From: Ignavibacteriales bacterium
GTDB taxonomy: Bacteria; Bacteroidota; Ignavibacteria; UBA10030
Direction of reading: 5' to 3'
Length of the DNA: 32,565 nucleotides
Assembly (NCBI GenBank): GCA_016194505.1
Contig: JACQBK010000021.1
Span: 1 to 32,565 of the forward strand
Position 1 is the stretch's first letter. Each line of letters begins with the position of its first letter. The notes below the pieces were generated by a model. It saw only the letters and a list, made by a program, of their open reading frames with translations. It searched no databases and was not told where the DNA came from. Both the position numbers and the translations under genes were made by a program. Below, in pieces: positions 1-32,565 of the stretch.

Positions 1-1
1 G

Positions 2-526
2 TACGATTACTGGACGCATGAACGATACGAGGGGGGAAAGAATGTTACCGTGGATGCGCCCATAGACCGGATACCGATGTTTGTGAAGGCGGGCGCAATT
101 ATTCCGACACAGCAGGTTGTGCAATACACGGACCAAGCCCCTATTGACCCGTTAACCCTTACAGTGTATCCCGCAAAAACCGGCAGTGCTGTTTATTATG
201 AAGACGACGGGCATACGTTTGAATACGAACAGGGGGGATTTTTTAAGAGAACGATTGTGCAAACAGCCACGGAGCAATCCACAAAATTGATGATTGGGAA
301 AGCGGCAGGAAGTTATACTCCGCCGGATCGTTCTCTTTTAGTCCAATTTGTTGATATGGGTGCAGAGCCTCGCAATATTCTTGTGAAAGGGAAAAAAGTT
401 CCGAAGGTTGAACCATCGAAATTGCAATCTTTAAAGGAAGGATGGAGTTTTGATAGCTCGAATAAAATGGCGACGGTGAAGACCAGCGAACAAAAATCAG
501 AAATTGTCATTGAAGTGCAAAAGTAA
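2..526 (+). CDS. C-terminal fragment of a GH31-type glycosidase (DUF5110-like tail)
   Basis: This is the last ~174 codons of a gene that enters from the left edge; the frame is open from base 2. The sequence contains a W-x-H-E-R-Y-x-G-G stretch followed by APIDRIPMFVKAGAIIP, which is the proximal C-terminal region of glycoside hydrolase family 31 enzymes (alpha-glucosidase, alpha-xylosidase and related). It continues into a beta-sandwich tail with YYEDDGHTFEYEQG, the hallmark of the DUF5110 domain. The catalytic barrel with its two aspartates lies outside the window, so substrate and signal peptide cannot be judged. A GTG at position 50 could be mistaken for a start but lies inside the conserved region. 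No clear terminator follows it before the kinase gene at 615. Confidence 0.85.
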   Translation, partial: YDYWTHERYEGGKNVTVDAPIDRIPMFVKAGAIIPTQQVVQYTDQAPIDPLTLTVYPAKTGSAVYYEDDGHTFEYEQGGFFKRTIVQTATEQSTKLMIGKAAGSYTPPDRSLLVQFVDMGAEPRNILVKGKKVPKVEPSKLQSLKEGWSFDSSNKMATVKTSEQKSEIVIEVQK

Positions 527-614
527 CCAAGGGCTCTTTTTACAGTGAGGTGGTTGCCTTTAGTAAAATCTTCTTTTAAGTTCTTATGAGAGTTCTCTAT
601 TACAGTGGAAATGC

Positions 615-2022
615 ATGAGAAAGATTTCTTTACGGTCGCAAGTTATTATCATCGTTATGATACTGACGGTGGGTCTTGTCGGAGCCACCATCTATATTAC
701 CGATGCCATGGGGAGCGCAAAAGAAAGCATTGTACGCCTGAATAGAAACAGGTTATCGTCACTGCATTACCAAGGAAGAACTTCAAAAAAGCCCCGATAT
801 ACAGGCGGGATTTTATTCTTCACTGTGGAATAAAGAATTAGTCGGTGCGCCGCAGACCATCGGCGCGACAAGTTTTTACGATCGTTTTTTGCACTTGCTG
901 CTTCAATCAGCATTAGAAGAGCAGCGGGAACAATGGACCCACCATGCGTCTGCGGGCGGGGATTTTATTATTGTCGTCAAGCCTGTGTACGCGCGGAATC
1001 GTTTGCTTGGCGTTGCCTGGGCAATTGATGATTTGGCGGAAGATTTTGCGGCGTCATGGCCCGCGGATGTTACGCCGCTTCTTCAGCTTGCCATTGTGTT
1101 TGGTATCGCGCTTGCGACGTTTTTTGTCATTCATCTTCGGCGAGAAGTGTACAGCATTCAGCGCGGGTTGGAAGCGATGAAAGGGGACATCTCAAAGCGT
1201 TTGCCGACATCTTCATCGGAGTTCGGATACATTGCATCCTCGATTAACGGCTTAGCGGATACCATTACGCGTCAGCAACAAGAGCGAGAGACCTTACAGA
1301 CGGTCATTCAGCAGAAAGAGAAACTTGCTTCATTGGGGCAATTAATAGCCGGTGTGGCGCATGAGATTCGAACGCCGCTTGCAGCGATTAAAACCCGCGT
1401 CCAATTGTGGCAACGCTCCCGCATCAGAAAACGCTCCAACGTAACCCGTATGCCAAAGGGGATTGGACTGGAATCCATGACGTTAGTCTTGCAAGAGCTT
1501 AATCGGATAGAGAGTATTGTTCAAAAACTTTTGTTTTTTTCGAAACAACGAAAGCCGCGCTTGCGCACGGTAAATCTCCATGACATGCTCAACGCGGCGG
1601 TTGAAACGCTCCAGATTGAAATGAAAAAGCATCGAATCCGCATAACAAAGAAATTTGCATTAGACGATCCCGAAATTCTTCTTGATGAATCTGAAATGCG
1701 CGAAGTTATGTTAAATCTCCTTACAAACGCCATAGAAGCAATGCCAAAAGGGGGTCCCCTTGCCATTGAAACATCCAATCAGCCCCTTGATACAACGGTA
1801 AGTTTTTGTGTCAAAGATTCCGGTAAAGGAATCAAGCAAGAGATTGCGATGAAAATATTCGACCCTTTTTTTACTACGAAAGAAACAGGGACTGGCTTAG
1901 GTCTTTCCATTGCGTATGAGATTGTCCGGGCGCATAATGGAACTATCATATACGCCCAAGGTAAACACGGCGGGTCTCAATTTACAGTTACACTTCCTCG
2001 CAACGGAGCGCACCAGCTATGA
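615..2022 (+). CDS. Sensor histidine kinase with a frameshift in its sensor region
   Basis: The N-terminus (ATG at 615) gives MRKISLRSQ and a membrane segment (about residues 9-31). This frame then stops at 831-833. From 742 a second frame, one base offset, is open to 2022. It encodes a periplasmic segment, a second membrane helix (LLQLAIVFGIALATFFVIHL), a HAMP-like linker, a dimerisation helix with the phospho-acceptor His (VAHEIRTP; His codon 1360-1362), an N box (NLLTNAIEAM), DSGKGI, FDPFFTTK and TGTGLGL. These are the parts of an intact HisKA-HATPase kinase of the NtrB/PilS/AtoS type. The two frames must join between 742 and 830, so this is either a real +1 frameshift or an assembly error; a run of six A at 785-790 is one candidate site. 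The stop overlaps the start of the next gene by 4 nt, so the pair is probably translationally coupled. The ligand is unknown. Confidence 0.78.
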
Positions 2023-3425
2023 TGAAATCCCCAGCTTCTCAGAAGACGTATGCGCCATCAGCGTTGGTTGTTGATGATGAAAAATCGAGTCGTCTTAATA
2101 TCAAGGATTTGCTTTCGTCTGAGGGATTTCATGTCGAAGAAGCGGATGATGGTCTTAGCGCGTTGGAATTTCTTAAACGAAAGTCGTTCGATGTTGTGCT
2201 CTTGGATATTCGCATGCCGAAAATGGATGGACTCACAGTCCTCAAACAAATGAAGAAACTGCAGCCCCAGTTGCCGGTTATTATGTTTACGGCATTTGGA
2301 ACAAGCGAGCGGGCTATCGAAGCAATGAAAGTGGGAGCGTTTGATTATGTGACCAAACCCTTTGATGTGGAAGAGCTTCTTGCGGTTGTCCGCCGCGCTG
2401 TCGAATACAAACAGCTTTCGACGGAAGTAAAGATTTTACGCCAACGTCTTGCAGAAGTCGAAGCAGGTGATTTTCAGCCGGGCAGGTTTGTCAGCAATTC
2501 ACCCGCAATGCAAAAAATATTTAAGACGATTGGTAAAGTTGCGCCGTCAGGTGCAACTGTGCTTATCGAAGGAGAAACGGGCACGGGCAAGGAGCTTATT
2601 GCTAATGCGATATGGTATCATTCAACGAGAAAGGAGCGCCCCTTTATTAAAGTGAATTGCGCAGCAATTCCGGAAGGGCTGCTTGAAAGTGAGTTGTTTG
2701 GGCACGAACGTGGAGCATTTACAGATGCCCATGCCCAGCGCAAAGGTCATTTTGAAATGGCGGATGGAGGCACGTTGTTTCTGGACGAAGTGGCTGAAAT
2801 GAGCCCAAAATTACAATCAAAATTATTGCGTGTGCTTGAGCAAAATGAATTTAATCGGGTTGGCGGGAAAGAAACATTACATGTAGATGTGCGCATCATC
2901 GCTGCCACAAATCGTAGCTTGCGCGAAGAGATCAAAACGGGAAGATTTCGTAAAGATCTCTACTATCGGTTGCAGGTCATTTATCTTGTTGTTCCCCCTT
3001 TACGCGAACGGGTAGAAGATATTCCTCAGCTCGTCGAACACTTTCTAAAAAAGTATGGTCGAAAGCGAGATCTTATTCTTTCCAACGAAGCAATGCTTGC
3101 GTTACAGGAGTATAGCTGGCCCGGCAATGTTCGTGAACTTGAAAACGTCATTGAGCGCGCTACAGTATTGGTGCAGGGTAAGCTCATTACTTTAGAGTAT
3201 TTATCCCTTCCCCGTAGTACTTTAGGCGTGATGGAAAAGACAGATTATCAAACCGGAGGAGGCTCAACGCTTCCGTTGCGAAAAATTCTTTCCGAGGTGG
3301 AGCGCGATGTGATTTTCAAAGCGCTACAACAAGCGAAGTGGAACAAAACGAAGGCGGCAAAGATATTGCAAATTGACAGGCGGGTATTGTTCGATAAAAT
3401 TAAAGAATACGACCTCCAACCTTGA
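2019..3425 (+). CDS. Sigma-54-dependent response regulator (NtrC/PilR/AtoC family)
   Basis: This 468-residue protein has the full bacterial enhancer-binding architecture. The receiver domain has acidic residues D19/D20, phospho-acceptor D63 in LLDIRMPKMDG and the Lys of TKPFD. The central AAA+ domain has Walker A GETGTGKE (about 185-192), Walker B LFLDE (D256-E257) and an arginine-rich C-terminal part. A Fis-type helix-turn-helix follows near the end (NKTKAAKILQIDRRVLFDKI). The sigma-54 contact loop reads GAFTDA (232-237) rather than GAFTGA. Its ATG overlaps the kinase stop (ATGA), so it is the cognate partner of that kinase. A sigma-54-like promoter with upstream tandem repeats lies directly downstream and precedes the pilin-like genes, which makes that cassette the most likely target. 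The PilR analogy is inferred from context, not from a diagnostic residue. Confidence 0.93.
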   Translation: MMKSPASQKTYAPSALVVDDEKSSRLNIKDLLSSEGFHVEEADDGLSALEFLKRKSFDVVLLDIRMPKMDGLTVLKQMKKLQPQLPVIMFTAFGTSERAIEAMKVGAFDYVTKPFDVEELLAVVRRAVEYKQLSTEVKILRQRLAEVEAGDFQPGRFVSNSPAMQKIFKTIGKVAPSGATVLIEGETGTGKELIANAIWYHSTRKERPFIKVNCAAIPEGLLESELFGHERGAFTDAHAQRKGHFEMADGGTLFLDEVAEMSPKLQSKLLRVLEQNEFNRVGGKETLHVDVRIIAATNRSLREEIKTGRFRKDLYYRLQVIYLVVPPLRERVEDIPQLVEHFLKKYGRKRDLILSNEAMLALQEYSWPGNVRELENVIERATVLVQGKLITLEYLSLPRSTLGVMEKTDYQTGGGSTLPLRKILSEVERDVIFKALQQAKWNKTKAAKILQIDRRVLFDKIKEYDLQP

Positions 3426-3459
3426 ATCTGGGATATTCTACAAAAGACTTTCTCATTCT

Positions 3460-3513
3460 GAAACTTTTACCTCAACTGTGATTTTTTACCCCAGTATGTG
3501 ACTTTTTTTCCCA
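3460..3513 (+). promoter_or_regulatory. Tandem ~20-bp repeats, candidate enhancer (UAS) for the response regulator
   Basis: Two copies of GTGAYTTTTTNCCC(C)A start at 3478 and 3498, exactly 20 bp apart, about two helical turns. A weaker third copy (GAAACTTTTACCTCA) starts near 3460. They end about 49 bp upstream of the -24 element of the sigma-54-like promoter at 3562, within the usual range for enhancer-binding-protein sites. The repeats are seen directly; their role as binding sites is inferred. Confidence 0.5.
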
Positions 3514-3561
3514 TTGAGTAAGCTTATCTGCTTAAAAATGAAGTATTTCTCATAATATTTT

Positions 3562-3577
3562 TGGCATACATTTTGAC
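3562..3577 (+). promoter_or_regulatory. Sigma-54-type (-24/-12) promoter candidate
   Basis: TGGCATACATTTTGAC matches the consensus TGGCAC-R-N4-TTGCW with correct GG-to-G(C/A) spacing; the deviations are T for C in the -24 block and A for C in the -12 block. The predicted transcript start is near 3587, about 30 bp before the ATG at 3618. It lies between a sigma-54 activator gene and the pilin-like cassette, which strengthens the call. Confidence 0.6.
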
Positions 3578-3617
3578 CCTTTCTAAGCAATTACTTACAC
3601 CATTAGGTTAGTTGTTT

Positions 3618-4127
3618 ATGAATACGGGTCAAATGTTGCTGGCAACGGGTGCATTGGTTCTTTTGGGAACCACCATTATCACTATTAACAGGATGTACAA
3701 CAGCCAAGGGGACGTATTGAGACAAACGGAAATCGGTGTCTATGCAGTCTCTCTTGCAACCTCGATCATTGAGGAAGCCGGAGGCCAAAATTTCGATGAA
3801 GCAACGGTCAATGATGCGGTAACCTTAACAACGTCGCTGACGGCGGTCAATTCCTTGGGACCCGATGCCGGTGAAACGACAACCCCTGCTTCGGCAGACA
3901 AATTTGATGATTTCGATGATTACAATAATCTCACGATGGGAATGAAGATTGCCGGCGTTGATTCGTTTACCGTTAAAGCAAAAGTATATTATGTTGATGA
4001 TGCCAACCCGACCATCGCTGTTGCAACGCGAACGTGGTTTAAGCGATTAGATGTCTCTGTCTATGCAACTGCAACAACCGACACAATAAAAATGTCGTAC
4101 GTTTTCAGTTATTTTAATTTTAGGTGA
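3618..4127 (+). CDS. Pilin-like protein with one N-terminal membrane helix, no prepilin leader
   Basis: The product is about 169 residues. It opens with MNTGQMLLATGALVLLGTTI, a hydrophobic helix starting almost at the first residue, then NRMYNSQGD and a soluble domain rich in T, D, N and V with alternating hydrophobic residues. This resembles the layout of a mature type IV pilin or pseudopilin (N-terminal helix plus globular domain). However, there is no positively charged leader ending in Gly and no Glu at position 5, so classical prepilin processing is not predicted. I use ATG 3618, which has an AGG about 10 nt upstream, rather than TTG 3612. It is the first gene after the sigma-54-like promoter and heads a four-gene run. 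No family was recognised with certainty. Confidence 0.75.
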   Translation: MNTGQMLLATGALVLLGTTIITINRMYNSQGDVLRQTEIGVYAVSLATSIIEEAGGQNFDEATVNDAVTLTTSLTAVNSLGPDAGETTTPASADKFDDFDDYNNLTMGMKIAGVDSFTVKAKVYYVDDANPTIAVATRTWFKRLDVSVYATATTDTIKMSYVFSYFNFR

Positions 4128-4131
4128 GGTC

Positions 4132-4749
4132 ATGGGATCGAGCTCTATGATGGATATTATCGGTTCGATGTTAGTTGCAGGCATCCTCTTCCTCATGGCA
4201 TTGCGGCTTAATGCCGGAGCGAATGAAACCTCCGCCGTCTATAACTCGAGTTACATTTTGCAGAGAAACATGACAACGCTTGTTGGTATCGTTGAAGACG
4301 ACTTCCGAAAAATTGGATATTGCAAAGATTGGCAAAAGATCCCCGACCCAAGTAAAGCGCTTCGTATTGCCGACTCAACGCGATTGCGCTTTTGGACGGA
4401 TATCGGCAACGATGGTACGTTAGATAGTGTTACTTATTATCTTGGTCCTACAAGCGAGTTGACTGATTCACCAAATCCTCATGATCGTTATCTCTATCGT
4501 CAAGTCAATAACAATACACCGCAACCCATGAATTTAGGAGTCACTCAGTTTTCTCTTCGGTACTATGATGCGTTGAATACGTTGATTCCTTTTCCAATCT
4601 CCGATCCTCGTGGAGTATATTTTATGGAAATTTCGATGGCAATTGAAACGGCGTTTCCGTACAAGCAAGAGTATGTCAACGATCCGTCTGCCTATCAAGT
4701 ATTTTTCAAGCAACTTCGACTTGTTACAAAAAATTTAAGGAATCGCTAA
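4132..4749 (+). CDS. PilW/GspJ-like minor pseudopilin-type protein
   Basis: The 205-residue product has an N-terminal hydrophobic helix (about residues 6-24, MMDIIGSMLVAGILFLMALR) followed by a soluble domain. That domain carries features seen in PilW/GspJ-type minor pilins: a D-D-F-R-K-I-G-Y segment after the helix, a STRLRFWTDIGNDG stretch, SVTYYLG, LYRQVNN, and a late V-T-Q-F-S-L-R-Y-Y-D strand. As in its neighbours, the prepilin peptidase signature (Gly before an F/M-T-L-I-E start) is not evident. The start lies 4 nt after the previous stop with a GAGG overlapping that stop, so expression is probably coupled. A role as a minor component of a secretion or surface-fibre pseudopilus is inferred from this resemblance. 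Confidence 0.7.
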   Translation: MGSSSMMDIIGSMLVAGILFLMALRLNAGANETSAVYNSSYILQRNMTTLVGIVEDDFRKIGYCKDWQKIPDPSKALRIADSTRLRFWTDIGNDGTLDSVTYYLGPTSELTDSPNPHDRYLYRQVNNNTPQPMNLGVTQFSLRYYDALNTLIPFPISDPRGVYFMEISMAIETAFPYKQEYVNDPSAYQVFFKQLRLVTKNLRNR

Positions 4750-4753
4750 CCCT

Positions 4754-5974
4754 ATGGGACGCACATCCCTTATCATGGTCATTACTTTTAATTTGGTGTT
4801 TGCCACAATCGGCTTTAATTTATCGAAAGTTGCGGTGGACGCCTATGATAATTATGTTGACTATTATAATCGAACCGTTGCGCATCATATAGCAACAAGC
4901 GCCGCCAATATGGCTGCAACACAGATTACATTTAATCCCAATTGGCGTACGGGCTATCCCAATACAAGTTTTGCCGGCGGGACTTATAATGCATCTGTTT
5001 CGACTGTTGATTCAGGGAGAATTCAACTCGTTGTCAACGCTACCTATAATAACAAAACGGCTACCACTGTACTTCTTTTGGGGCTTACTAAATTTTCAAA
5101 GTTTGCTTATTATAGTAAAATCGAAGGAGCGATTTACTGGATTACCGGAGATACCGTCTTCGGACCTTTCCATACTCAACAAAAGATCAATGTTTCTGGC
5201 AGTCCGGTCTTTGTAGGCAAAGCGACATCAAAAAATGGAATTTTCCTCAGTCCGTCCAATTCAACGCCGAAATTTTTAGGAGGCTATCAAAGCGGGGTTG
5301 ATATCAATCTTCCAACGGACTTTAGTGCGCTCAAAAGTTATGCGCAAAACGGAGGGAAGTATACGAACAACCAAGATATGTATTTAAAATTTAATCCAGA
5401 CGGGACAGTAACATATCGGTTTGGATCATGGACTGCTCCACCCGCCTATACTGAATCTATAAGCGCCTTTGCGCCTAATGGCGTGTTGATGGTGGATAAC
5501 GCCAACCTTCATATTAAAGGTCAAGTGAATGGTAAGTTGACAATTTCTGCAACGGGAAGTTCCGGGGCAGCAAAAGGGAATGTTTGGGTTGACTCCTCTG
5601 TTACGTATCAGACAAACCCTCTGCTGAATCCCTCATCAACAAACATGCTTGGCATAGTCTGCGATAATGATGTTATTGTTGCCGATAATAGCAATAATAA
5701 TAACCCTGTGAACGGCGTGCAAATTCATGCTTCCCTCTTGAGCAAATCGGGAGGTCTAAAAGCAGAAAACTATAATACGAGACCCGTTGCCGGCACCCTG
5801 ACACTCTTAGGCGGTGTGCAGCAGTATCAACGAGGTCCCGTTGGAACCTTCGGTGGCGGTGGTATTGTGTCAGGATTTAGAAAAAATTATCGGTATGATG
5901 AACGTCTTATGATTGATTCACCTCCATTGTATCCTACAACTGGAAGCTATGAAGTGCTTTCTTGGTATGAATAG
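4754..5974 (+). CDS. Membrane-anchored surface protein (DUF4900/PilX-like)
   Basis: The 406-residue product starts with a membrane helix (MGRTSLIMVITFNLVFATIG), then a predicted helical stretch rich in A, Y and H, as in PilX-type proteins. A long beta-rich domain follows with GPFHTQQKINVSGSPVFVG, repeated glycine and asparagine, and a C-terminal half like a right-handed beta structure (ANLHIKGQVNGKLTISA...GNVWVDSSV...GIVCDNDVIVADN). The pattern resembles DUF4900-type proteins of FCB bacteria; that family name is from memory and not verified. Cysteine is almost absent. It follows the PilW-like gene by 4 nt and belongs to the same transcript. The presumed location is exported, anchored in the inner membrane or assembled in a pilus-like fibre. 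Confidence 0.65.
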   Translation: MGRTSLIMVITFNLVFATIGFNLSKVAVDAYDNYVDYYNRTVAHHIATSAANMAATQITFNPNWRTGYPNTSFAGGTYNASVSTVDSGRIQLVVNATYNNKTATTVLLLGLTKFSKFAYYSKIEGAIYWITGDTVFGPFHTQQKINVSGSPVFVGKATSKNGIFLSPSNSTPKFLGGYQSGVDINLPTDFSALKSYAQNGGKYTNNQDMYLKFNPDGTVTYRFGSWTAPPAYTESISAFAPNGVLMVDNANLHIKGQVNGKLTISATGSSGAAKGNVWVDSSVTYQTNPLLNPSSTNMLGIVCDNDVIVADNSNNNNPVNGVQIHASLLSKSGGLKAENYNTRPVAGTLTLLGGVQQYQRGPVGTFGGGGIVSGFRKNYRYDERLMIDSPPLYPTTGSYEVLSWYE

Positions 5975-5998
5975 CGGCAGTTGTAGAAAGGAGAATCC

Positions 5999-6430
5999 AT
6001 GGAAAACTTTATGAAATATTTGCATCTTCGACGCGTCGCAGGGTTTTTTACCTTCGCGATTCTTTTAAATGTTATTACTGTTCATGTGCTTGTTGCGGGG
6101 GATACACCTCTCAAAACCGTACAGCAATTTAAGCAATCGTTGGATGAAAATGATCTTGTGGCAATGTGCGGGTTGATGACTGAAACTGATGGTTCCGAGC
6201 CGCTGAAACGTGCTCACTATGAGCAGATGCAACAATCTCTGGAGGGGTTGGTGAAGCTCTGGCAAGGGGTTAGTTTTTCCTACGGAGAGCCGGAAACAAA
6301 TACCTCTCAAGAACCGAACCGTTCCATTGTGAAAGTAAGAGTTACTTCGCAAAATCAGGAAATACGTTTTACTCTCCTGAAATTTTCTGCAAGCTGGTAT
6401 ATTCTTGATATCGAGATTTTTTTTAAATGA
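5999..6430 (+). CDS. Small exported protein, possibly NTF2-like
   Basis: The 143-residue product has a signal peptide-like N-terminus (basic MKYLHLRR, hydrophobic VAGFFTFAILLNVITVHVLVA, probable cleavage after VAG). The mature ~110-residue domain reads TPLKTVQQFKQSLDENDL, a helical region, then beta strands ending with FSASWYILDIEIFFK. This order, an N-terminal helix pair plus a C-terminal sheet with a W-Y-I-x-D motif, fits lumazine- or NTF2-like fold proteins (SnoaL/DUF4878 type), but no family was recognised firmly. The ATG at 5999 has a strong AAAGGAG at 5987-5993. It is the last gene before a terminator at 6501, so it closes the cassette. Confidence 0.7.
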   Translation: MENFMKYLHLRRVAGFFTFAILLNVITVHVLVAGDTPLKTVQQFKQSLDENDLVAMCGLMTETDGSEPLKRAHYEQMQQSLEGLVKLWQGVSFSYGEPETNTSQEPNRSIVKVRVTSQNQEIRFTLLKFSASWYILDIEIFFK

Positions 6431-6500
6431 CAGTGTAGATTATTCTTCCAGCACATTCTAAAGAAAAATGTGGGATGCATTGCTTCATTCCACACGATGA

Positions 6501-6538
6501 AAGACTTCCGAACGCTACCAAAGCCGGAAGTCTTTTTT
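6501..6538 (+). terminator. Rho-independent terminator of the pilin-like cassette
   Basis: A perfect 10-bp stem, AAGACTTCCG (6501-6510) with CGGAAGTCTT (6525-6534), has a 14-nt loop and a run of T (6533-6538). It sits 70 nt after the last cassette gene and just before the guaA promoter. Confidence 0.9.
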
Positions 6539-6539
6539 G

Positions 6540-6571
6540 TTTGAATACGCCCGATAATTTTTCTATATTTA
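6540..6571 (+). promoter_or_regulatory. Bacteroidota-type promoter of guaA, possibly leaderless transcript
   Basis: TTTG at 6540-6543 and TATATTTA at 6564-6571 are separated by 20 nt, matching the -33 TTTG / -7 TAnnTTTG arrangement. The ATG at 6575 lies only 3 nt after the -7 element and has no Shine-Dalgarno, so the message may start at or near the A of the start codon. Confidence 0.45.
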
Positions 6572-6574
6572 TCT

Positions 6575-8125
6575 ATGGTACATTCAGAGCTTCTTCTCGT
6601 CCTTGATTTTGGAGGCCAATACACCCAACTTATCGCCCGCAGGGTGCGGGAGCTTGGCGTGTACTCCGAAATTCATCCCTTCAACATCTCCATCGAAAAA
6701 ATCCAACAACTCAAGCCCATTGGCATTATACTTTCCGGTGGTCCATCCAGCGTTTATGATACCGGTGCTCCAAAGCCTTCTGAGAAGATTTATGAATTGG
6801 GCGTTCCGCTGTTAGGAATTTGCTACGGCTTACAGCTTATTGCTGATCAGTTGGGCGGCAAAGTTGACCCTTCGGCGCGGAAAGAGTTTGGCAAAGCTCT
6901 TTTAAAAGTAGATAAGAACGAAGACCTCCTGAATGGCTTGAACGGCTCCACCAGCGTTTGGATGAGTCACGGAGATTCGTTGAGCGAGCTTCCTCCCGGA
7001 TTTGAGCCTATCGCTCATTCGGATAATTCGCCGATTTGCGCTGTCCGTAATACCGCCAAAAAAATATTCGGTGTGCAGTTCCATCCCGAAGTGGTGCATA
7101 CGCCGGATGGGAAGAAAGTTTTTTCCAATTTCCTTTTCAAGGTATGCAAAGCAAAAGGGGACTGGACTTCGGCGCATTTTATCGAGCAATCTACGAGGGA
7201 AATAAAAGCGAAAGTCGGGTCGTCGCAGGTCTTGTGCGCGTTAAGCGGTGGAGTGGATTCCGCCGTAACCGCCGTTCTTTTACATCAGGCGATCGGAGGC
7301 CAGCTTCATTGCATTCATATCAATAACGGTTTGATGCGCAAAGGGGAGAGCGAACAAGTCGTTGAGACGTTCAAAAAAACCTTTAACATCAATTTAACGT
7401 ATGTAGATGCGACGGACTTATTTCTTTCTCGGCTTGCAGGTGTAACGGACCCCGAACAGAAAAGAAAAATCATCGGCAACACGTTTATAGAAGTGTTTGA
7501 AGAAGAATCGAAAAAAATAAGCAGTAAGAGAACGTTCGAATTTCTTGCGCAAGGAACGCTGTACCCCGATGTGATTGAATCAACCTCGTTCAAGGGTCCG
7601 TCTGTTACCATAAAAACCCATCACAACGTCGGCGGCTTGCCGGAAAAAATGAATTTCAAGCTTATCGAGCCGTTCCGTGAGTTGTTCAAAGATGAAGTGA
7701 GAGAAGTCGGAAAAAAGCTCGGTCTGCCCGATGCGTTGATTGGGCGGCATCCATTCCCGGGACCGGGACTTGCCGTGCGTGTGCTTGGTGATATCACAAA
7801 AGAAAAATTAAATCTCTTGCGAGAGGCTGATGTGATTTTTATTGAAGAAATCAAAAAGGCGGGCTTGTATAACGAAATCTGGCAGGCGTTCGTCGTGCTG
7901 CTATCGATTCGCTCCGTTGGTGTGATGGGGGACGGAAGAACGTACGAAAGTACGGTTGCATTGCGCGCTGTTACAAGCGTTGATGGTATGACGGCTGACT
8001 GGGCGCGCATCTCACCGGATGTGCTTGCCATTGTCTCAAGCCGCATCACGAACGAACTGCGCGGCATTAACCGCGTTGTCTATGATATCAGCTCCAAGCC
8101 TCCGGCGACGATAGAGTGGGAGTAG
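6575..8125 (+). CDS. guaA: GMP synthase (glutamine-hydrolysing)
   Basis: GuaA converts XMP, ATP and glutamine to GMP, the last step of guanine nucleotide synthesis in the cytoplasm. All family parts are present at the usual length (516 residues). The N-terminal class I glutamine amidotransferase has nucleophile C83 in GICYGLQ and the H170/E172 pair in VQFHPEV. The ATP pyrophosphatase domain has the P-loop SGGVDSA (224-230). The C-terminal dimerisation domain has [15 protein letters not shown] and ends in PPATIEWE. It is a single-gene unit between a terminator and a repeat-rich gap. There is no Shine-Dalgarno before the ATG; the first residues ([20 protein letters not shown]) align with the family start, which fixes it. 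Confidence 0.98.
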
Positions 8126-8208
8126 GGCGATCTTGCAGATTTCAGAATGCAGATGTATTAGAGTATTAAGTAATTGAGTAGAAGCCATCTCAAAAATCTT
8201 GATCCGTC

Positions 8209-8369
8209 GTCATTGCGAGAAGTCCCGAAGGGACGACGAAGCCTGTCCGCCGGCAGGCGGGCAATCCCATCGTTCGAAAAGGATTAAAACGAGATTGTCC
8301 CGCTTTTGGGATTCCGTTCAACGTGCGGGATTCCATAAAACGGAACTTCGCAAAAAACGCTCGCATGAC
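8209..8369. repeat. Dispersed intergenic repeat with inverted ends and a nested GC-rich palindrome
   Basis: The gap 8126-8469 holds no credible gene. It contains a block bounded by GTCATTGCGAG (8209-8219) and its near-perfect inverse CTCGCATGAC (8360-8369), of a type common between genes in many bacteria. Inside is a hairpin GTCCC/GGGAC and a 22-bp palindrome 8241-8262 (GTCCGCC/GGCGGGC stem, GGCA loop). The palindrome interrupts what would otherwise read GACGAAGC-AATCCC, so it looks inserted. An open frame here (8199-8423) encodes only repeat-derived sequence. The flanks (8126-8200, 8396-8465) are degenerate AT-rich words such as gtattaagtaattgag. Confidence 0.6.
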
Positions 8370-8469
8370 AATTTTATCTATATTTTCAGCAAGCTCCTAG
8401 TAAGTATCAAGTATAAATCCTGAATACTGGAAGCCGACAGCTGATTTCTGAACGCTGACAGCGAACACC

Positions 8470-9189
8470 ATGATCGAACTCCGCAATGTCACAAAAAAAT
8501 TTGGTAATTTTACCGCCGTTGATGGTATATCATTAACGGTTCAGAAAGGGGAGTTTTTTGGCTTCCTCGGTCCTAATGGCGCGGGTAAAACGACCACTAT
8601 CAAAATGATGACGGGATTGTTCACCCCAACGCAAGGCGAGATCATCATCAATGGCTACGATATCGCTAAGAATCCGATAGAAGCAAAAATGACCGTGGCG
8701 TATGTTCCCGATCAGCCATTTTTGTATGATAAGCTGACCGGAAGGGAGTTTATGTATTTCGTCGGCGGTCTTTTTAAGATGGATAAAAAGAAACTGAAAT
8801 TAAAAATTGATGAGTTAGTCGAGCATTTTGAAATCGGCGATTGGGTTGATAAACGAACGGAGGACTACTCTCAAGGTATGAGGCAAAGAACGACTATCGC
8901 TGCAGCGTTGGTACATGAGCCTCTTTCAATCATTATTGACGAGCCAATGATTGGACTTGATCCCCGTAGCGCAAAAATTGTCCGCGAAACCTTGAGGAAA
9001 AAAGCACAGGAAGGCGTCAGCGTTTTTATGTCCACCCATAGCCTGCCCATTGCCGAAGAGCTTTGTACCCGTATCGGCATTATTCATAACGGTAAACTCG
9101 CGTTCGTAGGCACACAAGAACATCTCGAATTACACAAACAACAATACGACGGCAAATTTGAATCGGTGTTCCTTGAGCTGACAAAATAA
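8470..9189 (+). CDS. ABC-2 type exporter, ATP-binding subunit (first copy)
   Basis: This is a 239-residue nucleotide-binding protein of an ABC exporter. It has Walker A GPNGAGKT near residue 35, a Q-loop region followed by VAYVPDQPFLYDKLTG, the signature YSQGMRQR, Walker B LSIIIDEPMIGLDP, and the switch His in STHSLPIAEE. This type (CcmA/NatA-like) pairs with a multi-span permease, encoded 2 nt downstream. Substrate cannot be inferred. There is no clear Shine-Dalgarno before the ATG, but the N-terminal MIELRNVTKKFG fixes the start. It begins a tightly packed run that continues to 17021. A paralogous pair lies at 14596-17021. Confidence 0.93.
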   Translation: MIELRNVTKKFGNFTAVDGISLTVQKGEFFGFLGPNGAGKTTTIKMMTGLFTPTQGEIIINGYDIAKNPIEAKMTVAYVPDQPFLYDKLTGREFMYFVGGLFKMDKKKLKLKIDELVEHFEIGDWVDKRTEDYSQGMRQRTTIAAALVHEPLSIIIDEPMIGLDPRSAKIVRETLRKKAQEGVSVFMSTHSLPIAEELCTRIGIIHNGKLAFVGTQEHLELHKQQYDGKFESVFLELTK

Positions 9190-9191
9190 CA

Positions 9192-10895
9192 ATGCTTGTT
9201 CTTCTCCACATACTGAAGTTCAAGTTTATTTCATTTATTAAAACCACGTTTGATTTTCGTTTTGTAACGATTGTGCGCGGTCTGGGGTCGTTGTTGGTGT
9301 TCGGCGGGTTTTCCATCGTTGCGTATTTTCTTTCGTACGAGATAACAAAGTTCGTTCTCGAACAATCCCGTACGGGTCTCTTCCTGTATCATCGCTTTAT
9401 CTCCATGCTGCTTTTCGTATTTTTCATGTCGGTGAATATGGGGAATATTATCGTTTCATATTCAACTCTTTATAAATCAAGCGAAGTGAACTACCTCTTC
9501 ACCAAGCCTGTTTCATTCACCGGTATTTTCGTTCTCAAATTCTTGGACAATTTTCTCTATAGCTCCACAACGCTCTTTTTGGTTGCCTTCATGGTGCTGT
9601 TGGGATATGGAACGTACTTCGGGTATCCGTGGTATACATTTCTTGGTGTACTGGTATTCGTGTTGGTCCCGTTCATGTTTCTTTCGGCATGCCTTGCAGT
9701 ATTGGTGCTGATGTCGTTAATGAAAATTGCAAGCCGGTGGGGATTTCGGCGCGTGATGATGGGATTGGCGGGAATGTACTTTGCGCTTGTATTTTTCTTT
9801 TTCAAATTTTCCAATCCCATTAAGCTTGTTACTCAGGTCAATAAATATTATCCGAATGTGGATAATTATTTTTCCCAGTTCGATCCCGGGTTTGTAAAAT
9901 ACCTTCCTAACAACTGGGTAGCGGATTTTTTATTTTTTATGGCGCGCGGCGAAGTGAAATTTGCCCTTCCGTATGCCGCCATATTGATTCTCGTAACGCT
10001 TGCCATGTTTGTAATATGCATGCTCGTTGCGTATAGGTTTTATTATAGAAGCTGGCTCGTCACCTTTGAGTTTCAAGCGCAAAGTAACTCTCTCCAAGCC
10101 GGACGGCGAATGAAAATGTTTGACTTTCGGAAAGAATCCATCCTTCCTCCGCAAATGGAATCGTTACTGAAGAAGGAATATTTCCAATTTTTCCGCGAGC
10201 CGAGCCAATGGATTCATCTTGGATTGATGACGGTGCTGGTTGGCGTCTTCGTTTTAAGTGTGCGGAACTTGAACTTGGGTCTGCGCGTTACGAATGTGCA
10301 AACGCTCACCTATCTTGTTCTCTACGCATTCGGGGGATTCCTTACGTGCTCGCTGGCGTTGCGGTTTGTGTTCCCGTTCATCAGCCTTGAAGGCAAAGCG
10401 CTTTGGTCGCAAATCAGCGCACCGCTTGATTTGAAGAAGGCATACTTTACCAAATTTATCATTGGTTTATCTCTCATACTGGCGCTTGCGGTGATTGTCG
10501 CAATTTCCTCCAACGTGCCGTTTGTGAGGCTATCGCAACGGCGACCATTATTGCTATGGTTCGGTATTTTTAGCGCGTTTTGGACTTCACTGACGCTTGT
10601 TACGCTTAACCTCGGTTTCGGCGGATATTTTGCCAATTATCAAGAGAAAAATCCTATCCGTGTCGCTTCCTCTCAGGGAGCAACACTTACCTTTTTGTTT
10701 TCGCTTGTGTATCTCATTGTGCTCGTATCAATTATCATTCTCCCTCTCTTACAGTATTTCAACTCCCTTTTTATTTTCAGCCAATTTGATCCCCGTGTAT
10801 TAGTTATTCCGGGAACTATCTTTGGTGTCGTCTCTGCCGCATTGACCGCCTTTGCAGGGGTAGTTGGTCTTCGCTCCCTCCAACGAGATTTTTAA
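9192..10895 (+). CDS. ABC-2 type exporter, membrane subunit (first copy)
   Basis: The 567-residue, highly hydrophobic protein has roughly ten to twelve predicted membrane spans (for example SLLVFGGFSIVAYFL, FISMLLFVFFMSVNMG, FLGVLVFVLVPFMFLSACL, ATLTFLFSLVYLIVLVSIII). A cytosolic loop near residues 290-330 contains RRMKMFDFRKESILPP and LLKKEYFQFFREPSQW, a coupling-type segment typical of putative ABC exporter permeases. It is encoded 2 nt after the ATPase and presumably forms the translocation path with it. The substrate is unknown. A permease of similar size is paired with the second ATPase downstream. Confidence 0.88.
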   Translation: MLVLLHILKFKFISFIKTTFDFRFVTIVRGLGSLLVFGGFSIVAYFLSYEITKFVLEQSRTGLFLYHRFISMLLFVFFMSVNMGNIIVSYSTLYKSSEVNYLFTKPVSFTGIFVLKFLDNFLYSSTTLFLVAFMVLLGYGTYFGYPWYTFLGVLVFVLVPFMFLSACLAVLVLMSLMKIASRWGFRRVMMGLAGMYFALVFFFFKFSNPIKLVTQVNKYYPNVDNYFSQFDPGFVKYLPNNWVADFLFFMARGEVKFALPYAAILILVTLAMFVICMLVAYRFYYRSWLVTFEFQAQSNSLQAGRRMKMFDFRKESILPPQMESLLKKEYFQFFREPSQWIHLGLMTVLVGVFVLSVRNLNLGLRVTNVQTLTYLVLYAFGGFLTCSLALRFVFPFISLEGKALWSQISAPLDLKKAYFTKFIIGLSLILALAVIVAISSNVPFVRLSQRRPLLLWFGIFSAFWTSLTLVTLNLGFGGYFANYQEKNPIRVASSQGATLTFLFSLVYLIVLVSIIILPLLQYFNSLFIFSQFDPRVLVIPGTIFGVVSAALTAFAGVVGLRSLQRDF

Positions 10896-10930
10896 TTGCA
10901 ATTCAAGAAGTCAATTTCTATCTTGCTTGT

Positions 10931-11836
10931 ATGATTGACGAACCGACACTGGCGCAATGGCTCGAGCAAGCCCGCTCGTTCGTAGATGAGCGGAAGTATC
11001 TCCACGCGCTTCAAGTGTACCGCAAGATTACGAGCAACGCGCCCTCTCTCGATATTGCGTGGGTGGAGCTTGCGTATGTCCATTACGAATTAAAGCAATA
11101 CGACGCAGCAGAAAAAACGCTCCTGAAAGCGCTTTCGACAAGCAAAGAACCGCAGGAGATTTTATTTCTCGTCGGTAATTTGTATTTGAAGCTTAATCAA
11201 CACAATAAAGCGATAACGTATTACAAAAAGCTTTTAATGCACGAGCTATCATTATCGAAAGATTTGCGCGCACATCTGAATTTTAATATTGCTCTCGCCT
11301 ATTACCATAGGGAGAACGTCCGCCTTTCCGAGCAGCATTTTCGGAAGACGCTCAAGATTGATCCGCATTTTCCAAAGATCAATGAATCGTTAGGAGAGCT
11401 CTTGCTGCGCCGCGGCTTGTTCTCGGAAGCGATCCAATATTTGAAGGAAGCAATAAAGGTCGAGCCGTATAGCTGGATTGGTCATTACCTGTTAGGCATG
11501 GCGCATACAAAGGTGTATGATTGGCGTAAGGCGTATGATGAATTCGTCGTTGCCATCGAAATGGATCCGAACGAGCCTCGCGCGTGGCAAATGTGCGGCG
11601 AGGTGCTGGTGTCGCTCCAACAGCTTGATGAAGCCGAGCAGTATTTACGAAAAGCGCTGGAATTGAATCCTCATTGTACCGATGCCGTTGTTGATGTTGG
11701 GTATTTGTTTTTAAAGCGCGGTGATTACCAGCATGCGCGCGAATTTTTCGAGCGCGCACTGGAAATGGAACCCCATCACCCGAAAGCGTTGCAGGGCACG
11801 CGGGAGTTAACGCTTTCCTCAAAATCTCACTCTTGA
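10931..11836 (+). CDS. Cytosolic TPR-repeat protein
   Basis: The 301-residue protein consists almost entirely of tetratricopeptide repeats, about seven. Repeating W-x-x-L/G-x-x-Y...A...Y/F-x-x-A-L-x-x-x-P units are visible, such as YDAAEKTLLKAL, HNKAITYYKKLL, FSEAIQYLKEAI, LDEAEQYLRKALELNP and YQHAREFFERALEMEP. There is no signal peptide or membrane helix, so it is presumably cytosolic or peripheral. It lies 35 nt after the exporter permease and 7 nt before an exported TPR protein. It probably serves as an assembly or adaptor scaffold for a neighbouring product; the partner cannot be read from sequence. Confidence 0.88.
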   Translation: MIDEPTLAQWLEQARSFVDERKYLHALQVYRKITSNAPSLDIAWVELAYVHYELKQYDAAEKTLLKALSTSKEPQEILFLVGNLYLKLNQHNKAITYYKKLLMHELSLSKDLRAHLNFNIALAYYHRENVRLSEQHFRKTLKIDPHFPKINESLGELLLRRGLFSEAIQYLKEAIKVEPYSWIGHYLLGMAHTKVYDWRKAYDEFVVAIEMDPNEPRAWQMCGEVLVSLQQLDEAEQYLRKALELNPHCTDAVVDVGYLFLKRGDYQHAREFFERALEMEPHHPKALQGTRELTLSSKSHS

Positions 11837-11843
11837 TGTTCTG

Positions 11844-13871
11844 ATGTCTCTCCGTAAAGCATTATGGTTTTCCATCCTTATTTTTTTTGTAGGGATTTCC
11901 TTTTCTTCTCTAACGTTTTGTTTGCCTGCCGTTGATGATAGTGTTGCATTTCGGCAAGAGGTCGAGCAGATGTTCCGGGATGCGACTGCGCAATTCAAAT
12001 CCGGAAAATATGATCGTGCAGCCGATTTGTTTTCTACCATCGTCAATCAATATCCCGAAAGCCACCGCGTTACCGGCGCATATATCATGGCGGCGAAGGC
12101 ATACTATCATACCGGCGACTATAAAATTTCGACAACGCTGCTAAAAAATCTGCTTGCCCGTTACCCACGTTCCGCTTACGCGGATGATGCGCATTATACA
12201 TTGGGGCTGACGTACTATCACGCGAACCATTACTATGAAGCTGCTGCTGAGTTTTTGGACGTGCGGCAGGAATCCAGCGACTCAAAACTGACACAACGTG
12301 CAGAAGAGCTTTTGACGGTTATCGCTTCTTCTCAATTGAGCCTTCCTCAGTTGAAACAATTGCTCAATGAAGCGAAAGTAAGCCCTCTGAAGATGATGTT
12401 GAGCGTTCATCTTGCGGAAAAAATATGGAATACCGGCGATGTCAACGGAGCGCAGACATTGCTTCGCCCTATCGCCGCCCTGAAAAACGGTACGCCCGTG
12501 GTCCTTGAAGCGGTTGCTCTCTTGCGCCGCATAGAACAAAGCGGCGTGGTGAAAGTGGGCGTCGTTCTTCCCTTGATGCAGAAAACGGAACAATCTGCCG
12601 TTGAGGGATTGGGAAATGAGTTATTGGATGGAATGCGGTTCGCCGTGGATGACTACAACAAAGAGGCGATGCCGAAAGTCAATCTTGAAATACGCGATTC
12701 GGAGCGGGACGCTGGCGTTGCGACGCGGCAAGTTTCCGAATTAACACAGGATGATCAGATTGTAGCGATCGTGGGCCCGGTGTTTAGCCATGAAGTATTC
12801 GCAAGCGCACCGATTGCCAACAAGAGGGGAACGCCGCTTATGACACCGACTGCCACCTCTGATGGGTTGGCAGGTGTTGGTGAATATATTTTCCAAGCGA
12901 ACCCGGATTTCAGCACGCGCGCCCGCGCGATGGCGCAGTATGCGTATCAAACACTTGGCGCGCGAACATTTGCCGTTCTTTCGCCTACCGATACAGCCGG
13001 CAAGATCATGGCTCAAGCGTTTCAAGATGAAGTGAAAAAACTTGGCGGCGAGATGATAGACGTGCAATGGTACGAGCCGGGACAAACGGATTTGCACAGC
13101 CAGTTTGTGCCTATGCGGATAAAAGCGTTGCAGATGGCTGAGCCGATTGTTATAAATTTTGGCCCAAAGCTTATGAAAGCTCCCGAGTTGAAAAAAATGG
13201 CAATCTGGGGCGTGCCTCAAAGCCTCTTAGATTCATTGACAGCGACCAACAGTTCGGTCTCCGTCGAATTCCTTTTTGGCGGACAGGGCAGACTCATTGC
13301 AGATTCGTTGAAGATTCCAACCCAGCGTATCCGCGCAAAATATGACAGTTTGGGGTTTCCCGTTACGAACATTGATGCGATGTTTTTCCCTATTGCAGGT
13401 TCCGAGGAAATAAGTACTGTCGCTTCCCAGTTGAGGTACTTTAATTTCCAGACGCAGATGCTCGGGACGGGAAATTGGAACGACCTGAGCGAGCTTGAGC
13501 AAAACCGTACTTACACTAATGGCATCATTTTTTCAAGCGATGCGTATTGGGAAGCAACGGATCAGTTGTATCAAAATTTTGCAAGCAGATTTGAGACGGC
13601 GTACAACAAAAAGCCGACCCGCAATACGCTCTTCGGTTACGACGCAATGAAATTGTTGCTGAAGGTTATAAAACAGGGCGCAACGCGGCGGGCTGAAATC
13701 GCCTCGGCGTTGAGCACCGTGCGTAATTTTATCGGTGTGCATTCTAAAATTTCCTTCGGCAATTCCCGCGTGAATTCATTCCTTACATTGATGCAATTTA
13801 AAAGCCGTGCGTTGAAGAAAATCGCCGAGATTGATGTTGAGAGAAAAGACATTACTACTATCGGTCAATAA
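11844..13871 (+). CDS. Exported TPR plus type I periplasmic-binding protein (LpoA-like architecture)
   Basis: The 675-residue protein has an N-terminal signal or anchor (about residues 4-27). Next comes a tetratricopeptide region of BamD/YbgF style (FKSGKYDRAADLFSTIVNQYP, YHTGDYKISTTLLKNLLARYP, ADDAHYTLGLTYY). After a linker, a type I periplasmic-binding fold starts near residue 235: VKVGVVLPLM, GNELLDGMRFAVDDYN, IVAIVGPVFSHEV, PLMTPTATSD, and a second lobe with NGIIFSSDAYWEAT and TLFGYDAMKLLL. The domain order matches LpoA-type penicillin-binding-protein activators and some branched-chain amino-acid-binding proteins. Without a lipobox (the Cys in LTFCLP is not a convincing one) it may be membrane-anchored or free in the periplasm. 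Whether it binds a ligand or a cell-wall synthase is unknown. Confidence 0.85.
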   Translation: MSLRKALWFSILIFFVGISFSSLTFCLPAVDDSVAFRQEVEQMFRDATAQFKSGKYDRAADLFSTIVNQYPESHRVTGAYIMAAKAYYHTGDYKISTTLLKNLLARYPRSAYADDAHYTLGLTYYHANHYYEAAAEFLDVRQESSDSKLTQRAEELLTVIASSQLSLPQLKQLLNEAKVSPLKMMLSVHLAEKIWNTGDVNGAQTLLRPIAALKNGTPVVLEAVALLRRIEQSGVVKVGVVLPLMQKTEQSAVEGLGNELLDGMRFAVDDYNKEAMPKVNLEIRDSERDAGVATRQVSELTQDDQIVAIVGPVFSHEVFASAPIANKRGTPLMTPTATSDGLAGVGEYIFQANPDFSTRARAMAQYAYQTLGARTFAVLSPTDTAGKIMAQAFQDEVKKLGGEMIDVQWYEPGQTDLHSQFVPMRIKALQMAEPIVINFGPKLMKAPELKKMAIWGVPQSLLDSLTATNSSVSVEFLFGGQGRLIADSLKIPTQRIRAKYDSLGFPVTNIDAMFFPIAGSEEISTVASQLRYFNFQTQMLGTGNWNDLSELEQNRTYTNGIIFSSDAYWEATDQLYQNFASRFETAYNKKPTRNTLFGYDAMKLLLKVIKQGATRRAEIASALSTVRNFIGVHSKISFGNSRVNSFLTLMQFKSRALKKIAEIDVERKDITTIGQ

Positions 13872-13873
13872 TC

Positions 13874-14599
13874 GTGTCCGGAAAGAAAAACAACCAGCAC
13901 CGTGTTTTCGAGCCTGCGTATTACCACACGACCATCAAACAATGGCCCGAATCGGAACGCCCGCGCGAAAAGCTCCTTCAATACGGCTCCGCAGCGTTAA
14001 GTGAAGCGGAGCTTATTGCAATACTGATTAGAACCGGCTCAAAAGGCGCAACGGCGGTTGATCTGGCAAAGAAATTATTATCCGATGGGCGTACGTTACG
14101 AGATATTGCGCAGATGTCCGTTCATGATTTGGAGAGCCTCGGCATTGGCAGAGTGCGGGCAACAAGCATTGTCGCCGCTTTTGAATTAACGCGCCGACTT
14201 CCCCTCGATGATGGCGCTAAACCAATGTTCCGCACGCCGGAGGATGTTGCCAACCGCTACATCCCCAAACTGCGCGATTTGAAGCATGAGGAATTTTGGT
14301 CTCTCTTGCTCAGTGCGTCGAATCGACTTATCAGTGAAGTCAAAATTTCAAGCGGTATACTGAATTCCTCGCTTGTTCATCCAAGGGAGTGTTTTCATCA
14401 TGCAATCAAAGAAAAAGCCGCGTGCGTGATTTTCATTCATAACCATCCGAGCGGCAACCCCGAGCCAAGCCCGGAAGATATAACGATTACAAAACAGCTT
14501 GTCGAAGCGGGGAACATTCTGGGTATTCCGGTGCATGACCACATCATTGTTGCCGGAGGAAAATTTACAAGTTTCGCCGAAAAGGGGCTTATGAAATGA
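13874..14599 (+). CDS. radC: RadC/UPF0758 family JAB-domain protein
   Basis: The 241-residue protein has the standard RadC layout. The N-terminal WPESERPREKLLQYGSAALS is followed by a helix-hairpin-helix (LESLGIGRVRATSIVAAFEL). The C-terminal JAB/MPN domain has the metal site HNHPSGNPEPSPEDI (two His and the Asp) with the upstream EVKISSG segment. The historical link to DNA repair is not supported by later work in E. coli, so function is uncertain; the fold predicts a zinc hydrolase. The start is GTG at 13874, 2 nt after the previous stop. Its stop overlaps the next gene (ATGA), which embeds it between two exporter modules. Confidence 0.95.
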   Translation: MSGKKNNQHRVFEPAYYHTTIKQWPESERPREKLLQYGSAALSEAELIAILIRTGSKGATAVDLAKKLLSDGRTLRDIAQMSVHDLESLGIGRVRATSIVAAFELTRRLPLDDGAKPMFRTPEDVANRYIPKLRDLKHEEFWSLLLSASNRLISEVKISSGILNSSLVHPRECFHHAIKEKAACVIFIHNHPSGNPEPSPEDITITKQLVEAGNILGIPVHDHIIVAGGKFTSFAEKGLMK

Positions 14600-15360
14600 T
14601 CCAAACATTTGCGCTGAAAAAACAATATGATACAAAAGAAGCGGTAAAAGAACTAAGTCTTACCGTGCGTGAAGGAGAAATATTCGGTTTTCTGGGACCT
14701 AACGGCGCGGGAAAATCCACGACCGTAAAAATGCTGACCGGAATGATTTTTCCGACAAACGGAACTGCAACTGTCGCGGGCTTCGATATTTTGAAAGACC
14801 CCGTCGAAGTCAAGCGACGAATCGGTTATGTGCCGGAGTCCGGCGCGCTGTTTGAAACGTTAACCGGATGGGAGTATTTACAGCTTATTGCGGACTTGCA
14901 CCATTTGGAACGAGCAATGGCATCCAAGCGGATTGAAGAATTTTTGACGCTCTTCGGATTATGGGAGGAGAAGGGGATGAGGCTTCAGCAGTACTCCAAA
15001 GGAATGAAACAGAAAATTTTGATATCCGCCGCGCTTATTCATAACCCGCCCGTTCTTTTTCTCGATGAGCCTCTGAATGGGCTGGACGCGAACGCCGCAT
15101 TGGTCTTCAAAGAGCTTCTTAAGAAATTTTCGCAGCAAAATAAAACGATTTTTTTTACATCCCACATTTTGGATGTCGTGGAAAAGATTTGTACGCGTAT
15201 TGCCATCATCAATGAGGGCGCTATTATTGCGGAAGGCACATCGGCAGATATTGCTCACTCCACCGGGCAAAAATCGTTAGAAGAAGCCTTCAGCAAATTG
15301 ACTGGCGTGAGGGATGCACGCGAATCCGCTCAAGATTTTTTGGAAGCATTGGGAAGCTAA
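14596..15360 (+). CDS. ABC-2 type exporter, ATP-binding subunit (second copy)
   Basis: The 254-residue ABC ATPase has Walker A GPNGAGKS, then IGYVPESGALFETLTG, signature YSKGMKQK, Walker B VLFLDEPLNGLDA and switch His in FFTSHILDVVEK. It is clearly related to the ATPase at 8470 over its whole length, with the same EIFGFLGPNGAGK / EFFGFLGPNGAGK core. It has an extra C-terminal tail (TGQKSLEEAFSKLTG...) of the kind seen in NatA-like subunits. It overlaps radC by 4 nt at the start and the permease by 1 nt at the end, so translation is almost certainly coupled. Confidence 0.94.
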   Translation: MIQTFALKKQYDTKEAVKELSLTVREGEIFGFLGPNGAGKSTTVKMLTGMIFPTNGTATVAGFDILKDPVEVKRRIGYVPESGALFETLTGWEYLQLIADLHHLERAMASKRIEEFLTLFGLWEEKGMRLQQYSKGMKQKILISAALIHNPPVLFLDEPLNGLDANAALVFKELLKKFSQQNKTIFFTSHILDVVEKICTRIAIINEGAIIAEGTSADIAHSTGQKSLEEAFSKLTGVRDARESAQDFLEALGS

Positions 15361-17021
15361 TGGCACAAAAATTTTTTGAACTGATCGGTGTTGATTTTGT
15401 GCAGTGGAAAGCCCTCATGAAGCACTCATTTCGTCTCGCCAATCGGCAAACGTTATTAACCTCGACCTCGTCTCACCAGTCGCAAAAAGGAATAAATTAC
15501 GCCCTTTATCTCTCGCTCTTTCTTTACTTGATTTTTGGGTTTGTGTTAATCGGTTTTCTAAGAATTCCTAATCCCTTTTGGTCCTCCCTGTTTATTTTGT
15601 CGTCTATTGGTGTTATGATTGGCTCGATGATGCTTATTGAGTTCGGCAGTATCATTGTCGCTCCTGAAGATTACCATATCTTTAGTGTTCAGCCTGTCTC
15701 ATCAAGGACATATTTTGTGTCCAAGATGAGCTTTACGCTTATTTACGTTTCTCTTAGTGCCGCCGCTCTCGGTTTGCCATCGGTGATAGGATATGGCTAT
15801 GCGAATCATATTCGCCTTAAAGAGTTCGCCGTTGAACCTGCGTTATTCGTGGCGGCCCTTGCCGCTCTCGTTATGTGGAGTCTCACAATAGCGATGTCCA
15901 TGATTCTGCTCTACACATATGTGCTTCGTTATGTCAACTACCGCCGATTGAAAAACGCTTTATCCTATCTTCAGTTGGTCATGTCGTTTATGATTTATGG
16001 CGGTTATATGATATTTCCTGTGGTGATTGAAAAAACCGGTGGAGCTCTCCCCGTAATAAAGCCCTGGTGGGTGTTTTTGATCCCTGTAAGCTGGTATAGC
16101 TCGCTCTTGGGAATCGCCAACGGCTCCGCTGATGCCGCTACTATCGTTGCCGCCTTTGTCGGGGTATTGTTCTTCGCGGGAGTGATTCCGCTTGCCGTTT
16201 CCAAAATATCGTTGGGGTACGCTCAAAGCCTCTCGGAGGGGCTGTCAGCTCAAGAGGAAACAAAGTTCACATCCTCAAGAGAGGCTACGTCCCATTTCGA
16301 TTTTATGAAACATCCTGAAGACAGGGTTGTTGCCAAACTCATTTGGAATCAATTTAAATATGACACAAAGTTCAGGCTTGCCGTTATGGGCATTATCCCT
16401 ATAACAGCTCTCTATCTTTTTATGGGTTTAAGCAAAGGGGAAGGGTTGTTCAATCCTTTTAACCCCTCATGGGAATCTATGGGACAGTCTGCGCTTCTGT
16501 ACGTTGCCATTGTTTTATTCCCGGTGATGATTAAAGAATCCGCTACAAAATCGGATTCCTACGTCGCCTCGTGGATGTTCTTTGTTTCTCCCGCAAACAA
16601 AACACGGCTTGTTCTTTCACTCAAGAAAGCGTTATTGTATTATTTTGTCATTCCTTATCTTTTAATCTTGGGAGTTATTTTTTCGTATTATTTTCGCAGC
16701 GTACTCCATGCCGCAATGCATGCGGTGATTCTTGTGTTGTTGAGTCAGCTTCTGCTTCAGCTCCTTTTTCTCCCTAATCCGCAGCTACCGTTCTCTGCGC
16801 CGCGGAATGTCGGAGAGCGCATCACATTGCTTGGGATTACGGTCATTATTGCTCCTATCCTTTTACTGGGAGGGGTTGTCTTGTTATCACTCTTTGTGTA
16901 TCAAAATGCAGGAACGTATTTGACTGCAGTAGTGATACTTGCAATAATGGTGTGGTTTATGGAGAAATTACTAAAAAAACGAATTTCCCGAAAAATGGAA
17001 CAAATAGAGTTTTTAGGTTAA
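15360..17021 (+). CDS. ABC-2 type exporter, membrane subunit (second copy)
   Basis: The 553-residue membrane protein has about ten or more hydrophobic spans (YALYLSLFLYLIFGFVLIGFL, LFVAALAALVMWSLTIAMSM, LLYVAIVLFPVMI and others). A soluble insert around residues 295-330 (HFDFMKHPEDRVVAKLIW) corresponds in place to the coupling region of the first permease. The ATG uses the last base of the ATPase stop. Size and layout match the 9192 permease, so the two exporters are probably an old duplication. It ends the 8470-17021 run. The 156-nt gap after it carries a new promoter and no obvious terminator. Confidence 0.88.
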   Translation: MAQKFFELIGVDFVQWKALMKHSFRLANRQTLLTSTSSHQSQKGINYALYLSLFLYLIFGFVLIGFLRIPNPFWSSLFILSSIGVMIGSMMLIEFGSIIVAPEDYHIFSVQPVSSRTYFVSKMSFTLIYVSLSAAALGLPSVIGYGYANHIRLKEFAVEPALFVAALAALVMWSLTIAMSMILLYTYVLRYVNYRRLKNALSYLQLVMSFMIYGGYMIFPVVIEKTGGALPVIKPWWVFLIPVSWYSSLLGIANGSADAATIVAAFVGVLFFAGVIPLAVSKISLGYAQSLSEGLSAQEETKFTSSREATSHFDFMKHPEDRVVAKLIWNQFKYDTKFRLAVMGIIPITALYLFMGLSKGEGLFNPFNPSWESMGQSALLYVAIVLFPVMIKESATKSDSYVASWMFFVSPANKTRLVLSLKKALLYYFVIPYLLILGVIFSYYFRSVLHAAMHAVILVLLSQLLLQLLFLPNPQLPFSAPRNVGERITLLGITVIIAPILLLGGVVLLSLFVYQNAGTYLTAVVILAIMVWFMEKLLKKRISRKMEQIEFLG

Positions 17022-17090
17022 GATAGCAAGAATCATTTGCGGGAAATTGGTTAATTTTTTGTTACTTTTTCGCGGCAAACAATTTTTATC

Positions 17091-17147
17091 TTGACTTTAT
17101 TTCAGCTAATCTGTATCATTCTAATAGATTAGGTTTAAAGTCTAATC
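17091..17147 (+). promoter_or_regulatory. Promoter and dyad upstream of the lipoprotein/LysM pair
   Basis: TTGACT (17091-17096) and TATCAT (17114-17119) are 17 nt apart, a good sigma-70-type match; read as a Bacteroidota-type promoter it is TTG-N20-TAnnATTC. Directly downstream, CTAAT-AG-ATTAG (17121-17132) is a palindrome, and GATTAG (17127-17132) also pairs with CTAATC (17142-17147). These three half-sites lie at or just after the predicted transcript start, so they may be an operator or a 5' leader hairpin. Confidence 0.55.
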
Positions 17148-17177
17148 CCGATTCAGAAATTAACAGGAGAAGTTCTC

Positions 17178-17438
17178 ATGAAGAAATCATTTGTTGGTCT
17201 TGTGGTTGCGGGCGCTTTGCTTGCTTCGGTTGTTGCAGGCTGCTCCAACAAGCCAAATGCAGAGGAATTAAAAAAATTGGAAGATTTAAAAGCGGAAGTC
17301 GCCTCTCTGGAAAAAGCCGTTTCTGCTAAGGAGTCCGAGAAAGCCGCACTGCAAAAAGCCATTGCCGATAAGGCTGGTCAATTGACTCAGTGCGAAAAAG
17401 ACAAAGCGCTCGTCCAAGAGCGCGTTAAAGGAATGTAA
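17178..17438 (+). CDS. Small coiled-coil lipoprotein
   Basis: The 86-residue protein has a lipoprotein signal peptide, MKKSFVGLVVAGALLASVVAG, followed by the lipobox Cys at 22. The rest is one charged heptad-patterned helix (LKKLEDLKAEVASLEKAVSA...) expected to form a coiled coil. In form it resembles Lpp/Braun-type or other small outer-membrane lipoproteins, but there is no C-terminal Lys for peptidoglycan attachment (it ends in VKGM). Shine-Dalgarno CAGGAG lies upstream of the ATG. It is followed 30 nt later by an exported coiled-coil LysM protein, and the two probably cooperate in envelope anchoring. Confidence 0.85.
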   Translation: MKKSFVGLVVAGALLASVVAGCSNKPNAEELKKLEDLKAEVASLEKAVSAKESEKAALQKAIADKAGQLTQCEKDKALVQERVKGM

Positions 17439-17468
17439 CTCTGACCCCATAGCAAGGAGAATATGACA

Positions 17469-18221
17469 ATGAAATTTTTCAGCCGTTTAAGCCTTATCAC
17501 TGTGTTGCTCGTTGCGAGCTTGGCAGTTGTTATGGCGCAGGAAATGACAAAAGACGAGTGGCAAAAGCAGATGACTGAATATACCGCCAAGCAGGCGGAT
17601 TTAAAGTCCAAGTTGAACACCCTTCAAGGGGAAATTGATGCCTTGAAAAAACAAGACGCCGATAAAGCTGCCGCTCTTAAGAAATGCAACGATGAGCTGA
17701 TGGCGTTAGTCGGGGCGGATGCCGCTTCCGATCGCGCCTTTGCCGCACAGCTTGACCAGATTGATGCGAAAATCAACGAGCTTTCCAAACTTTCGAATCA
17801 AGATTTATGGGCACGCAAATCCGAATTGGATGATGTGCAAAAAATGCTTGATGCGGTCAAGAAAAACAAATTGAGCGCATTGCCAAAGTATTATGATCGC
17901 ATCAAAGAACAGCAAAACCGGCTCGATGCCTTGAGGAAGACCGTGGATAACGTGCAAATGTCTATGACCTACACGGTCGGTACATGGGCAAAGGATAGAG
18001 ATTGCCTCTGGAACATCGCCAAAAAGCCAAAGATTTATGATAATGCTTTCTTATGGCCCAAGATTTGGCAGGGAAACCGAGACCAAATCAAAAATCCGGA
18101 CGTGATTAAAAAAGGACAGGTGTTGAAGATTCCGGCGAAAGCAGATTTGACGAAAGAAGAAAAAGCCGCGGTGCGTTCGTACTGGCAGCGAAAACAATCA
18201 GCCGCGCCGGCTGGTAAATAA
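17469..18221 (+). CDS. Exported coiled-coil protein with C-terminal LysM domain
   Basis: The ~250-residue protein has a cleavable signal peptide (MKFFSRLSLITVLLVASLAVVMAQ). A long coiled-coil region follows (about residues 30-155, e.g. LKSKLNTLQGEIDALKKQ). The C-terminal LysM-like module has YTVGTWAKDRDCLWNIAKK, the WPKIWQGNRDQI helix and KKGQVLKIP, and should bind peptidoglycan. I choose ATG 17469 over 17463 because it lies 9 nt from AAGGAG (17454-17459), whereas 17463 is only 3 nt away. Its pairing with the preceding lipoprotein and the shared promoter and terminator suggest a two-gene envelope-tethering unit. Confidence 0.87.
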   Translation: MKFFSRLSLITVLLVASLAVVMAQEMTKDEWQKQMTEYTAKQADLKSKLNTLQGEIDALKKQDADKAAALKKCNDELMALVGADAASDRAFAAQLDQIDAKINELSKLSNQDLWARKSELDDVQKMLDAVKKNKLSALPKYYDRIKEQQNRLDALRKTVDNVQMSMTYTVGTWAKDRDCLWNIAKKPKIYDNAFLWPKIWQGNRDQIKNPDVIKKGQVLKIPAKADLTKEEKAAVRSYWQRKQSAAPAGK

Positions 18222-18276
18222 CAGGAGGATAGCTCCCAACGTTCTCTTTTGTTGATCATCATTTCTTATTTGTTAG

Positions 18277-18326
18277 AACGCCCTCACCGCATTCGTATGC
18301 GGTTCTGAGGGCGTTTCGTTTTTTTT
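18277..18326 (+). terminator. Rho-independent terminator after the LysM gene
   Basis: AACGCCCTCA (18277-18286) pairs with TGAGGGCGTT (18306-18315) and CCGCAT (18287-18292) with ATGCGG (18297-18302). There is a TCGT loop and a 3-nt bulge, followed by a run of eight T (18319-18326). Confidence 0.93.
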
Positions 18327-18351
18327 AATCTTACTTTAGGAGGATTACCGT

Positions 18352-19341
18352 TTGGTTGAACGAAGGGTGCAGCTTGCAGGAATAGACACAGTGCAGTTGT
18401 TAGGATTCAATGATGCCAATCTTCAAATGGTCGAAGACCGCTTCGATGCGACAATTACCGTCCGTGGCGACCAGATTACGCTGCGCGGTTCGCAAAGTGA
18501 TACTGCCAAAATAGAAAAAATCTTCAAGGAGCTGATTTATATTCTTAACAAAAATGGAAACCTTGCTCCGAGCGATGTTGAAATGGTGATTGATCTTGTT
18601 TCGGTGAACGGTTCGACACCGGAACTGCCGCGAGATTCATCCGAAGATGCAGATTATGCGATATTGTACACGAAGGTTGGAATCATTAAAGCCCGCACGT
18701 CCGGTCAAAAGGCATACATCCAGCAAGTAAGAAAAAACGATATCGTGTTTGCGATCGGTCCGGCAGGCACAGGCAAAACGTATCTTGCTGTCGCGATGGC
18801 AGTCGCCGCGCTTAAGAACCGGGATGTAACGAAAATTGTGTTGGCACGGCCCGCTGTGGAAGCGGGCGAAAACTTAGGATTTCTCCCCGGCGACTTACAG
18901 GAAAAAGTTGACCCGTATCTTCGCCCACTCTATGATGCGCTTGATGACATGCTCACCGCCGAGAAGCTCAAGAGCTATATGGAAAAGCGTATTATTGAGA
19001 TTGTGCCGCTGGCGTATATGCGGGGAAGAACATTGCACAACGCTTTTGTTATTCTGGATGAAGCGCAAAATGCCTCTGCAATGCAGATGAAGATGTTCCT
19101 GACGCGGCTTGGGGCGCATTCACGCGCCATTATCACAGGCGATATAACGCAGATTGACTTGCCGCAGAATACGATTTCCGGCTTGGTGCAAATTCGAGAT
19201 GTGCTGAAATCCATCCAGGGCGTAGCATTTACATATCTGGATGTGAACGACGTCGTTCGCCACCGCTTGGTGAAAGATATTATTGACGCGTACGAGAAGT
19301 ATAATTCGAAAGTAAATGGGGCGTCAAGAAGTAAGGAGTAG
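18352..19341 (+). CDS. phoH: PhoH-like P-loop ATPase
   Basis: The 329-residue protein has an N-terminal KH-like region (LLGFNDANLQMVEDRFDATI) and a PhoH ATPase core: Walker A GPAGTGKT (136-143), LARPAVEAGENLGFLPGD, Walker B FVILDEAQN (D236/E237), and TRLG...ITGDITQIDLP. It matches the YbeZ/PhoH group, implicated in RNA metabolism and often found near ybeY; ybeY is not adjacent here. The start is TTG at 18352, supported by a full AGGAGG at 18338-18343 with an 8-nt spacer and by the family N-terminus. It is monocistronic between two strong terminators. Confidence 0.95.
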   Translation: MVERRVQLAGIDTVQLLGFNDANLQMVEDRFDATITVRGDQITLRGSQSDTAKIEKIFKELIYILNKNGNLAPSDVEMVIDLVSVNGSTPELPRDSSEDADYAILYTKVGIIKARTSGQKAYIQQVRKNDIVFAIGPAGTGKTYLAVAMAVAALKNRDVTKIVLARPAVEAGENLGFLPGDLQEKVDPYLRPLYDALDDMLTAEKLKSYMEKRIIEIVPLAYMRGRTLHNAFVILDEAQNASAMQMKMFLTRLGAHSRAIITGDITQIDLPQNTISGLVQIRDVLKSIQGVAFTYLDVNDVVRHRLVKDIIDAYEKYNSKVNGASRSKE

Positions 19342-19346
19342 GCTCG

Positions 19347-19382
19347 TTTTTTTGTCCCCCTTAACAAAGGGGGACAAAAAAA
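19347..19382. terminator. Bidirectional terminator between phoH and mazG
   Basis: A perfect 16-bp stem, TTTTTTTGTCCCCCTT (19347-19362) with AAGGGGGACAAAAAAA (19367-19382), has an AACA loop. It gives a U-tract on both strands and lies between convergent genes. Confidence 0.92.
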
Positions 19383-19391
19383 CTCCGAAAA

Positions 19392-19434
19392 TTGTAGTGG
19401 TGAGTTTGAAACCCGCCACTACAAGGGTTTCAAC
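19392..19434. repeat. Palindromic intergenic repeat with interlocked arms
   Basis: TTGTAGTGG (19392-19400) pairs perfectly with CCACTACAA (19416-19424). The segment GTTTGAAACCC (19404-19414) inside can pair with GGGTTTCAAC (19425-19434) outside, one T extra. The order A-B-A'-B' allows either a long hairpin or a pseudoknot. It looks like a REP-type intergenic palindrome. Confidence 0.55.
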
Positions 19435-19444
19435 AGAGAAATCA

Positions 19445-20230
19445 CTAAGCTTTTTTTCTCTCCTTTTTCTTCCCCTCATTCCAAATTGCATCCATCTCTT
19501 CAAGCGAGGAGTGTTCGATCTTTTTACCCTGCCGTTTCAACTCCTGTTCGATGTGTTGAAAGCGTTTGGCAAATTTTTTCGTCGCTTTCCGCAGGGCATT
19601 CTCAGAGTTGATATTAAGAAAGCGCGCATAGTTGGTCAGTGCAAAGAGGAGATCGCCGAACTCTTCTTCCACTTCGGCATGGGAGCCGGATTTTTCGGCA
19701 TTATGGACTTCTTCTATTTCTTCCTTCACTTTGTTCCAGACATCGTCTTTGTGTTTCCAATCGAACCCTACTTTCGCGGCTTTTTCCTGAAGGCGGTGTG
19801 CGCGTAGTAAAGCAGGTAGTTTAGCGGGAACGCCGTCCATCAACGATTCGCGCCCTTCGGTCATTTTGATGCGCTCCCAATTTTTCTTGACCTCGTGGGC
19901 ATCTGCCACTTTGACATCGCCAAACACGTGGGGATGGCGGCGCTTCAATTTTTCAATTGAATCCGAAAGGACATTATCAATCGTAAATGCGGATTCTTCC
20001 TCCGCCATAATGGAGTGGAGCGCTATGTGGAGCATTAAATCGCCCAATTCCATCTTAAGCTCTTGCAGATTGTTATGGTCAATGGTTTCCACGACCTCGT
20101 ACGCCTCTTCAATAAGGCTATGGCGTATGGATTGGTGGGTTTGCTCACGGTCCCAGGGGCATTCTTTCCTCAATCTCCGCACAATTTGGATGTATTCGGT
20201 AAAACGCGCTCCAATATCATTTTTTTCCAC
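19445..20230 (-). CDS. mazG: Nucleoside triphosphate pyrophosphohydrolase MazG
   Basis: The 261-residue protein has the two tandem MazG domains of the full-length enzyme, which hydrolyses NTPs/dNTPs to monophosphate and pyrophosphate and acts in nucleotide sanitation. Visible are CPWDREQTHQSIRHSLIEEA (the hallmark), the metal-binding E-E-A-Y-E-V and E-L-G-D-L-M-L-H of domain one, RRHPHVFGD, and the second set (EEIEEV, EEFGDLLFAL). The start is GTG (complement of 20228-20230), with AAGGAG a few bases upstream on this strand. This is the only - strand gene in the window. Confidence 0.95.
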   Translation of the reverse strand: MEKNDIGARFTEYIQIVRRLRKECPWDREQTHQSIRHSLIEEAYEVVETIDHNNLQELKMELGDLMLHIALHSIMAEEESAFTIDNVLSDSIEKLKRRHPHVFGDVKVADAHEVKKNWERIKMTEGRESLMDGVPAKLPALLRAHRLQEKAAKVGFDWKHKDDVWNKVKEEIEEVHNAEKSGSHAEVEEEFGDLLFALTNYARFLNINSENALRKATKKFAKRFQHIEQELKRQGKKIEHSSLEEMDAIWNEGKKKERKKA

Positions 20231-20347
20231 TGTATTCTCCTTGTTGATGCATCATCATAAAAAAAAGTTGAGGGAGAAGCAATAAAAAGGACATGTATTT
20301 GAATGACTTATAAAGAGGACTTCACCCTAACCGATCTAAAACTTCTT

Positions 20348-20379
20348 ATTGTCTTTTAGCGTGATTATCGTTACCTTTA
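20348..20379 (+). promoter_or_regulatory. Bacteroidota-type promoter of the tRNA gene
   Basis: ATTG (20348-20351) and TACCTTTA (20372-20379) are 20 nt apart, fitting the -33/-7 (TTTG, TAnnTTTG) pattern and placing the start close to the tRNA 5' end at 20388. The rest of the mazG-tRNA gap (20231-20347) shows nothing recognisable. Confidence 0.4.
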
Positions 20380-20387
20380 GAATGACC

Positions 20388-20461
20388 GGGGCTGTAGCTC
20401 AGTCTGGGAGAGCGCTTCGTTCGCAACGAAGAGGTCGGGAGTTCGATCCTCCTCAGCTCCA
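20388..20461 (+). tRNA. tRNA-Ala (anticodon CGC)
   Basis: A full cloverleaf can be folded. The acceptor is GGGGCTG (20388-20394) with CAGCTCC (20454-20460) and discriminator A 20461. The D arm is GCTC...GAGC. The anticodon stem is CTTCG/CGAAG with loop TTCGCAA, anticodon CGC, reading GCG (alanine). The T arm is GGGAG-TTCGATC-CTCCT. The G3:U70 wobble, the identity element of alanine tRNAs, is present. CCA is not encoded (ACAA follows). Confidence 0.96.
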
Positions 20462-20537
20462 CAAGTTTGGAGGAGTTCTGCGCCAAAAAGCTTGGCGCAT
20501 CAGCCTCTGGCGGAGATCCTCATCAGCTCCACAAGTT
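20445..20537 (+). repeat. Duplicated 3' end of the tRNA-Ala gene flanking a hairpin insert
   Basis: The last 17 bp of the tRNA plus 6 bp downstream (20445-20467) recur at 20515-20537 with 22 of 23 bases identical, 70 bp apart. The 47-nt insert between them carries a perfect hairpin TGCGCCAA/TTGGCGCA (20479-20486 / 20492-20499) and then GCCTCTGGCGGA. This is consistent with a direct duplication made by insertion of a small palindromic element, or with a relic attachment site. Confidence 0.7.
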
Positions 20538-20571
20538 GGTGATTAGTTAAATGGTGAGTGGTTAACTGGTT

Positions 20572-20603
20572 TGCGCCAGAGGCGCATCCGCCTTTGGCGG
20601 AAA
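20572..20603. repeat. Second copy of the double-hairpin element
   Basis: TGCGCC-AGA-GGCGCA (20572-20586) is followed by TCCGCC-TTT-GGCGGA (20587-20601). This matches the insert next to the tRNA (TGCGCC...GGCGCATCAGCCTCTGGCGGA) apart from loop length and a few substitutions. The surrounding 20538-20690 is AT-rich and made of degenerate words (ttaaatggtgagtggttaac, ttaaccatttaacgagttaa) that are partly inverted copies of one another. No gene is seen. Confidence 0.6.
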
Positions 20604-20682
20604 TTTGTGAGTGGTTCATTGGTGAGTAAAAACCGCTATCATTTAACCATTTAACGAGTTAACCAATTCACTAATTCACAAG

Positions 20683-20713
20683 TGTGTTATAGAATTACGG
20701 AGAGTATATTTGT
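20683..20713 (+). promoter_or_regulatory. Bacteroidota-type promoter of the SRP RNA gene
   Basis: TGTG (20683-20686) and a perfect TAnnTTTG, TATATTTG (20706-20713), are 19 nt apart. The expected start is near 20720, about 12 nt before the terminal stem of the SRP RNA, so the precursor may be trimmed. Confidence 0.45.
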
Positions 20714-20731
20714 CTATTGTTTTCGCCTTTG

Positions 20732-20833
20732 AGGTCAAGTCCTGTGCAACAGAACGTTGCTTAACCCCGCCAGGTCCGGAAGGAAGCAACGGTCGGCAAA
20801 GAGTTTTGTGTGACACAGGGTCGCTTGACCTCT
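20732..20833 (+). ncRNA. ffs: Signal recognition particle RNA, small bacterial (4.5S) type
   Basis: The ends GAGGTCAAG (20732-20740) and CTTGACCTC (20825-20833) form the closing stem. The apical part contains the invariant SRP domain IV signature, AGGTCCGGAAGGAAGCA (20773-20789), which binds Ffh. Total length is about 102 nt, as expected for a 4.5S-like RNA without Alu domain. Exact 5' and 3' ends are estimated from the stem. A T-rich stretch follows and may serve as the terminator. Confidence 0.95.
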
Positions 20834-20911
20834 TTTGTTATGTGCCATCCCGCTTTACCTCGTAAAACGAGGTGAACGGGACAGGCAGGTTTGCTTGACC
20901 CCTTTTGTTAT
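20824..20911 (+). repeat. Duplicated 3' end of the SRP RNA gene flanking a hairpin insert
   Basis: GCTTGACCTCTTTTGTTAT (20824-20842) recurs at 20893-20911 with 18 of 19 bases identical, 69 bp apart. The 50-nt insert forms a long hairpin: TCCCG (20849-20853) with CGGGA (20878-20882), and TTTACCTCGT (20855-20864) with ACGAGGTGAA (20868-20877). This mirrors the arrangement at the tRNA gene. Confidence 0.7.
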
Positions 20912-21183
20912 TCAGCTACCCCAGCTACCATAGGAACGTAGCTTCAAGAGTGTTAGCCTCATTCGTTGGCTGTTCACCTCGCAATGTGGACAAAAACGAA
21001 CCAAACCCACTATGTTATTCATTATTTCAATATTATTATTTACCACCAGTCTTGCGCATCTATGGTATGCTCCGGTAAGCTTTAGGCTTCGGGGCAGACA
21101 GGCGCAACGCTTTGGTCGTTATGGACAAACACACACACGAGTGTTCTTCCCCTCCTATTCCGCACAGCGTAATAGGCGGGCAA

Positions 21184-21204
21184 GCCTGTCCGCCTCCGGC
21201 GGAC
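21184..21204. repeat. GC-rich palindrome in the gap before rng
   Basis: The gap 20912-21288 (377 nt) has no convincing gene. It contains GCCTGTCCGCC-TCC-GGCGGAC, a 7-bp perfect hairpin (21188-21194 / 21198-21204) that shares the GCCTGTCCGCC word with the palindrome at 8241. The word GCCTGTCC also occurs on the opposite strand at 20880-20887. Nothing else in this gap was recognised. Confidence 0.5.
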
Positions 21205-21288
21205 TTACAATGGGGCAACGTCCATCTCCGTCCAGCGCGATGTGTAGTCATTCCGTCGAGTGGAGGCTGCAGTGGAACGAAACCCTTT

Positions 21289-22917
21289 ATGAAAAAAGAT
21301 ATTATTATCAATTCCACGGCGAACGAACATCGTATCGCCATTCTTGAAGACAGCAAGCTCGCAGAGCTTTTTGTTGAAACCCCCGGCAAAGAACGCATGG
21401 TGGGGGATATTTACTTCGGCAAAGTTGCCAAAGTCATGCCCGGTATCCGGGCGGCGTTCATAGATATTGGTCTCCAGCAAGACGCCTTCCTGCATTTCTC
21501 CGATATCGGTTCCTCTCTTTCCGAATATAACGCCATGTTCGAAGACGACGATGATGAAGAAAAACCTTCCGCTCTTCCCGGTGAAGCCCAAGCCGCAGAA
21601 GGAGGAAATGGTGCCGCAGTTACAACTATCTCTACTGTTGAAAGGCGCACGTCATCTCACAATGGTGGTCATGAGAGAAGGCACGCCCTCGAAGTGAGTA
21701 TTCAAAAGGGGCAGGAAATTCTCGTCCAGATTACCAAAGAGCCTGTCGGAAAAAAAGGCGTTCGCGTCACATCGGAAATTTCACTCCCCGGACGCTTTCT
21801 TGTTTTGCTTCCGTTCGACGGCAAAGTTGGCGTTTCCAAAAAACTTACCGACTTCAAAGAGAAACGACGGCTGAGAAGAATTGTCCGCTCGATGCTTCCC
21901 GCCGGGTTCGGCACAATCATCAGAACCGTTGCCGACGGTAAAGAAGAAACCCTCATCAAACAAGATTTGGAAGAGTTGCTCAGGGTGTGGCGCAATATCG
22001 AGAAAGCCGTAAAAACAGAACAAGCCCCGGCTCTGGTGTACAAAGACATGACAACAACCTCAAGTGTCATCCGCGATTTATTCTCGGATAAAGTTGAGCA
22101 TGTCGTAGTGGACGACAAGAAGATGTTTAAAGAAATCAAAGCGTACGTCCAGTGGATGTCGCCGGATATGCTCGACCGCGTCGAATACTACAAAGGCAAG
22201 GAGCCTGTGTTCGATAAGTACGGCGTCGAAAAGGATATTCAAGGATTGATGAGCAAGAAGGTGTGGCTCAAGAGTGGCGGGTACATCTTCATCGAAAAAA
22301 CGGAAGCGATGACTGTTATCGATGTCAACAGCGGTCGCTACGCTGCAAAGAAGGAACAGGAACAAAATTCCTTGCGGACGGATCTTGAAGCTGCCCGAGA
22401 AATTTCCCGGCAACTCCGCTTGCGCGATATCGGCGGCATTATCGTCATAGATTTTATTGATCTCGACGATGAAAAAAATAAGAAAAAAGTTTACGATGAG
22501 ATGAAGAAAGAGCTGAAGAAAGAACGTGCAAAAATGACCATTCTTCCTCTCACCGAGTTCGGACTTATGCAGATGACACGGCAGCGCATACGCCAAAGCG
22601 TGCAAATGAGCCTAAGCGATGCGTGCCCAACCTGCGGCGGAACCGGTCTCGTGCAATCCAAGACGACAACGATCAACCAGATTGAACGGTGGATTAAGCG
22701 ATTTAAGTCGGAATCCCGCGAGTTTCGCTTACAGCTTAATGTCAACCCCGTGATTAGTGCATACTTAACGCAAGGGGCGATCAGTCGGCTGACGAAAATT
22801 ATGTTCAAGTTTTTCGTTCGCATTAAGCTGGTTACCGACCCCGCATTACCGATGGATGAGTTTCATTTTATTTCCCTCAAACAAAACAAAGACGTAACAG
22901 AACAGTATAAAGCGTAA
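21289..22917 (+). CDS. rng: Ribonuclease E/G family endoribonuclease
   Basis: Translated from ATG 21289 the product is 542 residues and begins MKKDIIINSTANEHRIAILE, which matches the RNase G N-terminus. The frame is open further upstream (to 21112), but that extension runs through repeat sequence and is not family-like. An S1 domain (GDIYFGKVAKVMPGIRAAFI) is interrupted by an acidic then low-complexity insert (EDDDDEEKPS... to about residue 140). The catalytic part has D345 in IDVNSGRY and D388 in IVIDFIDLDD, and the Zn-link cysteines C446/C449 in CPTCGGTG. It cleaves single-stranded RNA and acts in rRNA maturation and mRNA decay. There is no long C-terminal scaffold, so it is closer to RNase G than to E. 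No strong Shine-Dalgarno is present near 21289. Confidence 0.93.
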   Translation: MKKDIIINSTANEHRIAILEDSKLAELFVETPGKERMVGDIYFGKVAKVMPGIRAAFIDIGLQQDAFLHFSDIGSSLSEYNAMFEDDDDEEKPSALPGEAQAAEGGNGAAVTTISTVERRTSSHNGGHERRHALEVSIQKGQEILVQITKEPVGKKGVRVTSEISLPGRFLVLLPFDGKVGVSKKLTDFKEKRRLRRIVRSMLPAGFGTIIRTVADGKEETLIKQDLEELLRVWRNIEKAVKTEQAPALVYKDMTTTSSVIRDLFSDKVEHVVVDDKKMFKEIKAYVQWMSPDMLDRVEYYKGKEPVFDKYGVEKDIQGLMSKKVWLKSGGYIFIEKTEAMTVIDVNSGRYAAKKEQEQNSLRTDLEAAREISRQLRLRDIGGIIVIDFIDLDDEKNKKKVYDEMKKELKKERAKMTILPLTEFGLMQMTRQRIRQSVQMSLSDACPTCGGTGLVQSKTTTINQIERWIKRFKSESREFRLQLNVNPVISAYLTQGAISRLTKIMFKFFVRIKLVTDPALPMDEFHFISLKQNKDVTEQYKA

Positions 22918-22950
22918 TGAAAACCTACGCTAACAATGGTGAGTGATGGT

Positions 22951-23091
22951 CACCCTGAGCGCATCCCGGCAGTGACAATGTCGCTATCGGGAGAAGTCGA
23001 AGGGTCTGATTGGGTTTATTGTAGGGCGAGCTTCAGTTCGCCAAATGAGTTAGCGAAGTGTCCCAAGGGGATTCCCTTGGAAAAGTTCGCT
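22951..23091. repeat. Intergenic repeats and hairpins between rng and the transaldolase gene
   Basis: The 256-nt gap holds two repeat-like blocks. One runs from CACCCTGAGC (22951) to AGTCGAAGGGT (22994-23004), with an inner ATCCCG/CGGGA stem, a widespread type of intergenic repeat. The other is a nested hairpin with AGCGAA (23052-23057) pairing with TTCGCT (23086-23091) around CCAAGGG/CCCTTGG (23063-23080). No gene is seen. Confidence 0.5.
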
Positions 23092-23107
23092 TTACGTACG
23101 AAAAAGT

Positions 23108-23140
23108 TTTGAACCCTTGCAAGGTTCTATGATATTTTTG
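23108..23140 (+). promoter_or_regulatory. Bacteroidota-type promoter of the transaldolase gene
   Basis: TTTG (23108-23111) and TATTTTTG (23133-23140, a perfect TAnnTTTG) are 21 nt apart. The predicted start is near 23147, leaving a ~27-nt leader that includes AAGGA before the ATG at 23174. Confidence 0.5.
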
Positions 23141-23173
23141 TGAAGCTTTTTACTACTTTAAGGAACCTAACAG

Positions 23174-23821
23174 ATGAAATTTTTCATTGATACTGCAAAT
23201 ATTCAGGAAATCAAGGAAGCGGCGAGCTTGGGTGTGTTAGATGGTGTTACAACGAACCCGAGCCTTGTGGCAAAAGAAGGAAAGGATTTTCGGACGTTGC
23301 TGGACGAGATATGCGCCATTGTTGATGGTCCCATTAGCGCAGAAGTGGTCTCGACCGATTTTCAGGGAATCATGAAAGAAGGACGTGAGCTATCAAAAAT
23401 TCATAAAAATATCGTCGTGAAAGTTCCGCTCATTAAAGAAGGACTGAAGGCGGTCAAAGCGCTGAAGGCGGAAGGCATTCGCACGAACGTTACGCTGTGT
23501 TTTTCTCCCAACCAAGCGTTATTAGCGGCGAAAGCAGGAGCGTATTTCATCAGCCCGTTTATCGGTCGTTTGGATGATATTAGCCAAAACGGGATGGAGC
23601 TGATTAAACAGATAGTAACAATTTACAAAAATTATAATTATGATACGGAAGTGTTGGTCGCAAGCGTTCGCCATCCGTTGCATGTCGTTGATGCCGCAAT
23701 GATCGGGGCGCACATTTGCACGATGCCGTTCAAAGTTATTGACCAGCTCATTAAACACCCCTTGACCGACATTGGCTTGGAAAAATTCCTCGCCGATTGG
23801 AAGAAAAGTCAGTCGAAATAA
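23174..23821 (+). CDS. tal: Transaldolase, small (TalC/YwjH) type
   Basis: The 215-residue protein begins [16 protein letters not shown] and has [13 protein letters not shown], the Schiff-base Lys K83 in [28 protein letters not shown] and [10 protein letters not shown]. Within the shared TalC/FSA fold, E57 (ISAEV) and F129 (SPFIGR) match transaldolases rather than fructose-6-phosphate aldolases, which have Gln and Tyr there. So the expected reaction is dihydroxyacetone transfer in the non-oxidative pentose phosphate pathway. It stands alone with its own promoter; ATG 23174 is supported by AAGGA upstream. Confidence 0.94.
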
Positions 23822-23840
23822 GAAAACAGATGGTGTCCCC

Positions 23841-23944
23841 AATAGGACGCGGAAACAGCAGAAAAAACTGAAAAAACACGGATATAAAATCTTAGTATTG
23901 AAATCGGCTTTTATCCGCTCGATCTGTTTTTTCAGCGTCCTATT
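23841..23944. repeat. Long imperfect inverted repeat between the transaldolase gene and gcvT
   Basis: AATAGGACGC (23841-23850) pairs with GCGTCCTATT (23935-23944). The arms continue imperfectly inward (GAAAAAACTG..., CGGATATAAAA against TTTTATCCG), with about 20 nt in the centre. The arms carry words like ACGCGGAAACAGC that resemble a family of ACGCGGAT-type intergenic repeats. No gene is supported here. The stretch to 24029 contains only a further AATCCGTGGGAAAC-like fragment. Confidence 0.55.
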
Positions 23945-24029
23945 TGATGTTGCTAAATAAATTAAGGCGCTGCCAAAAAAAATCCGTGGGAAACACAAAA
24001 GTCCCCGTGGTTTGAATGCGAATACTTCC

Positions 24030-25115
24030 ATGAAACGAACGCCGTTATACGAAATTCATAAATCGCTCGGAGCGAAGCTTGTTGAGTTCGGCGGTTTTGA
24101 GATGCCCGTGCAATACACCGGCATTATTGAAGAGCATCTTGTTGTTCGGAAAAAAGTTGGTGTGTTTGATGTTTCCCACATGGGCGAGTTTGAAGTGCGG
24201 GGAAAAGATGCTTTGAGTTTTCTTCAAAAAACCACCGTTAACGATGTCTCTAAATTACACGAAGGCAGAGTGCAATACTCCGCCATGTGCTACGAAAACG
24301 GCGGCATTGTTGACGACCTTCTCGTCTATCATTGCGGCGACCATTATATGCTGGTGGTGAACGCATCGAACACTCAAAAAGATTTTGACTGGTTACAGTC
24401 CCATGTCAGCGGTGATGTTGATCTGAAAGATAAAAGTGATTCGTTCGCTCTGCTCGCCGTGCAAGGACCCAAGTCTCTTCAAACATTGCAGAAGCTAACG
24501 AGTGTGGATTTATCGAAGATCGAATATTACCATTTCACGCGCGGAACGGTTGCCGGCGTCCCGATGATTATTTCTCGAACCGGCTATACGGGTGAAATGG
24601 GATTTGAGTTGTATCTTGAATCAAACGCAGCGACGTGCAGTACAATCTGGCAAGTGATTTTTGATGCAGGCAAGGAATACGGAATTGCGCCTATCGGGCT
24701 TGGCGCGCGCGATACGTTGCGCCTTGAGATGGGTTTTTGTCTCTATGGCAATGACATTGACCAGACCACGCATCCGCTTGAGGCGGGTCTCGGCTGGATT
24801 ACCAAACTCAATAAAGGCGATTTTCTTGGTAAACCGGCTCTCGTTAAAGCAAAAGAGGAAGGATTGAAGCGAAGGCTTGTTGGATTTACCCTAAAGGAAA
24901 AGGCTTTTCCGCGGCATGGCTATGAATTGAAATCGAATAGCACTTCCATAGGGCAGGTAACAAGCGGAACGTTCTCGCCATCGCTCGAGTACGGCATTGG
25001 TATGGGTTATGTCTCTGCGGCGTTCTCTGAACCCGGGAGCAGCATAGAAATTGTTATTCGCGGGAAAGGAATTCCCGCTCAAGTGGTCAAATTACCGTTC
25101 GTACAGAAATCATAA
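24030..25115 (+). CDS. gcvT: Aminomethyltransferase (glycine cleavage T protein)
   Basis: The T protein transfers the aminomethyl carbon from the H protein lipoyl arm to tetrahydrofolate, releasing ammonia. The 361-residue product has the family start (MKRTPLYEIHKSLGAKLVEF), VFDVSHMGEFEVRG, the YHFTRGTVAGVPMIISRTGYTGEMGFELY core, GLGARDTLRLEMG and the C-terminal barrel (SPSLEYGIGMGYV). ATG 24030 is preferred to an in-frame TTG at 24012 because conserved sequence starts there. Other glycine cleavage genes (gcvH, gcvP) are not in the window. It heads a close run of genes to the right edge. Confidence 0.96.
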   Translation: MKRTPLYEIHKSLGAKLVEFGGFEMPVQYTGIIEEHLVVRKKVGVFDVSHMGEFEVRGKDALSFLQKTTVNDVSKLHEGRVQYSAMCYENGGIVDDLLVYHCGDHYMLVVNASNTQKDFDWLQSHVSGDVDLKDKSDSFALLAVQGPKSLQTLQKLTSVDLSKIEYYHFTRGTVAGVPMIISRTGYTGEMGFELYLESNAATCSTIWQVIFDAGKEYGIAPIGLGARDTLRLEMGFCLYGNDIDQTTHPLEAGLGWITKLNKGDFLGKPALVKAKEEGLKRRLVGFTLKEKAFPRHGYELKSNSTSIGQVTSGTFSPSLEYGIGMGYVSAAFSEPGSSIEIVIRGKGIPAQVVKLPFVQKS

Positions 25116-25134
25116 GTCATTGGGGGTCGCAGGA

Positions 25135-25920
25135 ATGAAAATAGATTTAAGCTTCACGCCATCGGAACTTGACGAATTACAGCTTCGGGATAAGAACATC
25201 GTTGTGATAGATGTGCTCCGTTCAAGCACGACCATTGCGGTTGCGCTCAAGAATGGCGCGCGGGAAATCATACCGGTCGAGAGTATCGAAAACGCCGTTA
25301 AAATTTCCGGCAGCTTGTTTGGGGATGTAACCTTGCGTGGCGGCGAAAGAAACGGAAAGACAATCCAAGGGTTCAATCTTGGCAATTCGCCGTCGGAATA
25401 TTCCGAAGCCACCGTCAAAGGAAAGTCCATTATCTTTTGCACTACAAATGGCTCGGTTGCAATGTATAAAAGCCGCTTCGCGCGCAACCTCGCTATCGGA
25501 TCATTCGTTAATCTCACGAAGATCGTCGAGTTCATTAAAGAAGTGAACTCCGACTTTCTGCTCATTTGCGCCGGTCGTGCGAATGTATTCAGCAGTTTTA
25601 GTCTTGAAGATGCGATCTGTGCCGGTATGATAGTTCATCAGTTGACGAGAAATAAATCCTTGAACGTCGAGTTGACCGATTCATCGCTTGCCGCACAAGC
25701 GATGAATAAAACATTTGGCAATTCATTGCTCAAGATAATGAAGAACTCCGACCACGGCAGCTATCTCGTGGAAATTGGCTTTAGTGAAGATATTAAGCTC
25801 TGTGCAGCATTGGATTCCGTTCCGGTGCTTCCCGTATTAAGCGGGAATGTTATCAAGCTGCGCAAAGAAGACGCGCGAAATGAAATAGAACAATCAACGC
25901 CTAATAAGCTGAGCGCTTAG
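25135..25920 (+). CDS. comB: ComB family protein (2-phosphosulfolactate phosphatase-like)
   Basis: The 261-residue protein has the ComB motifs: VVIDVLRSSTTIAVALKNGA, GGERNGKTIQGFNLGNSP, a T-T-N-G segment, LLICAG, SLEDAICAGMI and DHG near the C-terminus. In methanogens and some bacteria this Mg-dependent enzyme dephosphorylates 2-phosphosulfolactate on the way to sulfolactate or coenzyme M. No comA or comC is visible, so the pathway here is uncertain and the true substrate may differ. The frame is open back to 25051 inside gcvT, but the homologous start is ATG 25135, 19 nt after the gcvT stop. Confidence 0.88.
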   Translation: MKIDLSFTPSELDELQLRDKNIVVIDVLRSSTTIAVALKNGAREIIPVESIENAVKISGSLFGDVTLRGGERNGKTIQGFNLGNSPSEYSEATVKGKSIIFCTTNGSVAMYKSRFARNLAIGSFVNLTKIVEFIKEVNSDFLLICAGRANVFSSFSLEDAICAGMIVHQLTRNKSLNVELTDSSLAAQAMNKTFGNSLLKIMKNSDHGSYLVEIGFSEDIKLCAALDSVPVLPVLSGNVIKLRKEDARNEIEQSTPNKLSA

Positions 25921-25957
25921 ACTCAGTTGTGTAAAAGAATTAATTTTACAATCGAGA

Positions 25958-28354
25958 ATGGCAGAAGTTAAACCTACAGACGCGCCGAAAAAAAAGTCCC
26001 ACCAAAAGCGGCAAATATTTTCGTTTCTCGGCATCCTGTTCTCATTCATGCTGTTGCTCAGTCTTATCTCGTACACATCGGCTGACCAAGCAAATGGCGA
26101 GATACGGCTTCAAGATTTATGGAAAATTTTTACCTCTGACGAATCTATTCAAGCTCAAGCAGACAGAACACATAATTGGCTCGGTTTGCTGGGCGCGATT
26201 CTTTCCAACTGGTTTATCAATTCGACAATCGGTTATGGGGTCATCGTCCTGCCGTTTCTGAGTTTGGCTTGGTCGTGGTACCTCTTGCGGCAAAAGCCTC
26301 TCCAAAAACTCATCCTTGCCACTAATTATATTCTTGCCATTGCACTGCTGTTTTCTGCATTGACGGGAGCTGTCAGGCTCATCGGCGATATGCCTGTACT
26401 TTCGATGGAATGGAGCGGGGTGGTGGGGGATTTTATCGCCAATACGCTTTCCAAGCTGATAGGATTGGTCGGGGCGTTTATCCTCATACTCGGGCTTCTC
26501 ACAGTCGTTTTAACGCTTCTTGTTGATCTTGATATTCAGCAAACGTACGAGCGGTTGCAGGAGCTTTTAGCAAGACTGCGTGTTTGGCTTGAGCGAAAGC
26601 GCGCCGAAGCCCAAGAGAAAAAAACCGCTGTGCCGCGTACGGTCGAGATTAAAAAATCGGATGAAGAACTGCCTCCTCCGGTAGCTACGCGAAGGCAGGT
26701 TCCAGCACCTCCCATTCAAAAAATTACGCCGCCTGTGGAACCTGGCAACATAGAGCGTGAAGAAGCCCTCGCGGAAGCGCCGGATGCCGATTTGCAGCTC
26801 GATATCAACGAGCCGCTTCAAGAGGAGGAAGTGAATTTCGATGAACGCGAAGCGGAAACCGAAGAGGAATTGGATTACATTCCTCCTTCCGTTGAATTGC
26901 TCGATGCTGCCCGCGCAAGTGAACAAGTAGATGAGGATGAGCTGAAAGCCAACGCCGAGCTTCTCCAAGCGAAGCTTGCGGATTTTGGAGTTGCGATTGA
27001 GAGCGTTTCCGTAACACCGGGTCCGGTGGTCACGCTGTACGAGCTTGTTCCCGCGACGGGCGTCAAAATTAGTCGCATTGAAAGCTTGCAGGATGACATT
27101 GCCCTTGCGCTCAAGGCGAAAGGCATCAGAATCATCGCGCCGATCCCCGGCAAGGGAACGGTGGGAGTCGAAATTCCCAACCATAATCCTGCTATCGTCA
27201 CTATCCGGAGCGTTATTAATTCTTCTAAGTTCCGGGATTACAAGGGCGGCTTGCCCCTCGCGCTGGGAAAAACAATCAGCGGCGAAGTGTTTATTGACGA
27301 TCTTACCAAGATGCCGCACTTACTTATTGCGGGGGCAACAGGCTCCGGCAAGAGTGTTGGCATCAACACAATTTTGACGAGTTTGATTTACCGGCTCCAT
27401 CCAAGCGATGTGAAGTTTATTATTATTGACCCGAAAAAAATCGAGCTGTCGCTGTATTCAAAACTCCGCAAGCATTACCTTGCAGTTTCGCCGGATATTG
27501 ATGAGGAAATTATCACGACTTCCAACAATGCAGTTCTTGTTCTAAAGAGCGTCGAACTTGAAATGGAGAAACGATACGATAAGCTTGCCGCCGCCGGTGT
27601 GCGCAACATTGCCGATTATAATGATCGGGTAAAGGCTGGTCGTCTCCATGATACGGCAACAATCAAGCATCGCAAACTGCCGTATTTGGTTGTCGTGATT
27701 GACGAGCTTGCCGATTTAATGATTACCGCCGCGCGTGAGGTGGAAGAGCCCATCGCCCGGCTTGCTCAATTGGCGCGCGCTGTCGGTATTCATCTTGTGC
27801 TGGCAACACAGCGCCCCTCGGTGGATGTCATCACGGGCGTTATTAAAGCGAATTTCCCGGCGCGTCTCGCCTATCAGGTTTCATCCAAGATTGATTCCCG
27901 CACGATTCTCGATATGAATGGCGCTGATCAGTTGTTAGGGAGCGGGGATATGCTGTATCTGCCGCCCGGGTCCCCTAAACCAACGCGCATTCAAAACGCG
28001 TTTATCTCAACTGAGGAAGTGGAGCGCGTGATGAACCACATCGGCAAGCAGAAAGGGTACAGTAATCCGATGAAGCTGCCATCTGCATTCGAGAAGAAAA
28101 AAGTCTCAAACGCTGCCGGAGGCGGAGAGCGGGATGAGTTATTTGAAGAAGCGGCAAAAATTATCGTCCGTCATCAACAGGGTTCCGTTTCATTATTACA
28201 GCGGCGGCTGAAGGTTGGCTATTCCCGCGCGGCACGGTTGGTGGATGAGTTAGAAGCAGTCGGCATTGTCGGGCCATTTGACGGCAGCAAAGCTCGAGAA
28301 GTGTTGGTCGAAACAGATGCTGAGTTGGAGAATATTTTGAAGGGAATGCAGTGA
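25958..28354 (+). CDS. ftsK: DNA translocase FtsK/SpoIIIE family
   Basis: The 798-residue septal DNA pump acts in chromosome segregation and dimer resolution. Its N-terminus has about four membrane spans (first FSFLGILFSFMLLLSLISYTS, last LIGLVGAFILILGLLTVVLTLLV). Next is a charged, proline- and glutamate-rich linker (about 210-320), then the alpha/beta motor with Walker A GATGSGKS (459-466), Walker B VVVIDELADL (D582/E583) and ATQRPSVDVITG. The C-terminal gamma winged helix (RHQQGSVSLLQRRLKVGYSR) reads KOPS-type DNA sites. The linker is short compared with E. coli. Its stop overlaps the start of lolA; the ftsK-lolA order is also found in gammaproteobacteria. Confidence 0.97.
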   Translation: MAEVKPTDAPKKKSHQKRQIFSFLGILFSFMLLLSLISYTSADQANGEIRLQDLWKIFTSDESIQAQADRTHNWLGLLGAILSNWFINSTIGYGVIVLPFLSLAWSWYLLRQKPLQKLILATNYILAIALLFSALTGAVRLIGDMPVLSMEWSGVVGDFIANTLSKLIGLVGAFILILGLLTVVLTLLVDLDIQQTYERLQELLARLRVWLERKRAEAQEKKTAVPRTVEIKKSDEELPPPVATRRQVPAPPIQKITPPVEPGNIEREEALAEAPDADLQLDINEPLQEEEVNFDEREAETEEELDYIPPSVELLDAARASEQVDEDELKANAELLQAKLADFGVAIESVSVTPGPVVTLYELVPATGVKISRIESLQDDIALALKAKGIRIIAPIPGKGTVGVEIPNHNPAIVTIRSVINSSKFRDYKGGLPLALGKTISGEVFIDDLTKMPHLLIAGATGSGKSVGINTILTSLIYRLHPSDVKFIIIDPKKIELSLYSKLRKHYLAVSPDIDEEIITTSNNAVLVLKSVELEMEKRYDKLAAAGVRNIADYNDRVKAGRLHDTATIKHRKLPYLVVVIDELADLMITAAREVEEPIARLAQLARAVGIHLVLATQRPSVDVITGVIKANFPARLAYQVSSKIDSRTILDMNGADQLLGSGDMLYLPPGSPKPTRIQNAFISTEEVERVMNHIGKQKGYSNPMKLPSAFEKKKVSNAAGGGERDELFEEAAKIIVRHQQGSVSLLQRRLKVGYSRAARLVDELEAVGIVGPFDGSKAREVLVETDAELENILKGMQ

Positions 28355-28989
28355 TGAAATACTTCTTATTATCGCTTGTTTGCTTGTTCACCCTTGCATT
28401 CGGTCAGCAAAAAGAATGGACTGTAAAAGATATAACTGAAAAAATGCAAAAACGCTATGAGTCCATCGAAGACGCCACTGCTCGATTTAGCCAGCATGTG
28501 AAATTCGGCTTTTCAAAAATCGAGCAGACCTTTGCCGGCACGCTGACAATGAAGAAGCCGAAGAAATATCGGGTTGAATCGGAGCACCAGACGCTTATCA
28601 CCGACGGCTCGACGGTATGGGCGTATTCACCGGTTAATAAGCAAGTGCTCGTTGACCGTTACAAAGAAAATCAAAACTCACTTTCGCCGGAACAGTTTCT
28701 TCTCAATCTTCCTTCCAATTATTACGCAACGCTTCTTGAGAAGGACAAAGAATCAAATCAACGGTTTGTTCTACTAAAGCTTGTCCCCAAAGATGATCAA
28801 TCGTTCGTTAAATCCATGAAGGTGTGGGTTGAAGAAGGAAGCTGGGTTGTCCGCAAAGTTGAGATTGTGGATGTGAATGACACCGAGACTACCTACGAGA
28901 TTAAAGAAATCAAGCTCAATACTCATGTTAAAGATAGCACCTTCGCGTTTACGCCTCCTTCGGATACCGAAGTGGTAGACCTTCGCTAA
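28354..28989 (+). CDS. lolA: Outer-membrane lipoprotein carrier protein LolA
   Basis: The 211-residue periplasmic chaperone carries lipoproteins from the LolCDE complex to the outer membrane. It has a signal peptide (MKYFLLSLVCLFTLAFGQ), then ITEKMQKRYESIEDATARFSQ, the half-barrel strands GTLTMKKPKKYRVE, TDGSTVWAYSPVNKQVLVD, and a late segment VWVEEGSWVVRKVEIVD. It belongs to the LolA/LolB-fold family. I use ATG 28354, which overlaps the ftsK stop by one base (TGATG); GTG 28351 is also possible. Its presence shows the cell has an outer membrane. Confidence 0.92.
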   Translation: MKYFLLSLVCLFTLAFGQQKEWTVKDITEKMQKRYESIEDATARFSQHVKFGFSKIEQTFAGTLTMKKPKKYRVESEHQTLITDGSTVWAYSPVNKQVLVDRYKENQNSLSPEQFLLNLPSNYYATLLEKDKESNQRFVLLKLVPKDDQSFVKSMKVWVEEGSWVVRKVEIVDVNDTETTYEIKEIKLNTHVKDSTFAFTPPSDTEVVDLR

Positions 28990-29004
28990 CAACCAAAACC
29001 CTTC

Positions 29005-30042
29005 ATGGCGTCGAATATCAAGAAGTCCGTCCGCGCTTTTTTCAGTTTTTTTCTTGCAGGAGTTTTCCTCTATGCTGCATTTCGCGGCACAAACTTCAGC
29101 GATTTGTGGAAGTCCCTGCAGAACGTTAACTATGCGTGGGTGCTGTTGTTGGTTCCGATTCATGTTATCAGCCATTGGTTGCGTGCCGTGCGGTGGGCGT
29201 ATCTTCTTGCGCCGGTCAAAAAAAATCTTTCATATCGCAACCTCTTTTCGGCGGTGATGGTTGGATTTATGGTGAATAACATTCTCCCACGGGTTGGCGA
29301 GTTCGTTCGACCCTATGTTATCGGCAAGCTGGAAGGAATTTCCAAAAGCTCCGCCTTTGCGACGGTCGTCGTGGAGCGCATTATTGACATGGCGACGTTT
29401 ATGTTCACGCTGTGCGTCGTTCTCTTTATCAATCCGAATACGCTCGATCCGTTTGTTTCGGATCCTGCCAGAGTTCGTCCGATTTTTTTTGTAGGTTCGA
29501 TTGCTTCCCTCGCGCTCTTTGTTGTTTTGTTCCTGAAAAGCGAATCGCTTTTTAAATTATTAAATCTCTTCAAGCCGATCGTGCCGAAAAAACACGTGGG
29601 GCAATTCGAGAAGATTGTCGAGTCGTTTCTCTCGGGTCTCGGTATTGCGAGAATGCGCGATAAGTTCTTTCCGATTATTCTTCTCAGTCTATTGATGTGG
29701 GTAGCGTATGCGTTGGGATTGTATGTTCCCTTTTTTGCGTTCGATTCTCTGGCGAACCTGAACTTGGGTTTTGGCGCATCGGTCATCTTATTGACGATCT
29801 CAACCATCGCGTGGGTGTTGCCTGCGCCGGGCGCGCTTGGAACCTATCATACGTTTCTTACTATCGCTCTTGTTAAATTATACGGAGTGGATTCGATTAC
29901 GGCGTTGAGTTTTTCCATCATCACCCACGAAACAGGATATATTATTATGACTGTTCTGGGATTATATTATTTCTTCAAAGATCATCTCAAAGTCTCCGAA
30001 GTTACACTGGGGGCGGCGGATGGAAAGACCATAGAACTATGA
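29005..30042 (+). CDS. Flippase-like integral membrane protein (LPG synthase TM family, YbhN/AglD type)
   Basis: The 345-residue protein has about eight to nine membrane spans and the family pattern. It starts SVRAFFSFFLAGVFLYAAFRGTN, and has the conserved HVISHWLRAVRWAYLL and NNILPRVGEFVRPYVIGKLEGISKSSAFATVVVERIID. The C-terminus has WVLPAPGALGTYHTFLTIAL and HETGYIIMTVLGLYYF. Members either flip lipids or form the membrane half of lysyl-phosphatidylglycerol synthase; the catalytic soluble domain of MprF is absent. It follows lolA by 15 nt and overlaps the next oxidoreductase by 4 nt. In that setting a part in lipid or surface glycan export is plausible but unproven. Confidence 0.87.
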   Translation: MASNIKKSVRAFFSFFLAGVFLYAAFRGTNFSDLWKSLQNVNYAWVLLLVPIHVISHWLRAVRWAYLLAPVKKNLSYRNLFSAVMVGFMVNNILPRVGEFVRPYVIGKLEGISKSSAFATVVVERIIDMATFMFTLCVVLFINPNTLDPFVSDPARVRPIFFVGSIASLALFVVLFLKSESLFKLLNLFKPIVPKKHVGQFEKIVESFLSGLGIARMRDKFFPIILLSLLMWVAYALGLYVPFFAFDSLANLNLGFGASVILLTISTIAWVLPAPGALGTYHTFLTIALVKLYGVDSITALSFSIITHETGYIIMTVLGLYYFFKDHLKVSEVTLGAADGKTIEL

Positions 30043-32222
30043 AACAAGTAACTCAGCATAATAGGACGGGGGAAATCGTTCTGGATGAAATCCCTCTCCC
30101 CGCATTAAAGCCGGGGTATATCTTAATCAAGGTGCGCTATTCGGTCATTAGCGCGGGAACAGAAAAAACGTCCGTCACGCAACGGAAATCGTCCTTGCTT
30201 CAAAAAGCGAAGAAACAACCAGAGTTGGTGCTCAAAGTCCTTGAGCAGGTAAAACAATATGGTTTGTTGAATACCTATCGTCGCGTGAAAACGCAGCTGG
30301 AAACGTTCGCCACGCTCGGTTACAGTGTATCGGGGGTTGTGCTTGCCGTGGGTGCAGGTGTTATGGATTTCAAAGTCGGTGATCGGGTTGCGTGTGCCGG
30401 CGGGGGAGCAAGCCATGCGGAGTACGTTCTCGTTCCGAACAATCTTTGTGTCAAGTTACCGAAGAATGTTGATTTGGACGAGGCGGCATATTGTACGCTT
30501 GGTGCAATTGCGATGCAGGGTGTTCGTCAAGCTGAGCCGACGCTTGGAGAAACAATCGTTGTCATCGGGCTTGGGCTTGTCGGTCAATTGACCGTGCAAT
30601 TGTTGAAAGCAAACGGTTGTTCGGTCATCGGTATTGACCTTGATCCTTCCGCCGTGCGGCTTGCAAAAGAAAGCGGAGCTAATCTTGCGCTTCATCGAAA
30701 CACTGGTGATGTGAAAAACGTTGTCCGTTCCTTTACAAAAGGCATCGGTGCCGATGCTGTGATTATAACGGCTGGAACACCAAGCAATGACCCCATTGTG
30801 CTTGCAGGCGATTTATGCCGCGATAAAGGACGCGTGGTGCTGGTGGGCGACGTAGGCATTGAGCTTCCTCGTGCGCCATACTTTATGAAGGAGCTTGATT
30901 TCAGGCTCTCTCGCTCGTTGGGCGCAGGACGGTACGACCCGAATTACGAAGACCGCGGCAACGATTATCCGATTGGGTTTGTTCGGTGGACTGAGAATCG
31001 CAACATGCAAGAGTTTCTCCGGTTGCTTTCGACGAAAAAAGTCAACGTTCAGAAATTAACGACGCATACGTTTACGATTGATGACGCGAAATCCGCATAC
31101 GATATGATTGCCGGCGGCAAGAAAAAGGAGCGGGAGCATTACATCGGCATTTTACTCGATTACGGAGAAGCAGAAGTTCCCAATCTTGATGAATTGACTC
31201 GCACTGTTCAGATGCCCAAAGCTGATTTGCAGCCATTGCCTTCCTCTGTGCCGATTGGTTTCCTTGGAGCGGGAAATTTCGCTCAAGGATTTCTTCTTCC
31301 TCATCTGAGGAATACAAGCGAGGCGACGCTTGTCGGAGTTTGCACGAGCAATGGTATCAGCGCAAAGAATGTCGCGCGCAATTTTGGATTCCAATTTGCA
31401 ACAACGGAGCCGCGGGAGATTATTGGCAAGGACGCGATCAAGGCGGTATTCATTGTTTCACGTCATAATCATCATGCGCGCTATACTGTTGATGCTCTCA
31501 AAGCCGGCAAGCATGTGTTTGTTGAAAAGCCGTTGGCGTTGACTATTGAGGAATTAAAGGAAGTTCAAAAAGCGTATAACTCGCTTACCAAACCGGCAAT
31601 TGTTATGGTTGGCTTCAATCGGAGATTTGCCCCTCACGCTCAGCAGGTAAAACGGTTCTTCGAAAATGCCGTTGATCCTTATGTGATGAATTATCGGGTA
31701 AACGCGGGCTTTATCCCGAAAACTCACTGGACTCGCGATCCGGTGGAAGGCGGAGGCAGAATTATCGGCGAGGTGTGCCACTTTATTGACCTTATGCAGT
31801 TTGTCAGCGGTTCAGTGCCGGCAAAAGTATTTGCCGAGCCGCTTTCTGTCGGCGGGGCAGCTTCTCAAGATGATGATTCGGTGGCGATTACGGTAAAATT
31901 TCAAGATGGCTCGGTCGGAACAATTACCTATCTCGCAAACGGGGATTCATCCGTGCCGAAAGAACGGCTGGAAGTTTCCTCCACCGGTCGTACCGCGGTC
32001 ATTGATAATTTCCAAACGCTCTCATTGTACCAACAGGGCAAGCGAAGAGACTTTAAATTTCCCTCTGTCGAGAAAGGGCATCGCGAGGAAGTAAAAGCAT
32101 TTCTTCATGCGATCCAGAACGGCGCGCCCTCGCCGATTGCGTTCGACAGCATGCTCACGACGACGCTCGCTACATTGAAAATCCTAGAATCGCTTCAAGG
32201 GGGGGCTTCCGTCTCGCTGTGA
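30039..32222 (+). CDS. Two-domain oxidoreductase: MDR-type dehydrogenase fused to GFO/IDH/MocA domain
   Basis: The 727-residue fusion begins with a medium-chain dehydrogenase-like half (residues ~1-375; AGTEKTSVTQRKSS, GYSVSGVVLAVGAG, Rossmann VVIGLGLVGQLTVQLL and acidic IDLD). Usual zinc-site motifs such as GHE are not visible, so it may be zinc-independent. The second half (from about 405) is a GFO/IDH/MocA oxidoreductase with IGFLGAGNFAQGFLLPHL, VEKPLALTIEEL, VMVGFNRRFAPHAQQV and EVCHFIDLMQFVSG. Such fusions occur in surface-polysaccharide and nucleotide-sugar loci; substrate is unknown. The start overlaps the membrane protein by 4 nt. The last codons overlap a GTG start of the next gene. 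Confidence 0.88.
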   Translation: MKQVTQHNRTGEIVLDEIPLPALKPGYILIKVRYSVISAGTEKTSVTQRKSSLLQKAKKQPELVLKVLEQVKQYGLLNTYRRVKTQLETFATLGYSVSGVVLAVGAGVMDFKVGDRVACAGGGASHAEYVLVPNNLCVKLPKNVDLDEAAYCTLGAIAMQGVRQAEPTLGETIVVIGLGLVGQLTVQLLKANGCSVIGIDLDPSAVRLAKESGANLALHRNTGDVKNVVRSFTKGIGADAVIITAGTPSNDPIVLAGDLCRDKGRVVLVGDVGIELPRAPYFMKELDFRLSRSLGAGRYDPNYEDRGNDYPIGFVRWTENRNMQEFLRLLSTKKVNVQKLTTHTFTIDDAKSAYDMIAGGKKKEREHYIGILLDYGEAEVPNLDELTRTVQMPKADLQPLPSSVPIGFLGAGNFAQGFLLPHLRNTSEATLVGVCTSNGISAKNVARNFGFQFATTEPREIIGKDAIKAVFIVSRHNHHARYTVDALKAGKHVFVEKPLALTIEELKEVQKAYNSLTKPAIVMVGFNRRFAPHAQQVKRFFENAVDPYVMNYRVNAGFIPKTHWTRDPVEGGGRIIGEVCHFIDLMQFVSGSVPAKVFAEPLSVGGAASQDDDSVAITVKFQDGSVGTITYLANGDSSVPKERLEVSSTGRTAVIDNFQTLSLYQQGKRRDFKFPSVEKGHREEVKAFLHAIQNGAPSPIAFDSMLTTTLATLKILESLQGGASVSL

Positions 32223-32565
32223 GCGCCATTTGTTGGATGAGGGGTGTAACATTGATGCTTGTTCTTGTTGCGCCGCAGATGGCTGAAGCCCGGCAAAGCC
32301 AATCTCAAAAGCCATTGAGGTTTTTTGAAATTTCCGGCGGCATGGGCATTAGTCTTCATTCAACGCCATCGCTTGCAGATTATATAAACGCAACGGCGCG
32401 GCCACGGCAATTGCTTGATGAGTTTTCCTCGGCAGTGGAATTTTTCATTACGCCGGAGCTGCAGGTTTCTGAAGAGTGGAGCATGGGCTTGGAATACAGC
32501 CTCTTGCTGAAGTCCTATACGCTTGATGACCGCTCAGGCTTTTCCAGATCAGAATTTTCTTATCA
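32219..32565 (+). CDS. Exported protein, probably outer-membrane barrel (N-terminal part only)
   Basis: An open frame runs from GTG 32219 (GTGA overlap with the preceding stop) or ATG 32237 off the right edge. It starts with a signal peptide-like MRGVTLMLVLVAPQMAEA, then RFFEISGGMGISLHSTPSLA and a segment with alternating strand character (AVEFFITPELQV, EEWSMGLEYSLLLKSYTL). The G-rich opening strand and the amphipathic strands fit an outer-membrane beta-barrel or similar envelope protein, but too little is present to name a family. I list the GTG because of coupling with the upstream gene. Confidence 0.6.
   Translation, partial: MSAICWMRGVTLMLVLVAPQMAEARQSQSQKPLRFFEISGGMGISLHSTPSLADYINATARPRQLLDEFSSAVEFFITPELQVSEEWSMGLEYSLLLKSYTLDDRSGFSRSEFSY

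Follow-up and report, generated by a model that had tools for sequence, protein, structure and literature searches.

The three consecutive genes A, B and C, which lie in a window of 32,565 nucleotides (the whole stretch of DNA analysed) from an Ignavibacteriales bacterium, most probably encode the tip-forming minor pilins of a variant type IV pilus that works without prepilin peptidase, its pilins being made in a nearly mature form (probability of about 0.75). These genes keep their order in relatives, where they stand within a pilus locus together with a major-pilin-like family (MAJ) that in the source genome is encoded outside the window. The proteins begin almost where a mature pilin would begin, and no prepilin peptidase is detectable in the source genome or in most of the genomes that carry this machinery. 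That these proteins build a filament, and how their N-termini would be finished, is what we infer from these observations. The initial annotation had proposed leaderless pilin-like proteins of an undescribed surface system; this part of the proposal is retained, whereas its stand-alone fibre is replaced by a minor-pilin set of a machine with PilB, PilC, PilT and a secretin.

The gene cassette and its products

The four open reading frames are present as annotated (Table 1), and the hydrophobic helix noted near the N-terminus of A, B and C begins at about residue 5, with no classical leader before it. The unit of four genes shrinks to three, as A-B-C are conserved but gene D falls outside the conserved system. 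D matches no Pfam or NCBIfam family above cut-off, and was rejected as a fourth pilin, its only convincing relative among the loci compared being that of one other genome of the same family (L049). The terminator said to close the unit can be read by eye as a hairpin followed by T, but is absent from the output of a scan limited to loops of 3-8. Upstream, the histidine kinase, whose N-terminus may be split off in the ORF at positions 615-833, is the probable partner of the adjoining response regulator, which, judging from adjacency, probably activates the cassette. The candidate sigma-54 promoter is weak taken alone (score 15/20, shuffle p ~0.15); some relatives (e.g., L052, L005, L008 and L012) have better-scoring sigma-54 sites 47-66 bases before A.

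Table 1. Features of the cassette and of the adjoining region in the window
Feature	Position	Strand	Remarks
Histidine kinase	889-2022	+	Pfam HATPase_c 8.4e-25, HisKA 6.8e-11
NtrC/AtoC-type sigma-54-dependent response regulator	2019-3425	+	Sigma54_activat 5.4e-73, Response_reg 5.8e-36, HTH_8
Candidate sigma-54 promoter TGGCATACATTTTGAC	3562-3577	+	56 bases before A
Gene A, leaderless GspI-like minor pilin	3618-4127	+	169 aa; start M-x-T-G-Q conserved; structure modelled
Gene B, leaderless GspJ/PilW-like minor pilin	4132-4749	+	205 aa; Asp8 at the Glu5 position
Gene C, leaderless, in the PilX/GspK position	4754-5974	+	406 aa; DUF4900-like region; conserved C-terminal SWYE
Gene D, small protein, probably exported, lineage-specific	5999-6430	+	143 aa; outside the conserved system
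Probable rho-independent terminator	6500-6538	+	stem ~6500-6509 / 6526-6535, then T; read by eye

A and B are minor pilins of the GspI and GspJ type, respectively. The model of A comprises a 53-residue helix and four strands (mean pLDDT 85), and its seven best VIA-align rows are all GspI-family pseudopilins, with Z scores of 6.9-8.0 that are borderline at 8 or below. For the B model, members of the GspJ family and the Thermus pilin TTHA1219, which fits as well as the T2SS pseudopilins do, reach Z scores of 9.3-11.1, the next row falling to 3.6. In these models the pilin fold of the subunit appears clear for B and moderate for A (Z up to 8.0), in line with the pilin-like folds expected in the initial annotation. 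Foldseek itself matched neither A nor B significantly to any PDB structure; the pilin matches emerged from VIA-align re-alignment of its top 1000, and profiles of A and B found nothing pilin-like among PDB sequences. The PilW/GspJ likeness claimed for B is supported by this fold match and by a weak match to PRK10557 (E=0.0023); an ungapped 61-column alignment with E. coli PpdB also includes a GYC motif common to both. The DUF4900/PilX likeness claimed for C agrees with a weak DUF4900 match (E=1.4e-4, under the curated cut-off), while the C sequence alone had no match among PDB sequences. Together with its third place after A and B, which is conserved among relatives, this suggests that C is probably a GspK/PilX-type minor pilin.

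MAJ proteins start with MGQQQLLL. Against pilins of solved structure they gave sub-threshold matches (E 0.09-2.1), and 25 of them gave mostly weak matches in Pfam/NCBIfam, the commonest Pfam family being the minor pilin ComP (6/25, best E=0.0011). Judged from sequence, MAJ appears to be an undescribed major-pilin-like family.

The pilus locus and the register of its pilins

In a typical relative the locus reads MAJ (one to four copies)-PilC-PilB-A-B-C-PilT-PilM-PilO-secretin, and the A-B-C order, for which a search in relatives had been suggested, is kept in all 12 loci first compared. Among 20 PilC neighbourhoods, which are a non-random set (17 picked for B nearby and three without that criterion) labelled with profiles built partly from the same loci, A-B-C occur in 17, MAJ in 19 and a PilT-type ATPase in 19. 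B lies within 7 kb of PilC at least 31 times (28 genomes) among the 150 B matches listed. The recurrence of A-B-C in the first 12 loci, together with that of B in 81/149 genomes of the class, is far beyond chance. In the source genome, PilC-PilB-PilT-PilM-PilO-secretin are found on contig C72, a second PilB/PilC with A', B' and C' on C54, MAJ on C53 and a further A-B-C on C25. The genome holds the PilB/GspE ATPase and PilC/GspF platform that mark type IV filaments (PilB at 4e-85, PilC at 3e-27), the retraction ATPase PilT that marks type IVa pili (1e-64) and the outer-membrane secretin of type IVa pili and T2SS (PF00263, 4.3e-20). Its PilO stays just below cut-off (E=5e-4), and the PilM-like protein, without a Pfam match, is named by position. 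The secretin open frames are short, mostly ~400-495 aa.

A class III signal peptide is described in a passage of a review as a leader that is 6-26 residues long and has Gly at its end, followed by a hydrophobic stretch with Glu5 (PMC4471445). The proteins studied here fail this description, B having just an Asp at the Glu5 position, and the lack of a Gly-cleavage leader claimed for A, B and C is borne out, with no N_methyl match anywhere in the source genome. In alignments, residue 1 of the mature pilin corresponds to residue 4 of A (9a1f_R), of B (9a1f_S; PpdB) and of MAJ, and each gene thus encodes a nearly mature pilin. The acidic residue of B, Asp8, falls on the Glu5 position both in the structure alignment and in the ungapped PpdB alignment. 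An Asp at position 8 or 6 is present in 63/64 B proteins; in fifteen of them it lies two residues closer to the start, and these mostly lack Gly2. The statement that none of the proteins shows Glu5 accordingly holds for A and C, which like MAJ have no acidic residue there, but is wrong for B. A Gly near the start is conserved in all families (G2 in MAJ 90/90, B 50/64 and C 52/58; G4 in A 56/65). Residue 2 is nearly always small in MAJ, B and C; in A it is usually Asn (38/65 proteins), so A should keep its Met, which, like the missing acid in MAJ, A and C, speaks against the favoured reading.

Prepilin peptidase, upstream starts and rival readings

Among 149 genomes of the source genome's class, PilC was found in 78, B in 81, MAJ in 80, a secretin in 80, an A24 prepilin peptidase in seven and N_methyl in nine. 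The 78 PilC genomes include B in 78, MAJ in 77 and a secretin in 76 (Fisher p ~2e-39 for PilC with B, a statistic that ignores shared ancestry). A24 is absent from 71 of them, four being single-contig genomes (G030, G102, G107 and G137), and in 69 neither A24 nor N_methyl was found. The family also occurs in 77 genomes outside the class, 67 of them without prepilin peptidase, and phylum-wide A24 is absent from 121/136 MAJ genomes. Of the companions pilB, pilC, pilQ and pilD for which a search had been proposed, PilB, PilC and the secretin are present in the source genome, but no pilD was detected, the A24 profile giving no match there.

That a peptidase is present but was missed, owing to incomplete genomes or to a very divergent member, is highly unlikely. 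The source MAG is 90.6% complete and membrane proteases diverge fast, but the class-wide absence, which extends to the single-contig genomes, led us to reject loss in MAG gaps, and the profile recognises 12 of 14 controls, archaea included. Moreover, six of the seven A24-bearing class genomes have an additional PilC, which is of canonical length, and the pilins have no leader to cut. Longer leaders hidden upstream of misread starts are barely conceivable. An in-frame alternative start exists in a few members (MAJ 2/90, A 7/65, B 5/64, C 3/58), leaving 88/90, 58/65, 59/64 and 55/58, respectively, without one, and an in-frame stop codon lies within five codons upstream in MAJ 74/90, A 40/65, B 45/64 and C 42/58 (all counts being of distinct proteins from all loci gathered, an uneven sample). 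Such stops dismiss hidden starts for most members, and the initial annotation withstands the refutation that it had named, an upstream start adding a classical leader; sequence conservation begins exactly at Met, and the sole earlier start of the window's gene A adds just two residues.

Trimming of a leader of one to three residues by a non-A24 peptidase, cutting at the conserved Gly or close to it (M-G| or MNT-G|), is improbable. The strong conservation of Gly at or near positions 2-4 in all four families looks like what remains of the prepilin Gly(-1), yet Gly2 also fits simple Met removal, the operon has no extra conserved gene, and the fifteen B proteins with the shifted Asp mostly do without Gly2. 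A T2SS-like secretion pseudopilus, instead of a retractable surface pilus, is possible but doubtful. It would agree with the best fit of A and B to T2SS minor pseudopilins and with the branching of the so-called T2SS of Bacteroidetes with T4aP, as reported in part of a survey (PMC6668835). The PilT-type ATPase argues against it, both in the neighbourhoods and in the source genome, as do the equal fit of TTHA1219 to B and the A24 peptidase, CHU_3197, that the T2SS of Cytophaga hutchinsonii has of its own, according to a passage in PMC5553014.

Proposed mechanism and comparison with known systems

In the peptidase-free pilus that we favour, the pilin genes would start no more than about three codons before the residue equivalent to mature residue 1, so that a prepilin peptidase would find no leader to cleave off, and the enzyme itself would have been lost. 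The N-terminal helix would be inserted by Sec, and at most Met1 would be trimmed, by the ordinary methionine aminopeptidase. The MGQQQ-type major pilin would then be assembled on an A-B-C tip, driven by PilB and PilC, and the fibre would exit via the secretin and be retracted by PilT. In the source genome, other contigs encode the core machine, the major pilin and two more sets of A-B-C, while the minor-pilin set of the window is probably switched by the adjoining sigma-54 two-component pair. We consider it fairly probable that prepilin processing has been abolished in a branch of type IV pili that is widespread and occurs in several lineages of one phylum. Its subunits would be translated nearly mature, methionine aminopeptidase would at most finish the N-terminus, and the major pilin would polymerise into a fibre with neither Glu5 nor N-methylation made by the peptidase.

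To our knowledge, prepilin peptidase and leader are regarded as universal in type IV filaments and as a step that defines them. Natural pili without the peptidase would mean that pilins can do without the leader and that membrane insertion is separable from maturation, would test the need for Glu5 and N-methylation in assembly, and would account for the failure of pilus surveys to find pilA or pilD in such genomes. Profiles of A, B, C and MAJ now allow these pili to be detected.

The system resembles type IVa pili in its assembly and retraction ATPases, platform, PilO-like protein, secretin and helix-plus-sheet minor pilins, but differs in lacking a prepilin peptidase and class III signal peptides, in a major-pilin family with no Pfam/NCBIfam match above cut-off and no acid at the Glu5 position, and in its short secretin. 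To the GspI-GspJ-GspK set of T2SS (Xcp V-W-X, Eps), whose genes run I-J-K as A-B-C do, it is linked by the best fold matches of A and B, but it has no leader and no GspO and does have PilT. E. coli K-12 PpdB, a type IV minor pilin whose Glu5 aligns with Asp8 of B, has a leader of seven residues ending in Gly, whereas in B just residues 1-3 precede the mature-1 equivalent. The putative T2SS of C. hutchinsonii (PMC5553014), a type IV filament machine with T4aP affinity, belongs to the same wider group, but unlike the present system encodes the A24 peptidase mentioned above. The MSH pilus locus likewise has no prepilin peptidase of its own, but the genomes that have it systematically encode a further system with such an enzyme (PMC6668835, in the part on this locus).

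As lacking a detectable prepilin peptidase, the relevant passage of a review names Nanoarchaeota only (PMC4471445). In the open-licence literature, six characteristic N-terminal strings of these proteins were not found, and peptidase-less or leaderless pilins came up just in that note, in a remark on Melioribacter roseus and in peptidase knock-out work. The M. roseus genome paper, in its part on pili, notes pilT, pilQ, pilB and pilC, did not find pilA or pilD, judges the set probably incomplete and leaves the leaderless pilins unrecognised (PMC3534657). Two loci from M. roseus MAGs (L004 and L010) carry A-B-C, as does locus L002 of Stygiobacter electus, which like M. roseus is cultured and non-pathogenic, and the pil genes of M. 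roseus very likely represent the system described here, whose leaderless, peptidase-free pilins would explain the missing pilA and pilD.

The cassette and its surroundings

The four genes of the cassette, A to D, are all on the forward strand and nearly invisible to standard family libraries. C matches DUF4900 at 1.4e-4, under the family's cut-off, and B matches PRK10557 (PpdB) at 0.0023. The predicted structure of A (mean pLDDT 85) combines a helix at residues 3-55 with four strands, and that of B (pLDDT 73) a helix at residues 3-59 with a sheet. Foldseek alone gave no significant match for either model. VIA-align, run on the same candidate structures, ranked seven GspI-family chains highest for A (Z 6.9-8.0, the best unrelated row scoring 6.2) and, for B, GspJ-family chains together with Thermus TTHA1219 (Z 9.3-11.1; next, 3.6). 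Because of these fold matches, A-B reads as I-J and C, by its third place, as K/PilX.

Coordinates of the cassette genes and associated features (window positions unless stated)
Feature	Positions	Length	Remark
A	3618-4127	169 aa	ORF read directly
B	4132-4749	205 aa	ORF read directly
C	4754-5974	406 aa	ORF read directly
D	5999-6430	143 aa	ORF read directly
C-terminus of A	4107-4124		SYxxFR
C-terminus of B	4726-4746		RNLxNR
C-terminus of C	5948-5971		EVxSWYE
Histidine kinase, short ORF	615-833		transmembrane start
Histidine kinase, second ORF	889-2022		kinase body
Double zinc-ribbon protein	14186-14515 of locus L021		own genome

The 12 loci fetched in a scan with B are, going by record titles, all from Ignavibacteria, Melioribacteraceae or close relatives, and in each of them A lies immediately 5' and C immediately 3' of B. 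D has no relative among the fetched loci, except in one genome of the same family. In alignments, conserved residues begin right after the start codon (A, M[NG]TGQ; B, MGFSTLLD; C, MGGKA). The C-termini are, like the N-termini, strongly conserved, and may be the mark of tip-complex contacts. The C proteins of several relatives (L002, L003, L004, L005 and L008) contain an inserted, possibly metal-binding CH-x-PPG...AHGD...C motif that is missing from the C of the window.

Upstream of the cassette, a domain search identified two genes, one for a histidine kinase and the other for a sigma-54 activator of the NtrC/AtoC type. The kinase is seemingly split between two ORFs in different frames, which suggests a frameshift or an assembly error. 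A weak candidate sigma-54 site, TGGCATACATTTTGAC, lies 56 bases 5' of A, and several relatives have better sigma-54-like sites 47-66 bases before A. From these sites and the adjacent activator we infer that the cassette may be under sigma-54 regulation.

The type IV pilus locus

The window's own genome encodes PilB/PilT-type ATPases (PilT match, 1e-64; PilB match, 4e-85) and the platform protein PilC (3e-27). One contig (C72) carries PilC-PilB-PilT-PilM-PilO-secretin, PilM being labelled by gene position only, another (C54) a second PilC-PilB with A', B' and C', a third (C25) a third A-B-C set and a fourth (C53) one major-pilin-like gene. The double zinc-ribbon protein of the second PilB/PilC cluster is encoded between C' and PilC.

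The stretches examined around PilC place the A, B and C families in a type IV pilus locus. Twenty such neighbourhoods were taken from relatives, 17 of them picked for a nearby B and three without that criterion. PilC and PilB occur in all 20, PilT, PilM, PilO and PilQ in 19, and A-B-C in 17, a count to be read with the choice of 17 for nearby B. A-B-C stands right after PilB in 13 of these 17 (on the opposite strand in two; with the contig ending before PilT in one) and adjoins MAJ in four. MAJ, a major-pilin-like family with the N-terminus MGQQQLLLIxLGVIIVG..., was found through these neighbourhoods and is present in 19 of the 20, often in 2-4 copies. Against solved pilins it gave sub-threshold matches only (E 0.09-2.1; Geobacter and Thermus pilins among others). 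In L059, L063, L064 and L068, MGQQQ genes stand in tandem, up to four to an array; some copies are near-identical, a pattern that would suit gene dosage or variation of the pilin.

Leader and prepilin peptidase

Across all fetched loci, an in-frame stop lies no more than five codons upstream of the start in 74/90 MAJ, 40/65 A, 45/64 B and 42/58 C genes, and 88/90, 58/65, 59/64 and 55/58, respectively, have no alternative upstream start. When the A and B models are aligned with full-length pseudopilus chains, each alignment starts by pairing model residue 4 with residue 1 of the chain. In the Geobacter pilin 2m7g, whose chain we take to start at mature residue 1, chain position 6 is matched by position 9 of the MAJ profile. 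An ungapped alignment of 61 columns pairs B with E. coli PpdB (score compared against four proteins only), with PpdB residue 12, the acidic Glu5 of mature pilins, on B residue 8. By these alignments, residue 4 is equivalent to mature residue 1, perhaps give or take one, and Asp8 of B to the Glu5 position. Of 64 B proteins, 48 have Asp at position 8 and 15 at position 6. Removal of the initiator Met depends on residue 2, which is permissive in 90/90 MAJ, 60/64 B and 54/58 C proteins and in only 22/65 A proteins; 12 of the 15 B proteins with Asp6 likewise have a permissive residue 2, and in them Met loss would put Asp exactly at position 5. In contrast, canonical pilins in peptidase-bearing genomes of the class carry ordinary leaders, e.g., NRDSG|FSMVEL.

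The own genome (2.28 Mb, 137 contigs, 90.6% complete) gave no match to the classical pilin motif family N_methyl and no A24 prepilin peptidase. In the class, 149 genomes were searched with a requested minimum completeness of 90: PilC was found in 78, B in 81, MAJ and secretin in 80 each, A24 in seven and N_methyl in nine. The 78 PilC genomes have B in 78, MAJ in 77 (G070 lacks it) and secretin in 76 (G075 and G076 give no match); 71 are without A24 and 69 without both A24 and N_methyl, G031 and G059 having N_methyl and no A24. Outside PilC genomes, B occurs in G008, G062 and G096, MAJ in G004, G062 and G096, and secretin in G004, G008, G062 and G103. PilC, B, MAJ and secretin are present and A24 is absent in the single-contig genomes G030, G102, G107 and G137. 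Because a second PilC, canonical in length (355-400 aa), occurs in six of the seven A24 genomes, and in four of the six on the A24 contig, the peptidase of these genomes probably belongs to a different system. In G013, MAJ is leaderless even though A24 is present.

A search across the phylum, covering 392 genomes, found MAJ in 136 (59 in the class, 77 outside) and A24 in 46; 121 of the 136 MAJ genomes, and 67 of the 77 outside the class, are without A24. Eight stretches were fetched from outside the class: genes labelled MAJ start with MGQQQ in six, and A-B-C adjoins PilC-PilB in three (L114, L116 and L120), the MAJ gene of L114 and L116, unlabelled in the ORF labelling, having been placed there by the phylum-wide MAJ search.

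Comparison with known systems

The literature searched, consisting of open-licence papers, yielded no earlier report of leaderless type IV pilins. The genome paper on Melioribacter roseus (PMC3534657) reports pilT, pilQ, pilB and pilC but neither pilA nor pilD, and considers the set probably incomplete. A review gives pilin leaders as 6-26 residues long, and places peptidases in every phylum listed there but Nanoarchaeota (PMC4471445). As described by Denise et al. (2019; PMC6668835), MSH loci lack a peptidase of their own in genomes that have one, and the Bacteroidetes type II secretion system is divergent. The C. hutchinsonii system encodes A24 (PMC5553014). Tested against the features of type IV filaments, the system has neither leader nor prepilin peptidase, and for this reason it is not classed as an ordinary type IVa pilus, from which it differs in both respects. 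It is best read as a type IVa pilus variant, seemingly built to work like one.
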